Of a DNA stretch of 64,000 nt, positions 1-64,000 are shown in pieces. The translations under genes were made by a program, and so were the position numbers. The notes under the pieces were generated by a model, which was not told the DNA's origin, made no database searches, and worked only from the letters and a program-made list of their open reading frames with translations. Source of the stretch: Jiangella asiatica (GTDB lineage Bacteria; Actinomycetota; Actinomycetes; Jiangellales; Jiangellaceae); NCBI RefSeq assembly GCF_004349065.1, contig NZ_SMKZ01000001.1, positions 248,001-312,000 on the forward strand, written 5' to 3'. Positions within the stretch are counted from its first letter, which is position 1; the number at the start of each line of letters is the position of its first letter.

Positions 1-779
1 GCCTGCGCGGCATCGTCGACACCGAGTTCGGCTACCGCATCTTCACCGCCGGCGCGGTGATCATCCCGGAGCCGCGAGCGCGCAGCTACCACCAGGGCGC
101 CCGCAACTTCGCCGTCCGCGGCGACGAGATCAAGCGCGAGCGGTCCGGGCTGGCCGCCAACCACCTGCCGATCCCGCTGTTCCGCCCGGCCGACGTGGGG
201 CGGATGTGGACGGTGCCGCGGGTGCACGCCATCGTGGACGCCACGGGTGGGTCTGCGGAGCAGGTGCAGCTCACCGTCGACAGCATCCTCGCCTCCGCGT
301 TCACCGACCTGGTCGTGACGGTGTCGCCGTCGGCCGGACTGCCCCGGTGGGTCCAGGACTACTTCACCGCCGACGCGCGGGTCCGCTTCTCCGCCGAGCC
401 GGTGCGCACGGGGTTCCCGGCGCCGTTCTCGCTGGTCGTGCCGGCAGGGGTGGCGATCGGCAGGGACGCCGTCGACGCGTTGCTGCGTGCCTCCGCCGAT
501 GCGGGCGCCGGGCTGGTGCGGTCGACGGTGGTCGATGCCGCCGGGGCTGGGTCGGGGGAGGCCGCGGGCCCGCCCGTCGAGCTGTGGGCCACCCGGGCGC
601 TGCACCGGTCGCGCCGGCAGGTCGCGTCGGGCGGGTCGCTGGACGAGACCGCCCGCCGGCTGTTCGGCGAGCACTGGCTCAGCGGCGAGGACCTCGGCGT
701 GCGCCGCGCCGTCGTCGGCCTCACTCGTCAGGGCATGCTCGTCGACGCCTCAGCGGCAGTCGACCCACAGGCCTTCTGA
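1..779 (+). CDS. Glycosyltransferase family 2 protein, C-terminal part
   Basis: The reading frame is open to the left edge of the window, so the gene starts outside it and the N-terminal catalytic part is missing. The first visible residues read DTEFGYRIF...IPEPRARSYHQG, which is the usual end of the acceptor-side region of GT2 enzymes (an E[FY]GYR step followed by an H-Q-G). About 200 further residues form a second alpha/beta region with no visible DXD, possibly a degenerate GT-like domain. The likely role is sugar transfer in the glycan cluster that follows. A GTG at 57 could be mistaken for a start, but the similarity extends upstream of it. The next gene is convergent, 58 bases away. Confidence 0.6.
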   Translation, partial: LRGIVDTEFGYRIFTAGAVIIPEPRARSYHQGARNFAVRGDEIKRERSGLAANHLPIPLFRPADVGRMWTVPRVHAIVDATGGSAEQVQLTVDSILASAFTDLVVTVSPSAGLPRWVQDYFTADARVRFSAEPVRTGFPAPFSLVVPAGVAIGRDAVDALLRASADAGAGLVRSTVVDAAGAGSGEAAGPPVELWATRALHRSRRQVASGGSLDETARRLFGEHWLSGEDLGVRRAVVGLTRQGMLVDASAAVDPQAF

Positions 780-837
780 CGACGCCGCCCGCATCGCGCG
801 CCGCTCCGTCCCTCGCGCACGTGGAGCGCGAGAACGC

Positions 838-1893
838 CTAGTTGTCCTGCCCACGGCTGGCGGTGAAGAACCGCGTGCGGCCGATCGTCCCGGCGTCGCG
901 GAGGGTGACCCCGTCGGCCGGCTCGGCCAGCCAGTCGCCGGCGATGTCGGCCTCGTCCTCGCGGTTCACGTCGTCGAGCGCGACGACGGCGCCGTCGTTC
1001 AGGGCCCGGGCGAGCAGGGGGAACGCGGGGTAGCGCGACCGCGGCCCGGTGCTACGGGGTGGCCCGTCGACGAACAGCAGGTCGATGCCGCCGAGGTCGG
1101 CCCAGTTCTTGCCTTCGTACCAGTCCTGCGTCTGGTCGCCGACGGTGACCGGCTCCAGCGGCGCGACGCGGACCTGCGCGACAGACTCCAGGCCCTGCCG
1201 CGCCAGGGCGGTGCGGGTCAGCTCGGCGTAGCGCTCGTGGTGCTCCAGGGCGATGACGCGGCCCCGTCCGGCTCGCCGGCAGGCCAGCGCCAGCCACACC
1301 GTCGAGCTGCCGCTGCCGCACTCGACGACGAGGGCGTCGCCGGGCAGCCGCCGGACCAGTGAGGCCAGCCGGAGCACCGTGGTCGGGCGGGCCGCGTAGC
1401 CGCCGAACACCGGGACCTCGTCGTCCGGGCCGAGCATCGCGTACAGGTTGGTCAGGGCCGACAGCTCGGACAGCTGGTCCTCGGTGAGCGCCGTGACGAC
1501 CTCACCGCGCAGCTGGTCGTGGCGGGCGAGCAGCTCGTCGTGGCGGACGGCGGCGTCCAGGCGCTGGGCGCCGATGGCGGCCGCGAGCGCCCCGCCGCCG
1601 GGGTCGTCCTGCTTGGACTCGATGGCCTTCAGCGTGGTCGAGATGGCGTCGGTCGCCGAGGCCAGGTGCTTCAGCTGTGCGTCGAGCTTACGAGCGCGCT
1701 GCTCGGCCTCCCGGGCGCTGGCGCCGACGATCACCAGGCCGACCAGCGCGAGACCCAGCAGGGCCGAGATCGCCGCCTCGACGACACTGCCGTCGATCAG
1801 CGCGCCGACGGCGACCGCCACTGCCACCAGGGCGCCGAGCATGCCCAGGATCGGCCAGCGCGAGCCGAGAAGCGAACGTAGCGCCCGTAGCAT
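838..1893 (-). CDS. Membrane-anchored class I SAM methyltransferase-like protein
   Basis: This protein has 351 residues. Residues 13-60 form two hydrophobic segments, 60-100 are a charged heptad-like helix (probable coiled coil), and the rest is a Rossmann methyltransferase fold. The SAM-binding motif I is ECGSGSS at 191-197, followed by an acidic residue at the end of strand 2 (IALEHH) and a DGPPRSTG loop at 276-283. The family resembles Methyltransf_24. The substrate is unknown; in this cluster it is likely a sugar or glycan intermediate at the inner face of the membrane. A paralogue with the same layout lies at 3493-4701. The ATG start at 1893 is 48 bases from the end of the leftward GT4 gene, so the two are probably co-transcribed. 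Confidence 0.7.
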   Translation of the reverse strand: MLRALRSLLGSRWPILGMLGALVAVAVAVGALIDGSVVEAAISALLGLALVGLVIVGASAREAEQRARKLDAQLKHLASATDAISTTLKAIESKQDDPGGGALAAAIGAQRLDAAVRHDELLARHDQLRGEVVTALTEDQLSELSALTNLYAMLGPDDEVPVFGGYAARPTTVLRLASLVRRLPGDALVVECGSGSSTVWLALACRRAGRGRVIALEHHERYAELTRTALARQGLESVAQVRVAPLEPVTVGDQTQDWYEGKNWADLGGIDLLFVDGPPRSTGPRSRYPAFPLLARALNDGAVVALDDVNREDEADIAGDWLAEPADGVTLRDAGTIGRTRFFTASRGQDN

Positions 1894-1941
1894 CGAATCT
1901 CCGTCGTCCGTTGATCGGATGAAGCACTCTACCGGCCGGAA

Positions 1942-3027
1942 TCAGCGCGCCGTCGCGTGCGCCATCCGCTCCAGGGAATGAACGAACAAGTCCGCGTCGG
2001 CGTCCCAGCTGTAGTGGGCGGCGACGGCGGCCCGGCCGGCGTCGGCCATCCGCCGTCGCTCGACGGGGTCGTCGCGCAGCCGCCGCACCGCGGCCTCCGC
2101 CGCGGCGACGTCGCCGAAGGGCACCACCGTCCCGCAGCGATGCAGCATGACCAGCTCCGCGGACGCCGGATTCGGCGTCGTGACGACCGGCAGCCCGTGT
2201 GCCATGTACTCTACGATCTTGGTGGGCCGTGAGTGCGCGTAGTTGGGCTGCTCGTGCAACAGGCTGAGTCCCGCCAGGGCGCCGGGCAGCATGGTGAGGG
2301 CCTGGTCGTTGGGGATGAATCCGTGCCAGCGGACCGCGCCCTCGGCCTGCGCTGCCTCGATCGCCGCGCGGCACTCGGCGTCGGCGGTGCCGACCAGGTG
2401 CATCTCGATGTTCGGCGCGAGGCGGCGGCCCAGCTCGATCAGCTCCAGCGCGCCACGCGCCGCCGTCAGGCGCCCCAGGTAGATGACGCGGTCGCCGACC
2501 GGGACGCTGACGTCGTCGGGAACCGCCACGCTGTTGCGGACGACGGTGTGCGGCTTGCGGAAGCGGGTGGCGTAGGACTCCTCGGCCAGGATCAGCGGCA
2601 TCCGCCGCTCGGCGCTGCGTTCGATGGCCCGGATCAGCAGCGTCCCGGCCGGGCGGCCCACCCGCGGCAGCCACGGTTTCATGCGCAGCGCGGCGGCGGT
2701 GTCCTCGTGCACGTCCCACACCAGGCCGGGGACCTTCAGGCCGACGGTGGCCAGCACCAGCTCGGGATCGTGCATGAGGACGACATCGAAGGCACGGCCG
2801 TGGCGCCGCAGCAGCTGCCGCGCCGCTCGCGCTGCGGTCAGCCGGTGCCGGCCGAACGAGCGCGGGATGTCGATGACCTCCAGGTCGTCGGGGACGGACC
2901 GGCCGTAGGCGGCGAACGGGGCCGCCAGCGTGACCTGGTGCCCCGCCTTTCGCAGGGCGACGATCTGACGGTGCCGGATGCGGGCGTCTTCGGGATCGTG
3001 CACGACGGTCAGGACGAGAACGCGCAT
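1942..3027 (-). CDS. Glycosyltransferase family 4 (GT-B) protein
   Basis: The 361-residue protein has a GT4 layout. The N-terminal Rossmann domain opens MRVLVLTVVHDPEDARIRHR, typical of transferases acting on lipid-linked sugars. The C-terminal donor domain contains IYLGRLTAARGALELIELG, the VEYMAHGLPVVTTP segment (an E-x7-type motif) and the terminal YSWDADADLFVHSLERM helix. It is cytoplasmic and probably membrane-associated. Sugar and acceptor cannot be told. It is the first gene of a leftward pair with the methyltransferase-like gene, and the 465-base gap upstream separates it from a rightward methyltransferase-like gene, so this gap must hold both promoters. Confidence 0.8.
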   Translation of the reverse strand: MRVLVLTVVHDPEDARIRHRQIVALRKAGHQVTLAAPFAAYGRSVPDDLEVIDIPRSFGRHRLTAARAARQLLRRHGRAFDVVLMHDPELVLATVGLKVPGLVWDVHEDTAAALRMKPWLPRVGRPAGTLLIRAIERSAERRMPLILAEESYATRFRKPHTVVRNSVAVPDDVSVPVGDRVIYLGRLTAARGALELIELGRRLAPNIEMHLVGTADAECRAAIEAAQAEGAVRWHGFIPNDQALTMLPGALAGLSLLHEQPNYAHSRPTKIVEYMAHGLPVVTTPNPASAELVMLHRCGTVVPFGDVAAAEAAVRRLRDDPVERRRMADAGRAAVAAHYSWDADADLFVHSLERMAHATAR

Positions 3028-3492
3028 GGACCTAGCCGTCCAGCCGCCGCGGATACCGCTTCCCGGCTACCGCGCTAACCACCGACACTGCCTACCCCGC
3101 TTGATCGACTGCACAGCCTTCACCTGGATGACGCCCGGGCCTACCCCCACGGTTGCACGTCAAAGATGTCGTTTCCGTGTTCACCCCGGCGACGCGGACC
3201 CCTGAGACTGACGACACGCCGGCAGCGGCGCGCTAGCGCTGGATACTACCGCAGCACAATGTGCCGGCTGGGTGGTGCTGGTGTCGCTCATGAACTGGCC
3301 GGACACCCGGCGGCGGCACCGGCGGTCACCGGAATCGCGCGAGCCGGACGTACGGAGGGTCGCGGTGCGTATGATCCGGTCGTCCATCTGTCGTCGTCTG
3401 TCCACGATTGTCGTGGGAGTCATTGTTCGATCCGAGGCGACCCGGGCTTAGGGTTTCCGGATGAACCTCGGCTCAGCAATCCTCTGGAGGTC
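3028..3492. other. Divergent intergenic region of 465 bases
   Basis: This is the gap between the leftward GT4 gene and the rightward methyltransferase-like gene. It must carry promoters in both directions, but no convincing -35/-10 pair was found. A short perfect inverted repeat, CCACGA-TTG-TCGTGG, lies at 3402-3416. The ribosome-binding site of the rightward gene (CTGGAGG) lies at 3484-3490. An in-frame extension of that gene back to 3166 exists but does not look like coding sequence. Confidence 0.5.
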
Positions 3493-4701
3493 ATGGTGGG
3501 CCTGACCCGGGAACGCGCGATCGCCGGTGCGGCGTGCGTCACCGCCGTGGTCGTCGCAGTGGCGGCCTTCCTCGGCTGGTGGCACGTCGCACTGACGGTC
3601 ATGGCGTTCGCTCAGGCGGCGGTCATCGTCGCTCTGCTGGACGTGCGCCGCCGCATGGCCAGGTCGCACGACGTGCGCAAGATCGCCGGGTCGTTCAAGT
3701 CCGTGGAGCGGCGGCTGGACAACCTGGGCGCGCGCATGCTCGCGGCCGCCGAGACGAGCCGGGTAGAAGTCGCGGACAAGCTGGCCGAGATCGCGCGGAC
3801 GGTGGAGGAGCGCAAAGTCGTCGAGACTACTTTGCGCGCGAACCTCGAGAACGTCGCGGCCAAGGCCGAGGACAACCGCGCGAAGGTCGAGGCGTGGGCG
3901 GCGGAGCTCGAGGTGTGGCGGCACGGCCTCGACGTCGTTCGCTCCGGCGTCGGCGACCTCGGCAAGCGGGTCGACGTCGCGCTGACCGAGGCCGAGAAGG
4001 ATCGGGAGCAGCAGGACAAGAGGCAGGACCTGGCGGCGGCGCGGTACATCCGGCAGAGCGAGGCTCTGATCCAGCTCTACGAGTGGGTGCGGCCCAGGTG
4101 CGCCATGCCGTCGCTGGGTGGCTGGGCGCTGGACCCGACGGGTGTCCTCACCCTGCTGGAGATCGTCCGGCGCCGCCAGCCGGGACTGGTCGTCGAGCTT
4201 GGTTCCGGTACGTCGACCATCTGGCTGGGCTACGCGCTCGAGCAGCTCGGTTCCGGTCGGCTGGTGACCATCGACCACGACGAGCGGTTCGCTGAGCAGA
4301 CCCGCACCCACGTGCGGACGCACGGCCTCGAGGAGCTCGTCGAGGTACGGGTCGCGCCGCTGGTGGACGCGGACCTTCCGGGGCACGCGACGCGTTGGTA
4401 CGACCACACTGTGATGGCGGACCTGACCGACATCGACCTGCTGGTCATCGACGGTCCCCCGCGGAGCACCGGGTCGATGGCGCGGTACCCGGCGGCGGTG
4501 CGGTTGCGCGACCAGCTCGGCGACGGGGCCGTCGTCGCCCTCGACGATGCCACCCGCCCGGACGAGCGTGAGGTGGTGCAGCGCTGGCGCGAGGAGATAC
4601 CGGAGCTGGTGGTGTCGGCGGTGCCGCCGGGGGACGCGCTGAAGGTACTGACGCTGCAGCCGTCGGGGGACCGGCCCTCAGGCGTCGAGCAGTCGCCGTA
4701 G
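3493..4701 (+). CDS. Membrane-anchored coiled-coil methyltransferase-like protein
   Basis: This 402-residue paralogue of the protein at 838-1893 has a longer stalk. Residues 8-49 form two hydrophobic segments, about 65-185 are a highly charged coiled coil, and the rest is a class I methyltransferase fold. Motif I reads VELGSGTSTIW, followed by VTIDHDERF and a DGPPRSTGS loop. The start at 3493 has TGGAGG 3 bases upstream and puts the first membrane segment at the N-terminus; longer frames add unlikely sequence. The coiled coil suggests a dimeric scaffold holding the catalytic domain at the membrane. Substrate unknown. The gene overlaps the end of the convergent glycosyltransferase gene by 24 bases. 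Confidence 0.7.
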   Translation: MVGLTRERAIAGAACVTAVVVAVAAFLGWWHVALTVMAFAQAAVIVALLDVRRRMARSHDVRKIAGSFKSVERRLDNLGARMLAAAETSRVEVADKLAEIARTVEERKVVETTLRANLENVAAKAEDNRAKVEAWAAELEVWRHGLDVVRSGVGDLGKRVDVALTEAEKDREQQDKRQDLAAARYIRQSEALIQLYEWVRPRCAMPSLGGWALDPTGVLTLLEIVRRRQPGLVVELGSGTSTIWLGYALEQLGSGRLVTIDHDERFAEQTRTHVRTHGLEELVEVRVAPLVDADLPGHATRWYDHTVMADLTDIDLLVIDGPPRSTGSMARYPAAVRLRDQLGDGAVVALDDATRPDEREVVQRWREEIPELVVSAVPPGDALKVLTLQPSGDRPSGVEQSP

Positions 4702-7134
4702 TCCTCTCACGAACGCGGGCGCACCGTATCGCTGGGCCACGGCGTGCCGTGCCCGCTCCTGCAGCCGCGTGTAGCGCGACGGCGACCGGTGGAGCTCGGT
4801 GACGACCTCACGGACGCTGCCCGGCTCGCAGTACAGCGCACCGTCTCCGTAGACCTCCTGGAGATGCGGCGGGAGCACGGCGACACAACCGCTGCTCATG
4901 GCCTCGATGACGGCGTCACCCGGCACCGCCGCGTCGTCGCGGTCGAAGTACACGAAGAAGTCGAGCTGCGCGAGGAACGTCCGGACGGTCAGCGCGCCGT
5001 CGGGGAACGACACCCAGTTCGGTGGCAGGCCGGTACCGAGGACGCGCAGCGGTGTCCCCACCCCGCCCATGATGCGCACGTCGAAGGCGTCGTCGTCCGG
5101 ATACGCGGCGAGCAGGGTGTCGGGCGTGGCCGGCCAGTGGCTGGCGTGGTCGGGAACGTGCCGCCCGATGACCGGCCGGTGCGCGCGCAACCGCTGGACC
5201 GCAGCCGCGAGCCGGGCCGGATCGTAGACCTTGGCCAGGTCCAGCTCCGCGAGCTCCAGGGGTCCGGACGCGGCCGCCACCGTGGTGCGGGCCTTGCCCG
5301 TGCGCGGCACCCAGGTCGGCCGGCGGGAGAACAGCCGTTCGCTGTTCGCCACCACGTCCGCTGTCCGGAACGTCCGGCCGTCCGCGCGCATGGTCTCGGG
5401 ATCGACCAGCAGCGCCACCCGGTCAGCACTCAACCGTGCGTCGACGTCCGGAGCGAACTGGAGGGTCGCCGGGTCATGCGTCAGGAGCAGCCGGGTGCTC
5501 GCCGCCTGTGACACGTGGGTCATGGCGATCGTGCCGTCGTTGACGAGCTCCAGGATGGGGCCGGCAAGGGACGGTCGCCGGCCCAGGTTCGGAGCCGGCT
5601 CGAATGTCTCGGCATGGGCGACGGCGACGCGCAGCCCGGCGTCGAGCATGGCGTGCAGGTCGTTGAGGACGGATCTCGGGTGCCGGTTGCCGCGTCGCCA
5701 GTCGTTCAGGACGACGACGTCGTAGGCGGCCTTTTTGCCGCCCGTCCCGCCCTCTCCCCGCGTCGGTGACCAGGAGGGGTCTGGCAGCGGCAACAACCGA
5801 TGGTCCGGGTTGCCGTCGTAGTAGGCCGACGCCAAGCCGCGGCGTACCCGCACGTTCCGGGCGCGGTAGGCGTCGCGGTACAGGGTCCGGGACCAGTGCA
5901 TCCAGCCGGGGATCGCGTCCAAACGAGACAGGGACGCCGCCCGGAGCTGGCAGATGGCCAGCGGCAGCGACGGGTCCAGGTCGAGCACGGAACCCGGCAC
6001 GGCCGCCCGCAGCCGCTCCGGATACTCGACGTCGGCGGACTTTCGCACCGTGTCGAAGTAGCCGATGAGGTCAACCACCTCGCGGCGGCGGAACAGCAGC
6101 GACGACGCGTTGATGCGGTCCGGCGGATAGCCCAGGTAGGTGAAGGTGAGATCGGGGAACGCGCGAAGGGTGTGGCTCCTCGTGGCCAGCAGCTCCGGGT
6201 TGTCGCGCAGCGGTGCCAGCTGGAGCTCGAGCCGGCGCGGATGAGCCCAGTCGTCGGAGTCCTGGAATGTGACGAACTCGCCCCGAGCGTGCTCCAGGGC
6301 CAGGTTGCGCGCCATGTAGGTGCCGCGGTTGGCCGGTGAGCGCAGCACGCGGACCCTGTCGTCCAGGGCCGCGATCTCGTCGAGGACGGAATCGAACTCC
6401 TCCGGCGACGCGTCGTCGACGACCAGGAGCTCGACATTGCGCCAGCTCTGCCCCAGGATCGACCGCACGGCGGCGAAGATGCTCGCGTCGGGCCGGTACG
6501 CCGACATCACGACGCTGACCAGGCTCGTGTCGTCGACGGCCGTGGACGCCTCGGCGCTGAGCCGGTCGAACGGTGTCGCGGCATCGCCGCTCAGCGACAC
6601 CGGCTCCAGCCCGACGCTGACGAACGGCGCCGCGAGCAGTGCGGTCCACTCACTGACCGACGCGCCGGCGGTCACGAACGGGTTGGCCGCGTCGGCTCGG
6701 ATCGAACGGATCAGCGACGGCGGCAGGTCGAGGGAGTCGAGGACCTTGGGCAGCCGGTCCGGGTCCAGCGTTACCAGGAGCTGAGCGTAGAGCTGCCGGG
6801 CGGCGCCGTCGAGCAGCTCCGTGCCGTGCACCTGGCGTGCCTGCTCCAGGATCGCCAGCGCTGCCGTCGGGTCCGGAGCCGCCCGCCGCAGCGCGGCGAT
6901 GCGCGCGAGCTGCGGCAACCACCGCGGATCGGTCACGGAGCCGTCGTCGCCGCCGGCCAGCTTCGGGAGCAGCTCGTCATAGCCGAACCGGCCCGAGGTC
7001 GCGGTCAGCGCGACGATGTCGAGAGCCTGGCCGCTACCGGTGCGGAGCAGCGTCGTCGCGAGCGACGCAGGGTCCGTGGTGCCGCACAGGCGGGCGCCCA
7101 ACTGGGTGACGAAGGCGGATCTGTCGTTGGCCAT
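4678..7134 (-). CDS. Bimodular glycosyltransferase: GT2 plus GT-B
   Basis: The 818-residue protein has three parts. Residues 1-190 are a helical, repeat-like region. About 200-330 are a GT-A family 2 domain (SVVMSAYRPD, LLVVDDAS, and the metal site FQDSDDW). The rest, from about 480, is a GT-B-like half ending in FFVYFDRDDAAVPGDAVIEA and CVAVLPPHLQEVYG. The C-terminal half is clearly related to the N-terminal half of the protein at 27842-30019 (shared RPVIGRH, DFFVYF, AVLPPH and VYGD/VFGD segments). Two catalytic modules suggest two consecutive sugar transfers on one glycan. It starts 18 bases after the stop of the leftward GT4-type gene and is probably in its transcript. Confidence 0.75.
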   Translation of the reverse strand: MANDRSAFVTQLGARLCGTTDPASLATTLLRTGSGQALDIVALTATSGRFGYDELLPKLAGGDDGSVTDPRWLPQLARIAALRRAAPDPTAALAILEQARQVHGTELLDGAARQLYAQLLVTLDPDRLPKVLDSLDLPPSLIRSIRADAANPFVTAGASVSEWTALLAAPFVSVGLEPVSLSGDAATPFDRLSAEASTAVDDTSLVSVVMSAYRPDASIFAAVRSILGQSWRNVELLVVDDASPEEFDSVLDEIAALDDRVRVLRSPANRGTYMARNLALEHARGEFVTFQDSDDWAHPRRLELQLAPLRDNPELLATRSHTLRAFPDLTFTYLGYPPDRINASSLLFRRREVVDLIGYFDTVRKSADVEYPERLRAAVPGSVLDLDPSLPLAICQLRAASLSRLDAIPGWMHWSRTLYRDAYRARNVRVRRGLASAYYDGNPDHRLLPLPDPSWSPTRGEGGTGGKKAAYDVVVLNDWRRGNRHPRSVLNDLHAMLDAGLRVAVAHAETFEPAPNLGRRPSLAGPILELVNDGTIAMTHVSQAASTRLLLTHDPATLQFAPDVDARLSADRVALLVDPETMRADGRTFRTADVVANSERLFSRRPTWVPRTGKARTTVAAASGPLELAELDLAKVYDPARLAAAVQRLRAHRPVIGRHVPDHASHWPATPDTLLAAYPDDDAFDVRIMGGVGTPLRVLGTGLPPNWVSFPDGALTVRTFLAQLDFFVYFDRDDAAVPGDAVIEAMSSGCVAVLPPHLQEVYGDGALYCEPGSVREVVTELHRSPSRYTRLQERARHAVAQRYGAPAFVRGLRRLLDA

Positions 7135-7152
7135 GCGGAGATGGGGCCGCTC

Positions 7153-8949
7153 TCAGCGCCGCGGGGTGGCGCGGACGGCGTCGTAGATGGCTGCGTACCT
7201 GGCGGCGTTGGTCGACCACTGGCGTTCCGCGACCACCCAGTCGCGAGCCCGCTTGGCCAGCTCGCGCCGCATGTCCGGGCTCGAGTGCAGCTCGTGGAGC
7301 AGGTCGGCCAGGGCACGGGCGTCGCCCGGCGGGAACGAGCGGCCTCGTTCGCCGTCGCCGGCGATCTCCAGCAGCGGCGGCAGCTCCGACACCACGACCG
7401 GGATGCCGGCGGCCATGGCTTCGTACGGCTTCAGCGGCGTGACCAGCCTGGCGGCGCGCTCGGAGACGCGGGGCACCACGAAGACGTCGAGCAGCCGGTA
7501 ATAGTCCAGCACGCGGTCATGTGGCACCCGGCCGGTGAATCGGACGGAGTCGGCGACCTTCTCCCGGGCGGCCAGCTCTTCCAGCTCCGCGCGGCGGGTG
7601 CCGTCACCGACGATCAGCGCCACGGCTCGCACACCGCTGGTGCGCAGGTGGCTGACGGCTCGGATGAGGTGCTCGTGCCCCTCGCGCTGATGGTCGAGGT
7701 TGCTGACGTAGCCGAACACGAATGCGTCCTCGAGATCGAGCTCGCGGACGAGATCGGCTGGCCGCGGCCCCGGCTCGAACCGGGCCACGTCCACGCCGTT
7801 GGGCGCCACGAACACCGTGTCGGCGTCCACACCGCGGGAGATGATCTCCTCGCGCATGGACTCGCTCAGGGTCACGACGGCGTCGGCCTCGCGCATGCAG
7901 CGGGCTTCGGTCGCCAGCCGGCGCGCGTACAGCTCGCCCTGCTCGTTCCACGCCCTTTCCCGGCTCCACAGGGACTCGAAGAAGCCTCGGACCTCGTAGA
8001 CGAGCGGCACCCCGAGAGCGCGGGCCACGGCCAGGCCGACCAGGGCCGGCTCGTAGCCGCGATGTCCCGAGTGCACGTGGACGACCTCCGGAGACAGGCC
8101 GGCCGCGAGCGTGCCGACCGCGTCGGCGAAGGCGTCGAGGTAGAGGTCGGCGGGCCCTTTGAGCTGCGCCGCCGACTCCGCCGGCAGGTGGTGGTACGTG
8201 GTGCCTTCGATGACCTCGGTGGCCGGCAGCTCCGCCGCGCCAGCCTGGTGGGCGAATCCCAGAGCGGTGACCGCGACCGGGTCCATACCGGCGGCGCGCT
8301 GGCTGTCGATGATGTACCGGCTGCGCATGGTGTAGCCGCTCTGCCGGTGTGGCATCGCGGCTTTCAGGACATGCAGGACGCGGCCCCCGACCGGCGCGGC
8401 GTCGGAGCCGGCGGCGGAGACGCTCGGCAGCCAGCCCGGCTCGGTCTCGCGGATTCGCCCGGCCACGTTGCGTGCCTGCGCGCGGCGAGACGCCGTGGGC
8501 TCGGCCCGCTCGAGCGCCTCGGCCGCCCGCAGCTGCAGGCTCAGCGCGCCGGCCTTGGCGAAGGCGAGCCGTGCCGCGTCGAGAAACTCGATGTCGGCGG
8601 ACTTGAGCGGCAGGAGTGCCGCGGCGAGGGCGATGGCCTCGTCGTACCGGCTCTCGTCGGTCAACGCCTGCAGCCGGGTCAGATCGGCCTGAGCCACCTT
8701 GGTGGTGCCCGTGGCGCGTAGCCCACGCCAGTAGTCCCTGGGATAGCGATGCAGCCGCCAGCCATTGCGACGAGCCCTCTTGACACCCCGGGCGATCCGC
8801 ACACTGAGCGGCCGCGAGCGTTCCAATGCCGCGGTCAGCTGGGCGTTCCTCTTGCTCAGCTCCCGCAGTTGCGTCAACGAACCGTCCGCGATCTGCTGTT
8901 TGGCTGCCGCATGAATCGGCGCTTCGCGCATGTTCCGGTCCGAGGCCAT
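7153..8949 (-). CDS. Glycosyltransferase family 4 with N-terminal helical region
   Basis: This 598-residue protein has an N-terminal helical region of about 180 residues (MRELSKRN-type coiled coil, then a TPR-like segment) followed by a GT4 GT-B fold. Recognisable parts are VLHVLKAAMPHRQSGYT, EVVHVHSGHRGYEPAL, the inter-domain VAPNGVDVARF, VGDGTRRAELEEL, FTGRVPHDRV, and the donor-site LKPYEAMAAGIPVVVSE. It is similar to the protein at 14194-16425, with which it shares the GYxxRS segment near the start of the GT domain. The chosen ATG at 8949 lies only 48 bases from the start of the divergent wecB. It likely leads a two-gene leftward transcript. Confidence 0.8.
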   Translation of the reverse strand: MASDRNMREAPIHAAAKQQIADGSLTQLRELSKRNAQLTAALERSRPLSVRIARGVKRARRNGWRLHRYPRDYWRGLRATGTTKVAQADLTRLQALTDESRYDEAIALAAALLPLKSADIEFLDAARLAFAKAGALSLQLRAAEALERAEPTASRRAQARNVAGRIRETEPGWLPSVSAAGSDAAPVGGRVLHVLKAAMPHRQSGYTMRSRYIIDSQRAAGMDPVAVTALGFAHQAGAAELPATEVIEGTTYHHLPAESAAQLKGPADLYLDAFADAVGTLAAGLSPEVVHVHSGHRGYEPALVGLAVARALGVPLVYEVRGFFESLWSRERAWNEQGELYARRLATEARCMREADAVVTLSESMREEIISRGVDADTVFVAPNGVDVARFEPGPRPADLVRELDLEDAFVFGYVSNLDHQREGHEHLIRAVSHLRTSGVRAVALIVGDGTRRAELEELAAREKVADSVRFTGRVPHDRVLDYYRLLDVFVVPRVSERAARLVTPLKPYEAMAAGIPVVVSELPPLLEIAGDGERGRSFPPGDARALADLLHELHSSPDMRRELAKRARDWVVAERQWSTNAARYAAIYDAVRATPRR

Positions 8950-8997
8950 GGTCGTGGAGGATACCCTGTGCGGTCGTGTCCCCAACGGCCCAGCGCT

Positions 8998-10137
8998 ATG
9001 CGTGAACTCACCCGGAAGGCTGCTTTGCCAAGCGATCTTGTCATCCATGTCACCGGAGCTCGACCGAACTTCCCGAAGGCGGCTCCGGTCATCGCCGCAT
9101 TGGGCGCTCGGGGTGTCACCCAGGAGTTGGTCCATACCGGACAGCATTACGACGACGCCATGGCAAAGGTCTTCTTCCGCCAGCTGGGCCTGCCCGAGCC
9201 CGATGTAGATCTCGGGGTCGGATCGGGTACCCACGCTCGTCAGACCGCCTCGATCATGACTGGTCTTGAGGACTTGTTCGTTCAGCGCGAGCCTTCCTTG
9301 ATCATTGTGTACGGCGATGTCAACTCGACTGTCGGTGCGGCTCTTGTCGCGGCGAAGCTGGGCATATCGATCGCCCATGTCGAGGCGGGACTGCGAAGTT
9401 TCGACCGGTCGATGCCCGAAGAAGTCAATCGTGTCGTGACAGACCAACTCTCCGACTTGTTGTTCGTCACGAGCCCGGATGCGATGATCCATCTGGGTCA
9501 TGAAGGCATACCGTCCGAACGGGTGCACTTCGTCGGGAATCCGATGATCGACACGTTGTTGGCGAACCTGGACCGGTTCAGCGCGGAGCAGGCAAGGTCG
9601 CGGCACGGGCTGACGGGTGAGTACGTGGTCGCGACGCTGCACCGGCCGAGCAACGTCGACGACCCCGCCGACGCCGCCGAGCTGGTCAAGGCCGTGCACG
9701 CGGTCGCGGACCTCGCGCGGACCGTGGTGCCGCTGCATCCGCGCGGACGTGCCCGGCTCGAGGCGGCCGGGCTCTTCACCCATGACCAGCTCACCGTGAT
9801 CGATCCGCTGGGCTACGTCGAGTTCCTCGGGCTCGTCCGGGGCGCCGCCGCGGTGGTGACCGACTCGGGTGGGGTCCAGGAGGAGACGACGATGCTGGGC
9901 GTTCCGTGCCTGACCCTCCGGCCCAACACCGAGCGCCCGGTCACGATCACGCACGGCACGAATCGGCTGGTGACGAGGGCGGAGCTCGGCTGGGTCGCCG
10001 GCCAGATCCTGGCTGCCGGCCGTGTTGAGCACTGGCCCGTGCCGCCGCTGTGGGACGGCAAGGCAGGCGAGCGGATCGCCGACGTCGTGGGGGCATTCCT
10101 AGGGGCGCGGCCGGCGCCGGGGAAGGGCCATGGTTAG
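8998..10137 (+). CDS. wecB: UDP-N-acetylglucosamine 2-epimerase (non-hydrolysing)
   Basis: The protein interconverts UDP-GlcNAc and UDP-ManNAc in the cytoplasm, supplying ManNAc-type sugars for surface glycans. At 379 residues it has normal length. Family motifs are all visible: TGARPNF near the N-terminus, YGDVNST, HVEAGLRSFD followed by MPEEVNR, TLHRPSNVD, the uridine site DSGGVQEE, and RPNTERPVT. The ATG at 8998 was chosen because the family begins about ten residues before the TGARPN strand. Codon use is mosaic: the first 40 codons include 14 ending in A or T, whereas 40 codons from 9616 include one. It overlaps the following acyltransferase gene by 8 bases, so the two are translationally coupled. 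Confidence 0.93.
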   Translation: MRELTRKAALPSDLVIHVTGARPNFPKAAPVIAALGARGVTQELVHTGQHYDDAMAKVFFRQLGLPEPDVDLGVGSGTHARQTASIMTGLEDLFVQREPSLIIVYGDVNSTVGAALVAAKLGISIAHVEAGLRSFDRSMPEEVNRVVTDQLSDLLFVTSPDAMIHLGHEGIPSERVHFVGNPMIDTLLANLDRFSAEQARSRHGLTGEYVVATLHRPSNVDDPADAAELVKAVHAVADLARTVVPLHPRGRARLEAAGLFTHDQLTVIDPLGYVEFLGLVRGAAAVVTDSGGVQEETTMLGVPCLTLRPNTERPVTITHGTNRLVTRAELGWVAGQILAAGRVEHWPVPPLWDGKAGERIADVVGAFLGARPAPGKGHG

Positions 10138-12232
10138 CGTCGCTCCCGCTCGGCGGCCGGCCAGGCAGAGGAGGAGGGCCGACCGTCCGCCGCCACCACG
10201 GTTCCGGCCCGACGTCGAGGGCATGCGCGCGGTCGCGGTCGGACTGGTGCTCCTCTACCACGCCGGCCTCCGGTTCGTGCCTGGAGGCTTCGTCGGCGTC
10301 GACGTGTTCTTCGTCATCTCCGGTTTCCTGATCACCGGCATGCTCGTACGAGAAGTGGAGCAGACGGGCACCCTGTCCCTCGTCCAGTTCTACGCACGCC
10401 GGGTCAAGCGCCTGTTGCCGGCGGCGGCGCTGGTGCTCGCCGTCACGGCGCTGCTGACCTGGATCATGGTGCCCGCCGTGGACCGCCGGGCGTTCGGCGG
10501 TGACATCGCCGCTGCCGCCGTCTACGTCGTCAACTGGCGGATGGCCGACCGATCGGTCGACTATCTCGCCGAGGACGTGGGCCCATCACCCGTCCAGCAC
10601 TTCTGGTCGCTGGCGGTCGAGGAGCAGTTCTACCTCGTGTGGCCGTTGTTCATCCTGCTCATCGCGATCTGGGTGCGACGCAACGCAGAGCCGGTGCGGC
10701 CGTGGATGGGTGTCGGCCTCGCCGTGGTCGCTCTACCGTCGTTCGCGTGGTCGGTGATCATGACCGCGACGAACCCGTCCGGCGCGTTCTTCGTCACGAC
10801 GACGCGGCTGTGGGAGCTCGCCGTCGGCGCGGCGGTGGCCATCGCGATGCCGACGCTGACCCTGCTGCCGCGGGCGCTCGCGGCCCTGTTCGCGTGGTGC
10901 GGCCTCGTCGCCGTCGGTCTGTCGGCGGTGCTGATCACGACGGACACGGCGTGGCCGGGCGCGGCGGCGTTGCTACCCGTCCTCGGGACTGCAGCCGTCA
11001 TCGCCGGCGGTCCGGCGGCCGGTCGCGCCGGCCCGATCGTGCTGCTGGGCATCCCCTTGTTCGTCTGGGTCGGCGGGCTCTCCTACTCCCTGTACCTGTG
11101 GCACTGGCCGATGCTGGTCCTGGCCGAGGTCAGATGGGGTGAGCTGCGCACGTGGCAAGGCCTGGCGATCGTCGTCCTGTCGTTCGTCCCGGCGTGGCTG
11201 GCGTACCGGTTCGTGGAGAACCCGGTCCGTCACGCCAGGAACATGGTCCGCTCATCGCGGTTCGCCCTCAGCGTCGGTGGCAACCTCACGCTGGTGGGTG
11301 TGGTGGCCGGCCTCGCTCTGGCGCTGGCGGTGCCGACGACGTCCATGCCGTCGGGGCCGCCGGTATCTGCGCCCGGAGCCGCCGTGCTCGACCGCGACGA
11401 TCCGCGGGCCGACCCCGATGGCGTGCCGGCGGACGTGTCCGAGTGGATCACCCCTGACCCGCTGCTGGCGCCGGAGGACGTCCCGTCGGCCTACGACGAG
11501 GGGTGCCAGGTCGCGCAGGACTCGGACGAACCCGCGTCATGCGTCTACGGCGATCCCGACGGCGACGTGACCATCGCGCTGGTGGGCGACTCCAAGGCGC
11601 TGCAATGGATCACCGCGCTCGACACCATCGGCCAGGACAACGGCTGGCGTGTCATCACCTACACCAAGTCGACCTGCTCCTTCACCGCGGCCACCCTGAG
11701 CAGCCGCGGCGAGCCGTTCGAGTCGTGCTCGGCCTGGAACGAGGCCGTGATGGACGAGCTGCGCGACGTCGAGCCGGCCGTCGTCGTCACGTCGCAGGGC
11801 CGTAACCGCGCCCTTGACGACCCGGACGACATCGATGCCGGTGAATCAAGCGACGCCATGGTGCAGGGCCTGGTCGAGCGGTGGAACCAGCTGGACGAGC
11901 TCGGCATCGAGGTGGTGGCACTCGCCGACACCCCGCAGCCGGGTCAGGACGTCTACGCCTGCGTGGCCGAGCACGTCGACCAGCTGACCGAGTGCGCGTT
12001 CGACCGGAGCGAAGCCATCCGCACCAGTGCCGCGCAGACACAGAGCCGAGCCGTGGAGGACTCGGAAAACGCTCGCTGGGTCAACCTCAACAACTTCATC
12101 TGCCCCGCGGACTCGTGCTCGCCGGTGATCGGCAACGTGCTGATCTACCGGCAGGGTTCGCACCTGACCGTGACCTACGTGAACACGCTCGCGCCGCGCC
12201 TGGCCGATGCATTGGAGGACGTCGTCCAATGA
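10130..12232 (+). CDS. AT3-SGNH membrane O-acyltransferase
   Basis: This 700-residue protein couples an acyltransferase-3 membrane domain (residues about 25-390, about ten hydrophobic segments) to an extracytoplasmic SGNH domain. AT3 hallmarks are FRPDVEGMRAVAVGLVLLYH, GGFVGVDVFFVISGFLIT, and HFWSLAVEEQFYLVWPLF. Such proteins move an acyl group across the membrane and attach it to a surface glycan. The SGNH block I reads VGDSK rather than GDSH/GDSL, and the terminal catalytic block, normally DxxHLT, reads QGSHLT, so the aspartate is missing. The gene overlaps wecB by 8 bases and its TGA overlaps the ATG of the next gene, so the three form an operon. Confidence 0.88.
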   Translation: MVSVAPARRPARQRRRADRPPPPRFRPDVEGMRAVAVGLVLLYHAGLRFVPGGFVGVDVFFVISGFLITGMLVREVEQTGTLSLVQFYARRVKRLLPAAALVLAVTALLTWIMVPAVDRRAFGGDIAAAAVYVVNWRMADRSVDYLAEDVGPSPVQHFWSLAVEEQFYLVWPLFILLIAIWVRRNAEPVRPWMGVGLAVVALPSFAWSVIMTATNPSGAFFVTTTRLWELAVGAAVAIAMPTLTLLPRALAALFAWCGLVAVGLSAVLITTDTAWPGAAALLPVLGTAAVIAGGPAAGRAGPIVLLGIPLFVWVGGLSYSLYLWHWPMLVLAEVRWGELRTWQGLAIVVLSFVPAWLAYRFVENPVRHARNMVRSSRFALSVGGNLTLVGVVAGLALALAVPTTSMPSGPPVSAPGAAVLDRDDPRADPDGVPADVSEWITPDPLLAPEDVPSAYDEGCQVAQDSDEPASCVYGDPDGDVTIALVGDSKALQWITALDTIGQDNGWRVITYTKSTCSFTAATLSSRGEPFESCSAWNEAVMDELRDVEPAVVVTSQGRNRALDDPDDIDAGESSDAMVQGLVERWNQLDELGIEVVALADTPQPGQDVYACVAEHVDQLTECAFDRSEAIRTSAAQTQSRAVEDSENARWVNLNNFICPADSCSPVIGNVLIYRQGSHLTVTYVNTLAPRLADALEDVVQ

Positions 12233-14118
12233 CCATGACCGCACGGGCGGCCATCCGGCGCCTGCGCGTGGCCGCTCGTGATCTCACGAGGAACCACGCT
12301 GTCACCGCGGCTCCCCGGCAGCACCAGTCGCAGCCGGAGGAAGCGGTGCCGGCCGCGGAACCCGCCGGTCGCGACCTCGGCGACTCCATCGAGCAGATCG
12401 GCGATCGGATCCGCACCACGGAGCAGCCGCCGGTGGTGCCCGCACGTCCGGGGCTCAGGGTCGCGGTCGCCGCCTCGCCGCGCATTGCCCGTGGACTGGC
12501 GTGGGAGTGGGAGCAGGTCGACCTGCGTCCCGGGGCGTGGAGCGGCGTCCTCGATGCGGCGGGCCTCGACGCCGTCCTCGTCGAGGTGCGTGGCCGGACG
12601 GTTCCGGGCTGGGGGCCGGCGCGAGGCGAACCGGCGCGGCTCGCGGCCGCGGCCAGGGCAGCGGGGATTCCCGTCGTCGTCTGGGTGACGGTGCCGTCGG
12701 CCGGTCAGGACGATGTCGACGACCTGGTGGCCGCCGCCGAGGTCGTCTTCCTCTCCGACGCGACGGCGGTGGAGACCTGGCGGAAGCGATGGCCCGGTGT
12801 CGCCGTAGACACTCTCGAGCCGGCCACCGCGCCGCGGCTGCACTCCCCGGTGCGAGGCGGCACCAGCTCTCGCCGGCTCGGTGACGCCGTGGTGGTCTGC
12901 GACGAAGCCGCGCTCGACACGGTGTCCAGGTCCGGCGTGGAGAGCCTGGTCGCCCCGGCGTTGACGGCCAGGGCGATGCCGGAGGTGCATGCCTGGCGGC
13001 CCACGGGCCGCGCCGGCTTCGACGGCAGCGAGGCGGTCCTGCCGCAGGCGGTGGGGTCGAGCCTGGTGGACGCCACGGTCGATGAACTCGCCGTCCCGAT
13101 CGTCGACCACTATCGAGTGCTGATCGACGCCGCGCGGTGCTCGCCGGAGTCGACCTGGACCCTGCTGGACGCCGCCGCGGCGCAGACGGCGGTCGTCACT
13201 CTGCCTGAGTACCGAGCCGCACTGCCCGACGACCTGAGAGAGCATGTCGCCACCGCCGACGTTCCTGTCCAGTTCGGCCGGGAGATCATCGCCCGGCTCA
13301 CGCAACCGGAGTTCAGCGACCGTGAAGCCCTCAAGCTGCAGCGTGCCGTCCTGGCGGGCCACACGTTCGGCCGGCGGGTCGACACGATCCTGGAGGCACT
13401 GGGCCGGCCAGTGCCGCCCCGCGACCGTTCGGTGTCCATCGTCGTGCCGACCAATCGCACACACGAGATCGACAACGTGTTGTCCAACGTCGCACGGCAG
13501 GCCGAGCGGGACATCGAGCTCATCCTCGTCCTCCACGGCCTGACCCTCGACCACGCCGATCTGCGAGCTCGGGCGGCGGCGGCCGGCGTCGATCGGCTCC
13601 AGTTGATCGATGCGGACGCGAGCCTGCCGCTCGGCACCCTGATGAATCTCGGTGTGGACGCGGCGAACGGTCGCTACACGGCGAAAATGGACGACGACAA
13701 TCATTACGGGCGTCATTATTTGACCGACCTCGTCAATGCCTTCGCTAGCACAGATGCGGGCATCGTCGGCAAATGGGCCCACTATGTGTGGCTCCGGTCG
13801 GTCGATGCTGTCGTCTTGCGGTACGCCGGCTTTCAGAACCGCTATCATCGCCTGGTCCAAGGCGGATCGATCATGGCTGAGAGCGAGGTGGCCAAGGACC
13901 TGCGCTTCAGCGACATCCCCCGAGCGGTCGACACCGACTTCTTGAACCGTGCTTGGGCGGCGGGCGTGAAGACGTATTCGTCCGACAGGTTCAACTTCGT
14001 GAGCGTCCGGGGTACCGATCGTGAGTCACACACGTGGAAGGTCACGGACACGGAAATGATGATCGGAGGGGGCCAGGTGGCCTTCTATGGAGATCCGCGT
14101 GTCCATGTCGATGTGTGA
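12229..14118 (+). CDS. Glycosyltransferase with C-terminal GT2 domain
   Basis: The 629-residue protein begins with a low-complexity region, then has a GT-B-like or CgeB-like region (about 80-390, degenerate) and a GT-A family 2 domain from about 405 (VSIVVPTNRTHEIDNVLSNV, ELILVLHG, KMDDDNHYGRHYL). The DDD triplet is the likely metal and nucleotide-sugar site. It starts at an ATGA overlap with the acyltransferase gene. Codon use changes within the gene: the last 450 bases use more A/T third positions (AAA, CAT, TAT, AAT) than the first part. It is a probable glycan polymer transferase; the substrate is unknown. Confidence 0.7.
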   Translation: MTMTARAAIRRLRVAARDLTRNHAVTAAPRQHQSQPEEAVPAAEPAGRDLGDSIEQIGDRIRTTEQPPVVPARPGLRVAVAASPRIARGLAWEWEQVDLRPGAWSGVLDAAGLDAVLVEVRGRTVPGWGPARGEPARLAAAARAAGIPVVVWVTVPSAGQDDVDDLVAAAEVVFLSDATAVETWRKRWPGVAVDTLEPATAPRLHSPVRGGTSSRRLGDAVVVCDEAALDTVSRSGVESLVAPALTARAMPEVHAWRPTGRAGFDGSEAVLPQAVGSSLVDATVDELAVPIVDHYRVLIDAARCSPESTWTLLDAAAAQTAVVTLPEYRAALPDDLREHVATADVPVQFGREIIARLTQPEFSDREALKLQRAVLAGHTFGRRVDTILEALGRPVPPRDRSVSIVVPTNRTHEIDNVLSNVARQAERDIELILVLHGLTLDHADLRARAAAAGVDRLQLIDADASLPLGTLMNLGVDAANGRYTAKMDDDNHYGRHYLTDLVNAFASTDAGIVGKWAHYVWLRSVDAVVLRYAGFQNRYHRLVQGGSIMAESEVAKDLRFSDIPRAVDTDFLNRAWAAGVKTYSSDRFNFVSVRGTDRESHTWKVTDTEMMIGGGQVAFYGDPRVHVDV

Positions 14119-14193
14119 AGCGAATGGTCAAGTGAGGTCGGCTCGGTTCGATACCATCGGCACGGACGCAACGGCAGATCCGAGGACACGCTG

Positions 14194-16425
14194 GTGAGTT
14201 GGCAGTTCAGTACGGTGACGCGCGGCGTGGCCGCCAAGCTCGCGCCTCGTGTACCGCCGACTCTGGGACCGTCCCTGTGGACGCGGTTCGTCGTCGAAGC
14301 CCGCATGGAGACCGCGCGCGACCTCGTGAAGACGGACCCGCGGTCCATGCTCCGGCTGATCGAACCCATCGCCGACCGCGCCGCCGACCGGGGCACGGCG
14401 TGGCGCCTCGTGGCGGCGGCCCACGAGCGGTGCGGAGACAATCACGAGGCGTTGGCCGCCGTGCGCCGCTCCATCGAAGCCGGCGAGCGCACCGTCACGA
14501 CCGTTCTCATGCGACGCCGCCTGGCCCAGCGGGTCCAGCGCACCGACGAGGCGGCCGCGGCGCTGACCATGCTCCTGGAGGCTCCACCGCGCAACGGCAA
14601 GGAGCTGGGCCGGGCCGCCGACGCCCTCGCTGGTGCCGAGCCGGAGCTCATCCGCGCTTACGACGCCATGATCGCCGGCCAGCCGCGGCTGCGTAAGGCC
14701 AACCGAGATCGACTGGACGAGCTCCTCCACGAGATCCGGCTGGCCGAGGTGTATGCCGACGGAGCGGCCGAGTACCGGGCCGAGCTCGCCCGCGTCCTGG
14801 CCCACAGCACACGGCCGCTCCGCGTCGTGGTCCAGGCGCTCGTCCGGTGTCGCGCCTGGCACGAGGCCGCCCAGTTCATCGCGACGACGCCGCCCAACAG
14901 CGTCCTCATCGGCCCGCGAGGTGCCCGCGCGGGATTCCCGGCCGCCGAGGTGGGCCGGGCCGCGGCGCTCGCCCTCGCGGCCGGCAACGCCAACGCAGCG
15001 TCCGTCCTGGCCGCGCGCGCCCTGGTGGCGAAGCCGGACAACGCTGGATTCCGCGCCACCTTCGACAACGCGCGTGACCAGCTCTCTGTCGCGCGGCGCG
15101 GCTGGGTGTTCCCCGCCGACGGTGCCGCGTCAACGCCGTATGAGCCCGCGCCCAGGGCGGTGCTCTCGGTGCTCTCACAGTCGCTGCCCATCCGTTCCGG
15201 CGGCTACGCGACCAGGTCGCACGGCATCATCACGGCGCTGGCGTCGCGTGGCTGGCAGCTCCGGGCGGTCACCAGGCTCGGCTTCCCGTACGACCGGTGG
15301 AAGGCGTCGGACACCAGCACGGTGCCGGACGTGGACCACGTGGACGCGATCCCCTATCACCGCCTGCTCGAGGACGGCGTCCGGCAGTACCCGCAGTACC
15401 CGCTCGCCTCCTATGTCGACCGCTTCGAACGCGGCGTCCGACGGCTGGCGACCGAGCACCGCGCCAGCTTGATCCACGCCTCCAGCTTCTACGTGGCCGG
15501 GATGGCCGGGCTGACGGCCGCACGGCGGCTGGGGCTGCCGTTCGTCTACGAGATGCGCGGTCTGGAAGAGCTGATGAAGGTCTCCCGCGATCCCGCGTTC
15601 GAAGGATCGGACCGTCATCGGTTCCTCGACCGCCTGGAGACGGGCGTCGCCGCCGCTGCCGACCGGGTCTTCGTCATCACCGAGGCACTGGGGCGTGAGA
15701 TGGCACGTCGCGGCGTGTCCGACGACAGGATCGTCGTGGTCCCCAACGGGGTGCACGTCGACCGCTTCCAACCCATGGAGCGCGACCGTGCCCTGGAAGC
15801 CGAGCTGGGGCTCGTGGGCAAGACCGTCATCGGATACGTCGGTGGTCTGGTCGACTACGAGGGACTGGACATCCTGCTCGAGGCGGTGGCCGGGCTCAAG
15901 GAGACTCGTGACGACATCCACGTCGTCATCGTGGGCGACGGGCCGTCGCAACGCATGGTCCACGAGCAGGCCGCGCGGTTGCGCCTCGGTGACATGGTGA
16001 CGTTCACCGGGCGAGTGCCACATGATCAGGTGACGCGCTATCTCTCCCTGGTGGACATCGCGCCGTTCCCGCGGCTGCCGCTTCCGGTCTGCGAGCTGAT
16101 CTCACCGATCAAGCCGTTCGAGTCGATGGCCATGGCCAAGGCCATCGTGGTCTCCGACGTGGCGGCCCTGACGGAGTTCGTCGACGACGGCGTGACGGGC
16201 AGAGTGTTCCGGAAGGGGGACCCCGACGATCTGCGCGGGGTCCTGGAGCAGCTGCTGGACGCGCCGCAGCAGCGACGAAAGCTCGGCCGGGCCGCGCGCG
16301 AGTGGGTGGTGCGCGAGCGGGACTGGGCCTCCGTGACGACCGTCGTCGATCAGGCCTACGGCGACATCCTCGGCGCCTCCGGTGCGGCTCGTGGTCGGGC
16401 CCAGGACGCCGAATCCGCGCGATAG
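14194..16425 (+). CDS. Glycosyltransferase family 4 with large helical N-terminal domain
   Basis: This protein has 743 residues. Residues 1-310 are alanine-rich amphipathic helices that look like TPR-type repeats. About 320-720 is a GT4 fold: VLSVLSQSLPIRSGGYATRS, PFVYEMRGLEELM, VVPNGVHVDRF, IGYVGGLVDYEGLDILLEA, VGDGPSQRMV, FTGRVPHDQV, and ISPIKPFESMAMAKAIVVSD. It resembles the 598-residue GT4 protein at 7153-8949 but has a longer N-terminal domain. The GTG at 14194 is the start that opens the frame; there is no strong Shine-Dalgarno. The gene is 75 bases after the upstream glycosyltransferase and probably belongs to the same transcript. Confidence 0.78.
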   Translation: MSWQFSTVTRGVAAKLAPRVPPTLGPSLWTRFVVEARMETARDLVKTDPRSMLRLIEPIADRAADRGTAWRLVAAAHERCGDNHEALAAVRRSIEAGERTVTTVLMRRRLAQRVQRTDEAAAALTMLLEAPPRNGKELGRAADALAGAEPELIRAYDAMIAGQPRLRKANRDRLDELLHEIRLAEVYADGAAEYRAELARVLAHSTRPLRVVVQALVRCRAWHEAAQFIATTPPNSVLIGPRGARAGFPAAEVGRAAALALAAGNANAASVLAARALVAKPDNAGFRATFDNARDQLSVARRGWVFPADGAASTPYEPAPRAVLSVLSQSLPIRSGGYATRSHGIITALASRGWQLRAVTRLGFPYDRWKASDTSTVPDVDHVDAIPYHRLLEDGVRQYPQYPLASYVDRFERGVRRLATEHRASLIHASSFYVAGMAGLTAARRLGLPFVYEMRGLEELMKVSRDPAFEGSDRHRFLDRLETGVAAAADRVFVITEALGREMARRGVSDDRIVVVPNGVHVDRFQPMERDRALEAELGLVGKTVIGYVGGLVDYEGLDILLEAVAGLKETRDDIHVVIVGDGPSQRMVHEQAARLRLGDMVTFTGRVPHDQVTRYLSLVDIAPFPRLPLPVCELISPIKPFESMAMAKAIVVSDVAALTEFVDDGVTGRVFRKGDPDDLRGVLEQLLDAPQQRRKLGRAAREWVVRERDWASVTTVVDQAYGDILGASGAARGRAQDAESAR

Positions 16426-16517
16426 AGTCCTCCGTGACAGGGTGGCGATCTCGAGATGAAGTGGGTGGGACTGCGGCACGGGCCGTGGCTGGCCATCCGA
16501 CAGGAGTGATGTCGTCG

Positions 16518-17240
16518 ATGAGTGACGCTTGGATCCGCAACGCAGTGGCGGAGGCGGTCGGTGCGTTCATACTGGTCACCAGCACCCTGCTGGTGGTCGG
16601 GGCGGGAGCGACCCCGCGGGCGCTCACTTACGGCCTGGTCGTCGTCGGTCTCGTCGTGGGGCTCGGCCACGTTTCGGGCGGGCACTTCAACCCGGCCATC
16701 ACGCTCGCGATGCTCCTGGACCGCAAGATCGACGTTCTGGGTGCCGCGGCCTACTGGATCGCGCAGTTCGCCGGCGCCGCGCTCGGTGCTGTGACGGTGA
16801 TGCTGACCACTGACCGCGAGGTTGTCGAGGCCGGCACGCCACGCATCGCCGACGCCATGGACGTCGGCGGTGCCATCGTCCTGGAAGCGATCTTCACGTT
16901 CGCGATCGTCCTGGTCGTCTTCTGCTCGGTGGTCGACGAGCGAGCGCCATTGTCGGCGTACCCGTTCGGGATCGGCATGACGGTCGCCGTTGGCGCGTTC
17001 GCCACCGACGCGCTGACCGGCGGGGCCCTGAACCCGGCGAAGGGCTTCGGGCCGGCGGTCGTCAGCGGCGAGTGGGACGCGGTGGCCGCCTGGCTGGCCG
17101 GTCCGATCATCGGTGCCGCGCTGGCCTGGGCGTTCTACCGGTTCGTGATCGCGCCGCCAGGAAACACCCCCGCCTTCGGCCGGCGTCGTCCCACCTACCC
17201 GGAGCCGGTGCCGCCACCAGGTCCGTCGCTGTTGCCGTGA
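16518..17240 (+). CDS. MIP/aquaporin family channel
   Basis: This 240-residue integral membrane protein belongs to the major intrinsic protein family, which passes water or small uncharged solutes. About six membrane segments are visible, with both half-helix loops: SGGHFNPAIT in the first half and GGALNPAKGFGPA in the second. The second loop has lysine where almost all family members have the arginine of the selectivity filter (NPAR). The proline-rich C-terminus is probably cytoplasmic. CAGGAG lies at 16501-16506, so ATG 16518 (11-base spacer) is preferred over ATG 16509 (2-base spacer); the choice is not certain. Its presence between glycan genes is unexplained. Confidence 0.82.
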   Translation: MSDAWIRNAVAEAVGAFILVTSTLLVVGAGATPRALTYGLVVVGLVVGLGHVSGGHFNPAITLAMLLDRKIDVLGAAAYWIAQFAGAALGAVTVMLTTDREVVEAGTPRIADAMDVGGAIVLEAIFTFAIVLVVFCSVVDERAPLSAYPFGIGMTVAVGAFATDALTGGALNPAKGFGPAVVSGEWDAVAAWLAGPIIGAALAWAFYRFVIAPPGNTPAFGRRRPTYPEPVPPPGPSLLP

Positions 17241-17279
17241 CGACGTCGGCAGAGTGATCGCCAGCTCCCGAGACTTGCC

Positions 17280-19409
17280 ATGCCCGTAGCCACCGCCGTG
17301 CCCAATGCCCTTGCATCGCCTGCCGCTCCCGCGGCGACCTCGGTGTCCGGGGGCGGTCGTTCGACCGCGTCGGAAGGCCGGTTCCGCGGCGACATCCAAG
17401 GGCTGCGCGCCGTCGCCGTGCTGGGCGTGCTCGGCTTCCACGCCGGGGTGCCGTTCATGGCCGGCGGGTTCGTCGGCGTGGACGTGTTCTTCGTGATCTC
17501 CGGGTTCCTGATCACCGGGCTGATCCACCGCGAGGTCCTGCGGACGGGGCGGCTGAGTCTGGGACGGTTCTGGGCGCGGCGGGTGCGCCGGCTGCTCCCG
17601 GCCACCGCGGTGGTGCTGGGCGCGGTGGCGGTCATGACGATCATCGTGCTGCCGGTGACGCGCTGGGAGTCGGTCGCCTGGGACGTCGGAGCCAGCTCGC
17701 TCTACGTGGTCAACTGGCGCTTCGCCGACCAGTCGGTCAACTACCTGGTGGCCGACGATGCGCCGAGCCCGGTCCAGCACTTCTGGTCGCTGGCGGTCGA
17801 AGAGCAGTTCTACGTGCTCTGGCCGGTCCTGGTGCTGGTCCTGGTCTGGTTGCACCGGCGCTACCGGTTGCGGCTGACCGTGGTGCTGCTCGCCGGCATC
17901 GCGGCGATCGGCCTGCCGTCGCTGCTGTGGTCGGTGCACCTGACCGACGCCAACCCCGGCCAGGCGTACTTCGTCTCGACGACACGGCTGTGGGAGCTGG
18001 CGGTCGGTGCGGCGCTGGCGATCGTGGTGCATCGGTTGGAGCGGATGCCGGCGGCGTTGGCGCACCTGCTCGGCGCGCTGGGCCTGGCGGCGATCGTCCT
18101 CGCCGCGGCCCGCTTCGACGAGTCCACCCCGTTCCCGGGGACGGCCGCGCTGCTCCCGACGCTCGGCGCCGCGGCCGTGATCGCGGCTGGGGCGGCCCGG
18201 CGGCGCACCCTGGCGGGGCTGGTCCTCGACACCGCCCCGATGCGCGACATCGGGACGCTGTCGTACTCCCTGTACCTGTGGCACTGGCCGCTGCTGGTGG
18301 CCGCCGCGGTGATGTGGGGCGGTGACGACGGCACGCTGCCGCTGATCACCTCCGTCATGGTGGTCGGGTTCGCTGCCGTCCCGGCCTGGCTGACGTACCG
18401 GATGGTCGAGGCGCCTATCCACCACGCTGGAATGTTCGCGCGGTTCCCGCGGCGGGCCGCCGCGCTCGGCGTGGCGTGCACCGTCGTCGGCGTGGCCGCG
18501 GCGCTCGTCGTCGCCTTCTGCGTGCCCCGGCCGACATATGCCGGGGACGTCGACGCCCGCGGCGCCGCGGTCTTGGACGATGACCCAGCCAGCGATCCCG
18601 ACGGCGAGCCGGTCGACTCCGTCGACGTCATGGTGCCGGACGTGCTCGCCGCACCCGACGACGTCGCGCAGCTGGACGGCCAGCCGTGCATCAGCGACGT
18701 CAAGGGCACCGACCTGGAGACGTGCACGTACGGTCCCGAGGACGCCGAGGTCACGATCGCCGTCGTGGGCGACTCGAAGATGCACCAGTGGCTGAACGCG
18801 ATCGAGCTGATCGCCGAGGCACGCGACTGGCGCATCGTCACCTACCTGAAGAGCGCATGCCCGATGAGCACCCTCGAGATCGGGTTGGACGGCCAGCCCA
18901 ACGCGTGGTGCAGCGAGTACAACGACGCGCGGATCGCGGAGCTGATGGGCGACGAGTCCGTCGACTACGTGCTGACCTCGCAGGTGTCCGGGTACGCGTT
19001 CGGCGACGCCCCGCGCGACGAGCGGCGGGACATGATGGCCGCCGACCTCCAGCGCATCTGGGCGGACCTGGAGGACGCCGGCCGCGACGTCATCGTCATG
19101 ATCGACAATCCGAACCCGGAGGGCGACGTCATGGAGTGCGTCGCGGCCAACGAGGACAGCCTGACCGAGTGCGTCTTCTCCCGGGAGACAGGCGACCAGG
19201 CCGGCGGCTCACCGCCGCAGCTGGCCGCGCTCGCCGAGTCCGACGGCGTCGGATCGGTCGATCTGCGCGATTACATCTGCCCTGGTGACGAATGCCCGCC
19301 GGTCATCGGCGAGACGCTTGTCTACCGGCGCGGGTCGCACCTGACGGCGAGTTACGTCGAGTCCTTGACACCGCGTTTGGACGACGCTCTGACGGCGGCG
19401 ATGGACTGA
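17280..19409 (+). CDS. AT3-SGNH membrane O-acyltransferase
   Basis: This 709-residue paralogue of the protein at 10130-12232 has the same order: a short Ala/Pro/Ser-rich N-terminal tail, an AT3 membrane domain (GDIQGLRAVAVLGVLGFHAG, GGFVGVDVFFVISGFLIT, HFWSLAVEEQFYVLWP, LSYSLYLWHWPLL) and a periplasm-side SGNH domain from about residue 430. SGNH block I is VVGDSK, as in the paralogue, and the last block reads RRGSHLT, so the usual catalytic aspartate of DxxH is arginine here. The role is O-acylation of a surface glycan. No strong ribosome-binding site is seen before the ATG at 17280, which lies 39 bases after the channel gene. Confidence 0.88.
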   Translation: MPVATAVPNALASPAAPAATSVSGGGRSTASEGRFRGDIQGLRAVAVLGVLGFHAGVPFMAGGFVGVDVFFVISGFLITGLIHREVLRTGRLSLGRFWARRVRRLLPATAVVLGAVAVMTIIVLPVTRWESVAWDVGASSLYVVNWRFADQSVNYLVADDAPSPVQHFWSLAVEEQFYVLWPVLVLVLVWLHRRYRLRLTVVLLAGIAAIGLPSLLWSVHLTDANPGQAYFVSTTRLWELAVGAALAIVVHRLERMPAALAHLLGALGLAAIVLAAARFDESTPFPGTAALLPTLGAAAVIAAGAARRRTLAGLVLDTAPMRDIGTLSYSLYLWHWPLLVAAAVMWGGDDGTLPLITSVMVVGFAAVPAWLTYRMVEAPIHHAGMFARFPRRAAALGVACTVVGVAAALVVAFCVPRPTYAGDVDARGAAVLDDDPASDPDGEPVDSVDVMVPDVLAAPDDVAQLDGQPCISDVKGTDLETCTYGPEDAEVTIAVVGDSKMHQWLNAIELIAEARDWRIVTYLKSACPMSTLEIGLDGQPNAWCSEYNDARIAELMGDESVDYVLTSQVSGYAFGDAPRDERRDMMAADLQRIWADLEDAGRDVIVMIDNPNPEGDVMECVAANEDSLTECVFSRETGDQAGGSPPQLAALAESDGVGSVDLRDYICPGDECPPVIGETLVYRRGSHLTASYVESLTPRLDDALTAAMD

Positions 19410-19527
19410 CATGACCGAGAGTTTGCGCACTGGTCGCGGAACGGCGACCATAGTGACGCGGCATGTGAATGCTCCGCTAGAGTCCTCCCTGCTGGGGGCT
19501 CGTCGGCCACTTAGGGCACACCGACAA

Positions 19528-19563
19528 CCGCGGCCCACTCGTGTGGAGCGAGAGGGGCCGCGG
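19528..19563 (+). promoter_or_regulatory. Leader hairpin before paralogue 1
   Basis: A stable stem-loop lies 36 bases before the start codon. CCGCGGCCC (19528-19536) pairs with GGGCCGCGG (19555-19563), and an inner CTCG/CGAG helix closes the loop TGTGGAG. The same two-helix layout and nearly the same loop occur before paralogue 2. It may be a cis-acting RNA element in the 5' leader; promoter position is not established. Confidence 0.5.
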
Positions 19564-19599
19564 AGCGGGCTCCGCCATAGGTGACGACGAAGGAGCGAC

Positions 19600-21513
19600 A
19601 TGTATCCAGACGAAGGCGGTGGCGGTGAGTACACGTCCATCGACGTGGACGCGCTGGGTAGCGCGGTCGAGGACCTGGACGCCACGCTGACGGGTCTGAA
19701 GGACCACATCACCGGCCTGGAGAGCGACTTCGACTACTTCGGTGTCGACAAGTCCAACTTCAACAAGCTCATGGAGGCCAAGTCCGACCTCGAGAGCATC
19801 ATGCCGGACATGCGTCGCCGGCACAGCCTCGCGGTGCAGCTGCTGGCCGAGCAGCAGAGCAACGGCTGGGCCGGCGACGGCGTTCTCAGCGTCCAGGGGA
19901 CGGACATCCTCAACGACGACTTCGACTCGATCACGGATGCCCGGAACGCCGGCAGCGAGCTGGCCGAGCAGGTCAACAACGGCGAGGGCGAGATCCCTCC
20001 GGAGGTCTACGAGCAGCTCGAGCAGTACGGTCACGACCCCGACTTCGCCGAGGCGTTCATCAACGGGCTGTCGCCGGAGTCCCGTGGTTTGCTGATGATG
20101 GATGCGGACATCCAGGCCGAGGGCGGCGGTGGTGAGGACCCCAACGAAGGGCCGCAGCTCGCCGTCGCCGAGGTCTTCGCCACGGCCAGCTTCCGCATCG
20201 ACTACGACACAGAGTTCTTCACCGAGATCACCCAGGCCCTGCAGGACATGGATCTTCCCGGCCCGAGCATCCGGACCATGGAGACGTTCCTGCCGCTCAC
20301 GAACCACGGCAGCTGGGACCACGAGTCGCTGGCGGCGGCGGCCGAGGCCGCCACGTCCGGCGACACGAACGTCACCGGCATGGTGAACGCGAATATGTGG
20401 TCGGACCTGTGGAACGGCCTGGCCCGCAACCCGCGGGCCAGCGCGGAGTTCATGGCCGAGAACCAAGACGCCGTCTGGGAAGGCGCGCAGTTCGGGCAGT
20501 ACGAGTCGCAGGAGGCGTTCGCGAACTTCATCGAGTCCGCCACCGTCGACGCCGGGCCGATCTACGCGCGGCTGCGGCTCTACGACGAGGACCTGCCGAA
20601 CCTGGCCGAGCAGAACGCCGCCTTCCTCATCGAGAAGGTGGGCTCGCTCGAGGAGCCGTTCCCGTTCAACGACCACCTGCGCACCACCTTCGTGAACATC
20701 ACCGAGGAGTACTGGGACGACCTCGCCTACAGCCTGACCCAGCCGGCCGGCGTCAGCGACAACCCGAACCGCGACGGCATCGAGGTCAGCGCGGATGCCT
20801 GGCAGGCGTTCGTCACCGAGGGCATGCGCAACCCCGAGGGCGCCGCTCGGCTGCACGAGATGATGAGCACCTGGTACCACGACCACATCGAGTCCAACGC
20901 GGGTGCGGAGAACGGCAACGAGCACTACTGGGACGACATGATGGCGCCGAACATGGCCGGCATGTTCTCCCAGTCGTGGGAGACCGTCCTCGCCGAGATC
21001 GAGGCAGACGAGGCGGCCCGCGAGGAGTTCATCACCTCGCTGGTCGATGCCGGCTTCCAGCTCATCCCGCCGAACCCGCAGACCATCATCGACATGGGCA
21101 AGGAAGCGTTCATCGGCGCGCTGAAGGACACGATCACGTCGGCCATCGTCGGCGCGACGGCGGGCGAGGGCCCGCCGGACCTCGACTACAGCTTCTCCGG
21201 GTCGCACCACACGTGGGTGCACACGGCCGTCTCGGAGTTCAACGCTCTGCAGGGTGAGGACGGGTTCCCGACCTACAACGACGGCGACGTCACGTGGGAG
21301 GCCGATCCGCACTTCTACGAGGAGCTCTACGGTGGCGACTTCACCGACGGCGACCGCATCATCGAGCCCTACACCGATACGGGGGAGAAGAACCCGAACT
21401 TCCCGTGGGACGACCCCGACGCGTTGCACGCGTTCAACCAGTGGCTGCAGGACCCTGCCATGCAGGTCTACCTGGGTGAGAACAAGCCCGGCTTGTTCAC
21501 CACTCCGCGCTGA
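19600..21513 (+). CDS. DUF6571-like large acidic protein, tandem copy 1
   Basis: The 637-residue protein has no signal peptide or membrane segment. Residues 10-90 form a helical hairpin (DVDALGSAVEDLDATL, then a coiled region to MRRRHSLAVQLLAEQQ) resembling the WXG100/LXG-like start of DUF6571 proteins. A short GDGVLSV-type strand, a helix with GSELAEQVN, the HDPDFAEAFINGL segment and ARNPRASAEFMAE follow in the order expected for that family, which is of unknown function and found in Actinobacteria. The C-terminus, DPAMQVYLGENKPGLFTTPR, is conserved among all three copies. AAGGAG stands 4 bases before the ATG. The family assignment is from memory of the pattern. A role in type VII secretion or the envelope is inference only. 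Confidence 0.6.
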   Translation: MYPDEGGGGEYTSIDVDALGSAVEDLDATLTGLKDHITGLESDFDYFGVDKSNFNKLMEAKSDLESIMPDMRRRHSLAVQLLAEQQSNGWAGDGVLSVQGTDILNDDFDSITDARNAGSELAEQVNNGEGEIPPEVYEQLEQYGHDPDFAEAFINGLSPESRGLLMMDADIQAEGGGGEDPNEGPQLAVAEVFATASFRIDYDTEFFTEITQALQDMDLPGPSIRTMETFLPLTNHGSWDHESLAAAAEAATSGDTNVTGMVNANMWSDLWNGLARNPRASAEFMAENQDAVWEGAQFGQYESQEAFANFIESATVDAGPIYARLRLYDEDLPNLAEQNAAFLIEKVGSLEEPFPFNDHLRTTFVNITEEYWDDLAYSLTQPAGVSDNPNRDGIEVSADAWQAFVTEGMRNPEGAARLHEMMSTWYHDHIESNAGAENGNEHYWDDMMAPNMAGMFSQSWETVLAEIEADEAAREEFITSLVDAGFQLIPPNPQTIIDMGKEAFIGALKDTITSAIVGATAGEGPPDLDYSFSGSHHTWVHTAVSEFNALQGEDGFPTYNDGDVTWEADPHFYEELYGGDFTDGDRIIEPYTDTGEKNPNFPWDDPDALHAFNQWLQDPAMQVYLGENKPGLFTTPR

Positions 21514-21530
21514 TCCCGCCCGTAGGGATC
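21512..21530 (+). terminator. Small hairpin overlapping the stop of paralogue 1
   Basis: GATCCC (21512-21517) pairs with GGGATC (21525-21530), overlapping the TGA stop codon. A second short stem (CGGTGT/ACACCG) follows directly. There is no T-run, so it is at best a weak terminator or an RNA-stabilising 3' structure. Confidence 0.3.
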
Positions 21531-21553
21531 GGTGTCGGGCACACCGGCGACCG

Positions 21554-21584
21554 CGGGCCCGCTCGGGTGGAGCGAGTGGGTCCG
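21554..21584 (+). promoter_or_regulatory. Leader hairpin before paralogue 2
   Basis: GGGCCC (21555-21560) pairs with GGGTCC (21578-21583) with one G-U pair, and C21554 pairs with G21584. The inner GCTCG/CGAGT helix closes the loop GGTGGAG. Compared with the leader of copy 1, the A-A mismatch between helices becomes a G-U pair and the loop keeps GTGGAG, so the fold is better preserved than the flanking sequence. The ATG follows 25 bases later. Confidence 0.5.
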
Positions 21585-21609
21585 GGACAGGTGATGACGA
21601 AGGAGCGAC

Positions 21610-23532
21610 ATGTACCCGGACGACCAAGGCGGTGGCGGTGAGTACACGTCCATCGACGTGGACGCGCTCGGCAGTGCGGTCGAGGACCTCGACGCGACGC
21701 TGACCGGGCTGACCGATCACATCTCCGGCCTGGAGAGCGATTTCGACTACTTCGGTGTGGACAAGGCCAACTTCAACAACCTGATCGCGGCCAAGTCCGA
21801 CCTCGAGAGCATCATGCCGGACATGCGCCGCCGGCACAGTCTGGCCGTACAGCTGCTGGCCCAGCAGCAGAGCACCGGCTGGGCCGGCGACGGCGTCCTC
21901 CGCGTCCAGAGCACGGACATCCTCAACGACGACTTCGCGTCCATCTCCGACGCCCAGGACGCCGGGCGCGAACTGGCAGAGCAGGTCAACAACGCCGAGG
22001 GCGACATCCCGCCGGAGGTCTACGAGCAACTGGAGCAATACGGTCACGACCCCGACTTCGCCGAGGCGTTCGTGAACGGCCTCGACCCGGAGGCCGCTGG
22101 ACTCATGCTGGTCGAGGTCGACGAGCTGGCCAACGAGTACGGCGACGCGGCCGACGACGGGCCGCAGCTGGCGGTTGCCAACGTTTTCGCGACCGCCAGC
22201 TTCCGGATCGACTACGACGCGGAGTTCATCGGCGAGATGAACCAGGCCCTGCTCGACATGGGCGCCACGGAGGAGAGTATCCGACTGGTCGACCGGATCA
22301 GCGCGCTGACGCAGCACGGCAGCTGGGACCACGGGTCGCTGGCGGCGTTCGCCGACGCGGCGCTGCACGGCGACCACGACAGCGTCGGCACCGTCCACGA
22401 CTGGGCCGACATCTACGCCGGCCTGGCGCGCAATCCGCGGGCCAGCGCGGAGTACATGGCCGAGCACGAGGACGAGGTGTGGGAGCAGCTGCAGGTCCGG
22501 GGCCCCACGACGGATGACGAGGACTACCAGGCCGCGTTCGCCGCGTTCATCGAGTCCGCCACCGTCGACGCCGGGCCGATCTACGCGCGGCTCGGGCTCT
22601 ACGACGAGGATCTGCCGAACCTGGCCGAGCAGAACGCCGCGTTCCTCATCGGGCAGTTCGGCACGCTGGAGGAGCCGTTCCCGTTCTACGACACCTACCG
22701 GACCACGTTCGTGAACATCACCGAGGAGTACTGGGACGACCTCGTCTACAGCATGTCGCAGCCGGCTGGGGTGAGCGACAACCCGAACCGGGACGGCATC
22801 GAGGTCAGCGCGGATGCCTGGCAGGCGTTCGTCACCGAGGGCATGCGCAACCCCGAGGGTGCCGCTCGGCTGCACCAGATGGTGAGCAGCTGGTATCACG
22901 ACCACATCGAGGGCGCCGCCGGCTCCGAGAACGGCTTGGAGCACTACTGGGACGACATGATGGCGCTGAACATGGCCGGAATGTTCTCTCAGTCGTGGGA
23001 GACCGTCCTCGCCGAGATCGAGGCAGACGAGGCGGCCAGGGCGGCATTCGTCCAGTCTCTCGTCGACGCCGGCTTCCAGCTCATCCCGCCGAACCCGCAG
23101 ACCATCATCGACATGGCCAAGGACGAGTTCATCGGCGCGCTCAAGGACACGATCACGTCGGCGATCGTCGGCGCGACGGCGGGTGAAGGACCGCCCGATC
23201 TCGACTACAGCTTCTCCGGGTCGCACCACACGTGGGTGCACACGGCCGTCTCGGAGTTCAACGCTCTGCAGGGTGAGGACGGGTTCCCGACCTACAACGA
23301 CGGCGACGTCACGTGGGAGGCCGACCCGCACTTCTACGAGGAGCTCTACGGCGGCGACTTCACCGACGGCGACCGCATCATCGAACCCTACGACGAATAC
23401 GGGAACGAGAACCCCGACTTCCCGTGGGACGACCCCGACGCCCTGCACGCGTTCAACCAGTGGCTGCAGGACCCTGCCATGCAGGTCTACCTGGGTGAGA
23501 ACAAGCCCGGCTTGTTCACCACTCCGCGCTGA
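21610..23532 (+). CDS. DUF6571-like large acidic protein, tandem copy 2
   Basis: This 640-residue paralogue of copy 1 aligns along its whole length, including the N-terminal YTSIDVDALGSAVEDLDATL, HDPDFAEAFVNGL, ARNPRASAEYMAE, and the shared C-terminus. Its last third is almost identical to copy 1 at the DNA level (for example 23200-23390 against 21181-21370), which points to recent duplication or gene conversion. The middle region, about residues 165-290, is the most divergent and carries an inserted VDELANEYGDAADDG segment shared with copy 3 but not copy 1. AAGGAG lies 4 bases before the ATG. It is probably in one transcript with copy 1 (96-base gap). Confidence 0.6.
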   Translation: MYPDDQGGGGEYTSIDVDALGSAVEDLDATLTGLTDHISGLESDFDYFGVDKANFNNLIAAKSDLESIMPDMRRRHSLAVQLLAQQQSTGWAGDGVLRVQSTDILNDDFASISDAQDAGRELAEQVNNAEGDIPPEVYEQLEQYGHDPDFAEAFVNGLDPEAAGLMLVEVDELANEYGDAADDGPQLAVANVFATASFRIDYDAEFIGEMNQALLDMGATEESIRLVDRISALTQHGSWDHGSLAAFADAALHGDHDSVGTVHDWADIYAGLARNPRASAEYMAEHEDEVWEQLQVRGPTTDDEDYQAAFAAFIESATVDAGPIYARLGLYDEDLPNLAEQNAAFLIGQFGTLEEPFPFYDTYRTTFVNITEEYWDDLVYSMSQPAGVSDNPNRDGIEVSADAWQAFVTEGMRNPEGAARLHQMVSSWYHDHIEGAAGSENGLEHYWDDMMALNMAGMFSQSWETVLAEIEADEAARAAFVQSLVDAGFQLIPPNPQTIIDMAKDEFIGALKDTITSAIVGATAGEGPPDLDYSFSGSHHTWVHTAVSEFNALQGEDGFPTYNDGDVTWEADPHFYEELYGGDFTDGDRIIEPYDEYGNENPDFPWDDPDALHAFNQWLQDPAMQVYLGENKPGLFTTPR

Positions 23533-23550
23533 TCCCGGCCCACCGGGGTC
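23531..23550 (+). terminator. Hairpin at the stop of paralogue 2
   Basis: GATCCCGG (23531-23538) pairs with CCGGGGTC (23543-23550) across a CCCA loop, with one T-G pair, and overlaps the TGA. No T-run follows. It may stop or slow transcription before copy 3, which has its own distinct leader. Confidence 0.35.
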
Positions 23551-23607
23551 GATGTCGATCATGTCGGGGACCATGGCTCACGCCTCGAAAAGGGGTGAGC
23601 TACGGTT

Positions 23608-23642
23608 CTTGGTTATCGGATATGTCATAGCTGATAACCAAG
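23608..23642. promoter_or_regulatory. AT-rich palindrome overlapping the ribosome-binding site of paralogue 3
   Basis: CTTGGTTATC (23608-23617) is perfectly repeated in inverted form as GATAACCAAG (23633-23642), with a smaller TATG-T-CATA palindrome at the centre. The right arm runs into the AAGGAG at 23640-23645. The block is far more AT-rich than its surroundings. It has the size and symmetry of a repressor operator, or of an RNA hairpin that hides the ribosome-binding site. Its regulator is not evident. Confidence 0.55.
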
Positions 23643-23649
23643 GAGTGGA

Positions 23650-25560
23650 ATGAACAACCTCAACCCGGATGCGGGGGCGGAGTACACGTCCATCGACGTG
23701 GACGCGCTGGGTAGTGCGGTCGATGATCTCGACGCCACCCTGACGGGGCTCAAGGATCACATCTCGGGCCTGGAGAATGATTTCGACTATTTCGGTGTGG
23801 ACAAGTCGAACTTCAACAAGCTCATGGAGGCCAAGTCCGACCTCGAGGGCATCATGCCGGACATGCGCCGGCGGCACAGCCTGGCCGTACAGCTGCTGGC
23901 CGAGCACCAGACCAACGGGCTGTCAGGCGACGGGGTGCTCAGCATCCAGGGCACGGACATCCTCAACGACGACTTCGACTCGATCTCCGACGCCCAGGAG
24001 GCCGGTCGCGAGCTGGCCGAGCAGTTCAACAACGCCGACGACGAGATCCCGCCGGAGTTCTATGAGCAGCTCGAGCAGTACGGTCACGATCCCGACTTCG
24101 CCGAGGCGTTCGTCAACGGCTTGACGCCGGCCTCCCGCGGCATGCTCCTGATCGAGGTGGACGACCAAGCGAACGAGTACGGCGACGAAGCGGACGACGG
24201 GCCGCAGCTTGCCGTCGCGAACGTCTTCGCCACCGCGAGCTTCCGCATCGACTACGACGCGGAGTTCATCAGCGAGATGAACGAAGCGCTGCTCGAGAAC
24301 GGAACGGATGAAGGGATCCGGCTGGTCGACCGCATGAGCGCGCTCATGCAGCACGGCAGCTGGGACCACGGCTCGCTGACGGCCTTCGCCGAGGCGGCCC
24401 TGTACGGCGACCACGACACCGTCGGTGTCGTCGACAACTGGGCCGACATCTACGCCGGCCTCGCGCGCAATCCGCGGGCCAGCGCGGAGTTCATGGCCGA
24501 GCACCGCGACCAGGTGTGGGAGCAGATGCGGGTCGTCGGCTCGGAGAGCAGCCAGGATGAGTACCGCGCCGCCTACGCGGCGTTCGTCCAGTCCGCCACC
24601 ATCGATGCGCGAAGCATCTACGCGCGACTCGGACTGTACGACGACAGTCAGGTCAACCTGGCCGAGCAGAACGCCGCCTTCATCATCGAGAAGGTCGGCA
24701 CACTCGAGGAACCGTTCCCGTTCAGCGACCAGATGCGCACCACGTTCGTGAACATCACCGAGGAGTATTGGGACGACCTCGTCTACAGCATGTCGCAGCC
24801 TGCCGGGGTCAGCGACAACCCGAACCGGGCCGGCATCGAGATCGACCGCGACGCCTGGCACAACTTCGTCACCGAGGGCATGCGTGACCCTGACGGTGCC
24901 GCGCGGCTGCATCAGCTGATGAGCACCTGGTACCACGACCACATCGAGTCAAACGCCGGCGCGGAGAACGGCAACGAGCACTACTGGGACGACATGATGG
25001 CGCAGAACCTCGTCGGGATGTTCTCGTCCTCCTGGGAGACGGTCCTGGGCGAGATCGAGGCGGACGAGGCGGCCCGCGAGGAGTTCGTCGGGTCCCTCGT
25101 CGATGCCGGTTTCAACCTGATCCCGCCGGACCGCCAGGCCATCATCGACATGGCCACGACCCCGTTCATCGACGCGCTCAAGAACACGATCACGTCGGCG
25201 ATCGTCGGCGGTGGCGAGAACCCGCCCGAGTTCGACTACAGCTTCGCCGGGGCGCACCACACCTGGGTGCACACGGCGGTGTCGGAGTACAACGCGGTCC
25301 AGGACGAGGGGTTCCCCACCTACGACGACGGCATGGTCACGTGGGAGGCCGATCCGCACTTCTACGAGGAGCTCTACGGCGGCGACTTCACCAACGGCGA
25401 CCGCATCATCGAGCCGTACGACGAGCTGGGCAACGAGAACCCGGACTTCCCGTGGGACGACCCCGACGCGTTGCACGCGTTCAACCAGTGGTTGCAGGAC
25501 CCCGCCATGCAGGTCTACCTGGGTGAGAACAACCACGGGAGCTTCACCACACCGCGCTGA
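23650..25560 (+). CDS. DUF6571-like large acidic protein, tandem copy 3
   Basis: This 636-residue paralogue of the two preceding proteins starts MNNLNPDAGAEYTSIDVDALG. It keeps every conserved block (HDPDFAEAFVNGL, ARNPRASAEFMAEH, NITEEYWDDLVYSMSQPAGVSDNPNR, DPAMQVYLGENN) but is more diverged from copies 1 and 2 than they are from each other, most clearly between residues about 200 and 400 and in the C-terminal ENPPEFDYSFAG segment. No signal peptide or membrane segment is seen. The 5' leader differs from the other copies: it holds an AT-rich palindrome instead of the GC-rich hairpin, so copy 3 may be regulated separately. Function unknown. Confidence 0.6.
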   Translation: MNNLNPDAGAEYTSIDVDALGSAVDDLDATLTGLKDHISGLENDFDYFGVDKSNFNKLMEAKSDLEGIMPDMRRRHSLAVQLLAEHQTNGLSGDGVLSIQGTDILNDDFDSISDAQEAGRELAEQFNNADDEIPPEFYEQLEQYGHDPDFAEAFVNGLTPASRGMLLIEVDDQANEYGDEADDGPQLAVANVFATASFRIDYDAEFISEMNEALLENGTDEGIRLVDRMSALMQHGSWDHGSLTAFAEAALYGDHDTVGVVDNWADIYAGLARNPRASAEFMAEHRDQVWEQMRVVGSESSQDEYRAAYAAFVQSATIDARSIYARLGLYDDSQVNLAEQNAAFIIEKVGTLEEPFPFSDQMRTTFVNITEEYWDDLVYSMSQPAGVSDNPNRAGIEIDRDAWHNFVTEGMRDPDGAARLHQLMSTWYHDHIESNAGAENGNEHYWDDMMAQNLVGMFSSSWETVLGEIEADEAAREEFVGSLVDAGFNLIPPDRQAIIDMATTPFIDALKNTITSAIVGGGENPPEFDYSFAGAHHTWVHTAVSEYNAVQDEGFPTYDDGMVTWEADPHFYEELYGGDFTNGDRIIEPYDELGNENPDFPWDDPDALHAFNQWLQDPAMQVYLGENNHGSFTTPR

Positions 25561-25573
25561 TCCCCCGCCGGTC

Positions 25574-25600
25574 GGGGCCGGCGTCGATCACGCCGGCCCC
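25574..25600. terminator. Strong bidirectional hairpin between convergent genes
   Basis: GGGGCCGGCGT (25574-25584) and ACGCCGGCCCC (25590-25600) form a perfect 11-bp stem with loop CGATC. It lies between the end of paralogue 3 and the end of the leftward lipoprotein gene and probably terminates both transcripts, although no T-run follows. Confidence 0.6.
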
Positions 25601-25621
25601 GGCATTACCTCGGTGGCGATC

Positions 25622-26824
25622 TCAGTCCGGCAGGTCGATGAGGACGATGATCTGGTCGTCCTCCCCGGTGGCGCCGACGGCGATGGTGTCGTCGTCGAGC
25701 CACGTCGCCGGCCCCCCGAACACCGCGGCGACGGAGGTCTGGCCGTCGGGCGCGACGTAGAGCGTCGGATGCGAGGTCTGCTCGTTGCCCGCGGCGGCGT
25801 CGGCGATGGCCTGCGCCTGGTCGCTGCCGTCCTCGACCTGCCAGGCATAGGCGCCTTCGTCCCAGCCGGTGATGGGGTCGGTGCTGGCCAGGATGCCGCC
25901 GTCGGCGTTGGCCGCCAACGTGAGGAGCGGGACGCCGGGGCGGTAGTCGACGCTCCGCGCGTCGGTGGCGTCGCTGAACGGCCCGTCCTCCGTCGCCGGG
26001 GGCAGCTCGCCCCCGCCGCCCAGCACCACCGTCGCCGTGCCGTCCTGGACGGTGTACACGCTCTGCGGGGTCTGCACGATCACCTGGTCGTCGGGGCCGG
26101 CCGCGATGGCCGTCTCGGTGAACAGCGTGAGGTCCGACGCCGCCGTGCCGTCCTCGGGGAAGAACACCGCGTCATCCTCGCCGTCGGCCACGGAACCGTC
26201 GGCGTCAGGGTTCGGCCGGCCGGCGACGGTGGCCAGCTCACCGCCGTCCTCGACGCGGCGCACGACGTAACCGGCGTCCGGGCCGACCGGGTCGACCCGC
26301 TCGACGAACAGCAGCCGGCCCTCGGAGTCGACGGCGATGTCGCTGACGTAGCCGAGCTCGGCCGCCGCGGCCGGTTCGCCGTCCGGCGTGACCGGACCGG
26401 GTGTATCGATCGAGGGCGCTGGGATGCCCGCGGCCGGCACCAGCTCGCCGTCGGACAGCTCGTAGACGACGGCCTCGCCGGCCTCCTGCCCCTGCTCGTC
26501 CGGAAGCACGAACACGCGGCCGTCCGGCGCGGCGGCGATCTCCTGCACCGAGCCATCGTCGAGCTGGAGCTCCGTGGACCGGACGGCACCGTCGGAGCTG
26601 ATCTCGACGACGACGTCGAAGCCGTTGACGCCCCACAGCGTGCCGTTGCCGTCGGAGGTGAGCCGCACGATCGAGAAGGGCAATGAGGCGTCGGCGCCGG
26701 ACCCGTCGGGCTGGTCGCCGCCGCCGGCCAGGAGGCGCACCTCGGCACCGTCGTCGTCGGATGAGCAGGCCGACGCCACCGTCAGCGCGAGGACCGTTCC
26801 AATGACTATCTTCCTGGTTCGCAC
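25622..26824 (-). CDS. Lipoprotein with beta-propeller (NHL/SMP-30-like) repeats
   Basis: The 400-residue protein starts at GTG 26824 and has a signal peptide with a lipobox (VLALTVASAC, cysteine about residue 20), so it is predicted to be anchored on the outer face of the membrane. The mature part is made of repeated blade-like units such as LTSDGNGTLWGVNG, IAAAPDGRVFVLPD, IAVDSEGRLLFVER, and LAANADGGILASTD, typical of NHL or SMP-30-type beta-propellers. No catalytic site is apparent, so it is more likely a ligand-binding or sensory protein than an enzyme. It is convergent with the triplicated gene set and divergent from the small WXG100-like gene. Confidence 0.7.
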   Translation of the reverse strand: MRTRKIVIGTVLALTVASACSSDDDGAEVRLLAGGGDQPDGSGADASLPFSIVRLTSDGNGTLWGVNGFDVVVEISSDGAVRSTELQLDDGSVQEIAAAPDGRVFVLPDEQGQEAGEAVVYELSDGELVPAAGIPAPSIDTPGPVTPDGEPAAAAELGYVSDIAVDSEGRLLFVERVDPVGPDAGYVVRRVEDGGELATVAGRPNPDADGSVADGEDDAVFFPEDGTAASDLTLFTETAIAAGPDDQVIVQTPQSVYTVQDGTATVVLGGGGELPPATEDGPFSDATDARSVDYRPGVPLLTLAANADGGILASTDPITGWDEGAYAWQVEDGSDQAQAIADAAAGNEQTSHPTLYVAPDGQTSVAAVFGGPATWLDDDTIAVGATGEDDQIIVLIDLPD

Positions 26825-26914
26825 TGAGTCACCCTAACCGTCGGCATCGCTCCGGCATTCGAAGCGACATGTTAGCCTCACCGTGGTGGTGACTGGACTC
26901 GAAAGCAGGTAGTG

Positions 26915-27226
26915 ATGGGTGACGACGTCAACATGGTGCCCAACCCCTACATCTCCGCGATGGAGGGGCTTGTGACTCGTACCGAGAATGCGGTGGCGGA
27001 CACGCCGAACATGGACGCGCCGACGGAGTCCATCGGCGAAGGACCGGCGTGGAGCGGCTCCAAGGCTCGGCAGATCCACGACGACTACCTCTCGCCCAAC
27101 GCCGGGCCGGTGAAGACCGCCCTCAACCAGCTGGTGGGCGACGTCGAGGAGAAGAAGGGCGAGCTCGACCCGGAGGTGCCCGAGGGCACCGCCCGGGCGA
27201 TGCGCTACGACCTGCAGATGCGCTGA
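26915..27226 (+). CDS. Small WXG100-like helical protein
   Basis: This is a 103-residue helical protein without signal peptide. It contains the segment GPAWSGSKARQIHDDYLSP, which resembles the W-x-G turn between the two helices of WXG100-type proteins, but the spacing and ends do not allow firm assignment. The ATG at 26915 is 5 bases after CAGG; a GTG at 26912 is possible but too close to it. Its position beside the DUF6571-like triplet and the divergent propeller lipoprotein suggests a related role, possibly as a secreted or partner protein. This link is inference. Confidence 0.55.
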   Translation: MGDDVNMVPNPYISAMEGLVTRTENAVADTPNMDAPTESIGEGPAWSGSKARQIHDDYLSPNAGPVKTALNQLVGDVEEKKGELDPEVPEGTARAMRYDLQMR

Positions 27227-27288
27227 GCGGTCCTCCGGCGCGGCGCCAGGGCACTGCGCGGCGCCGGAGGTTCCAGCGTGCTGCCGGC

Positions 27289-27840
27289 TCAGCGGTGCGG
27301 GCTCAGCCCGGCCAGGAGCTGTCGCTCCGTCCGGCCGAGCCCGTCCGGTCCCACGATCAACGACGCCGTGCTGCGGTAGGTCGTGAAGATCGCGCCGAGG
27401 GTAACGCGCACGTACTCGTCCCACGGCTGCGCCGGGTCGGTCCACGAGTCCTCGGCGATCAGCAGCTCCGCCGGGTAGCCGTACCCACGGGCGGCCGCCA
27501 GCGCGGGCGTGTCCATGACCACCACCGGCCGGAAGCCGGCCGTGAGCACCTGCAGCTCGGCGAGCTGGTCGACCACCTCGCGCACCCGGTCGGTCGGTAG
27601 CCCGACCATCATCACGACGACGACGGGGAGCCGCTCGGCGCCGACCCCGGCCAGCAGGCTTCCCGGCGTCACGTCCAGCGGCGTGTGCTGCTTGGAGTCC
27701 ACGGCGAACAGCCGGTGCACGACCGCGCGGGCGGTCACGCTGTCGCGGATGCGCGGAACCACGGTGCGTCGCGCGTAGCGGTAGCCCGGAATCCGGCGCA
27801 CGTGGCGCATCACCCGGCGGGGTTTGCGTCGGTCGGCCAT
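27289..27840 (-). CDS. Hypothetical protein coupled to a glycosyltransferase gene
   Basis: This 183-residue protein of unknown family begins with a basic, arginine-rich stretch (MADRRKPRRVMRHVRRIPGYRYARR). This is followed by an alpha/beta region with hydrophobic strands, LPVVVVMMVGLP and FRPVVVMDTP, that looks like half of a Rossmann-type fold. No signal or clear membrane segment is present. Its ATG lies one base after the stop of the upstream two-module glycosyltransferase, so translation is coupled and the product probably assists that enzyme. It could be a reduced glycosyltransferase-like domain; no catalytic motif supports this. Confidence 0.55.
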   Translation of the reverse strand: MADRRKPRRVMRHVRRIPGYRYARRTVVPRIRDSVTARAVVHRLFAVDSKQHTPLDVTPGSLLAGVGAERLPVVVVMMVGLPTDRVREVVDQLAELQVLTAGFRPVVVMDTPALAAARGYGYPAELLIAEDSWTDPAQPWDEYVRVTLGAIFTTYRSTASLIVGPDGLGRTERQLLAGLSPHR

Positions 27841-27841
27841 G

Positions 27842-30019
27842 TCACCCCTCCTGGGCGAGGGTCGTGAGCGCCCGGGCCGCTTCGGCGGCGCCGTTGCCCG
27901 GGTCGGCGTCGGCCACCCGCTTCACCATCTGTTCGCCGCGGTCGAGCAGGTCGGCAAGCAGCGGCGTGGCCTGGTCGATGGTGACGACGTCGAGAGCGTG
28001 CGACCAGCCCTGCTGGGCCGCGTAGTGCGCCCGGCCCTCCTGGTCGTCCAGCGCGGTCGAGCGGTTCGGCACGAACAGCGTCGGCACGCCGAAGCGCAGC
28101 AGCTCGTGGAAGGAGTTGTAGCCGGTGGCGCTGACGGCCAGGTCGAACGCGTGGTACCGGCGCGACAGCGGGAACTCGCGCACCACGTGCACGTCGTCCA
28201 GGCGGCCATGCTGGGTGGCGATCTCCGGCCTCGTGACGCACACCTCGACGCCCAGGTCACGCAGGGCGGCGACGACGGCGCCGAGGTCGCCGCTGGTGTC
28301 GTTGATGTTGCCGGCGCCGAGTGACACCAGCGCCAGCTGCACCGCGGGGTCGAGGCCGAGGGCGGTGCGGGCCTGCGCCTTCGAGTCGAGGTCGTCGCGG
28401 TCCAGGACCGTCACCGGGCCGACGCGGTGCGCCGTCGCCGTCGTCGTGACCCCTTGGTCGGCCGGGGCGGCGAGCTCGCCCGGCTCGATGACCAGGTCGA
28501 ACCACGAGGCCTTGGCCAGCTGCTCGCGGTTCATGCCGGCCCGCCACATGCCCCGTCGCGACCACACCCACCGCACCTCCGGGTACGCCGAGCGGACCAG
28601 CGAGATGCCCTCGTAGGGCCAGGTGCCGTCGAAGACGACGACCGACGGACGGATGCGCTCGATGGTGGCCGACAACCGGGTGGCGAAGTACTTGTGCCAG
28701 CGGGCCGGCTCCAGCCCGGTGGCGCTGGCGGAGGGCAGGTACTCGAAGGGGTGGCCGAAGTTCGCGACCACCGGCGCGGCCTGCGACAGCGAGAAGAAGT
28801 GTGCCTTCAGAGCCGGGGCCGACCGCTGCGCGTAGGCGAGCAGCCTGGTCAGGTGCCCCATGCCGGCGCCGTTGCTGCTGACGAAAAGGGCGCGGCGGGT
28901 CGCCGTCGTGGAGCTCGGTGTCTTCGCTGGCGCCATCGTCGTCGCCGGAGTGCCGGCCGGCGGCCCGACGAGCCGGCGCAGCCGCTCGACGTGCGCCTCG
29001 TGGCCGAACCGCGCCCGCGCCGCGCTCCGGGCCCGCTCGACTTGGGCGTCGTAGCCGGCACGGTCGGCGTACAAGGCGTCGACGACACCGCGCACCTCGT
29101 GCGGCTCGGCGTAGATGGCGGCGTCACCGAAGACCCGCTCGAAGTGCGGCGGCAGGACAGCCGGCACGCCGGTGGCCAGCGCCTCCAGGATGGTGCGACC
29201 GAACGCCTCGACCCAGCGCGGGTTGTGGAAGTAGACGAAGAAGTCGAGCGAGGCGAGGAATTCGCGCGGCGGCAGCGCACCGAACTCCAGAACGTCCCAG
29301 CTGTCGGGCAGCGCGCCGAGCAGGTGCTCGGCCGGCCCGGCACCGCCGAGCACGCGCACTGTCCACGATCCGTCGACGGGGTAGACCGCGCGCAGGGTGG
29401 CGGCGTCGGCCGGCCACTTCTGCGGCGACGACCGGCTGTGGCGGCCGACGACGGGGCGTTGGCCTCGTGGGCCGGTACGGTCCGTGGCCCACACGTCGAC
29501 GTCGATGATGTTGACCCAGTCGGTCTCGGTCACCGCGTGGTCGGGGACCCGCCCGGCGATGGCGTCACGGACCAGCGGCCCGATGGGCGCCCAGACGGGC
29601 TCGTGGCCGAAACGGTGGCGGGCGATCTCGTGCACGGCCTCGGGGCGGTAGTGCTCGTGGCCGTCGATGTCATAGGGCGCGGCGTTGGCGACGATGACGA
29701 CGTGGTCGGCGTCGACGGGGGGCAGTTGGGCCGCGGCGTGCTGCAGGACCGCCGGGTGCCGGACGACGACGACCTTGGCGCGCACCGGCGCCGAGCCGAC
29801 GAACAGTCTGGCCCGGCCGGCCTCGACCGCCCGCCGGATGAGCCGGTTCACCGGAGCGACCTTCGCCACGAGAGGCCCGTTGAGGCTGATCAGCCCGGTC
29901 GTGTAGCCGGCACGGGCCTGCGCGGTGATCTCCTCGGCGACGCTGTGCGACGTGCCGCCGGGAAAGCGCAGATCCGAGACGTCGAGGACGTCGACCTCTC
30001 GCGCGTCGTGTGCGGGCAT
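27842..30019 (-). CDS. Bimodular glycosyltransferase: GT-B plus MurG/GT28-like
   Basis: This protein has 725 residues. The N-terminal half is a GT-B-like module (RPVIGRHSRSSPQKWP, LDFFVYFHNPRWVEAFGRTI, AVLPPHFERVFG) clearly related to the C-terminal half of the 818-residue glycosyltransferase at 4678-7134. The C-terminal half, from about residue 380, opens SSNGAGMGHLTRLLA, the nucleotide-proximal glycine loop of GT28/UGT-type enzymes, and has VSLGAGN and SATGYNSFHELLRFGVPTLF in the donor domain. Two active modules imply two sugar additions or one bifunctional step. The start at 30019 excludes a read-through upstream segment that does not look like protein. It is coupled to the small downstream gene. 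Confidence 0.75.
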   Translation of the reverse strand: MPAHDAREVDVLDVSDLRFPGGTSHSVAEEITAQARAGYTTGLISLNGPLVAKVAPVNRLIRRAVEAGRARLFVGSAPVRAKVVVVRHPAVLQHAAAQLPPVDADHVVIVANAAPYDIDGHEHYRPEAVHEIARHRFGHEPVWAPIGPLVRDAIAGRVPDHAVTETDWVNIIDVDVWATDRTGPRGQRPVVGRHSRSSPQKWPADAATLRAVYPVDGSWTVRVLGGAGPAEHLLGALPDSWDVLEFGALPPREFLASLDFFVYFHNPRWVEAFGRTILEALATGVPAVLPPHFERVFGDAAIYAEPHEVRGVVDALYADRAGYDAQVERARSAARARFGHEAHVERLRRLVGPPAGTPATTMAPAKTPSSTTATRRALFVSSNGAGMGHLTRLLAYAQRSAPALKAHFFSLSQAAPVVANFGHPFEYLPSASATGLEPARWHKYFATRLSATIERIRPSVVVFDGTWPYEGISLVRSAYPEVRWVWSRRGMWRAGMNREQLAKASWFDLVIEPGELAAPADQGVTTTATAHRVGPVTVLDRDDLDSKAQARTALGLDPAVQLALVSLGAGNINDTSGDLGAVVAALRDLGVEVCVTRPEIATQHGRLDDVHVVREFPLSRRYHAFDLAVSATGYNSFHELLRFGVPTLFVPNRSTALDDQEGRAHYAAQQGWSHALDVVTIDQATPLLADLLDRGEQMVKRVADADPGNGAAEAARALTTLAQEG

Positions 30020-30264
30020 GGTTCCAGATGGTGCCACACCCGGGGGGTGAGCCACCTGCCGAGGCCGCGGCCGCCCGGGCAACTCGGTGGCGGATACTCG
30101 CGTGGGTTGCTCGTACCCGGATTTGTTGCCGATACTCGGCCGTTCGCCGCGGCATGAGCAAGAAATTCGAGTACGAGCACGAAACGCGCGGGTTGGGATC
30201 TCGCCGTAGACCCGGAACGCCTGGTGTGGCGGGTGATCGTGGCGTGCCCAGCCCGAGCGCCGGA

Positions 30265-31020
30265 TCAGCCGAGTGACCCGGGCGGTGCGGGGGTCACGGT
30301 CACGCGCTCGGCGGCGACGCGGGCGGTCCGGCCGTTCGGGTCCTCGTTGCGGACCAAGACGGCCGAGCCGCCCACCGCCAGCGGCACCAGCAGGGCGTCC
30401 AGCAGCGCGACGCCCAGGTTGTCGGTGGCCGCGAGCAGGCGGCCGCCGGCACCGGTGCCGAGCTGCTCCGCGCGCTGGCGGGCGCGCTCGACCAGCCCGG
30501 CGAGGGTCTGCGTCGTCCCGGGGTGATCCAGGCCGAGCTCGGTGGGCGCCGGCGGCACGATCGGCACGAAACGGTCCGGGTAGCCCGGCACCTCGACGGC
30601 ATAGTCGAGCACACCGCCGGGCAGCGGCGTAGTGAAGCGTCCACCCAGCGGTCGCAGCGCCAGCGCCACCACCTCGCCCGGGCGGCCGGCGGTGTCCAGC
30701 CCACCCAGGGCGTCGGGCCCCGCGACCGTCACCCGGACGTCGTCGACGTCGTCGAGCACCACGCACGCCCCCACCGTCCAGCATGCGCACGCCCAGGCCA
30801 GCGCCTGCCAGTGGGCCGGCAGCAGCAGGCTCACACGGTTGCCGGGCTCCACATCCAGCCCGTCGGTGAGCAGACCGGCGGTCTTGGACACCCAGTTGTC
30901 GAAGGTGGTGGTCGAGAGCTCCACGCGCTCGCCGGTGGCGTCGTCATAGAACGTCAGCAGTGGCCGCGAGCCGTCCCGGCGGACCTCGGTGCGCAGCAGC
31001 TCTGCCGGGGTGTCGGTCAT
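30265..31020 (-). CDS. TIGR03089-like AMP-binding-domain protein
   Basis: This 251-residue protein resembles the N-terminal part of AMP-forming acyl-CoA synthetases (VELSTTTFDNWVSKTAGLL, GNRVSLLLPAHWQALAWACACW) but lacks the ATP-binding P-loop and catalytic C-terminal domain. It matches the actinobacterial conserved family known as TIGR03089, which lies near the F420 gene fbiA in several genomes. Its biochemical role is unknown and it is probably not an active ligase. It starts at ATG 31020 and is divergent from the glycosylase gene, 63 bases away. Confidence 0.65.
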   Translation of the reverse strand: MTDTPAELLRTEVRRDGSRPLLTFYDDATGERVELSTTTFDNWVSKTAGLLTDGLDVEPGNRVSLLLPAHWQALAWACACWTVGACVVLDDVDDVRVTVAGPDALGGLDTAGRPGEVVALALRPLGGRFTTPLPGGVLDYAVEVPGYPDRFVPIVPPAPTELGLDHPGTTQTLAGLVERARQRAEQLGTGAGGRLLAATDNLGVALLDALLVPLAVGGSAVLVRNEDPNGRTARVAAERVTVTPAPPGSLG

Positions 31021-31083
31021 GGCTCAGCAGCCTAGGGCGTGGCCGGTGAGGTTGTCGGGCCGGCGTGCTTGACTGGCGGAGTG

Positions 31084-31986
31084 ATGAGCAGGACGTGGCG
31101 GCCGCGGCACCCGGTCGACGTGCTCGCCACGCTGGCCGCCCATCAGCGTGGGCCGTACGACCCGGCCTTCCAGCTCGACACCGACGGCCGGGTGTGGCGC
31201 ACCTGCCGGCCCGCCGGCGAGGCGGCGACGGTGTGCCTGCGGGTCAGTGCCGGCGAGGTGACGGCCACGGCGTGGGGTTCCGGCGCCGAGGCCGCGCTCC
31301 ACGCCGTCCCCGACTGGCTCGGCGAGCACGACGACCCCACCGGCTTCCGGCCCGAGCACCCGGTGCTGCGCGAGGCGTACCGCCGCCACCCCGGCACGCT
31401 GGTCGGGCGCACCGGGCTGCTCATGGAGGCGCTGGTGCCGGCCATCCTCGAGCAGAAGGTCACCGGCACCGAGGCCTACCGCGGCTGGATGCGGCTGCTG
31501 CGCCGCTACGGCGAGCCCGCGCCCGGCCCGGCACCGGCGCGGATGCGCGTCGTCCCGCCGCCCGAGCGCTGGGCCCGCATCCCGTCCTGGGACTGGCACC
31601 GCGCCGGTGTGGGGCCGCAGCGGTCGCGCACCATCGTGACCGCCGCACGGCACGCCGCCCGCCTCGAGGAGACCGTGCTGATGTCCAGCGCCGACGCCGA
31701 CCGCCGGCTGCGTGCCATCCCCGGCATCGGCGTCTGGACGTCGGCGGAGGTCCGCCAACGCGTCTTCGGCGACCCCGACGCCGTCTCCGTCGGCGACTAC
31801 GGCCTGCCGCACGTGGTCGCGTACGCCCTGACGGGGGAGCGGCGCGGCAGCGACGAGCTCATGCTCGAGCTCCTCGAGCCGTACCGCGGTCACCGCCACC
31901 GCGCCTGCATCCTGCTGATGCGCGCCGGCCTGGGGCCGCCGCGCCGCGGACCGCGTGCCCCGGTGCGCGACTACCGCGCCATCTGA
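31084..31986 (+). CDS. AlkA-type DNA-3-methyladenine glycosylase
   Basis: The protein is a probable base-excision enzyme removing alkylated bases. The 300-residue sequence has the helix-hairpin-helix DNA-binding motif (LRAIPGIGVWTSAEV) followed by the catalytic aspartate region SVGDYGLP. The N-terminal half is beta-rich as in AlkA. Length is near that of AlkA-like proteins. The GTG at 31081 directly before the ATG is an equal alternative; the upstream GGCGGA is only a weak match to a ribosome-binding site. No transcriptional neighbour is in the same direction. It could instead be a broader HhH-GPD glycosylase acting on other damaged bases. Confidence 0.8.
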   Translation: MSRTWRPRHPVDVLATLAAHQRGPYDPAFQLDTDGRVWRTCRPAGEAATVCLRVSAGEVTATAWGSGAEAALHAVPDWLGEHDDPTGFRPEHPVLREAYRRHPGTLVGRTGLLMEALVPAILEQKVTGTEAYRGWMRLLRRYGEPAPGPAPARMRVVPPPERWARIPSWDWHRAGVGPQRSRTIVTAARHAARLEETVLMSSADADRRLRAIPGIGVWTSAEVRQRVFGDPDAVSVGDYGLPHVVAYALTGERRGSDELMLELLEPYRGHRHRACILLMRAGLGPPRRGPRAPVRDYRAI

Positions 31987-32060
31987 CGTGGTCACCGTCC
32001 GTGCCCCGTCGCCTGAGGGGGCGAGGGCGTGAGGGGGAGGGACTGGGACGAGGTGGGCAG

Positions 32061-33278
32061 TCAGAGGATGGCGAGGACGGTGTCGACGTCGGGGGCCGGT
32101 GAGGCGGCGGCGGGCTCGGCGGCGTGGCCGACGGCGACCGCGCCGATCGGGGTCCAGCCGGCCGGAAGGTCCAGCTGGGCCGTCGCCGCTGCCAGTGCGG
32201 GGTCGGGAAACAGCCACACCGCCGCCAGGCCCTCCGCACCGAGGGCGATCAGCAGGTTCTGCACGGCCGCGCCCAGGCCGAGCAGCGAGTCGGACCCGTC
32301 GACGAGGCACGGGACCACGATGTACGGCGCCGAACGCAGCAGCGGCGACCCGTCCAGGGCCTCCACCAGCCGCCGCCGGGCCGCGGCGGACTCCAGCAGC
32401 GCGAACCGCCACGGCGGCCCGTCACCCGGCCAGGGGGCCGCCAGCGCCGTCGCCACGGCCTGCCGCAGGACGGTCGGGTCGACGGATTTCGGCGCGAACT
32501 CGGCGGCCGTACGCCTGGCCAGCACGGCCTGGCGGATCGCCTCGGGCGTGCCGAGCCGGAACCGGTCCTCGGCGCTCGGCCGGACCAGCGCGGCGACACC
32601 GGGGTCGTCGTCGGTGTCGTCGAGCAGCAGGTGCGCCAGCCCGCGCACCACCGCGACCGGGATGCCGGACAGCTTGGTGCGCACCAGTTCCGACGCCGCG
32701 GCGAGCTCGTCGGCGACCGCGACCACCGTGACGCCGAGGTCGTTGCCGTAGGGGTCGACGGTTCCGCGCAGGTCGTCGACGGCGCGGATGCCGGCGGAGC
32801 CGACGGCGAAGTCGGTCACGCCGTTGCGCCACACGCGGCCGGCGGTGTCGGTGACGACGACGCCGACGCGCACGCCGAACCGGTCGCGCAGGCCGTCGCG
32901 GAGCCGGGCGGCCGAGGCGTCGGGGTCGACCGGCAGCAGCACTACGCTGCCCGGTGAGACGTTGGACGCGTCGACACCGGCCGCGGCCATGACGAACCCG
33001 TGGCGGGTCTCGACGATGCGGGTGCGCCCCCGCGGGGTGGTCCATTCGGAGATGACGCGGACGGTCTCCGCGTCGATGGCGTCGTCGCGGTCGACGCCGG
33101 TCAGGATGCGTCCCTCAGCTTTGCTGACGATCTTGCTGGTGACGACGACGATGTCGCCGTCGGCCAGCGCACGGCCCGATGTCGCGCTTAACGCCGTCGC
33201 CAGCACGTCGACGAGGTCGTCGCCGGGCCGGATCTCGGGGATGCCGGCCAGGCCGAACACTTCGAACCGGTCGCTCAC
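32061..33278 (-). CDS. fbiB: FbiB: F420-0 gamma-glutamyl ligase with nitroreductase-like domain
   Basis: This enzyme adds glutamate residues to coenzyme F420-0 and, in mycobacteria, also reduces dehydro-F420-0. The N-terminal domain (residues 1-240) is a CofE ligase with DIVVVTSKIVSKAEGR and the DTAGRVWRNGVTDFAVG segment. The C-terminal domain begins RRTAAEFAPKSVDP, as in FMN-binding nitroreductases, and ends GWTPIGAVAVG. At 405 residues it is shorter than mycobacterial FbiB, mainly through missing segments between WRFALLES and SAPYIVVPC and after VPCLVDGS. The GTG start overlaps the TGA of fbiA by four bases, so the two are translationally coupled. Confidence 0.9.
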   Translation of the reverse strand: MSDRFEVFGLAGIPEIRPGDDLVDVLATALSATSGRALADGDIVVVTSKIVSKAEGRILTGVDRDDAIDAETVRVISEWTTPRGRTRIVETRHGFVMAAAGVDASNVSPGSVVLLPVDPDASAARLRDGLRDRFGVRVGVVVTDTAGRVWRNGVTDFAVGSAGIRAVDDLRGTVDPYGNDLGVTVVAVADELAAASELVRTKLSGIPVAVVRGLAHLLLDDTDDDPGVAALVRPSAEDRFRLGTPEAIRQAVLARRTAAEFAPKSVDPTVLRQAVATALAAPWPGDGPPWRFALLESAAARRRLVEALDGSPLLRSAPYIVVPCLVDGSDSLLGLGAAVQNLLIALGAEGLAAVWLFPDPALAAATAQLDLPAGWTPIGAVAVGHAAEPAAASPAPDVDTVLAIL

Positions 33279-34240
33279 CGGGCGCGCACCTCCTCGGCCA
33301 GGTCGAGCGCAGCCCGGGCCATCGCGGCCGCGGCGTCGACGTCGGTCATGAGCAGGGGGGCGGCCCGGCAGCGGATGCCGGCCGCCTCGACCGCGGGCAC
33401 CGCATCGGCGTCGGTGGAGTCGACCAGCCAGCCGTCGAGGAGGTCGGCGAACAGCTCCGCGACGCCGGCGGCGGAGGTCGGCACACCGATTGCGGTGAGC
33501 GCCGCGTCGGCCATGCCGCGCACCGGGGCGCCGCCGATGATCGGGGACAGCCCGACGACAGGAGCGCCCGCGACGGTCACCGCGTCGCGGACGCCGGGAA
33601 CGGAGAGGATCGGCCCGATGCTCACCACCGGGTTGGACGGCGGCAGGACGATGACGTCGGCGGCCGCGACGGCGTCCAGCACACCCGGCGCTGGCTTGGC
33701 CTGCTCGATCCCGACGAGCACGATGCGTCTGGCCGGGACCTTCGCATGCAGCCGGACCCACCATTCCTGGAAGTGGATCGCCCGCTCCTGGCCGTCACCG
33801 TCGCCGGCCACGACGACGTGCGTCTCCACGCGGTCGTCGGTCATCGGCAGCAGCCGGACGCCGGGTCGCCAGCGGTCGCACAGCGCCTCGGTCACGGCCG
33901 ACAGCGGGTAGCCGGCCGTGAGCATCCGGGTGCGGAGGAGATGGGTGGCGATGTCGCGGTCGCCGAGGGTGAACCACCGCGGCTCGGCACCGTAGGCGGC
34001 CAGCTCGTCGGCGACGGCGGAGGTGTCGCCGCGCCGGCCCCAGCCCTGGGACTCCTCGACGCCGTCGCCGAGCGTGTACATGACGGTGTCGAGGTCCGGG
34101 CTCACGTGCAGGCCGTGCAACGTGATGTCGTCGGCGGTGTTCCCGACGACCGTGACCTCGGCGTCGGGGATGGCGCGCAGCAGTCCGCGCAGGAACCGCG
34201 AGCCCCCGATCCCGCCGGCGAGCGCGGTGATCCTCAGCAC
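33275..34240 (-). CDS. fbiA: FbiA/CofD: 2-phospho-L-lactate (phosphoenolpyruvate) transferase
   Basis: The enzyme transfers the phospho-lactyl or phosphoenolpyruvyl group to Fo, forming F420-0 or dehydro-F420-0, the core of coenzyme F420. The 321-residue protein carries the CofD signatures: AGGIGGSRFLRGL at the N-terminus, NTADDITLHGLHVSPDLDTVMYTL, and PPSNPVVSIGPIL. It starts at GTG 34240. With fbiB it forms a two-gene leftward unit transcribed away from whiB. The 390 bases upstream separate it from the rightward whiB promoter. The Fo synthase and the guanylyltransferase partner are not in the window. Confidence 0.93.
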   Translation of the reverse strand: MLRITALAGGIGGSRFLRGLLRAIPDAEVTVVGNTADDITLHGLHVSPDLDTVMYTLGDGVEESQGWGRRGDTSAVADELAAYGAEPRWFTLGDRDIATHLLRTRMLTAGYPLSAVTEALCDRWRPGVRLLPMTDDRVETHVVVAGDGDGQERAIHFQEWWVRLHAKVPARRIVLVGIEQAKPAPGVLDAVAAADVIVLPPSNPVVSIGPILSVPGVRDAVTVAGAPVVGLSPIIGGAPVRGMADAALTAIGVPTSAAGVAELFADLLDGWLVDSTDADAVPAVEAAGIRCRAAPLLMTDVDAAAAMARAALDLAEEVRAR

Positions 34241-34630
34241 AGCTCGACGGTACCCGGTGAGCCCGTGCGGCCCGGTCCGCGGGCCGGACTGCGAGACGCG
34301 CCGAGACGCACCGAGCCCGCCACAGGACGGTCCCGCGGAGGAGCGGATGGGTCGAAAAGCCGGCTGGCGTACCGGCCGGACCGCGGCCTATGCTCCCGCG
34401 TCGAACGGTGCGGGACGTCCGCGCCGGCGCGTTGTTCCGGTGTGTGTCACGGGTGCCCGGAGCGGTCCGAAGGCAAACGAACAAAGATCTTTAGCACGGA
34501 TCCGCTTGACGAGCACGTATTGCATGCATGTAATTTCGTACGTGTCGTTCAGTGGTTCCGCGCATCGACCACCGCGGGACCGCATCGGGGGCCCGGCCGA
34601 GAGGCCGGGTGAGGTCGGAGGAGGCGAGCC
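34241..34630. other. Divergent fbiA/whiB intergenic region
   Basis: A 390-base stretch without a gene. Its right part carries the whiB promoter and its leader; its left part must hold the fbiA promoter, which was not recognised. An open frame on the rightward strand runs through it but does not look like protein. Confidence 0.5.
34506..34534 (+). promoter_or_regulatory. whiB promoter (-35 and -10)
   Basis: TTGACG (34506-34511) and TGTAAT (34529-34534) are separated by 17 bases, a near-perfect principal-sigma promoter. It stands about 95 bases before the whiB ATG in an AT-richer patch, in the expected direction. Confidence 0.75.
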
Positions 34631-34894
34631 ATGACCGAGTGGGAGGAACTGGACCTGCTCTGGGGCGACGCCGAAGAGATGAGTTGGCAAGAGCGGGCGC
34701 TGTGCGCCCAGACTGATCCGGAGGCGTTCTTCCCTGAGAAAGGCGGGTCCACCCGGGAAGCCAAGCGGGTGTGCCTGGGTTGTGAGGTTCAAGCCGAGTG
34801 CTTGGAGTACGCGTTGCTCCACGACGAGCGCTTCGGCATCTGGGGCGGGCTGTCCGAACGCGAGCGCCGCAAGCTCAAGAAGCGGGCTGTCTGA
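34631..34894 (+). CDS. whiB: WhiB-family iron-sulfur regulator (WhiB2/WhmD type)
   Basis: This 87-residue regulator binds a [4Fe-4S] cluster through four cysteines at residues 25, 48, 51 and 57 (C-x22-C-x2-C-x5-C). It then has the GIWGG turn at 69-73 and a basic SERERRKLKK helix for DNA or sigma-factor contact. WhiB2/WhmD proteins act with the principal sigma factor in septation and development; the neighbours fbiA and the giant GT2 gene match the WhiB2 locus of Streptomyces. GAGGAGGCG lies just before the ATG at 34631 and a strong promoter lies upstream. The TT-start promoter spacing implies a leader of roughly 90 bases. Confidence 0.9.
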   Translation: MTEWEELDLLWGDAEEMSWQERALCAQTDPEAFFPEKGGSTREAKRVCLGCEVQAECLEYALLHDERFGIWGGLSERERRKLKKRAV

Positions 34895-35057
34895 ACTGTT
34901 GTCCCGACGGTCACGGGGCGAGTGAACGCTGCCGTTCTCGGCATCAGCGCGTAAGGTTGGCGATCGGCGCACGAGTCGCCCGGCGGGGGTACTCCTCCAT
35001 CGGGCCTGACGCGAAGTCCGTGCGTCGTACGAATGTCCGCTGGAACGACGACGAGGC

Positions 35058-38000
35058 ATGGCACCGGACCCTTTGACCGCAATCGACAACGGCAGCACGA
35101 CGCCCAGCGTCTACTCTGACCCGGGCATCGGCGCCGACGCCGCTCTCGACGCCTTCGCCGGCGACGTCGCCGAGCCGCTCCCCGTCGACCCGACGGAGCT
35201 GCTCACCCACGACGTCACGGCGGTGCTCGTCGCACACGACGGCAGCCGCTGGCTGCCCCGGACGCTGGAGTCCCTGGCCGCGCTACGGCGGATGCCCGAG
35301 CGCATCGTCGCCGTCGACACCGGCAGCAGGGACGACACCGAGCAGATCCTCACCGCCGCGCTCGGCGCGCCGTCCGTGGTGTCCATGCCGCGCTCGACGG
35401 GGTTCGGTGCCGCGGCCGCGGCCGGGCTGGCCGCCGGTGACGAGATGGCCCGGGCCAGCCACGGCGTGGGCATGCTGCGCCGCGACGAGACCACGAAGTG
35501 GATCTGGCTGCTTCACGACGACAGCGCACCGGCACCGGACGCGCTGTCGCGGCTGCTGGAGGCCGCGGTCCGCCGGCCCGACGCCGGCATCATCGGGCCG
35601 AAGGTGCTCGACTGGCGCGAGGGGCGCCAGCTGCTCGAGATCGGCCTGACCATCACCGGAGGCGGGCGCCGCCACACCGGCCTGGACAAGCGCGAGTACG
35701 ACCAGGGCCAGCACGACGTCACCCGCAACGTGCTGGCCGTCGGCAGCGCCGGCATGCTGATCCGCCGCGACGTCTGGGACCAGCTCGGCGGCTTCGACCC
35801 CAAGCTGACGATGTTCCGCGACGACCTCGACCTGGGCTGGCGGGCCAACGAGGCCGGCCACTCCGTCGTCGTCTGCCCGGAGGCGGTCGTCTACCACGCC
35901 GAGGCGGCCGCGCACGGACGGCGCCGGCTCGGCGCCACCCGCGACCGGCCCCACCTGGCCGACCGCCGCAACGCCCTCTACGTCCTGCTGGCCAACACCC
36001 CGGCCAGGTCGCTGTTCCTCGTGCTGCTGCGGGTGCTGGTCATGGGGCTGGGCCGGTCCGTGACGTTCCTGGTCGGCAAGCAACCGGCGCTGGCCGGCGA
36101 AGAGCTGCTCGCTCTCCTGTCGGTCATCGGCCGGCCCGACGTGCTGATCCGGGCCCGATCCCGGCGCAGGCGCACCCGGAAGCGCTCCGCGGCGCAGTTG
36201 CGCTCACTGTTCCCACCGCCCGGGCAGCAGTTGCGGCACGCCGGCGAAAACGTCCTCAGCGTGCTCACCGGCTCCGGCTCCGGCGCTGGTCACGACGTGT
36301 CCGGAGGCCGCCGCGCGGTCACGTCCGGCGACGGCGACGACGACGATGCGCCGGCCGGCGACGACACCTTCATCCTGCGTTTCCTGCTGCACCCCGCGGT
36401 GCTGCTGGTCACCGCCCTGGTCGTGGTGACGCTGGTGACAGCCCGCGGGCTCATCGGCACCGGGCGGCTGTTCGGCGGCGCGCTGCTGCCGGCGCCGTCG
36501 GCGGCCGGAGACCTCTGGCAGGTCTACACCGAGTCGTGGCACGGCGGCGGCCTGGGCAGCGCGGCCGCGAGCCCGCCGTACCTGGCCGTCGTCGCCCTGT
36601 TCGGCTCGATCGTGCGCAACGCGTCGCTCGCCGTCGACCTGCTGCTCATCGGCTCGGTCCCGCTGTCCGGGCTGACGATGTACCTGCTGATCCGCCGGCT
36701 GGTGGGTGGCAAGCTGCTGCGGGTGTGGGTGGCCGCCACCTACGCCCTGCTCCCGGCGACGACGGGCGCCATCGCGGCCGGCCGGCTGGGCACCGCCGCC
36801 GCCACCGTGCTGACCCCGCTGCTGGTGCTGGCCGTCATGCGCACGCTCGGCAGCCCGGGCCGGCCGGGTCCTGGCCGAGCCGCGTGGAGCGCCGGCCTGC
36901 TGCTCGCCGTCATCGCCGCGTTCGTGCCGCTGGCCTGGATCGTCGCGCTGGTGCTGGCCGTCGTCGGCCTCGCCACCCTCTTCCGGGACCGGCGGTCGCT
37001 GCTGCGGATGGGCGCGATGCTGGCTGTCGCGCCGATCGTGCTCATCCCCTGGACCGGCAGCGTGCTGAGCCGGCCGATGCTGCTCGTTACCGAGGCGGGC
37101 GTGCCCGGGCCGGACCTGTCCGACCCGGAGCTGGCGCCGTGGTCGGTGCTGATGCAGAATCCCGGCGGGCCGGGCAGCGGCCCGCTCTGGCTGGGCATCG
37201 GTGTCCTGCTGGCCGGCTGGGTGGCGCTGTTCCGCCCGCCCCGGCGGCCCGCCGTCGGTGTGGCCTGGGTCGTCGCCGGGATCGCCCTGGTGGCCGGCAT
37301 CGTCGTGTCGCGGCTGGCGGTCAGCGCACCGACGCTGGAGACACCGGTCTCCGGGTGGCCGGGGTACCCGACGGTGCTCGTGGCCGGTGGTCTGCTGGCC
37401 GCCGCGGCCATCGGCGGCGAGGGCGCGAAGGAGCGGTTGTCCCGTGCCAGCTTCGGCTGGCGGCAGCCGGTGGCCGTCATCGTCGTCGGTGCGGCGGCAC
37501 TGGCCCCGCTGGCCGGTGCCGGCTGGTGGCTCGCCCGCGGCGCCGGGGACCCGGTGGAGCGGCGAGAGCCGGAGATCCTGCCCGCCTACGTGACCGACGA
37601 GGCCGCCCGCCCCGAGCGCGTCCGCACCCTGGTGATGAGCCGTGCCGACGACGGCCGCGTCACCTACGCGCTGCTGCGCGAGTCCGGGCCGCGGCTCGGC
37701 GACGCCGAGACCAGCCCGCCGCCGGAGGAGTACGGCCCGCTCGACGAGGTGGTCGCCGACGTCGTGTCCGGCCGCGGTGGCGCGGACGCCGCCCGGCTGG
37801 CCGAGTTCGCCGTCCGGTACATCTACCTTCCGCGGCCCTTCGACCCAGACCTGGCCGACACACTCGACACCGTGCCCGGCCTCGTCCGCAGCAGTGCCCC
37901 GGAGGGTGCGGCCATGTGGCAGGTCGACCAGCCGGTCGCGCGGGTGTGGATCGCCGAGCCGCCGGCCGAGGGCGAGATCGCGCCGCAGGCGGCCGAGAAC

Positions 38001-39038
38001 GCCGAGATCACCACGGTCCCCAGCGGCGAGGTCGACGCCGCGGGCCCGGTGCCCGAGGGCGCCGACGGCCGCCTGGTCGTGCTGTCCGAGCTGGCCGACC
38101 CCGGCTGGCGGGCCATGCTGGGCGATCAGGAGCTGGAGCCGGCCATTTACGCCGGTTGGGCGCAGGCGTTCGAGCTGGGCCCCGAGGCCGGCGAGCTCAC
38201 CGTCACGTACGAGGGCAACGGCCGATCGGTGTGGCTGTGGTTCCAGCTGGGCGCGGTCCTGGTGGCCGTCGTGCTGGCGCTGCCCGGCATGCGCCGTGAG
38301 CGGGGCGCGGTCGACGACGCCGCCGACCTCGATCCCGACGACTCCTCGCCTCGGCTGCCGATACCGCTGCTGGCCGCCGAGCCGGTGGGCGCCCGAGCCG
38401 GCCGGCGCGCCGCGTCCCGGCCGGAACCGGCCACGGTGCCGCCCGCGACGCCGTCGCCGGACCCCTACCCGCCACGGGAGCCGGCCGGGCCGTCCTGGCT
38501 GGCCGAGCCTGAGCCGCTGACCGAGCCTGGGCCGCTGGCCGAGCCTGAGCCGCTGACCGAGCCTGGGCCGCTGGCCGAGCCTGGGCCGCTGACCGAGCCG
38601 CGACCGCCGACCGAGCCGGTGGACGACGATGAGCGCAGGCGCCACGACGTCGGTGACTGGGACCCGTTCGCCCGGGCGGGTGCGGACACCGGTGCGCCGC
38701 GGGCGTCTCTCGCCGACGCCTACAAGGGCCGTCGCGCCTCGCAACCGGCCGACGAGCCGGCCGATGCCGCCGGGCCCGGGTACCGCGGCCGTCGCGCGGC
38801 CGGCAAGCGCGCCGGCAAGCGGACCGAGACGGGCAAGCGCGCCGAGCCAGGCAAGCAGACCGGCAAGCAGACCGGCAAGCAGACCGGCAAACAGGCCGGC
38901 AAACAGGCCGGCAAACGGGCCGAGACCGGCAAGCGCGCGGAGGCGAGCAAGCGAGCCGACTCGAGCCAGCGCGCCGACACCGGCAAGCGTGCCGCCGGCC
39001 GACGGGCCAAGCGCGGCCGCCGAGGAGACGAGGAATGA
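35058..39038 (+). CDS. Giant GT2 glycosyltransferase membrane protein
   Basis: This 1326-residue protein of the conserved actinobacterial locus downstream of whiB has a GT-A family 2 domain at about residues 50-310 (AVLVAHDGSRWLPRTL, VDTGSRDDTE, the acidic site WLLHDDSAP, MLIRRDVWDQLGGFDP, FRDDLDLGWRANEAGH). A membrane region of roughly ten segments follows (about 330-830) and an extracytoplasmic part. The tail has two low-complexity stretches: repeats of EPxPLxEPGPL at about 1150-1190 and a lysine-rich GKQTGKQTGKR-type tail from about 1250. The likely role is cell-wall polysaccharide synthesis. Start ATG 35058 is plausible; the stop overlaps the next gene's start (ATGA). Confidence 0.82.
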   Translation: MAPDPLTAIDNGSTTPSVYSDPGIGADAALDAFAGDVAEPLPVDPTELLTHDVTAVLVAHDGSRWLPRTLESLAALRRMPERIVAVDTGSRDDTEQILTAALGAPSVVSMPRSTGFGAAAAAGLAAGDEMARASHGVGMLRRDETTKWIWLLHDDSAPAPDALSRLLEAAVRRPDAGIIGPKVLDWREGRQLLEIGLTITGGGRRHTGLDKREYDQGQHDVTRNVLAVGSAGMLIRRDVWDQLGGFDPKLTMFRDDLDLGWRANEAGHSVVVCPEAVVYHAEAAAHGRRRLGATRDRPHLADRRNALYVLLANTPARSLFLVLLRVLVMGLGRSVTFLVGKQPALAGEELLALLSVIGRPDVLIRARSRRRRTRKRSAAQLRSLFPPPGQQLRHAGENVLSVLTGSGSGAGHDVSGGRRAVTSGDGDDDDAPAGDDTFILRFLLHPAVLLVTALVVVTLVTARGLIGTGRLFGGALLPAPSAAGDLWQVYTESWHGGGLGSAAASPPYLAVVALFGSIVRNASLAVDLLLIGSVPLSGLTMYLLIRRLVGGKLLRVWVAATYALLPATTGAIAAGRLGTAAATVLTPLLVLAVMRTLGSPGRPGPGRAAWSAGLLLAVIAAFVPLAWIVALVLAVVGLATLFRDRRSLLRMGAMLAVAPIVLIPWTGSVLSRPMLLVTEAGVPGPDLSDPELAPWSVLMQNPGGPGSGPLWLGIGVLLAGWVALFRPPRRPAVGVAWVVAGIALVAGIVVSRLAVSAPTLETPVSGWPGYPTVLVAGGLLAAAAIGGEGAKERLSRASFGWRQPVAVIVVGAAALAPLAGAGWWLARGAGDPVERREPEILPAYVTDEAARPERVRTLVMSRADDGRVTYALLRESGPRLGDAETSPPPEEYGPLDEVVADVVSGRGGADAARLAEFAVRYIYLPRPFDPDLADTLDTVPGLVRSSAPEGAAMWQVDQPVARVWIAEPPAEGEIAPQAAENAEITTVPSGEVDAAGPVPEGADGRLVVLSELADPGWRAMLGDQELEPAIYAGWAQAFELGPEAGELTVTYEGNGRSVWLWFQLGAVLVAVVLALPGMRRERGAVDDAADLDPDDSSPRLPIPLLAAEPVGARAGRRAASRPEPATVPPATPSPDPYPPREPAGPSWLAEPEPLTEPGPLAEPEPLTEPGPLAEPGPLTEPRPPTEPVDDDERRRHDVGDWDPFARAGADTGAPRASLADAYKGRRASQPADEPADAAGPGYRGRRAAGKRAGKRTETGKRAEPGKQTGKQTGKQTGKQAGKQAGKRAETGKRAEASKRADSSQRADTGKRAAGRRAKRGRRGDEE
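38505..38615 (+). repeat. Tandem repeat encoding Pro/Glu/Leu units
   Basis: Units of about 18 bases, GAGCCTGAGCCGCTGACC and close variants, are repeated in tandem in frame. They encode EPEPLTEPGPLAEP-type repeats in the tail of the giant GT2 protein. Confidence 0.7.
38850..38918 (+). repeat. 12-base tandem repeat encoding GKQT/GKQA units
   Basis: The unit GGCAAGCAGACC repeats in frame about five to six times with minor changes, giving GKQTGKQTGKQTGKQAGKQAGK in the basic tail of the GT2 protein. It is prone to length change by slippage. Confidence 0.75.
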
Positions 39039-40561
39039 TCAACGCACGTTGGGCCGGGCTCGTGGTGGGCGCGGGGGTGGCGGTCGTCGTCGGCGGCGCC
39101 TCGCTCGTCGGGCCGCCGGAGTCCGTCGTCGACGACCATCCGGAGGTCCAGGAGCCGGTGGTCCGCTCGTCGCTGGTTTGCCCGTTCGTCGACGGCGAGG
39201 AGGAGGGCGCCGCCGAGCTCGGCGTGCTGGCCCTGCCGGAGGTCGAGGTCGCCGAGGACACCATCGGCGCGGAGCAGCCGCCCATCACCGTCGAGGCGCT
39301 GGCACTGCCGGCCGACCCCGAGGCGTCCGAGGCGCCGGCCGAGCCCGCCGCCGAGCCGCTGGTCAGCCTGCCCGAACGTGGGGTTCCGTCCATCACCCCG
39401 GTCGAGACGGCGGCCGGCACGTCCTTCGCGGTCAGCGGCCAGGGGGCGCTCGCGCCGGGCCTGGCAGCCGAGCAGTCGCTCGTCATGCAGTCGGCCGACC
39501 TGCGCGGCATCAGTACCGCCTCGTGCACCGCGCCGCAGCGGGAGCACTGGTTCGTGGGCGCGTCCGGCGAGGTCGGCCGGCGTGGCCGGCTGGTGCTCGC
39601 CAATCCGACCGACGTGCCGGCGGTGGTCGACATCGAGCTGTGGGACGAGGCCGGCCCGATCGAGGCGCCCGGCACCCAGGACGTCGGCGTCCCGGCGCGC
39701 AGCCAGCGGGTCTTCCTGCTCGACGCCCTGGCACCGGGCTCGGTGGCCACCGGCGTGCATGTCGCCACCAGCCAGGGCCGGGTCGCGGCGGCACTGGAGG
39801 TGCGCGAGATGGCCGAGATCACCCCGCAGGGCATGACGTACGTCCCGGCGTCGGTCGCACCGACCGACGAGCTGATCATCCCGGGCGTGCCGGGCCAGGG
39901 GGAGCGGTCGCTGCGCATCGTCGCGCCGGGCGACACCGACGCCATCGTGTCGCTGCAGATTCTGGGCCCGGACGGCGCGTTCAGCCCGGTCGACCAGGAC
40001 GTGCTCACCGTCACCGCCGGCACCGTCGCCGACATCCCGATCGACACGGGCACCGACCCCACCGCGATCAGGCTGCGGAGCGACGAACCGATCACCGCGG
40101 CGGTCCGGGTGGTCCAGCCGGTGGAGGACGGCCTGCCCGACCTCGCCTACACCGCGGCGTCGAGGCCGCTGTCCGGACCGACGCCGGCCCTGCTGAACCG
40201 CGTCAGCGGCGGGTTCACCAGCGCGCTGCTGCTCACCTCGGCGACCACGTCGACCGCGCAGGTGACGGTGCGCACGCTGGCCGCCGACGGCTCCGTCGCC
40301 GCCGAGGAGCCACTGGAGATCCCCGCCGGCACCACCGTCCCGGTCGCGGTGACGCCGCAGGGCGAGGCCGCCACCACCAGCGTCGTCGTGGTCCCCGATA
40401 CGCCGGGTTCGGTGATCGCGGCCCGGCTGACCTCCGCCACCGACGACGACGGCGCACTGCTCGATGTGCTGCCGCTGGTCTCGCCGACCATCGAGGTGGA
40501 CGTTCCCGAGGTCGTGGGCGAGCTGCCCTCCGTCCCCGAACCCGCTTCCACCTCGGACTGA
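39035..40561 (+). CDS. DUF5719-type secreted protein
   Basis: This 508-residue protein has an N-terminal hydrophobic segment (WAGLVVGAGVAVVVGGASLV) that is a signal peptide or anchor. It is followed by an acidic, low-complexity linker and beta-rich repeats typical of the actinobacterial DUF5719 family (RGRLVLANPTDVPAVVDIELWDE, PARSQRVFLLDALAPG). It is always next to the giant GT2 gene in this locus and is likely extracytoplasmic, but its function is unknown. It starts at an ATGA overlap with the preceding gene, so the two are co-translated. Two cysteines (LVCPF and TASCTA) may form a disulfide. Confidence 0.7.
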   Translation: MINARWAGLVVGAGVAVVVGGASLVGPPESVVDDHPEVQEPVVRSSLVCPFVDGEEEGAAELGVLALPEVEVAEDTIGAEQPPITVEALALPADPEASEAPAEPAAEPLVSLPERGVPSITPVETAAGTSFAVSGQGALAPGLAAEQSLVMQSADLRGISTASCTAPQREHWFVGASGEVGRRGRLVLANPTDVPAVVDIELWDEAGPIEAPGTQDVGVPARSQRVFLLDALAPGSVATGVHVATSQGRVAAALEVREMAEITPQGMTYVPASVAPTDELIIPGVPGQGERSLRIVAPGDTDAIVSLQILGPDGAFSPVDQDVLTVTAGTVADIPIDTGTDPTAIRLRSDEPITAAVRVVQPVEDGLPDLAYTAASRPLSGPTPALLNRVSGGFTSALLLTSATTSTAQVTVRTLAADGSVAAEEPLEIPAGTTVPVAVTPQGEAATTSVVVVPDTPGSVIAARLTSATDDDGALLDVLPLVSPTIEVDVPEVVGELPSVPEPASTSD

Positions 40562-40600
40562 CCGGGTCGCCCCTCCGCGCCCCTCCGCGTCCCTCCCGTC

Positions 40601-40666
40601 GATCCTGGACTTCTTCGGGCATCGATCGGGCATACCGGACCGAGATTGCCGAACAACTCCAAGATC
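40601..40666. terminator. Imperfect hairpin between convergent genes
   Basis: GATCCTGGA (40601-40609) pairs with TCCAAGATC (40658-40666) with one wobble, and TTCGG (40614-40618) pairs with CCGAA (40649-40653). It is a candidate terminator between the DUF5719-type gene and the leftward gene at 40733. No T-run follows. Confidence 0.35.
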
Positions 40667-40732
40667 AACGCGGACGAGCGGCCGGGGTGGTCGCGAAGCC
40701 GAGCGTGGCGACCGCAGGCTGCAGCGGTGTGG

Positions 40733-41191
40733 TCAGCCGAGGTCGTGGCCGCCGTAGGCGGGGTCGATCTCCTCCGGCTCGACGCCGAACAGCTCGGCCA
40801 CCTGTTCGGTGACGACGTCGCCGACCAGAGCGCGCAGCTTGGCCGGCTCGGTGGTGCGGGTCTCGATGGGGCGGCGGAACACCACAACCCGGGCCGGCAG
40901 CGCGCCGCTGCCGGCGTACGCGCGGGCCAGCGGGACCCAGCTGCGGTCCCAGTCGTCCAGGGACGGGACGTCCTCGACGGCGAACTCCACCTTGGACAGC
41001 TGCTCCTGCCAGCGCTGGTCGAGCCGTTCGACGGCGGCGATGACGAGATCGTCGAAGCGCTGTGCCCGCGACACGGCGAGCGGCGACCCGCTGGGCGCCA
41101 GCGGGCCGCGCATGCCGCGCCCGTGCCGATCGCGCCAGACCCGGGGCAGTTCGACCCGGGGCGCGTCCGGGCCTGGCACTCGTTGGCTCAC
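40733..41191 (-). CDS. Metallopeptidase-family (DUF1025-like) protein without HExxH
   Basis: This 152-residue protein resembles the zincin-like family found beside DUF3499 genes in Streptomyces and beside manB in Mycobacterium. The family alignment is visible in RFDDLVIAAVERL, VEFAVEDVP, and the ending LVGDVVTEQVAELFGVEPEEIDP. The HExxH metal motif expected at the last helix is replaced by TEQVAEL, so it is not a typical zinc peptidase. GTG 41191 was chosen as the start (SQRVPGP). The gene is divergent from DUF3499, 89 bases away, and the two probably share a control region. Confidence 0.7.
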   Translation of the reverse strand: MSQRVPGPDAPRVELPRVWRDRHGRGMRGPLAPSGSPLAVSRAQRFDDLVIAAVERLDQRWQEQLSKVEFAVEDVPSLDDWDRSWVPLARAYAGSGALPARVVVFRRPIETRTTEPAKLRALVGDVVTEQVAELFGVEPEEIDPAYGGHDLG

Positions 41192-41280
41192 CCTGGGCAG
41201 ACTAGTCCGGTCCGGCGTGTCGTGCCCGGATCTGGCGTGCCGTGCCCGGTGGCGACCGTCCAGACGCTAGCCTTCCCCTT

Positions 41281-41634
41281 GTGAGTCCGACGCGTCGCTG
41301 CTCCCGATCAGCATGTCCGCGGACCGCTGTCGCGACGCTGACGTACGTGTATGCCGACTCCACCGCCGTCCTGGGCCCGCTGGCCACCTATGCCGAGCCG
41401 CACAGCTACGACCTGTGCGCCGAGCACTCCGAGCGCCTGGTCGCCCCGCGCGGCTGGGAGGTCATCCGGCTGGCGCCCGACCCGGCCGCCCTGGGTCCCA
41501 CCAACGACGACCTCCTCGCCCTCGCCGACGCCGTCCGTGAGGCGGGCCGCCGTCCCGAACCAGCGCCGCCGGCGGTCAGCGAGGGCGGCACCCGCCGCGG
41601 CCACCTGCGCGTCCTGCCCGACCCCGAGGCCTGA
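41281..41634 (+). CDS. DUF3499 family protein
   Basis: This 117-residue actinobacterial protein has the conserved metal-binding-like pattern C-x4-C at residues 7 and 12 and C-x2-H at 46 and 49 (YDLCAEH). The start GTG 41281 puts the first cysteine near the N-terminus as in the family; a longer frame exists but adds unrelated sequence. Function is unknown. It is part of the conserved block between the DUF5719 gene and manB, here separated from manB by an apparently acquired regulator. Confidence 0.75.
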   Translation: MSPTRRCSRSACPRTAVATLTYVYADSTAVLGPLATYAEPHSYDLCAEHSERLVAPRGWEVIRLAPDPAALGPTNDDLLALADAVREAGRRPEPAPPAVSEGGTRRGHLRVLPDPEA

Positions 41635-41809
41635 GGCTCGCCGCACTTCTCCCTCGCCCGTTGCCTGCGCGGTGGCGCTCCCTTCGTAGCCGCGGGCGAC
41701 GGCGGGCTCGCACTCCTAGGTCAGGTCAGCGCCTTGGCGCGCTTGGTCGCCACTGAGGCCGGGGGATTTGTCCGAATCGTGGAGCGATTCGGCGTGCCAA
41801 GGCACATCG

Positions 41810-41910
41810 GCGCGACGACCGGCGCACGGCGGCGTGGTCGAACTGGACAGCTCGCCCGGACGGGGCTCTACTTTCAGCATCGTGGTCCGCTGCCGAGGGA
41901 GAGCCCATGA
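41810..41910 (+). pseudogene. Remnant of histidine-kinase C-terminus
   Basis: From about 41817 the sequence reads AHGGVVELDSSPGRGSTFSIVV, the normal end of a HisKA/HATPase kinase. The rest of the kinase is not found: the 200 bases upstream show no N or G box. After this segment the frame must shift by one base for LPRESP to end at the TGA at 41908-41910, which overlaps the ATG of the following regulator. The piece looks like the truncated, frameshifted end of a lost kinase gene. Confidence 0.5.
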
Positions 41911-42569
41911 CGAGCATCCTCATCGTCGAGGACGACCCGCTCATCAGTGCGTTCGTGCAGAAGGGGCTGCGCCGCAACGGGTACCTGACGCAGCTCGCCG
42001 ACGACGGCGCGACCGCCCGGCTGCTCGGCATGTCCGGGGCGTTCGACCTGGTCGTGCTCGGCCTCGGGCCGCCCGACCGCGACGGGCTGCGGGTGCTGCG
42101 CGAGATCCGCTCGGCCGGACACACCGTCCCGGTCGTGGTGCTCACCGGCCTGCCCGAACGTGACGCCACCACCTGCCTGGAGAGCGGCGCGGACGACTAC
42201 ATGCGCAAGCCCTTCCACTTCGCCGAGCTCCTGGCTCGGGTGCGCCGGCGGTTGCGGGCAGCCGGCAGCCTGCCGAGCGGTGCGACGCTGAGCGCGGGCG
42301 CCGTCCAGCTCGACCTGCGTGCTCGCCGGGCCTGGGCCGGCGGCCGGGTGGTCGACCTCACCAGCCGCGAGTTCGGGCTGCTGGAGGCGTTCCTGCGCCG
42401 CCCCGACCAGGTGCTGAGCCGCGAGCAGCTGCTCGAGCAGGTCTGGGGCTACTGCGTCGACCCGGGCACGAACGTCGTCAACGTATACGTGAATGCGCTG
42501 CGCAAGAAGCTGGGCCACGGCGTCATCCATACGGTGCGGGGCGTGGGCTACCGGCTCGGCGCCGCATAG
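41907..42569 (+). CDS. OmpR-family response regulator lacking the phosphoacceptor Asp
   Basis: This 220-residue regulator has a receiver domain (ILIVEDDP, VVVLTGLPERD, YMRKPFHFAELLARV) and a winged-helix DNA-binding domain (LTSREFGLLEAFLRRPDQVLSREQLLEQVWG, VNVYVNALRKKLG, IHTVRGVGYRL). The acidic pocket residues 8-10 and the lysine of KPF are kept, but the phosphorylated aspartate, normally at DLVVLDL, is glycine (position 52, DLVVLGLGPPDRDG). Phospho-control is therefore unlikely by the usual route. The upstream kinase gene is a remnant. GGGAGAG precedes the ATG. No downstream operon partner; its targets are unknown. Confidence 0.85.
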   Translation: MTSILIVEDDPLISAFVQKGLRRNGYLTQLADDGATARLLGMSGAFDLVVLGLGPPDRDGLRVLREIRSAGHTVPVVVLTGLPERDATTCLESGADDYMRKPFHFAELLARVRRRLRAAGSLPSGATLSAGAVQLDLRARRAWAGGRVVDLTSREFGLLEAFLRRPDQVLSREQLLEQVWGYCVDPGTNVVNVYVNALRKKLGHGVIHTVRGVGYRLGAA

Positions 42570-42613
42570 AGAACGTCGGGCCGCGCCGGACACGACCACG
42601 CCCCTGCCCTCCG

Positions 42614-42660
42614 AATGATCACGTTCAGCACGAGATCTCGTATCGCACCATGATCGCAAG
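42614..42660. repeat. Dispersed intergenic repeat, copy B (partial)
   Basis: Begins AATGATCACGTTCAGCACGA and matches the left half of the element at 49249-49334 through about 45 bases with a few changes, including the palindrome CACGAGATCTCGTA. It starts 45 bases after the stop of the response regulator. The right inverted repeat is missing. Confidence 0.7.
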
Positions 42661-42738
42661 CCTGGTGACGCGCGGAGAATCTTGGTGATGTGCCTGGTCG
42701 TGGCATCGGGCGAGGTGCAGGCGAGGTAGTGTCGCCCC

Positions 42739-44133
42739 GTGCGCGACCTCGCCCCGATCCTCAAGGCCTACGACATCCGCGGCGTCGTGCCCGACCAGCT
42801 CGACGACGACACCGCCCGGGCCATCGGCTGGGCCGCCGCGCACGTGCTCGCCGGCGGTCGTGGGGGCCTGGTCGTCGGGCACGACATGCGCCCCACCTCG
42901 CCCCGGCTGGCGGCCGCGTTCGCCGACGGCGCCACCGCGGCCGGCACCGACGTCGTCCTCGCCGGCCTCACGAGCACCGATCAGCTCTACTACGCCAGCG
43001 GCGCGCTGAACCTGCCCGGCGCCATGTTCACCGCCAGCCACAACCCGGCCCGTTACAACGGCATCAAGCTGTGCCGCGCCGGTGCCGCCCCGGTCGGCCG
43101 CGACACCGGGCTGCTGGAGATGAAGGCGCTGATCGACGACGGGGTACCGCCGGCGCCCGCGGTCGGTGCGCGCGGCGCCGTCGAGCACCGCGACACCCTC
43201 GGCGACTACGCGAAGCACCTGCACGGCCTGGTCGACCTCACCGGGAGCCGGCCGCTCACCGTCGTCGTCGACGCCGGCAACGGCATGGCCGGGCTCACCG
43301 CGCCGGCGGCGCTGGCGGTGGTCGACGGGCTCACCGTGGTGCAGCTCTACTTCGAGCTGGACGGCACGTTCCCCAACCACGAGGCCAACCCGATCGATCC
43401 GGCCAACCTGGTCGACCTGCAGGCGGCGGTCCGCGAGCACGGCGCCGACGTCGGCCTGGCCTTCGACGGCGACGCCGACCGGTGCTTCGTCGTCGACGAG
43501 CGCGGCGAGCCGGTGTCGCCGTCGGCACTGACGGCGCTGATCGCGGTCCGCGAGCTGGCTCGCGACCCCGGCGCCCAGGTGGTGCACAACCTCATCACGT
43601 CGAAGGCGGTCCCGGAGATCATCGCCGAGCACGGCGGCGTCCCGGTGCGCACCCGTGTCGGCCACTCGCTGATCAAGCAGACCATGGCCGAGACCGGGGC
43701 GATCTTCGGCGGCGAGCACTCCGGGCACTTCTACTTCCGCGACTTCTGGCGCGCCGACTCCGGCATGCTCGCCGCGCTGCACACGCTGGCCGCCCTCGGC
43801 ACCGACCAGCAGGCGCGGCCGTTGTCGCGCCTGCTCGCGCCGTACGAGCGGTATGCCGCCTCCGGCGAGATCAACAGCACCGTCCACGACGCCGATGCCG
43901 TGACGGCCCGGGTCGAGAAGACATTCGGCGACGCGGCGGACGTCACCATCGACCGCCTCGACGGCCTCACCGTCGAGCACACCGGCGCACCGATGTGGTG
44001 GTTCAACCTGCGCCCGTCCAACACCGAGCCGCTGCTGCGGCTCAACGTCGAGGGCGCCGACCGCGCCGTCATGGAGCGGGTGCGCGACGACGTCCTACGG
44101 GTGGTCAGGGAGCCCGGAGAGGGAGACGCATGA
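42739..44133 (+). CDS. manB: Phosphomannomutase/phosphoglucomutase
   Basis: This enzyme interconverts mannose-6-phosphate and mannose-1-phosphate for GDP-mannose synthesis, which feeds mannosylation of cell-wall lipids and glycans. The 464-residue protein has all landmarks of the alpha-phosphohexomutase family: the phosphoserine site TASHNP, the magnesium loop FDGDADRCF, the sugar-binding GEHSGHFYFRD, and the C-terminal phosphate site RPSNTEP. The GTG at 42739 opens RDLAPILKAYDIRG, the normal N-terminus. Its stop overlaps the ATG of the Trm112 gene (ATGA). It leads the unit manB, Trm112, SIS protein, manA. Confidence 0.95.
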   Translation: MRDLAPILKAYDIRGVVPDQLDDDTARAIGWAAAHVLAGGRGGLVVGHDMRPTSPRLAAAFADGATAAGTDVVLAGLTSTDQLYYASGALNLPGAMFTASHNPARYNGIKLCRAGAAPVGRDTGLLEMKALIDDGVPPAPAVGARGAVEHRDTLGDYAKHLHGLVDLTGSRPLTVVVDAGNGMAGLTAPAALAVVDGLTVVQLYFELDGTFPNHEANPIDPANLVDLQAAVREHGADVGLAFDGDADRCFVVDERGEPVSPSALTALIAVRELARDPGAQVVHNLITSKAVPEIIAEHGGVPVRTRVGHSLIKQTMAETGAIFGGEHSGHFYFRDFWRADSGMLAALHTLAALGTDQQARPLSRLLAPYERYAASGEINSTVHDADAVTARVEKTFGDAADVTIDRLDGLTVEHTGAPMWWFNLRPSNTEPLLRLNVEGADRAVMERVRDDVLRVVREPGEGDA

Positions 44134-44297
44134 AACTCGACCCGACGCTGTTGCAGATCATCGCCTGCCCGGTGTGTCACAGCCGGCTGGAGCCCGACGA
44201 CGCCGCGTCCGAGCTCGCCTGCACCGGCTGCGTGCTGGCGTATCCGGTGCGCGACGACATCCCGGTCCTGCTGGTCGACCAGGCCCGGACCCGCTGA
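44130..44297 (+). CDS. Trm112-family zinc-binding protein
   Basis: This 55-residue small protein has the CPVC pair at residues 13 and 16 and a second C-x2-C at 31 and 34, a classic zinc-ribbon layout (the family is often labelled YcaR-like). Bacterial members are thought to stabilise partner methyltransferases or other enzymes; the target here is unknown. The ATG overlaps the manB stop, so it is co-translated. Same position as in the conserved actinobacterial manB locus. Confidence 0.85.
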   Translation: MKLDPTLLQIIACPVCHSRLEPDDAASELACTGCVLAYPVRDDIPVLLVDQARTR

Positions 44298-44326
44298 CTT
44301 CGCCGACACCACAGGAGCCATCGCAC

Positions 44327-45346
44327 GTGTTCTTCGACGGATCGCTCGACGACCCCAACGCGCTGAGCGTCATCGACCCGGTGCTCCGCGACGTCGCCGG
44401 CTGGGGGGCCCAGGTGCGGCTGGCAGAGTCGGCCGCCGCCGATGTGCTCGGCTCGCTGGACGGCGGCGGCGACCGTCCGCGCGCCGTCATCGCCGGTGGC
44501 GCCGACGGCCGGCTGTTCCGGGCCGTCCTGGAGCCCATCTGCCCGGTGCCGTTCGTCGCCTGGCCGCACCGTGGCCTGCCCGGTTGGGCCGGCCCACTCG
44601 ACCTGGTCATCCTCGTGTGCCCGCACGGCGTCGGCGAGGACGAGATCTCCGCCGTCGCCGAGGCCCGCCGCCGCGGCTGCGCGCTGCTGGTAACGGCGCC
44701 GGAGCGCTCGCCCATGCGCGACGCCGCGGCCGGCCGCGGCACTACCTTCATCCCGGCCGGCTCCACCGACGCCACCGCGCTGGCCGTCCCGATGCTGCAC
44801 GCGCTGCACCTGCTCGGGTTGGGTCCGCAGGTCGACGCCGAGCCGGTGGCGGCGGCTCTGGACGACGTCGCCGAGCGGTGCGGGCCGAGCGTCCCGGTCG
44901 ACGTCAACCCCGCCAAGGAGCTGGCGCTCGGGCTGGCCGACGACGTCCCAGTCGTGTGGGGCGGTTCGGTCCTGGCGGCGCGGGCGGCGCGCCGCGTGGC
45001 GGAGGCGCTGCGCTCGGCCAGCGGTCGTCCCGCCGTGGCCGGCGACGCCGACCAGCTGGTGCCGCTGCTGGCCGGTGCGCCGGAGCCGGACCTGTTCGCC
45101 GACCCGTTCGAGGACGGCCCGGCGACGACGACGCGGCCTGCCCTGGTGATCCTCGACGACGGCGCCGACACCGATCCCGCCGTCGCCGAGCGGGCCCGCC
45201 TGGACGATGCCGCCAGCAGCGCCGGGGTCCGCGTGCAGGAGGTGCGCGCCGTCGAGGGCCCCGACATCGGCCGGTTCGCCGCCCTGCTGGCCACCGGCCG
45301 GTTCGCGGCCGCCTACCTCGCGCTCGGGCTCGGCCGCCCGGCCTGA
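44327..45346 (+). CDS. SIS-domain phosphoglucose/phosphomannose isomerase-like protein
   Basis: This 339-residue cytoplasmic protein resembles the bifunctional isomerase family found between manB and manA in Streptomyces and Mycobacterium. It has two sugar-isomerase-like halves. The first contains RAVIAGGADGRL, VILVCPHGVGEDEI, and CALLVTAPERSPM; the second VPVVWGGSVLAARAARRVAEAL. The usual serine-rich phosphosugar loops are weakly conserved (VCPHG instead of a S-x-S-G-x-T motif), so full activity is uncertain. ACAGGAG at 44311-44317 supports GTG 44327 with a 9-base spacer. It probably links the mannose and fructose phosphate pools. Confidence 0.75.
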   Translation: MFFDGSLDDPNALSVIDPVLRDVAGWGAQVRLAESAAADVLGSLDGGGDRPRAVIAGGADGRLFRAVLEPICPVPFVAWPHRGLPGWAGPLDLVILVCPHGVGEDEISAVAEARRRGCALLVTAPERSPMRDAAAGRGTTFIPAGSTDATALAVPMLHALHLLGLGPQVDAEPVAAALDDVAERCGPSVPVDVNPAKELALGLADDVPVVWGGSVLAARAARRVAEALRSASGRPAVAGDADQLVPLLAGAPEPDLFADPFEDGPATTTRPALVILDDGADTDPAVAERARLDDAASSAGVRVQEVRAVEGPDIGRFAALLATGRFAAAYLALGLGRPA

Positions 45347-45448
45347 CCACTGCCGGCCGGGGCAGCCGTTGGCCGTGGCCACTCGCGACACGTGCTGGTG
45401 CCGACGCGTTTGTCTCTCCTGATGGCAGGACAGCTAGGCTTGCCGGTC

Positions 45449-46612
45449 GTGGCCGTGCTTCTGGACAACCCCGTGCGCTCGTACGCGTGGGGCTCGCCCA
45501 CTGTCATCGCGGAGCTGCTCGGCCGGCCGCCGTCCGGTCAGCCCGAGGCCGAGCTGTGGATCGGCGCCCATCCCGGGTCGCCGTCGACGGTGGCCGGCGA
45601 CGGGCGCAGCCTGGACCGCTACGTCGCCGGCGACCCCGCCGCGACCCTCGGTGCCGCGGTGGTCGAGCGGTTCGGGCCGCGGCTGCCGTTCCTGCTGAAG
45701 ATCCTGGCCGTCGCGCGGCCGCTGTCGATCCAGGTGCACCCGACCATCGACCAAGCCGTGGCGGGGTTCGCCGCCGAGGACGCCGCCGGTGTCGCGCTGG
45801 ACGACCCGCGACGCTCGTACCGCGACCGTAACCACAAGCCGGAGATGGTCGTCGCGCTCACCGAGTTCGAGGCGCTGCTCGGCTTCGACGACCCGGGTGC
45901 CGTTGCCGAGGTCCTGGAGAGCTGCGAGCACCCCGACCTCGTGGGCGCCGGCGCTGTGCTGCGCACCGCCGGTGGGCTGGAGCGGGTCGTCCGGCGCTGG
46001 CTGACGCTCGGGGACGACCAGGCCGCGGACGTCGTCACCGCTCTCGTCGCGGAGGCCTCGGCCCGCCGCGACGACCCTCGCTTCGGCCTGGTGACCCGGC
46101 TGGCTCAGGACTACCCGCACGACCGTGGCCTGCTGCTGGCCCTGCTGATGCGGCTGGTGCGGCTCGCGCCGGGCGAGGCGGCGTTCGTTCCGGCCGGCGT
46201 GCCCCACGCCTACCTGTCCGGGGTCGCCGTCGAGCCGCAGGCCAGCTCTGACAACACGCTGCGTGCGGGGCTGACGCCCAAGCACGTCGACGCCGCCGAG
46301 GTGCTGAACCTGCTGCGCTACGAGCCGGGCGGCGCGGTCATGGTCACGCCGAAGCCGGCCGGCGGCGAGGAGCTGTACCCCGTCCCGGACGTCGACGAGC
46401 TGCTGCTGTCCCGGGTGCCGCTGTCCGAGGGGACGACGGTGCCGGTGCCTGGCCCGCGGTTGGTACTCGTGGTCGACGGCACCGCCGCCGTCGGCGACGT
46501 GACGCTGCGGCGGGGACACGCGGCGTTCGTCCCGGCGACGGACACCGACGCGACACTGCGCGGCGACGGCGTGGCGTTCACGCTCACGACGGCGCTGGAC
46601 ACGACACGATAG
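45449..46612 (+). CDS. manA: Mannose-6-phosphate isomerase (type I)
   Basis: The enzyme converts fructose-6-phosphate to mannose-6-phosphate for manB. At 387 residues it has normal length. Zinc ligands are visible: SIQVHP (Gln and His), KPEM (Glu) and GVPHAYL (His), with the catalytic segment SDNTLRAGLTPKHVD. The start GTG 45449 (VAVLLDNPVRSYAWGS) fits the family, which begins just before the NPVRxYAWGS strand; an ATG at 45422 and a GTG at 45455 are alternatives. Together with manB and the SIS protein it makes the mannose-1-phosphate supply line. Confidence 0.93.
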   Translation: MAVLLDNPVRSYAWGSPTVIAELLGRPPSGQPEAELWIGAHPGSPSTVAGDGRSLDRYVAGDPAATLGAAVVERFGPRLPFLLKILAVARPLSIQVHPTIDQAVAGFAAEDAAGVALDDPRRSYRDRNHKPEMVVALTEFEALLGFDDPGAVAEVLESCEHPDLVGAGAVLRTAGGLERVVRRWLTLGDDQAADVVTALVAEASARRDDPRFGLVTRLAQDYPHDRGLLLALLMRLVRLAPGEAAFVPAGVPHAYLSGVAVEPQASSDNTLRAGLTPKHVDAAEVLNLLRYEPGGAVMVTPKPAGGEELYPVPDVDELLLSRVPLSEGTTVPVPGPRLVLVVDGTAAVGDVTLRRGHAAFVPATDTDATLRGDGVAFTLTTALDTTR

Positions 46613-46649
46613 ACCCTCTCACCTCCCGGGAACGAAGGAACTCGCACTC

Positions 46650-47609
46650 ATGGCCACTGAAGGTGGTACCAAGGCCGTCGTCGCGGCGCTGCTGGCGAAC
46701 ACCGGCATCGCCGTCACCAAGTTCATCGCGTTCGCGGTGACGGGCGCCTCGTCCATGCTGGCCGAGGCCGTCCACTCCGTCGCCGACGCCGGCAACCAGG
46801 TGCTGCTGCTGGTGGGCGGCCGCCGGGCACAGCGCAAGGCGACGCCGGAGCACCCGTTCGGCTACGGCCGCGTGCGGTACGTGTTCGCGTTCATCGTCTC
46901 CATCGTTCTGTTCAGCATCGGTGGCCTCTTCGCGCTGTACGAGGCCTACCACAAGTACGAGGAGATCCACGCCGGCCACCCGAACGAGCTGCTGGAGAGC
47001 AGGTGGTGGTGGGTGCCGATCGCGGTCCTCGTGGCCGCGATCATCATGGAGTCGTTCTCGCTGCGCACCGCAGTCATCGAATCCAACCGGGTGCGCAACG
47101 GTGCGACGTGGGTGCGGTTCGTCCGGCGGGCGAAGTCGCCGGAGCTGCCGGTCATCCTGCTCGAGGACATCGGCGCACTGCTCGGCTTGGTGTTCGCCCT
47201 CATCGGCGTCGGCATGGCGCTGATCACCGACAACGCCTACTGGGACGTCGCCGGCACCGCGGCCATCGGTGTCCTGCTGGTGGTCATCGCGGTGATCCTG
47301 GCCATCGAGATGTCCAGCCTGCTGATCGGCGAAGGCGCGGCGGAGGAGAACGTCAAGGCCATCCACGCCGCGGCCACCGCCGGCGACGACATCGGCCGCG
47401 TCATCCACCTGCGCACCCTCTACACCGGCCCCGAGGAGCTGCTGGTGGCGGCGAAGCTGGCGGTGCGCAACGACCAGACCGGTGAGCAGATCGCGGCGGC
47501 CATCGACGGCGCCGAGGAGCGCATCCGTGCCGCCGTGCCCGAGGCGACCCACATCTACCTGGAGCCCGACATCGACCGGACAGTGTCGTCGCCCCCGTCG
47601 ACCTCATGA
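46650..47609 (+). CDS. Cation diffusion facilitator-type transporter
   Basis: This 319-residue inner-membrane protein belongs to the CDF superfamily, which exports divalent metals such as zinc by proton exchange. Six membrane segments are visible. Metal-site residues fit HSVADAGNQ in segment 2 and LEDIGALLGL in segment 5. The N-terminus (GGTKAVVAALLANTGIAVTKFIAF) is typical of SLC30A9-like members. The C-terminal domain is cytoplasmic. GAAGGA stands about ten bases before the ATG. The stop codon lies inside a 54-base palindrome that separates it from sahH, so the metal transporter is probably the last gene of the man operon. Confidence 0.85.
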   Translation: MATEGGTKAVVAALLANTGIAVTKFIAFAVTGASSMLAEAVHSVADAGNQVLLLVGGRRAQRKATPEHPFGYGRVRYVFAFIVSIVLFSIGGLFALYEAYHKYEEIHAGHPNELLESRWWWVPIAVLVAAIIMESFSLRTAVIESNRVRNGATWVRFVRRAKSPELPVILLEDIGALLGLVFALIGVGMALITDNAYWDVAGTAAIGVLLVVIAVILAIEMSSLLIGEGAAEENVKAIHAAATAGDDIGRVIHLRTLYTGPEELLVAAKLAVRNDQTGEQIAAAIDGAEERIRAAVPEATHIYLEPDIDRTVSSPPSTS

Positions 47610-47658
47610 TCATCAACGGTTGGCGACGTCATGACGTCGCTGAGCGTTGATGATCATG
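47605..47658. repeat. 54-base near-perfect palindrome
   Basis: Outer arms CATGATCATCAACG (47605-47618) and CGTTGATGATCATG (47645-47658) are perfect inverted repeats, and the centre GCGACGTCATGACGTCGC (47623-47640) is an 18-base perfect palindrome. The remaining four-base blocks pair partly (one A-T pair, two wobble pairs, one mismatch). It includes the stop codon of the transporter gene and precedes sahH by about 150 bases. It may be a terminator or a repeat element related to the ATGATCA-headed family. Confidence 0.8.
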
Positions 47659-47805
47659 GGTGATCGGGGGAGTAGACTCGGCTCCGACCATGCCGGCGCA
47701 GGTGATGCCGCGGACCCAGATGGGTCGCGCCGGGTCGGTTCGCGCGGTGCCCGTGACGGCCCGCCGAGCCTGACCCCGTCCGCCACCGTGGAAGGAACCC
47801 ACCTC

Positions 47806-49242
<1,437 letters not shown>

Positions 49243-49248
49243 GTCGCG

Positions 49249-49334
49249 AATGATCACGTTCAGCACGAGATCTCGTGTCACACCATGCTCGCAATCATGG
49301 TGAGGCTCGGGTGATCCTGCTGAACGTGATCATT
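49249..49334. repeat. Dispersed intergenic element, full copy A, 17-bp inverted ends
   Basis: The arms AATGATCACGTTCAGCA (49249-49265) and TGCTGAACGTGATCATT (49318-49334) are perfect 17-base inverted repeats bounding an 86-base element with an inner CACGAGATCTCGTG palindrome. It begins 7 bases after the sahH stop, between sahH and the convergent RDD gene, and could act as a two-way terminator. Partial copies occur at 42614 and 61697. Confidence 0.85.
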
Positions 49335-49417
49335 TCGGGGAGTCCGAATGATCGCGTCGGCAGCGGTGCGAGGCGTCACTCCGCGAGGGCCTAGCGGCGC
49401 GCGTGGGACGACGGGCC

Positions 49418-50305
49418 TCATGTCGGAGGAGCGAAGCCACCCGGGGCGCCGGAGGGACGGTCGGGCTCCGCAGCTGCCGGATCCGCTGGCTGCGGCGGTG
49501 GTGCTGGTGGGGTCGCGGACGGCTGAGCGGACGGGGGTGGCGTCGCCGCGGCAGCAGCGCCGGGCGACAGACGCAGGCTGTCGCGGCGGCGACGCTCGGC
49601 CAGCACGGCCACCAGGTATTCCCACGGCGGCGTTCCGGGCGGAGGCGGCGGGCTGACCACCGACGCGACCTCGGCCGCCAGCTCGGTCGCGAGCCGGGTC
49701 CGTGCCTCCGGCGCCAGCTGCGGCGCCCGGGCGAGCAGCGTCCTGGCCGCCATGGCGAGCCGGTCCGGCAACCGAGACAGCTCCAGCGTCGACGCCCACG
49801 GTGCCAGCCGCGGATCGATGGCCGGCGGCGGCGTCGACACCGACGGGATGCGCTCACGCACCACGACCGTCCCGGCCAGTAGGTCGCCGATCCGCTTGTC
49901 GCGCGAGTTCAGCAGCGAGCACACCACCGCCCCGACCCCGGCCGTCACGATGAAGTCGGCGAACACCCCCGCGAGCGCTCGGGTCAGCGCGTGCCGGAAC
50001 CGGATCGGCCCGCCGTCATCGCGCACCACGCGCAGCCCGAACGCCGCCTTGCCGAGCGACTTGCCCCTGGTCAGCGTCTCGACGGTGGTCGGGATGACGA
50101 CCACGACGAACACCCCGCCCGCGATCACCATCGCCGTCGCCAGTGCCAGGTCCACGTCCGGGACGACCTGGGTGAACAGCAGGAGCAGCCCGAGGCCCAG
50201 CAGGCCGAGCACGACCGCGTCCAGCACGATCGCCAGCGCGCGCGACGGTAGCTTGGCCAGCCGCAGCTCCAGGGGGACGGCCTCGCCGGTGACCAGGTCG
50301 CTCAT
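49418..50305 (-). CDS. RDD family membrane protein
   Basis: This 295-residue protein has the RDD fold: LPSRALAIVLDAVVLGLLG near the N-terminus, a second membrane hairpin (TAMVIAGGVFVVVVIPT), the TRGKSLGKAAFGLRVVRDDGG segment, and a third segment ending NSRDKRIGDLLAGTVVV. The C-terminal 120 residues are soluble and end in a proline/alanine-rich, low-complexity stretch. The function of RDD proteins is mostly unknown; some are ion or solute transporters. Start ATG 50305. It is divergent from the SpoIIM-like gene by 112 bases, an arrangement conserved in actinobacteria. Confidence 0.8.
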   Translation of the reverse strand: MSDLVTGEAVPLELRLAKLPSRALAIVLDAVVLGLLGLGLLLLFTQVVPDVDLALATAMVIAGGVFVVVVIPTTVETLTRGKSLGKAAFGLRVVRDDGGPIRFRHALTRALAGVFADFIVTAGVGAVVCSLLNSRDKRIGDLLAGTVVVRERIPSVSTPPPAIDPRLAPWASTLELSRLPDRLAMAARTLLARAPQLAPEARTRLATELAAEVASVVSPPPPPGTPPWEYLVAVLAERRRRDSLRLSPGAAAAATPPPSAQPSATPPAPPPQPADPAAAEPDRPSGAPGGFAPPT

Positions 50306-50417
50306 CCCGGCTAGTCTGCCGCACTCCTCCCACGGGCTGGAGGCGCGGGACCGGACCGGGCGGCGCAACACGGCGGCGGACGGCGGGCGGTGGGGCGGTC
50401 GTCTAGGCTCGACTGTC

Positions 50418-51419
50418 GTGGATCTCGACGCGTTCGTCGCCGCGCATCGCGCCGAATGGGACCGGTTGGAGCAGCTTGCCCGCCGGCGCGGCCGGTTGAG
50501 CGGACCGGAGGCCGACGAGCTGGTCGCGCTGTACCGGGCCGCGTCCACGCACCTGTCCACCCTGCGCTCGGCGGCGCCGGACCCGGCCGTCGTCGGACGG
50601 CTGTCCGCGCTGGTCGCCCGAGCGCGTACGGCCATCGCCGGCGCCCACGACCCGGGCTGGCGCGACGTCGCCCGCTTCCTCACGGTGAGCTTCCCGGCGG
50701 CGGTGTACCTCAGCCGGCGGTGGTGGCTGGGCGCGGCGTTCGCGTTCGTCGTGGTCTCGGTCGCCATCTCGTGGTGGGTGGCCGCGAACCCGAGCGTGCA
50801 GGCGTCCATCGGCGCCCCGGAGCAGATCCGGCAGCTCGTCGAGCACGACTTCGAGAACTACTATTCCGAGAACCCGGCCGGGTCGTTCGCCGCGCGGGTG
50901 TGGGTCAACAACGCCTGGGTCGCCGCGGCCTGCCTCACGCTGGGCGTGTTCCTGGGCATCCCGGTCGTGTACGTGCTGTGGATGAACGTGGTCAACCTGG
51001 CCGCGTCGGCAGGGCTGATGGCGGCAGCCGGCCGGCTGGACATCTTCTTCGGCCTGATCACGCCGCACGGGCTGCTGGAGCTGACGGCGGTGTTCGTGGC
51101 GGCCGGCGCCGGGCTGCGGCTTGGCTGGACGGTCGTCGACCCGGGCCCGCGCGGGCGCGGTGAGGCGCTCGCGGAGGTCGGCAGGGCCACCATCGGCATG
51201 GCGGTCGGCCTGGCAGGTGTGCTACTGGTGTCCGGCGTCATCGAGGCGTTCGTGACCCCGTCCGGGCTCCCCACCTGGGCCCGCATCGCGATCGGCGTCG
51301 CGGCGGAGGTCCTGTTCATCGCCTACGTCTGGGTGTACGGACGGCGCGCGGTGCTGGCCGGCGAGGTCGGCGACGTCGACCGCACCGCCCGCGCCGACAC
51401 GCTTCCCGTCGCCGGCTGA
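50418..51419 (+). CDS. SpoIIM/DUF95-type membrane protein
   Basis: This 333-residue protein resembles stage II sporulation protein M. Residues 1-95 are an N-terminal cytoplasmic helical domain (FVAAHRAEWDRLEQLARR, AASTHLSTLRSAAP). Five or six hydrophobic segments follow, with the conserved FAARVWVNNAWVAAACLTLG and the FGLITPHGLLELTAVFVAAGAGLRLG motif. In non-sporulating actinobacteria this protein pairs with RDD, DUF58, MoxR and DUF4350 proteins, as here. Its function is unknown; membrane remodelling is a guess. GTG 50418 is the start of the conserved helical region. No ribosome-binding site is apparent. Confidence 0.78.
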   Translation: MDLDAFVAAHRAEWDRLEQLARRRGRLSGPEADELVALYRAASTHLSTLRSAAPDPAVVGRLSALVARARTAIAGAHDPGWRDVARFLTVSFPAAVYLSRRWWLGAAFAFVVVSVAISWWVAANPSVQASIGAPEQIRQLVEHDFENYYSENPAGSFAARVWVNNAWVAAACLTLGVFLGIPVVYVLWMNVVNLAASAGLMAAAGRLDIFFGLITPHGLLELTAVFVAAGAGLRLGWTVVDPGPRGRGEALAEVGRATIGMAVGLAGVLLVSGVIEAFVTPSGLPTWARIAIGVAAEVLFIAYVWVYGRRAVLAGEVGDVDRTARADTLPVAG

Positions 51420-51510
51420 CGGAGTCCTGCTGGACAACCTTGCCATCCCGCTCACGGGGGAAGGGAACGGCGCAACGAGGAAACGGGCGGGCGGAGGCGG
51501 GCTGCGGGCT

Positions 51511-52844
51511 TCAGAGGCGGCCGGTGGCTTTGAGCTCCAGGTAGCGGTCGGCGACAGCCGGCGGCAGGTCCGTGGGTGCGGCGTCGATGACGTGGGCGCC
51601 GCGGCGGGCGAGCAGCTCGGCCACCCGGGCCCGGGCCAGCCGGTCGTGCTCGGCGGCGGCCGCGGCATAAACGGCGTCGGCGTCGCCCCGTCCGCGCGCC
51701 AGCGACGCCAGCCGCGGGTCGGCCACCGACGCCACCAGCACCGTGTGCCGGCGGGTGAGCTGCCCGATCACGGGCAGCAGGCCGAGCTCGACGGCGCTGG
51801 AGTCCAGCCCGGTCACGATGACGACGAAGGCGTGCCGCCGCGCCCGGTTCATGACCTCCGCGGCCAGCGCGCGGTAGTCGGTCTCCAGCAGCTCCGGCTC
51901 GAGGGTGGCGACAGCGTCGACCATGCGACGCAGCACGTCGCCGGCGGCCGGGCGGGCGACCTCGGCGCGCACGCGGCGGTCGTGGGCGAGCAGGTCTACG
52001 CGGTCGCCGGCGCGGGCGGCCAGTGCTCCGAGCAGCAGCGCGGTGTCGATGGCGGCGTCTAGCCGGGGCTCATCACGGCCGAGCCACTCTTCTCCGGTGA
52101 GGCCGCCAGGCAGACCGACCCGGCCGGCGGAGGTGCGGCCGGTGTCGAGGACGATCAGCACGTGCCGGTCGCGTTCCGGGCGCCAGGTGCGCACGACGAC
52201 GTCGCCGCGACGGGCCGTGGCACGCCAGTCGATGGAGCGGGTGTCGTCGCCGATGACGTACTCGCGCAGCGAGTCGAACTCCGTGCCCTGGCCGCGGATG
52301 CGCAGCGCCGAGCGGCCGTCGATCTCGCGCAGCCGACTCAGCCGCGACGGCAGGTGCCGCCGGGCCCGGAACGGCGGCAGCACCCGCAGCGTCCACGGCA
52401 CGCCGTGCGACCCCTGCCGCCCGGCCAGCCCCAGCGGCCCGAAGCTGCGCACGGTCACGCGGTCGGCGGGCCGGTCGCCGCGGCGGGTGGGCCGCAGCGC
52501 GGTCTCGACGGTCTGCCGGCCGCCGGGAGCGACGTCGACGGGGAACCGGTCGGCCAGCGCGCCCGATGACGGCGGCCAGGCGTCGCGCAGCACCCCTCGC
52601 ACTCGCCGCCGTCCGTCGTTGACGACTGTGAGCGCGACGGTGGCCGTCTCGCCCAGCCGGACGGTCTCGTCGCCGCGCCGCTCGAACCACAGCCGCCGGG
52701 GCGAGCCGGCCAGCACGGCGTCGACGAGCGCCACGGCCACGACGACGGCGGACACAGCCACGACGCCGCCGGTCGACGGCGCGGCGACGACGACGATGAC
52801 CGCGCCCAGCGCCGCCAGCAGCGCGACCCGGCCGGACAGGACCA

Positions 52845-52845
<1 letters not shown>
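51511..52845 (-). CDS. DUF58 protein (vWA-like domain)
   Basis: This 444-residue protein has two N-terminal membrane segments (ALLAALGAVIVVVAAPS, VVAVSAVVVAVALVDA) followed by a beta-rich region and the DUF58 signature YVIGDDTRSIDWRATARRGDVVVRTW. A von Willebrand A-like part follows (HVLIVLDTG, HAFVVIVTGLDSS), which binds metal and partner proteins. It is encoded right after a MoxR ATPase, and MoxR-DUF58 pairs act as chaperone-type or maturation systems. Its start overlaps the moxR stop by one base (TGATG), so translation is coupled. The target is unknown. Confidence 0.85.
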
Positions 52846-53818
<973 letters not shown>

Positions 53819-53822
<4 letters not shown>

Positions 53823-55063
53823 GGTGAACGGGGATCCCTTCTCGTGGACGTCGCGGGGGCGGCGGAACCGGCCCGCTCCAGGTCGTCGAGGTGGTCGGCC
53901 AGGCGCACGAGCGCGGCGTCGTCGGCCGGCGGCGGTCCGGCCAGCAGCGCGGTGATCTCGCCAACGGACCGGCCGGTGCGCTCGGCCAGGACAGCGGCCA
54001 GCGCGCCGACGTCGTCGGAGCAACCGCCGCCGGTTGCGCCGGCCGGCCCGCCGCCGGTCGTGGCGCTGAGCCGGCGCACGGCGGCCTCCCTCAGCAGTGC
54101 GGCGGCGTGCTCGCGTGACCGGCCGCGTCGGTAGAGCCGGGCCCGGCCCTCCGTGGTCTCGCTGGCCCGGACGACGACGGGCAAGGGCTCGGGCACGAGC
54201 CGGCCAAGCCGCCGAGCCCGCCACAGCCCGGCCAGCGCGACGGCGACCACCAGCTGCCAGGCACCGGCACGCACCCAGCTGGGCAACCGGTCGGTGAAGG
54301 AACCGGCGGTGTCGCCGGAGGACTCGGGGACCGGGCGGTACCAGACCAGCCGCTCGCTCCGGCCGAGCAGCCCCATGGCCAGCGCGGCGTTGCCGTCCCG
54401 GTCGAGGAACTCGTTGGTAAGCGGGTCGGCGGTGCCGACGAGGACCACCTCGCTGCCGCTGGCGCTGGCGGTGACGACGAGGGTGGGGTCGCCGCCGACG
54501 GGATAGCAGCGGACCCCGGCGCTGCGGCTGACGTCGCCGGTGTACGCGGTGTCGCCGAGCCGCGCCGACCCGGCTCGCTCGGCTTCCGGCAGGTCGCAGT
54601 CGGGCTCGACCTCGTCCGCCGCGGCGACGGAGACGGCGGCGAGCTCCGGCGCGAAGTCGGTGACGCTGGACCGCGCGGCGACGAGCACCAGCCGGGCGCC
54701 GGTGTCGACGACGCGGTCCACCTGCTCCGGGGTCAGCAGGTCCGGGACGGTGACGAGCAGGGTGTCGTCCGGGCCGGCGACCTCGGTGACGTCGGCAACG
54801 GTGCGTACCGGGTCGATGCGCACCCCTTGGTCCTCCAGTAGCCGGGCCAGCGCGCGAGCGCCGCCGGCGTCGACCCCCTCCGGGTCGAGGAAGCCGCGGC
54901 TGGCCCGGCTCTCGACGATGCCGAGCACCACCGCGGTGGCGACGAGCAACCCGACGACGGCGAGCGGACGCCGCCAGCGCCGCCAGTGCTCCGCGCGGGT
55001 GGGGTCCAAAGGCCCCGCCGCGGCGGCGCGCGGTGTCGTCGGGCCGCTCGTCGTCAGGCTCAC
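53819..55063 (-). CDS. DUF4350 protein
   Basis: This 414-residue protein has one hydrophobic segment near the N-terminus (PLAVVGLLVATAVVLGIVE). It is followed by a DUF4350-type extracytoplasmic domain (DAGGARALARLLEDQGVRI, DDTLLVTVPDLLTPEQVDRV) resembling a periplasmic GATase-like fold without the catalytic cysteine. A second membrane segment (AGAWQLVVAVALAGLW) leads to a cytoplasmic C-terminal part. It is typical of MoxR operons. The GTG start at 55063 overlaps the DUF4129 stop (GTGA). Function unknown. Confidence 0.8.
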
Positions 55064-55713
55064 AACGGCACCGCCAGGGTCGGTCCGGCCGGTGCCCCGT
55101 TGGAGGGGCGGGCGGCGGCGACCGCGGCGTCCAGGGCCCGCAGGCTGGTGTCGTCGCCGGCCGTCGCGTCCGCGCCACCGTAGCGGACCGCGTCGAACAA
55201 GATGGCGCCGCGGCGCATCGACTCCGCGACGTCGGCCAGGACGGCGCCCGCCTCGCGAGCCGCTTCGTCGGCGGTGCGGCCGGAGCGGTCGTCGAGGACG
55301 CCGCGCTCTTCGAGGCCCGTCACGACCGCGCGGTACCGCTCGACGACGGCGGTGTTCCAGTCCGAGCGGGCCGCGGCGGCGTCGGCGGCGGCGCGGTGCT
55401 CGGCGGCCGTCCGGCGGCGGTCGGGGAGAACGGGGCCGGCGCGGCGGGCCGCCCGGCGCGCCATCGGGCCGGTGCGCAGCACGATGACCGCCGCCAGCAC
55501 GACGACGACGGCCACGATGGCCGAGATCGCGATGCGGCTGGAGAAGGCGCCGGTGGCGGCGTCAAGCAGCCGGTCGATCTGGTTCAGGATCCAGCGCATC
55601 ACGCGGCTCAGCAGCGGCGTGTCGCGTTCGTAGGAGGGCTTGGACAGCTCGTCGCGGGCGAGGTCGCGGGCCTCGTCGCGACCCGGGTCGACCGGGACGG
55701 ACGCCATGATCAC
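55060..55713 (-). CDS. DUF4129 protein
   Basis: This 217-residue protein has an N-terminal acidic helix, one membrane segment (RIAISAIVAVVVVLAAVIVL) and a C-terminal DUF4129-type helical domain (AARSDWNTAVVERYRAVVTGLEERGVLDDRSGRTADE). DUF4129 is common with MoxR, DUF4350 and DUF58 proteins. The GTG at 55713 overlaps the previous stop by four bases; an ATG at 55707 is an alternative. The coupling pattern repeats through the operon. Confidence 0.78.
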   Translation of the reverse strand: MIMASVPVDPGRDEARDLARDELSKPSYERDTPLLSRVMRWILNQIDRLLDAATGAFSSRIAISAIVAVVVVLAAVIVLRTGPMARRAARRAGPVLPDRRRTAAEHRAAADAAAARSDWNTAVVERYRAVVTGLEERGVLDDRSGRTADEAAREAGAVLADVAESMRRGAILFDAVRYGGADATAGDDTSLRALDAAVAAARPSNGAPAGPTLAVPL

Positions 55714-57206
55714 GGTGGCGGGGCCGCCGGGCCGCCGCCGCGGCCGGGCAGCTCGACTCCGGCCGCCCGGGCCAGCTCGATGTCGAGCCCTTCGCGGCGG
55801 ATGCGCCGGTCGATGTACAGCAGGGCGGTGGCCGCGGCCGAGAACGGCGCGGTGATGGTCGCGGCGATCATGCCGGCGAGCGTGTTGAGCACGAACCAGC
55901 TGACGGTGTCGTCAGGGCCGTCGCCGAGCAGCCCCGGCACCCCGAACGGCACCGCCACCACCTGGTTGATCAGCCACACCACGATGGTGATGAGCAGCAG
56001 GATGCCGAACACCCGCCACCACGACGTGCGCACCAACGCGGCCGAGCGGCGCAGCGACTCGATGATGCCGATGGGCCGCGGCCCGCCGTTGCCCCGCACC
56101 GACGTCTCCAGCATCAGCGCCGGCGTGGACAACGCGAAGCGCACGTACAGCCACACCGTCAGCGGAATGGCAGCGAGTCCGACCAGGACCGCGATGACGG
56201 CAGCCGGGGCGCCGCCGACCGCGGCCAGTACGATCGCAAGCACGGCGACCCCGATGGTCGGGCTGAGCCAGATGAGCGTGTACACGAATGTGAGGCCGAG
56301 CAAGCGCGGCAGCCGCCCCTTGGACTCGTTCCACGCCTGCCCGATGCTCAGCTGCCGGCCCAGCACGGCCCGGCCGACCACCACCGTCAGCACACCGGTC
56401 AGGAAGACCGTCGCTATCAGCGTGACCAGCAGGCTCAGCAGGGTGACCGGGATGGCCCGGGCGATGTCGTCCAGCGCCTCGGACTCGTCGGTGATACCGA
56501 GGTTGGGTTCGGTGATCTGGTCGCCGAACACCCAGGCCAAAGCCGCGGCGGAAAGGATCTGCGTGACCGCCGCGACGACGGCGGACAGGCCCAGCATGGC
56601 GCCGAGGTTGCGGCGGATGGTGGTGACGGCGCCGTCGAGGATCTCGCCGACGCCGAGCGGGCGCAGCGGGATGACACCGGGCTTGGCGTCGGGCACCTGC
56701 CAGGCTGGGTTGGGCCCGGTGGCCCAGCCGCCCTGCTGCCACTGGCCCTGCCCACCCTGGCTGTAGCCACCGCTCGGTTGCTGCCAACCGCCGGGCGCCT
56801 GCCACCCGGACGCGCCCTGGGAGCTGCCGGGCTGCTGCGGGCCGCTGGGCTGCTGCGGGCCGCTTGGTTGCTGCGGGCCGCTGGGCTGGCTCGGGCCGCC
56901 GGGCTGGCTCGGGCCGCCGGCCTGGCTCGGGCCGCCGGCCTGGCTCGGGCCGCCGGCCTGGTGCCAGCCAGCACCCTGGCCGCCGGCCTGCCAGCCGCCG
57001 CTCGGCTGGGACCAGCCACTGGGTTGCTGAGGTGACCAGCCCGGATACGGGGCCGTCGGCTCAGTCGGCCGGTCGCTACCGGGCGTGGTCGGCGCAGGCT
57101 GGTCCCCGCCCACAGGCGGCTGCTCGCCCTCGAGGCGGTCGTCCGGCTGGTCGTCGCCGGCAGGGTAGTCGTCCGGCGGGGGCGGCGACCCTGCGTTCCC
57201 GGACAT
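55710..57206 (-). CDS. Multi-pass membrane protein with Gly/Pro/Gln-rich N-terminus
   Basis: This 498-residue protein has an N-terminal 180 residues made of Gln, Pro, Gly, Ser and Trp repeats (for example GGPSQ and SGPQQP), a cytoplasmic disordered tail. It is followed by about six membrane segments with LGVGEILDGAVTTIRRNLGAMLGL, resembling the membrane domain seen with glycerophosphodiesterases in actinobacteria. It is the first gene of the leftward operon and is divergent from mtrA, 249 bases away. The repeated DNA at 56820-56960 encodes the tail. Function unknown. Confidence 0.72.
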   Translation of the reverse strand: MSGNAGSPPPPDDYPAGDDQPDDRLEGEQPPVGGDQPAPTTPGSDRPTEPTAPYPGWSPQQPSGWSQPSGGWQAGGQGAGWHQAGGPSQAGGPSQAGGPSQPGGPSQPSGPQQPSGPQQPSGPQQPGSSQGASGWQAPGGWQQPSGGYSQGGQGQWQQGGWATGPNPAWQVPDAKPGVIPLRPLGVGEILDGAVTTIRRNLGAMLGLSAVVAAVTQILSAAALAWVFGDQITEPNLGITDESEALDDIARAIPVTLLSLLVTLIATVFLTGVLTVVVGRAVLGRQLSIGQAWNESKGRLPRLLGLTFVYTLIWLSPTIGVAVLAIVLAAVGGAPAAVIAVLVGLAAIPLTVWLYVRFALSTPALMLETSVRGNGGPRPIGIIESLRRSAALVRTSWWRVFGILLLITIVVWLINQVVAVPFGVPGLLGDGPDDTVSWFVLNTLAGMIAATITAPFSAAATALLYIDRRIRREGLDIELARAAGVELPGRGGGPAAPPP

Positions 57207-57455
57207 GATCCTCTCCTTCGCGTGTACGCATGGCGGCTCATCCGTTGCCGCTGGCGCACTCTCCGTGCGGATTCGTCGCTGTGCCCCGGCGACGACTGGC
57301 GCACCGGCCGGTTGATGGTCACGACGCCTGCCTGGTCGGGCAGCACGAACATCCTGTCACGTCCTACGGACAGTGTTCGGACCAGCACGGCCGGGGAGTC
57401 CGACAGGCCGTCGATGAGGCCATTTTCGACGTCAGGGCCACTTCGGTGTCACGAT

Positions 57456-58139
57456 ATGGACATGAAAGGACGTGTGCTCATCGTCGACGACGACACCGCG
57501 TTGGCCGAGATGCTCGGAATCGTCCTGCGCGGGGAGGGCTACGAGCACGCGATCATCACTCGTGGTGACGACGTGCTGCCGGCATTCCGGGAGTTCAAGC
57601 CCGACCTCGTGCTGCTCGACCTGATGCTTCCCGGCCGCGACGGCATCGACGTGTGCAAGGAGATCCGCGCCGAGTCCGGCGTGCCGATCGTCATGCTCAC
57701 CGCCAAGAGCGACACCGTGGACGTCGTCGTCGGCCTGGAGTCCGGCGCCGACGACTACGTCGTCAAGCCGTTCAAGCCCAAGGAGCTGGTCGCTCGCGTG
57801 CGGGCCCGGCTTCGCCGCACCGACGACCCGAAGCCCGAGACGCTGCAGGTCGGTGACGTCGTCATCGACGTCGCCGGGCACTCGGTCAAGCGTGACGGGA
57901 CGCCCATCTCGCTGACACCGCTGGAGTTCGACCTGCTCGCCTGCCTGGCCCGCCGGCCGTGGCAGGTGTTCACCCGGGAGGAGCTGCTGGAGAAGGTGTG
58001 GGGCTATCGCCACGCCACCGACACCCGCCTGGTGAACGTCCACGTGCAACGCCTGCGCTCCAAGATCGAGCACGATCCGGAGCGACCCGAGATCGTCGTG
58101 ACCGTACGCGGTGTGGGGTACAAGGCCGGCCCTGGGTGA
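57456..58139 (+). CDS. mtrA: MtrA response regulator
   Basis: This 227-residue OmpR-family regulator, essential in many actinobacteria, controls cell division and cell-wall genes with MtrB. The receiver has the acidic pocket DDD (11-13), the phosphoacceptor Asp 55 in LVLLDLMLPGRDG, and YVVKPFKP. The winged-helix domain has LTPLEFDLLACLARRPWQVFTREELLEKVWG and VTVRGVGYKAG. The ATG at 57456 (MDMKGRVLIVDDD) matches the usual start; ATG 57462 is an alternative. The stop is followed within 4 bases by mtrB. Promoter not recognised in the 249-base upstream region. Confidence 0.97.
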   Translation: MDMKGRVLIVDDDTALAEMLGIVLRGEGYEHAIITRGDDVLPAFREFKPDLVLLDLMLPGRDGIDVCKEIRAESGVPIVMLTAKSDTVDVVVGLESGADDYVVKPFKPKELVARVRARLRRTDDPKPETLQVGDVVIDVAGHSVKRDGTPISLTPLEFDLLACLARRPWQVFTREELLEKVWGYRHATDTRLVNVHVQRLRSKIEHDPERPEIVVTVRGVGYKAGPG

Positions 58140-58143
58140 TCCA

Positions 58144-59934
58144 GTGACCCGCCCGGTGCGTGACGGCGCCGCGGTACCGACCGGTGCCGACGTGCTCAGC
58201 CGGCTGCTGCCGCGCCTGGCGCAGTGGTCGGCGCGGCCGTGGCAGCTCGTGCGCGGGGCGTGGCGGCGTTCGATCCAGCTCCGCGTCATCACCGCGACGC
58301 TGACGCTGTCCGTCGTCGTGGTGTCGCTGCTGGGCATCACCCTGTCCCGGCAGATCACCGATGGCCTCCTGCAGGCGCAGGCCGAGGCCGCGGTGGCCGA
58401 CGCGTCGGCGGGTATCGACAGCGCCCAGCGCAGCCTCGACGCCGCGGTCGACCAGGCGCCGGCAGAGCTGCGGCAGACGCTCGTGCAGATCGCCGAGACC
58501 CTCGCCGCTGGTGGCAGCACGTCGGCGGCAACCGAGCCGCTGTACGAGATCGTAGTGCTGGGCTCCGAGGGCGCGCCGACGTACCGCTCGCGGGCCAGCT
58601 CCGAGAGCGTCCCGGCGGACCTGCGCGACCGCGTGAGCGAGGAGCCGCGCGTCTTCCGCACCTACACGTCGATCAACTACGTCAACGGCGACAGCGTGCC
58701 CGGCCTCGCGGTGGGCGGCAGCATCACCGACCCCACCGGCCAGGACTACGAGCTCTACTACCTGTTCCCGCTGACCGAGCAGCAGCAGACCATCGACCTG
58801 GTGCTGACGGCGCTGGCCACGGCGGGCGTGCTGCTGGTGCTGCTGCTGTGCGCGCTGGCCTGGCTGGTGGCGCGGCAGGTGGTGACGCCGGTGCGGATGG
58901 CGGCGCGGATCGCCGAGCGGTTCTCCGCCGGGCGGCTGTCGGAGCGGATGGCGGTGCGCGGCCGCGACGACCTCGCCCGGCTGGCCATGAGCTTCAACCA
59001 GATGGCCGCCAGCCTGCAGCACCAGATCGGCCAGCTCGAGGACCTGTCGCGGATGCAGCAGCAGTTCGTCTCCGACGTCTCCCACGAGCTGCGCACCCCG
59101 CTGACGACGGTGCGGATGGCCGCCGATGTGCTCTACGAGGCGCGCGACGACTTCGACCCCGTCACCGAGCGCTCAATCGAGCTGCTGCAGGCACAGCTGG
59201 ACCGGTTCGAGGCGCTGCTCACCGACCTGCTCGAGATCAGCCGGTTCGACGCCGGCGCGGCCGCGCTCAACGCCGAGCGCTTCGACGTGCGCGACGTCGT
59301 GCACAAGGTGATCGACGCGGCGACGCCCCTGGCGGTCCAGAAGGGCAGCGACCTGCTGGTCGACGTCCCGGTCGAGCCGGTCATGGCCGAGGTCGACGCC
59401 CGGCGCATCGAGCGCATCGTGCGCAACCTGGTCGTCAACGCCATCGAGCACGGGGAGGGTCGCGACGTGCGCGTCCGGCTCGCCACCGACGACCACGCCG
59501 TCGCCATCACCGTCCGCGACCACGGCGTGGGGCTGAAGCCGGGGGAGTCGTCGCTGGTGTTCCACCGGTTCTGGCGCGCCGACCCAGCGCGGGCCCGCAC
59601 CACCGGCGGCACCGGGCTCGGCCTGTCCATCGCCCTCGAGGACGCCCGGCTGCACGGCGGCTGGCTGCAGGCGTGGGGCGAGCCCGGCGAGGGGTCGCAG
59701 TTCCGGCTCACGCTGCCGCGGGTCGCCGGCGACGACCTGCGGTCCTCGCCGCTGGCTCTGGTGCCCGACGACGTCGGCGATGGCGCCGTGGACGCGTCCG
59801 GGGTCGGTGAACCGTACCGGCGCCTCGGCCCGGCGACGGAGTCCCCGTCGTCCCCGGCGTCGCCGGCCACCGCGGACGGCGAGCCGACACCGTCGTCGGC
59901 GGATCCGGCGCAGGAGGTGTCGCGGCATGCGTAG
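58144..59934 (+). CDS. mtrB: MtrB sensor histidine kinase
   Basis: This 596-residue membrane kinase, the partner of MtrA, has two membrane segments (about 50-75 and 218-243) flanking an extracytoplasmic sensor region. A HAMP domain (RQVVTPVRMAARIAERFSAGRLSERM), the phosphorylated histidine at about residue 314 in VSDVSHELRTPL, and a HATPase with RNLVVNAIEHGEG, DHGVGL and TGGTGLGL follow. The Ser/Pro/Ala-rich C-terminal tail extends past the kinase core. GTG 58144 is the start; the stop overlaps lpqB by 8 bases. It forms an operon mtrA-mtrB-lpqB, as in mycobacteria. Confidence 0.96.
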   Translation: MTRPVRDGAAVPTGADVLSRLLPRLAQWSARPWQLVRGAWRRSIQLRVITATLTLSVVVVSLLGITLSRQITDGLLQAQAEAAVADASAGIDSAQRSLDAAVDQAPAELRQTLVQIAETLAAGGSTSAATEPLYEIVVLGSEGAPTYRSRASSESVPADLRDRVSEEPRVFRTYTSINYVNGDSVPGLAVGGSITDPTGQDYELYYLFPLTEQQQTIDLVLTALATAGVLLVLLLCALAWLVARQVVTPVRMAARIAERFSAGRLSERMAVRGRDDLARLAMSFNQMAASLQHQIGQLEDLSRMQQQFVSDVSHELRTPLTTVRMAADVLYEARDDFDPVTERSIELLQAQLDRFEALLTDLLEISRFDAGAAALNAERFDVRDVVHKVIDAATPLAVQKGSDLLVDVPVEPVMAEVDARRIERIVRNLVVNAIEHGEGRDVRVRLATDDHAVAITVRDHGVGLKPGESSLVFHRFWRADPARARTTGGTGLGLSIALEDARLHGGWLQAWGEPGEGSQFRLTLPRVAGDDLRSSPLALVPDDVGDGAVDASGVGEPYRRLGPATESPSSPASPATADGEPTPSSADPAQEVSRHA

Positions 59935-61645
59935 CCGAACCTGCCTGGTCGCGACGCTGGTCGTTGCCGCCGTCGTCGCGGGCTGCAGCGAGATCCCGAC
60001 CTCCGGCCCGGTCCTCGGCGGCGAGTCGGTGGAGCCACCGTCGGAGGAGCGGCGGTTCATCCAGGTCGAGGCGCCGCCACCGGAGCCCGGCGCGGACGCC
60101 GTCGGCGTCGTCAGCGGGTTCATCGAGGCGATGGCCTCGTACGAGCCCGGGTACGAGACCGCCCGGCTCTTCCTGACCGACGAGGCCGCCGCGGCCTGGG
60201 ACCCGGCGGAGAACGTCACGGTGTACCTCGGCGCGACGCCGGACATCGAGGCGATCGGCGAGGACCGCGTCGACGTCCAGATGACCGTCAGTGCGACGGT
60301 CGGTGTCGACGGCACCTACGTCGCGGCCGAGCCCGGCACGACGCGCGAGATGAACCTGCATCTGGTGCGCGAGAACGGCGAGTGGCGCATCACCGACCCC
60401 GAGCCAGGCATCGTCATCGCCGTGTTCAGCTTCGACCGCGAGTACGAACCGCGCAACGTCTACTTCTTCGACCCGGGCCTCGAGGTCCTCGTGCCCGACC
60501 CGATCTACATCCCGCGGTCGGCCAGCGCGGCGACCCTGCTCGCGCGCAAGGTGCTGTCCGGTCCGTCGCAGTGGCTCGCGCCGGCCGTGCGGACCGCGTT
60601 CCCGGACGGGACGGAGCTCGAGGTCAACGCGGTCCCGGTCGAAGGTGGCGTCGCGACGGTGGAGCTCAGCGCCGCGGCCGCCATCGCCGACCCGGAGACG
60701 CGCGAACTGATGGCTGCCCAGCTGACCTGGACGCTCGGGATGCTGCCCGACGTCGAACGGGTCGCGGTGACCTCCGGCCGGGCGCCGCTGGTCCAGGGCG
60801 ACGCGCTGTCGCCGCGCGACCCCGTGATGAGCCAGTACGACCCCGTGGTGCTCAAATCTGACACCCCGGCCTACGCGATCGGCGAGGCGGGCGTGGTTTC
60901 GCTGGGCGACGGCGAGCCGACGCCGGTGCCGGGACCGCTGGGCTCCATGGCCGACATCCGCGAGTTCGCCGTCAACCTCGGCGGCAACCGTGGCGCCGTC
61001 ATCAGCGGCGACGGCCACCTGCTCCAGGTGGCGACGTTCGGCGAGGACGAGACCGTGCAGACCGTCTTCGAGGGTGTCGACCTCAGCTCGCCCGCGTGGG
61101 ACCGCTCCGGCCTGATCTGGGCCGTCGACCACGGCGTCGAAGGACACGGGCTCGTCGCCGCCGGCGCCGACGGCGAGCGGGTCGACGTGGTGGCCGCCGG
61201 CCTCACCGGGCGCGACGTCGACCGGCTGGCGCTGTCGCCGGACGGCGCCAGGATCGCGATGATCGTGGACGGCCTGGCCTACGTCGCCGGCCTCGTCCGC
61301 GAGCCCGACAGCAGGGGCACCATCCGCATCGAGGGCATGCGCCCGGTCGGCCCGGCCGGCACCGCCGTCGACATCGCCTGGAGCACGTCCAGTGGTGCCT
61401 GGAGCGCCGCCGACAGCGTCATCGTCCTGTCCAGCACAGAGCAGGGCGTCCTACCGCACACCGTGGGGCTGTCCGGCCAGGTCACGGCGCCGCGTGGGTT
61501 GACCGCGACCGACGGCGTCCGGATCACGTCGTCGCCTGGGCTGCCGGCCGTGCTCGAGACCGCCGACGGTGTCCTGTACATGCAGCGCGCCGGCAGCAGC
61601 TGGAGCGAGATCGGCCCGGGCCGCGCCCCCACCTACCCCGGCTGA
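59927..61645 (+). CDS. lpqB: LpqB lipoprotein
   Basis: This 572-residue lipoprotein accompanies MtrAB and modulates MtrB activity in mycobacteria. It has a signal peptide with lipobox VVAGCSEIPTSGP (cysteine about residue 20), a GerMN-like region at about 190-300 (SASAATLLARKVLSGPSQWLAPAV), and a beta-propeller-like C-terminal part (NRGAVISGDGHLLQVATF, LSPDGARIAMIVDG). AGGAGGTG at 59912-59919 supports the ATG at 59927. It is anchored on the outer face of the membrane. The downstream copy of the dispersed repeat suggests operon end. Confidence 0.95.
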   Translation: MRSRTCLVATLVVAAVVAGCSEIPTSGPVLGGESVEPPSEERRFIQVEAPPPEPGADAVGVVSGFIEAMASYEPGYETARLFLTDEAAAAWDPAENVTVYLGATPDIEAIGEDRVDVQMTVSATVGVDGTYVAAEPGTTREMNLHLVRENGEWRITDPEPGIVIAVFSFDREYEPRNVYFFDPGLEVLVPDPIYIPRSASAATLLARKVLSGPSQWLAPAVRTAFPDGTELEVNAVPVEGGVATVELSAAAAIADPETRELMAAQLTWTLGMLPDVERVAVTSGRAPLVQGDALSPRDPVMSQYDPVVLKSDTPAYAIGEAGVVSLGDGEPTPVPGPLGSMADIREFAVNLGGNRGAVISGDGHLLQVATFGEDETVQTVFEGVDLSSPAWDRSGLIWAVDHGVEGHGLVAAGADGERVDVVAAGLTGRDVDRLALSPDGARIAMIVDGLAYVAGLVREPDSRGTIRIEGMRPVGPAGTAVDIAWSTSSGAWSAADSVIVLSSTEQGVLPHTVGLSGQVTAPRGLTATDGVRITSSPGLPAVLETADGVLYMQRAGSSWSEIGPGRAPTYPG

Positions 61646-61696
61646 CCCGCCGCGCATCGCCGCCGCGCCCTCCGCCGCGACGCCCCTGCCGCTCGA

Positions 61697-61748
61697 AATG
61701 ATCACGTTCAGCACGAAATCTCGTGTCGCACCATGCTTGCGATCATGG
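61697..61748. repeat. Dispersed intergenic repeat, copy C (partial)
   Basis: Begins AATGATCACGTTCAGCACGA at 61697 and matches copies A and B through the ACCATGCTTGCGATCATGG end. It lies 51 bases after the lpqB stop. The right-hand inverted repeat of copy A is not present. Confidence 0.7.
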
Positions 61749-61811
61749 CGATGCGCGCAGTCGCCTGGTGGTGACTCGGGGCTGTCGGTGCCGGAGCGCA
61801 AGATGGGCGGC

Positions 61812-62681
61812 ATGGCAGTGACGGGAGGCCCCGGGCGGGCCGGCGCAATGCGGTTGGGGCAGCGGCTGGGGCCGACGACGGCCGGTCTCGGCCGGAGTCT
61901 GGCCGGCCTGGCGCGAGGGGCCGCCGACCTCGTGCTCGGGGACAGCTGCGCCGGCTGCGGTGAGCATCCCGGCCTGCTCTGCCCGGCCTGCCGCGACGCT
62001 CTCCTCGGGCCGGCGACGGTACGCCGTCTACCCCCGCCGCCAGGGCAGCGGCCGCACCTCGCGGCGCCAGAGCCAGCAAATCTGCCGTTGAGCGGGCGGC
62101 CGGAGCCCGCTCACCTGTCGTCGGCCGGGTGGCTGGAGCCAGTCGGTCTGCCGCTGGCCGGGGCGGCCGCGTACGCCGATCCCGTCCGGGCGGTGATCAT
62201 CGCGCACAAGGAGCGCGGGCGCCTCCCACTGTCCCGGCCGCTCGGCGACGCGCTGGCGGTGGCTGCCACGGCGCTGCTGGAGTCGGACCTCGGGTGCGGT
62301 CACGATGGGCGGCCCGTGGCGCTGGTGCCGGTGCCGTCGAGGCGCTCCGCGGTGCGTCGGCGCGGTCACGACCCCGTCCTGCGCACCGCTCGCCGGGCGG
62401 CCGCGACGCTGCGCCGGTCCGGGCAGGCGAGCACCGCCGTCGCGGCGCTTCGGCACCGGCGGAAGGTGGCCGACCAGGCCGGCCTCGGGCGGTCGGCGCG
62501 CGAACACAACCTGCACGGCTCGCTGGCGGTGCGCCGTGGCGCCGCCGACCTGATGCCCGGGCGGTGCGTGCTGCTCGCCGACGACATCGTGACGTCGGGG
62601 GCCACGCTGCGCGAGGCTGTTCGCGCGCTGGCCAGCTCGGGTGTCGAGCCCTGTGGGGCGGTGGTGGTCGCGGTGGCCTGA
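61812..62681 (+). CDS. ComF-like phosphoribosyltransferase-family protein
   Basis: This 289-residue cytoplasmic protein has an N-terminal zinc-like pattern (DSCAGCGEHPGLLCPACRDALL), a variable linker, and a phosphoribosyltransferase fold with the PRPP loop VLLADDIVTSGATLREA. ComF homologues are tied to natural transformation in some bacteria and to amidophosphoribosyl-type reactions; the role in actinobacteria is unknown. The linker 70-115 has repeated PEPAHL-type units and is probably flexible. The ATG at 61812 is one of several in-frame starts (61803, 61848); the ribosome-binding site is not decisive. Confidence 0.82.
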   Translation: MAVTGGPGRAGAMRLGQRLGPTTAGLGRSLAGLARGAADLVLGDSCAGCGEHPGLLCPACRDALLGPATVRRLPPPPGQRPHLAAPEPANLPLSGRPEPAHLSSAGWLEPVGLPLAGAAAYADPVRAVIIAHKERGRLPLSRPLGDALAVAATALLESDLGCGHDGRPVALVPVPSRRSAVRRRGHDPVLRTARRAAATLRRSGQASTAVAALRHRRKVADQAGLGRSAREHNLHGSLAVRRGAADLMPGRCVLLADDIVTSGATLREAVRALASSGVEPCGAVVVAVA

Positions 62682-62784
62682 CACGAGAAATGCGGGAGAT
62701 CGAGGTGTACAGAAGGCGACGAGCAGCTAACGTTTGTGCATGGCACCCCATGTCAGACTCCGCATCACCAAGGAGGAAGGCCGG

Positions 62785-62832
62785 GTGCGCAACCCGGTCT
62801 CGCGAGCGCGCGGGTGTCCCTCGACCGTCTGA
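62785..62832 (+). CDS. Possible 15-residue leader peptide before hpf
   Basis: GTG CGC AAC...GTC TGA encodes VRNPVSRARGCPSTV, preceded by the strong ribosome-binding site AAGGAGGAA at 62770-62778 with a 6-base spacer. The frame can extend back to ATG 62740, where a TAACGT -10-like hexamer 6 bases upstream would allow a leaderless start. It ends 22 bases before hpf. Whether it is translated is not known; it could be an attenuation-type leader or a chance frame. Confidence 0.35.
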   Translation: MRNPVSRARGCPSTV

Positions 62833-62854
62833 CCCCACGACCGGGAGGTTTCGA

Positions 62855-63511
62855 GTGGATATCGTCATCAAGGGCCGACACACTTCTGTGCCCGAGCGGT
62901 TCCGGAATCACGTGACCGAGAAGCTCGCGAAGCTCGACAAGATCGCTCACAAGGTCATCCGGGTGGACGTCGAGATCACGGTAGAAGCCAACCCCCGTCA
63001 GACCGGCCAGTCCGAGCGCGTCGAGCTGACCCTCCACTCCAAGGGCCCGGTCATCCGGGCCGAGGCGGCGGCCGCCGACCGCTATGCCGCACTCGACCAG
63101 GCCGCCGACCGCCTCATCTCCCGGCTGCGCAAGGCCGCCGATCGTCGCCGCGTCCACCACGGCAATCGCACGCCCATCTCCGTTGCCGCGGCCACGGCCT
63201 CGCTCGGCGGCGCGCCGCACCTCCCGGCGCAGCCGTCGCCTGCCACCGTCGCGCAGGCCACCGGGACCGCCCTCGCGACGTCCACGCGGCTCGACGACCG
63301 GCCCGGGACGTTCGCGTCCGAGGAAGGCGGGCCCATGGTGGTCCGCGAGAAGACGCACCGCGCGGAGCCGATGACGCTCGATCAGGCGCTCTACGAGATG
63401 GAGCTGGTCGGCCACGACTTCTACCTGTTCGTCGACGCCGAAAGCAAGATGCCCAGCGTGGTCTACCGGCGCCGCGGCTACGACTACGGGGTCATCCACC
63501 TCGACGTCTGA
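62855..63511 (+). CDS. hpf: Ribosome hibernation-promoting factor, long form
   Basis: This 218-residue protein inactivates and dimerises ribosomes in stationary phase. Residues 1-100 form the HPF/RaiA domain (VDIVIKGRHTSVPERFRNHVTEKLAKLDKI, VELTLHSKGPVIRAEA), joined by a variable linker to the C-terminal dimerisation domain (MTLDQALYEMELVGHDFYLFVDAES, VVYRRRGYDYGVIHL). GGAGG at 62844-62848 with a 6-base spacer fixes the GTG start at 62855; an in-frame ATG at 62750 would add an unlikely basic extension. In related genomes the next gene is secA; here a YcaQ-like gene follows. Confidence 0.93.
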   Translation: MDIVIKGRHTSVPERFRNHVTEKLAKLDKIAHKVIRVDVEITVEANPRQTGQSERVELTLHSKGPVIRAEAAAADRYAALDQAADRLISRLRKAADRRRVHHGNRTPISVAAATASLGGAPHLPAQPSPATVAQATGTALATSTRLDDRPGTFASEEGGPMVVREKTHRAEPMTLDQALYEMELVGHDFYLFVDAESKMPSVVYRRRGYDYGVIHLDV

Positions 63512-63641
63512 TCATCCTGACGACGGCTTCAGCCCCTCCGGTCCGCTGGTGGAAAGCCGCCCCGAGCGGTGGCCCTCCACCCGACACCGTCGGCGACTGT
63601 GAGCGTCCGGCGTTGTCGGTGGCCGCTGGTAGCTTCCCGGC

Positions 63642-64000
63642 ATGGCTCGTCGAGAACGCTTGTCCACAGCCGCTGCCCGCCGGGTGGCCCTGGCTGCGCA
63701 GGGCTTCGCCGACCCTAGGCCGGCCGTGCCCGACCGGCGGGCCATCCGCCGCGTGGTCGACCGCGTCGGCGTGGTGCAGATCGACTCGGTAAATGTGCTG
63801 TCCCGATCGCACTACCTGCCGTTCTTCAGCCGGCTCGGCCCCTACCCGCACGAGCAGCTCGACCGGGCGGTCAACAAGGCGCCGCGCATGCTGTTCGAGT
63901 ACTGGGCGCACGAGGCGTCGCTGCTGCCGGTGCGCACCCAGCCGTACCTGCGTGCCCGCATGGAGCGGGCCGAGGAAGCGGCCTGGGGGAGCATGCGGCG
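63642..64000 (+). CDS. YcaQ/AlkZ-like winged-helix DNA glycosylase (partial)
   Basis: The gene starts at ATG 63642 and runs past the right edge, so only about 119 residues are seen. They match the N-terminal region of the YcaQ/AlkZ interstrand-crosslink glycosylase family: [30 protein letters not shown] and [14 protein letters not shown], where the Q-x-D and the EYWAHEAS segment are hallmarks. The usual length is near 400 residues. It repairs alkylated or crosslinked DNA. A 130-base gap separates it from hpf; it may be a separate transcription unit. Confidence 0.82.

What the first reader, a model, noticed from the sequence alone, without database searches (positions are those of the whole stretch)
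19600..25560. Tandem triplet of 640-residue DUF6571-like proteins with a WXG100-like gene and a propeller lipoprotein nearby
Seen: three adjacent, full-length paralogues of 636-640 residues without signal peptide or membrane segment, each with a helical N-terminal region and a conserved C-terminal block. A convergent beta-propeller lipoprotein and a small W-x-G protein follow. Known: DUF6571 is a function-unknown actinobacterial family with WXG-like N-termini. Inference: the set forms one system, perhaps related to type VII secretion or cell-surface structure. Triplication suggests dose or variant selection.
Basis: partly seen in the sequence, partly recalled or inferred. Interest (0 to 1): 0.75.

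Follow-up and report, generated by a model that had tools for sequence, protein, structure and literature searches.

The report
Type VII secretion effector-like protein triplet
Three near-copies of a large helical bacterial protein, together with a small helper and a surface-anchored partner, look like cargo of an unusual protein-secretion machine, which would give a role to a protein family that has none.

Summary
The triplet is real: 637, 640 and 636 aa, 75-81% identical, in a Jiangella genome (genus inferred from named relatives), its only close copies there. The proteins miss Pfam's DUF6571 cut-off but connect to it through relatives. The three-gene set (large protein, convergent NHL-propeller lipoprotein, W-x-G protein) is kept in 11 of 11 loci with the close full-length protein. 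In three Phytoactinopolyspora genomes it abuts the ATPase gene of a type VII secretion system (T7SS); in the window's genome that gene lies on another contig, beside Tad-pilus genes. Relatives join the same N-terminal domain to other C-termini (Abhydrolase_8, an HExxH protein, a toxin-like module). The propeller varies with the C-terminal half of the large protein, not with its N-terminus, the W-x-G partner or the flanks; P. halophila gives a second, independent case. Outside the order, 2 of 6 genomes read repeat the pattern W-x-G + large protein + lipoprotein. Best reading: T7SS substrates with a dedicated export partner and a cognate surface lipoprotein, most likely an effector-immunity pair. 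Export and toxicity are inferred, not shown. Rival: a surface complex. The triplication is a mosaic seen only in this genome.

The parts
19472..19485 (+). 14-base element 115 bases before copy 1; identical copies lie about 97-116 bases before the gene in the other 6 Jiangella loci; no other match with up to 2 mismatches in the window
19600..21513 (+). copy 1, 637 aa: predicted helical hairpin, helical body, C-terminal block
21610..23532 (+). copy 2, 640 aa
23650..25560 (+). copy 3, 636 aa; the copy whose structure was predicted
25622..26824 (-). NHL beta-propeller lipoprotein, 400 aa, convergent; varies with residues 331-636 of the large protein
26912..27226 (+). 104-aa W-x-G protein, likely export partner (Lap-like)

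Best explanation
The three large proteins are candidate substrates of an EssC-type, Tad-linked type VII secretion system encoded elsewhere in the genome (contig C86). Proposed steps: (1) the N-terminal ~110 residues form a WXG/LXG-like hairpin that pairs with the 104-aa W-x-G protein; (2) the pair is recognised by the EccC/EssC-like ATPase and exported; (3) outside, the C-terminal half (331-636) binds the lipid-anchored NHL propeller made by the same cell; (4) most likely the large protein acts on neighbouring cells' envelopes and the propeller is the producer's immunity protein. Shown by computation: gene linkage, N-terminal domain shared by different C-termini, propeller fold, joint variation with the C-terminal half. 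Inferred: pairing, export, binding, toxicity. My odds: export by this T7SS about 0.75; propeller as direct partner about 0.65; antagonism with immunity about 0.5.
For: Linkage: 14 of 20 near-complete Jiangellales genomes have a family hit within 15 kb of the ATPase gene (my count); the whole cassette abuts it in 3 Phytoactinopolyspora genomes. Modularity: the N-terminal domain is joined to Abhydrolase_8 (2.6e-34) or to an HExxH-containing C-terminus, each beside a W-x-G gene; the C-terminal 270 aa of a paralogue in the window's own genome match proteins in 31 of 393 genomes (own included), mostly in separable parts. Joint variation: J. aurantiaca vs J. rhizosphaerae, flanking glycosyltransferase 96%, partner 88%, N-domain 89%, C-part 54%, propeller 42%; partial Mantel 99 of 5040 permutations (C-part), 779 (N), 1353 (partner); P. 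halophila gives the same link across genera. Close propeller present in 11 of 11 genomes with the close large protein and 1 of 9 without, Fisher 7e-5.
Against: No toxin or enzyme domain is recognisable in the window proteins. The helical body is not a discrete C-terminal toxin. The hairpin is predicted at pLDDT about 30-58. The W-x-G protein has no Pfam hit. The propeller is convergent, not in the same operon as is usual for immunity genes. In 6 of 20 genomes, the window's included, the family hit is not near the ATPase gene. In the class sample only 5 of 118 genomes have a DUF6571 hit at 1e-8, and that hit is beside the ATPase gene in 2 of the 5 (G020, G104). The Mantel result rests on 7 genomes and mainly two divergent lineages; the Fisher value ignores shared ancestry. 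One orphan propeller exists (G020 C6) and one relative lacks a propeller (G019 C1, L148). Three large proteins face a single propeller.
Confidence: 0.6

Rival explanations
1. The exported large protein is a structural or adhesive surface protein. The lipoprotein anchors or receives it, and the Tad-linked T7SS builds a surface assembly used in attachment or kin recognition.
For: Helical body with no enzyme signature; Tad genes beside the ATPase; lipoproteins next to relatives in two genomes outside the order, one carrying a copy of the large protein's own C-terminal block; anchoring would also make partners vary together.
Against: The N-domain and W-x-G partner also serve enzyme-like and toxin-like C-termini. 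Rapid matched change of two partners is typical of effector-immunity pairs (general knowledge).
Confidence: 0.27
2. Cytoplasmic proteins unrelated to secretion that share a helical N-terminal domain by descent; the linkage to the ATPase reflects a shared ancestral locus only.
For: No secretion was measured; in the window's genome the set lies apart from the T7SS genes; the invariant YxxxD is not at the position known for export motifs; DUF6571 hits in G067 and G093 are not beside an ATPase gene.
Against: Linkage to the ATPase in several genera and in G104 and G322 outside the order, a W-x-G gene beside most members, and a lipoprotein partner that must sit outside the membrane.
Confidence: 0.13

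Closest known systems
DUF6571 (Pfam PF20211)
   Same: Similar length and N-terminal region; of 10 relatives scanned, 3 hit it: G010 15.7 bits, G001 25.0, G011 48.0, cut-off 27
   Different: Window proteins give no hit at E <= 1
LXG effectors with Lap partners (T7SSb; Klein 2022, PMC9600955, abstract and passages seen)
   Same: N-terminal helical region expected to pair with a small WXG-like partner; variable C-terminal part; cognate gene nearby
   Different: No LXG Pfam hit; one small partner gene seen, not two; large helical body; Actinomycetota; invariant YxxxD lies before helix 1, not near the end of helix 2
T7SSg and T7SSh (Garrett 2024, PMC11217815; abstract, passages and one section seen)
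   Same: T7SS beside a Tad locus; T7SSg has a beta-propeller component
   Different: Both reported in Bacillota; TsgL is a DUF5050 propeller, this one an NHL-type lipoprotein without a DUF5050 hit; here a ~1000-aa BTAD protein sits in the locus
T7SSd (Garrett 2024), the only new subtype its abstract places in Actinomycetota
   Same: EssC-like ATPase and WXG100-type protein
   Different: T7SSd is described with a kinase (TsdD), TsdH and TsdI; none was recognised in the Jiangella stretch L064, where 7 of 14 called genes were scanned with Pfam, so this is not a full test

Membership tests
DUF6571 (PF20211) | score at or above Pfam's gathering cut-off (27 bits) | tested here: not met
   no PF20211 hit at E <= 1 for any of the three
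T7SS LXG-type effector | LXG domain by Pfam | tested here: not met
   no LXG hit at E <= 1; that the library holds an LXG model is recalled
T7SS effector in the wider (WXG/LXG-like) sense | N-terminal helical hairpin targeting domain | tested here: inconclusive
   helices 17-48 and 52-88 predicted, but pLDDT about 30-58
T7SS effector in the wider sense | dedicated small W-x-G partner gene | tested here: met
   present in 11 of 11 close loci (L034-L043 and the window); W and G invariant in 11 aligned rows; Pfam WXG100 itself not hit
T7SS effector in the wider sense | same N-domain with different C-termini | tested here: met
T7SS effector in the wider sense | T7SS-dependent export | not testable with these tools
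   needs an experiment
Toxin-immunity pair | cognate variation of partner gene with the toxin part | tested here: met
   few independent lineages
Toxin-immunity pair | toxicity neutralised by the partner | not testable with these tools
   needs an experiment
T7SSb | EssB/YukC (PF10140) | tested here: not met
   0 of 22 genomes at E <= 1e-5; control Bacillus subtilis rang
T7SSa (ESX) | EccB and EccD | tested here: inconclusive
   0 of 22 over the cut-off for each (EccD: two weak partial hits), but no control genome rang
T7SS (any) | EccC/EssC ATPase and WXG100 protein | tested here: inconclusive
   ATPase: TIGR03928 595.5 bits (cut-off 778.4), TIGR03924 409.4 (509.15), TIGR03925 347.8, just over its 346.55; 90-aa protein WXG100 24.8 bits, cut-off 27.3
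T7SSg | DUF5050 propeller TsgL | tested here: not met
   no DUF5050 hit for the propeller at E <= 1 (that the library holds this model is recalled); fold matches NHL propellers

The most novel reading that the evidence does not exclude
DUF6571-like proteins are an unrecognised class of T7SS cargo in Actinomycetota, made with a W-x-G export partner and a cognate surface lipoprotein. In Jiangellaceae and at least one other family they are served by a Tad-linked, EssC-type T7SS not covered by the published subtypes, in which pilus and secretion machine act together. In one lineage the lipoprotein carries a copy of the cargo's own C-terminal block, suggesting immunity or anchoring by mimicry. (Lowered from 0.3 on rechecking: only 2 of 5 DUF6571 hits in the class sample are beside the ATPase gene.)
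Probability: 0.25. Interest if true: 0.8.

Novelty: new variant of a known kind. Interest (0 to 1): 0.6.

Why it matters
It turns an uncharacterised family into a testable hypothesis: export by a named ATPase, binding to a named lipoprotein. It also bears on a question left open in Garrett 2024 (passages), who could not say whether the Tad-T7SS neighbourhood in two Bacillota subtypes is functional or coincidental: here such a neighbourhood appears in Actinomycetota, in Jiangellaceae and in one genome each of two further families (G104, G127), out of nine ATPase loci read outside the order.

Tried and rejected
Pfam, NCBIfam and PADLOC scans of the window proteins gave no family over a cut-off (PADLOC was given copies 1 and 3 and the propeller). 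Solved-structure sequence search with profile A2 gave only marginal hits (best 0.011). Fold search of the large protein gave armadillo/HEAT-like matches (best Z 9.0, rmsd 9.6, 278 aligned; Foldseek none at E <= 0.001), read as a common helical arrangement only. The toxin-like module of L136 had no named family; 'nuclease-like' would rest on a recalled D...ExK-type motif, and 'toxin-like' is my label from its distribution. The antisense 1365-aa ORF was rejected as an artefact. YxxxD: an invariant Y-x-x-x-D lies before helix 1, not near the end of helix 2 where export motifs are reported, so it is not used as evidence. No tRNA, no Rfam hit at gathering, no sigma-70-like site (0 found, 0.5 expected). 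The first genome-contig scan found nothing; the second, with a better profile, found 8 loci. Literature: 'DUF6571' 0 papers; 'type VII secretion' with 'Jiangella' 0. Listings seen: 18 of 18, 20 of 63, 15 of 159, 15 of 20, 10 of 10; titles and abstract starts showed nothing on this family, but the unlisted papers were not seen. Three papers were looked into: PMC11217815 (abstract, passages, section 15), PMC9600955 (abstract, passages), PMC3482391 (passages).
Full report
Observation. Three intact genes (19600-21513, 21610-23532, 23650-25560, all +) encode proteins of 637, 640 and 636 aa that are 75-81% identical. A search of the genome (7.03 Mb in 134 contigs) with copy 3 finds only these three; a search with a 700-aa relative adds two distant paralogues on contigs C32 and C51. 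The convergent 400-aa lipoprotein (25622-26824, -) and the 104-aa W-x-G protein (26912-27226, +) are as described. The order name Jiangellales is recalled; all 22 genomes of the order search carry the same family label.

Family. No Pfam family reaches its cut-off. The link to DUF6571 runs through relatives: of 10 scanned, three hit PF20211, namely G010 15.7 bits, the distant G001 homologue 25.0 and the G011 700-aa relative 48.0, cut-off 27. A profile of 12 members finds 22 of 393 class genomes: 18 in the window's family and 4 outside, of which G273 has a full-length relative at 9e-75 and the other three are partial and weak.

Gene set. The close full-length protein, the propeller and the W-x-G gene occur together in 11 of 11 loci: the window plus L034-L043. 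The G021 (P. halophila) large gene is broken in frame. In L040-L043 no other window ORF of 80 aa or more matches at 1e-10, so the set is not kept merely by its surroundings. The lipobox cysteine is invariant in 9 of 9 aligned propellers. Among 20 near-complete genomes, close propellers (E < 1e-100) are in 11 of the 11 with the close protein and 1 of the 9 without (Fisher 7e-5; shared ancestry not corrected). Three distant large proteins (G001, G020 C14, G019 C39) also have a propeller hit nearby. Exceptions: a propeller in G020 C6 without the close large protein, and a relative without a propeller in G019 C1 (L148).

Secretion system. All 20 near-complete genomes carry an ATPase gene with an open frame of 1557-1659 aa that matches a T7SS model. 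The window genome's own copy scores 595.5 bits for EssC (below its cut-off), 409.4 for EccCa (below) and 347.8 for EccCb (just above). In 14 of the 20 a family member lies within 15 kb of it (my count). The other six (G000, G006, G009, G010, G013, G015) all carry the window-type cassette, on another contig or at least 330 kb away; in four of them (L066-L069) a shorter hairpin relative of 363-501 aa is beside the ATPase gene. In the window's genome the ATPase gene is on contig C86 (L064), with a 90-aa WXG100-like protein (24.8 bits, cut-off 27.3), a 1003-aa BTAD protein with a weak LysM match, and Tad genes (TadE, T2SSF, T2SSE/TadA, SAF/CpaB). The contig ends 93 bases past the ATPase gene, so its downstream neighbours are not seen there; contig C51 (L137) carries a W-x-G gene and a 355-aa hairpin relative that may be the continuation (inference). 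EssB is absent (0 of 22, control rang). EccB and EccD were not found over the cut-off, but no control rang, so absence is not shown. Of nine ATPase loci read outside the order (G104, G093, G051, G127, G120, G101, G065, G036; G322), two (G104, G127) are clearly Tad-linked. In the class sample only 5 of 118 genomes have a DUF6571 hit at 1e-8, and that hit is close to an ATPase hit in two (G020, G104), not in G002 (its C266 hit), G067 or G093.

Modular N-terminus. In G020 and G019 the same N-terminal ~100 aa are joined to an HExxH-containing C-terminus (367 aa, one in each genome) and in G019 to Abhydrolase_8 (2.6e-34), each next to a W-x-G gene. In the window's own genome, L136 (contig C32) has a W-x-G gene, a 670-aa paralogue and a 162-aa gene that starts at its stop. 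The last 270 aa of that paralogue match proteins with open frames of 271-3417 aa in 31 of 393 genomes (own included), mostly over only the first ~55-90 residues or only the last ~110-160. That is the exchange pattern of polymorphic toxins described in general terms in PMC3482391, one passage of which states that WXG-like bundles are strictly associated with T7SS.

Matched variation. Within Jiangella the N-domain and W-x-G partner tend to follow the flanking genes, while residues 121-636 and the propeller change together. For J. aurantiaca vs J. rhizosphaerae: flanks 96 and 94%, partner 88%, N-domain 89%, C-part 54%, propeller 42%. Partial Mantel with the propeller, controlling for a flanking gene, 7 genomes: r 0.86, 99 of 5040 (471-636); 0.81, 116 (331-470); 0.84, 101 (121-330); 0.34, 779 (N); 0.17, 1353 (partner). 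The signal rests mainly on two lineages (G013, G006). P. halophila is an independent test (the tool labels it a separate genus, g6). Its propeller is 45-47% identical to five Jiangella ones (34-36% to those of G013 and G006) but 30-33% to the three of Phytoactinopolyspora. Its residues 331-470 go the same way (58-63% for those five vs 36-40%; G013 59%, G006 38%), as do 471-636 (41-49% vs 31-34%; G013 44%, G006 38%), while 190-330 are closer to, or level with, Phytoactinopolyspora (45-56% vs 33-46%). So the propeller follows the C-terminal half, imperfectly for G013.

Lipoproteins elsewhere. In nine genomes with a 700-aa DUF6571-type relative next to the ATPase gene a different lipoprotein of about 200 aa follows it (L043, L046, L050-L053; L049, L065, L071). 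G104 has two sets of W-x-G gene, DUF6571-type gene (33.1 and 79.7 bits) and lipoprotein. In G273 the order is W-x-G gene, large protein, lipoprotein, and residues 67-139 of the lipoprotein match the C-terminal block of the large protein (33 bits; 8.9e-8 in the genome search; BLASTP 6e-8 against its neighbour alone). Four other genomes outside the order with a family member (G067, G322, G343, G221) show no lipoprotein beside it. Within the family, L136, L148 and L149 also lack one. My lipobox pattern marks 45 of 771 called genes, flanks and overlapping loci included; it missed three of the ten propellers because of their called starts.

Structure. The propeller model is good (pLDDT 83.6) and matches NHL propellers (teneurin NHL domain Z 26.6, rmsd 3.1, 292 aligned; PknD sensor Z 20.9, rmsd 2.9, 236 aligned). 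The large-protein model is mediocre (66.3): two N-terminal helices at low confidence, then a helical body matching armadillo/HEAT proteins only in a general way.

Triplication. Of the 11 genomes only this one shows three copies (several are drafts). They are mosaics: copy 1 at residues 216-300 is 85-86% like J. rhizosphaerae but 42-63% like its own sister copies; at 531-580 copies 1 and 2 are identical. A 14-base element about 97-116 bases upstream is shared by all 7 Jiangella loci and stands only before copy 1, as expected if copies 2 and 3 arose by duplication and share its transcript (inference). The single propeller fits the fact that the copies' C-terminal parts stay alike.

Verdict. It is filed as a new variant of a known kind: T7SS cargo with partner and cognate lipoprotein. 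It is not filed as DUF6571 or LXG, whose tests were not met. On rechecking, the odds of the most novel reading were lowered from 0.3 to 0.25 because of the class-level count above.

Noticed in passing
19477-23574 (-): A 1365-aa open frame runs antisense through copies 1 and 2; low-complexity composition, read as an artefact.
   Followed up: partly
23609-23641: 9-base inverted repeat TTGGTTATC...GATAACCAA just before copy 3 overlaps the start of its ribosome-binding site; copies 1 and 2 have different G+C-rich stems in their leaders.
   Followed up: partly
L136:10100-12888 (window's own genome, contig C32): W-x-G gene, 670-aa paralogue with an exchangeable toxin-like C-terminus, and a 162-aa gene starting at its stop: a probable toxin-immunity locus.
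   Followed up: partly
L144:9442-9951 (G273): Lipoprotein carrying a copy of the neighbouring large protein's C-terminal block.
   Followed up: partly
L064 (contig C86): Tad-pilus genes, a BTAD protein with a weak LysM match, a WXG100-like gene and an EssC-like ATPase in one run; the contig ends 93 bases after the ATPase gene.
   Followed up: partly
large proteins, residues 11-16: Invariant Y-x-x-x-D before helix 1, also in L046, L047 and L144, whose neighbour is the 104-aa type of W-x-G protein; not at the known export-motif position.
   Followed up: partly
L085:9992-11870: P. halophila copy of the large gene is broken in frame (decay or sequencing error); its propeller and W-x-G genes are open.
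   Followed up: no
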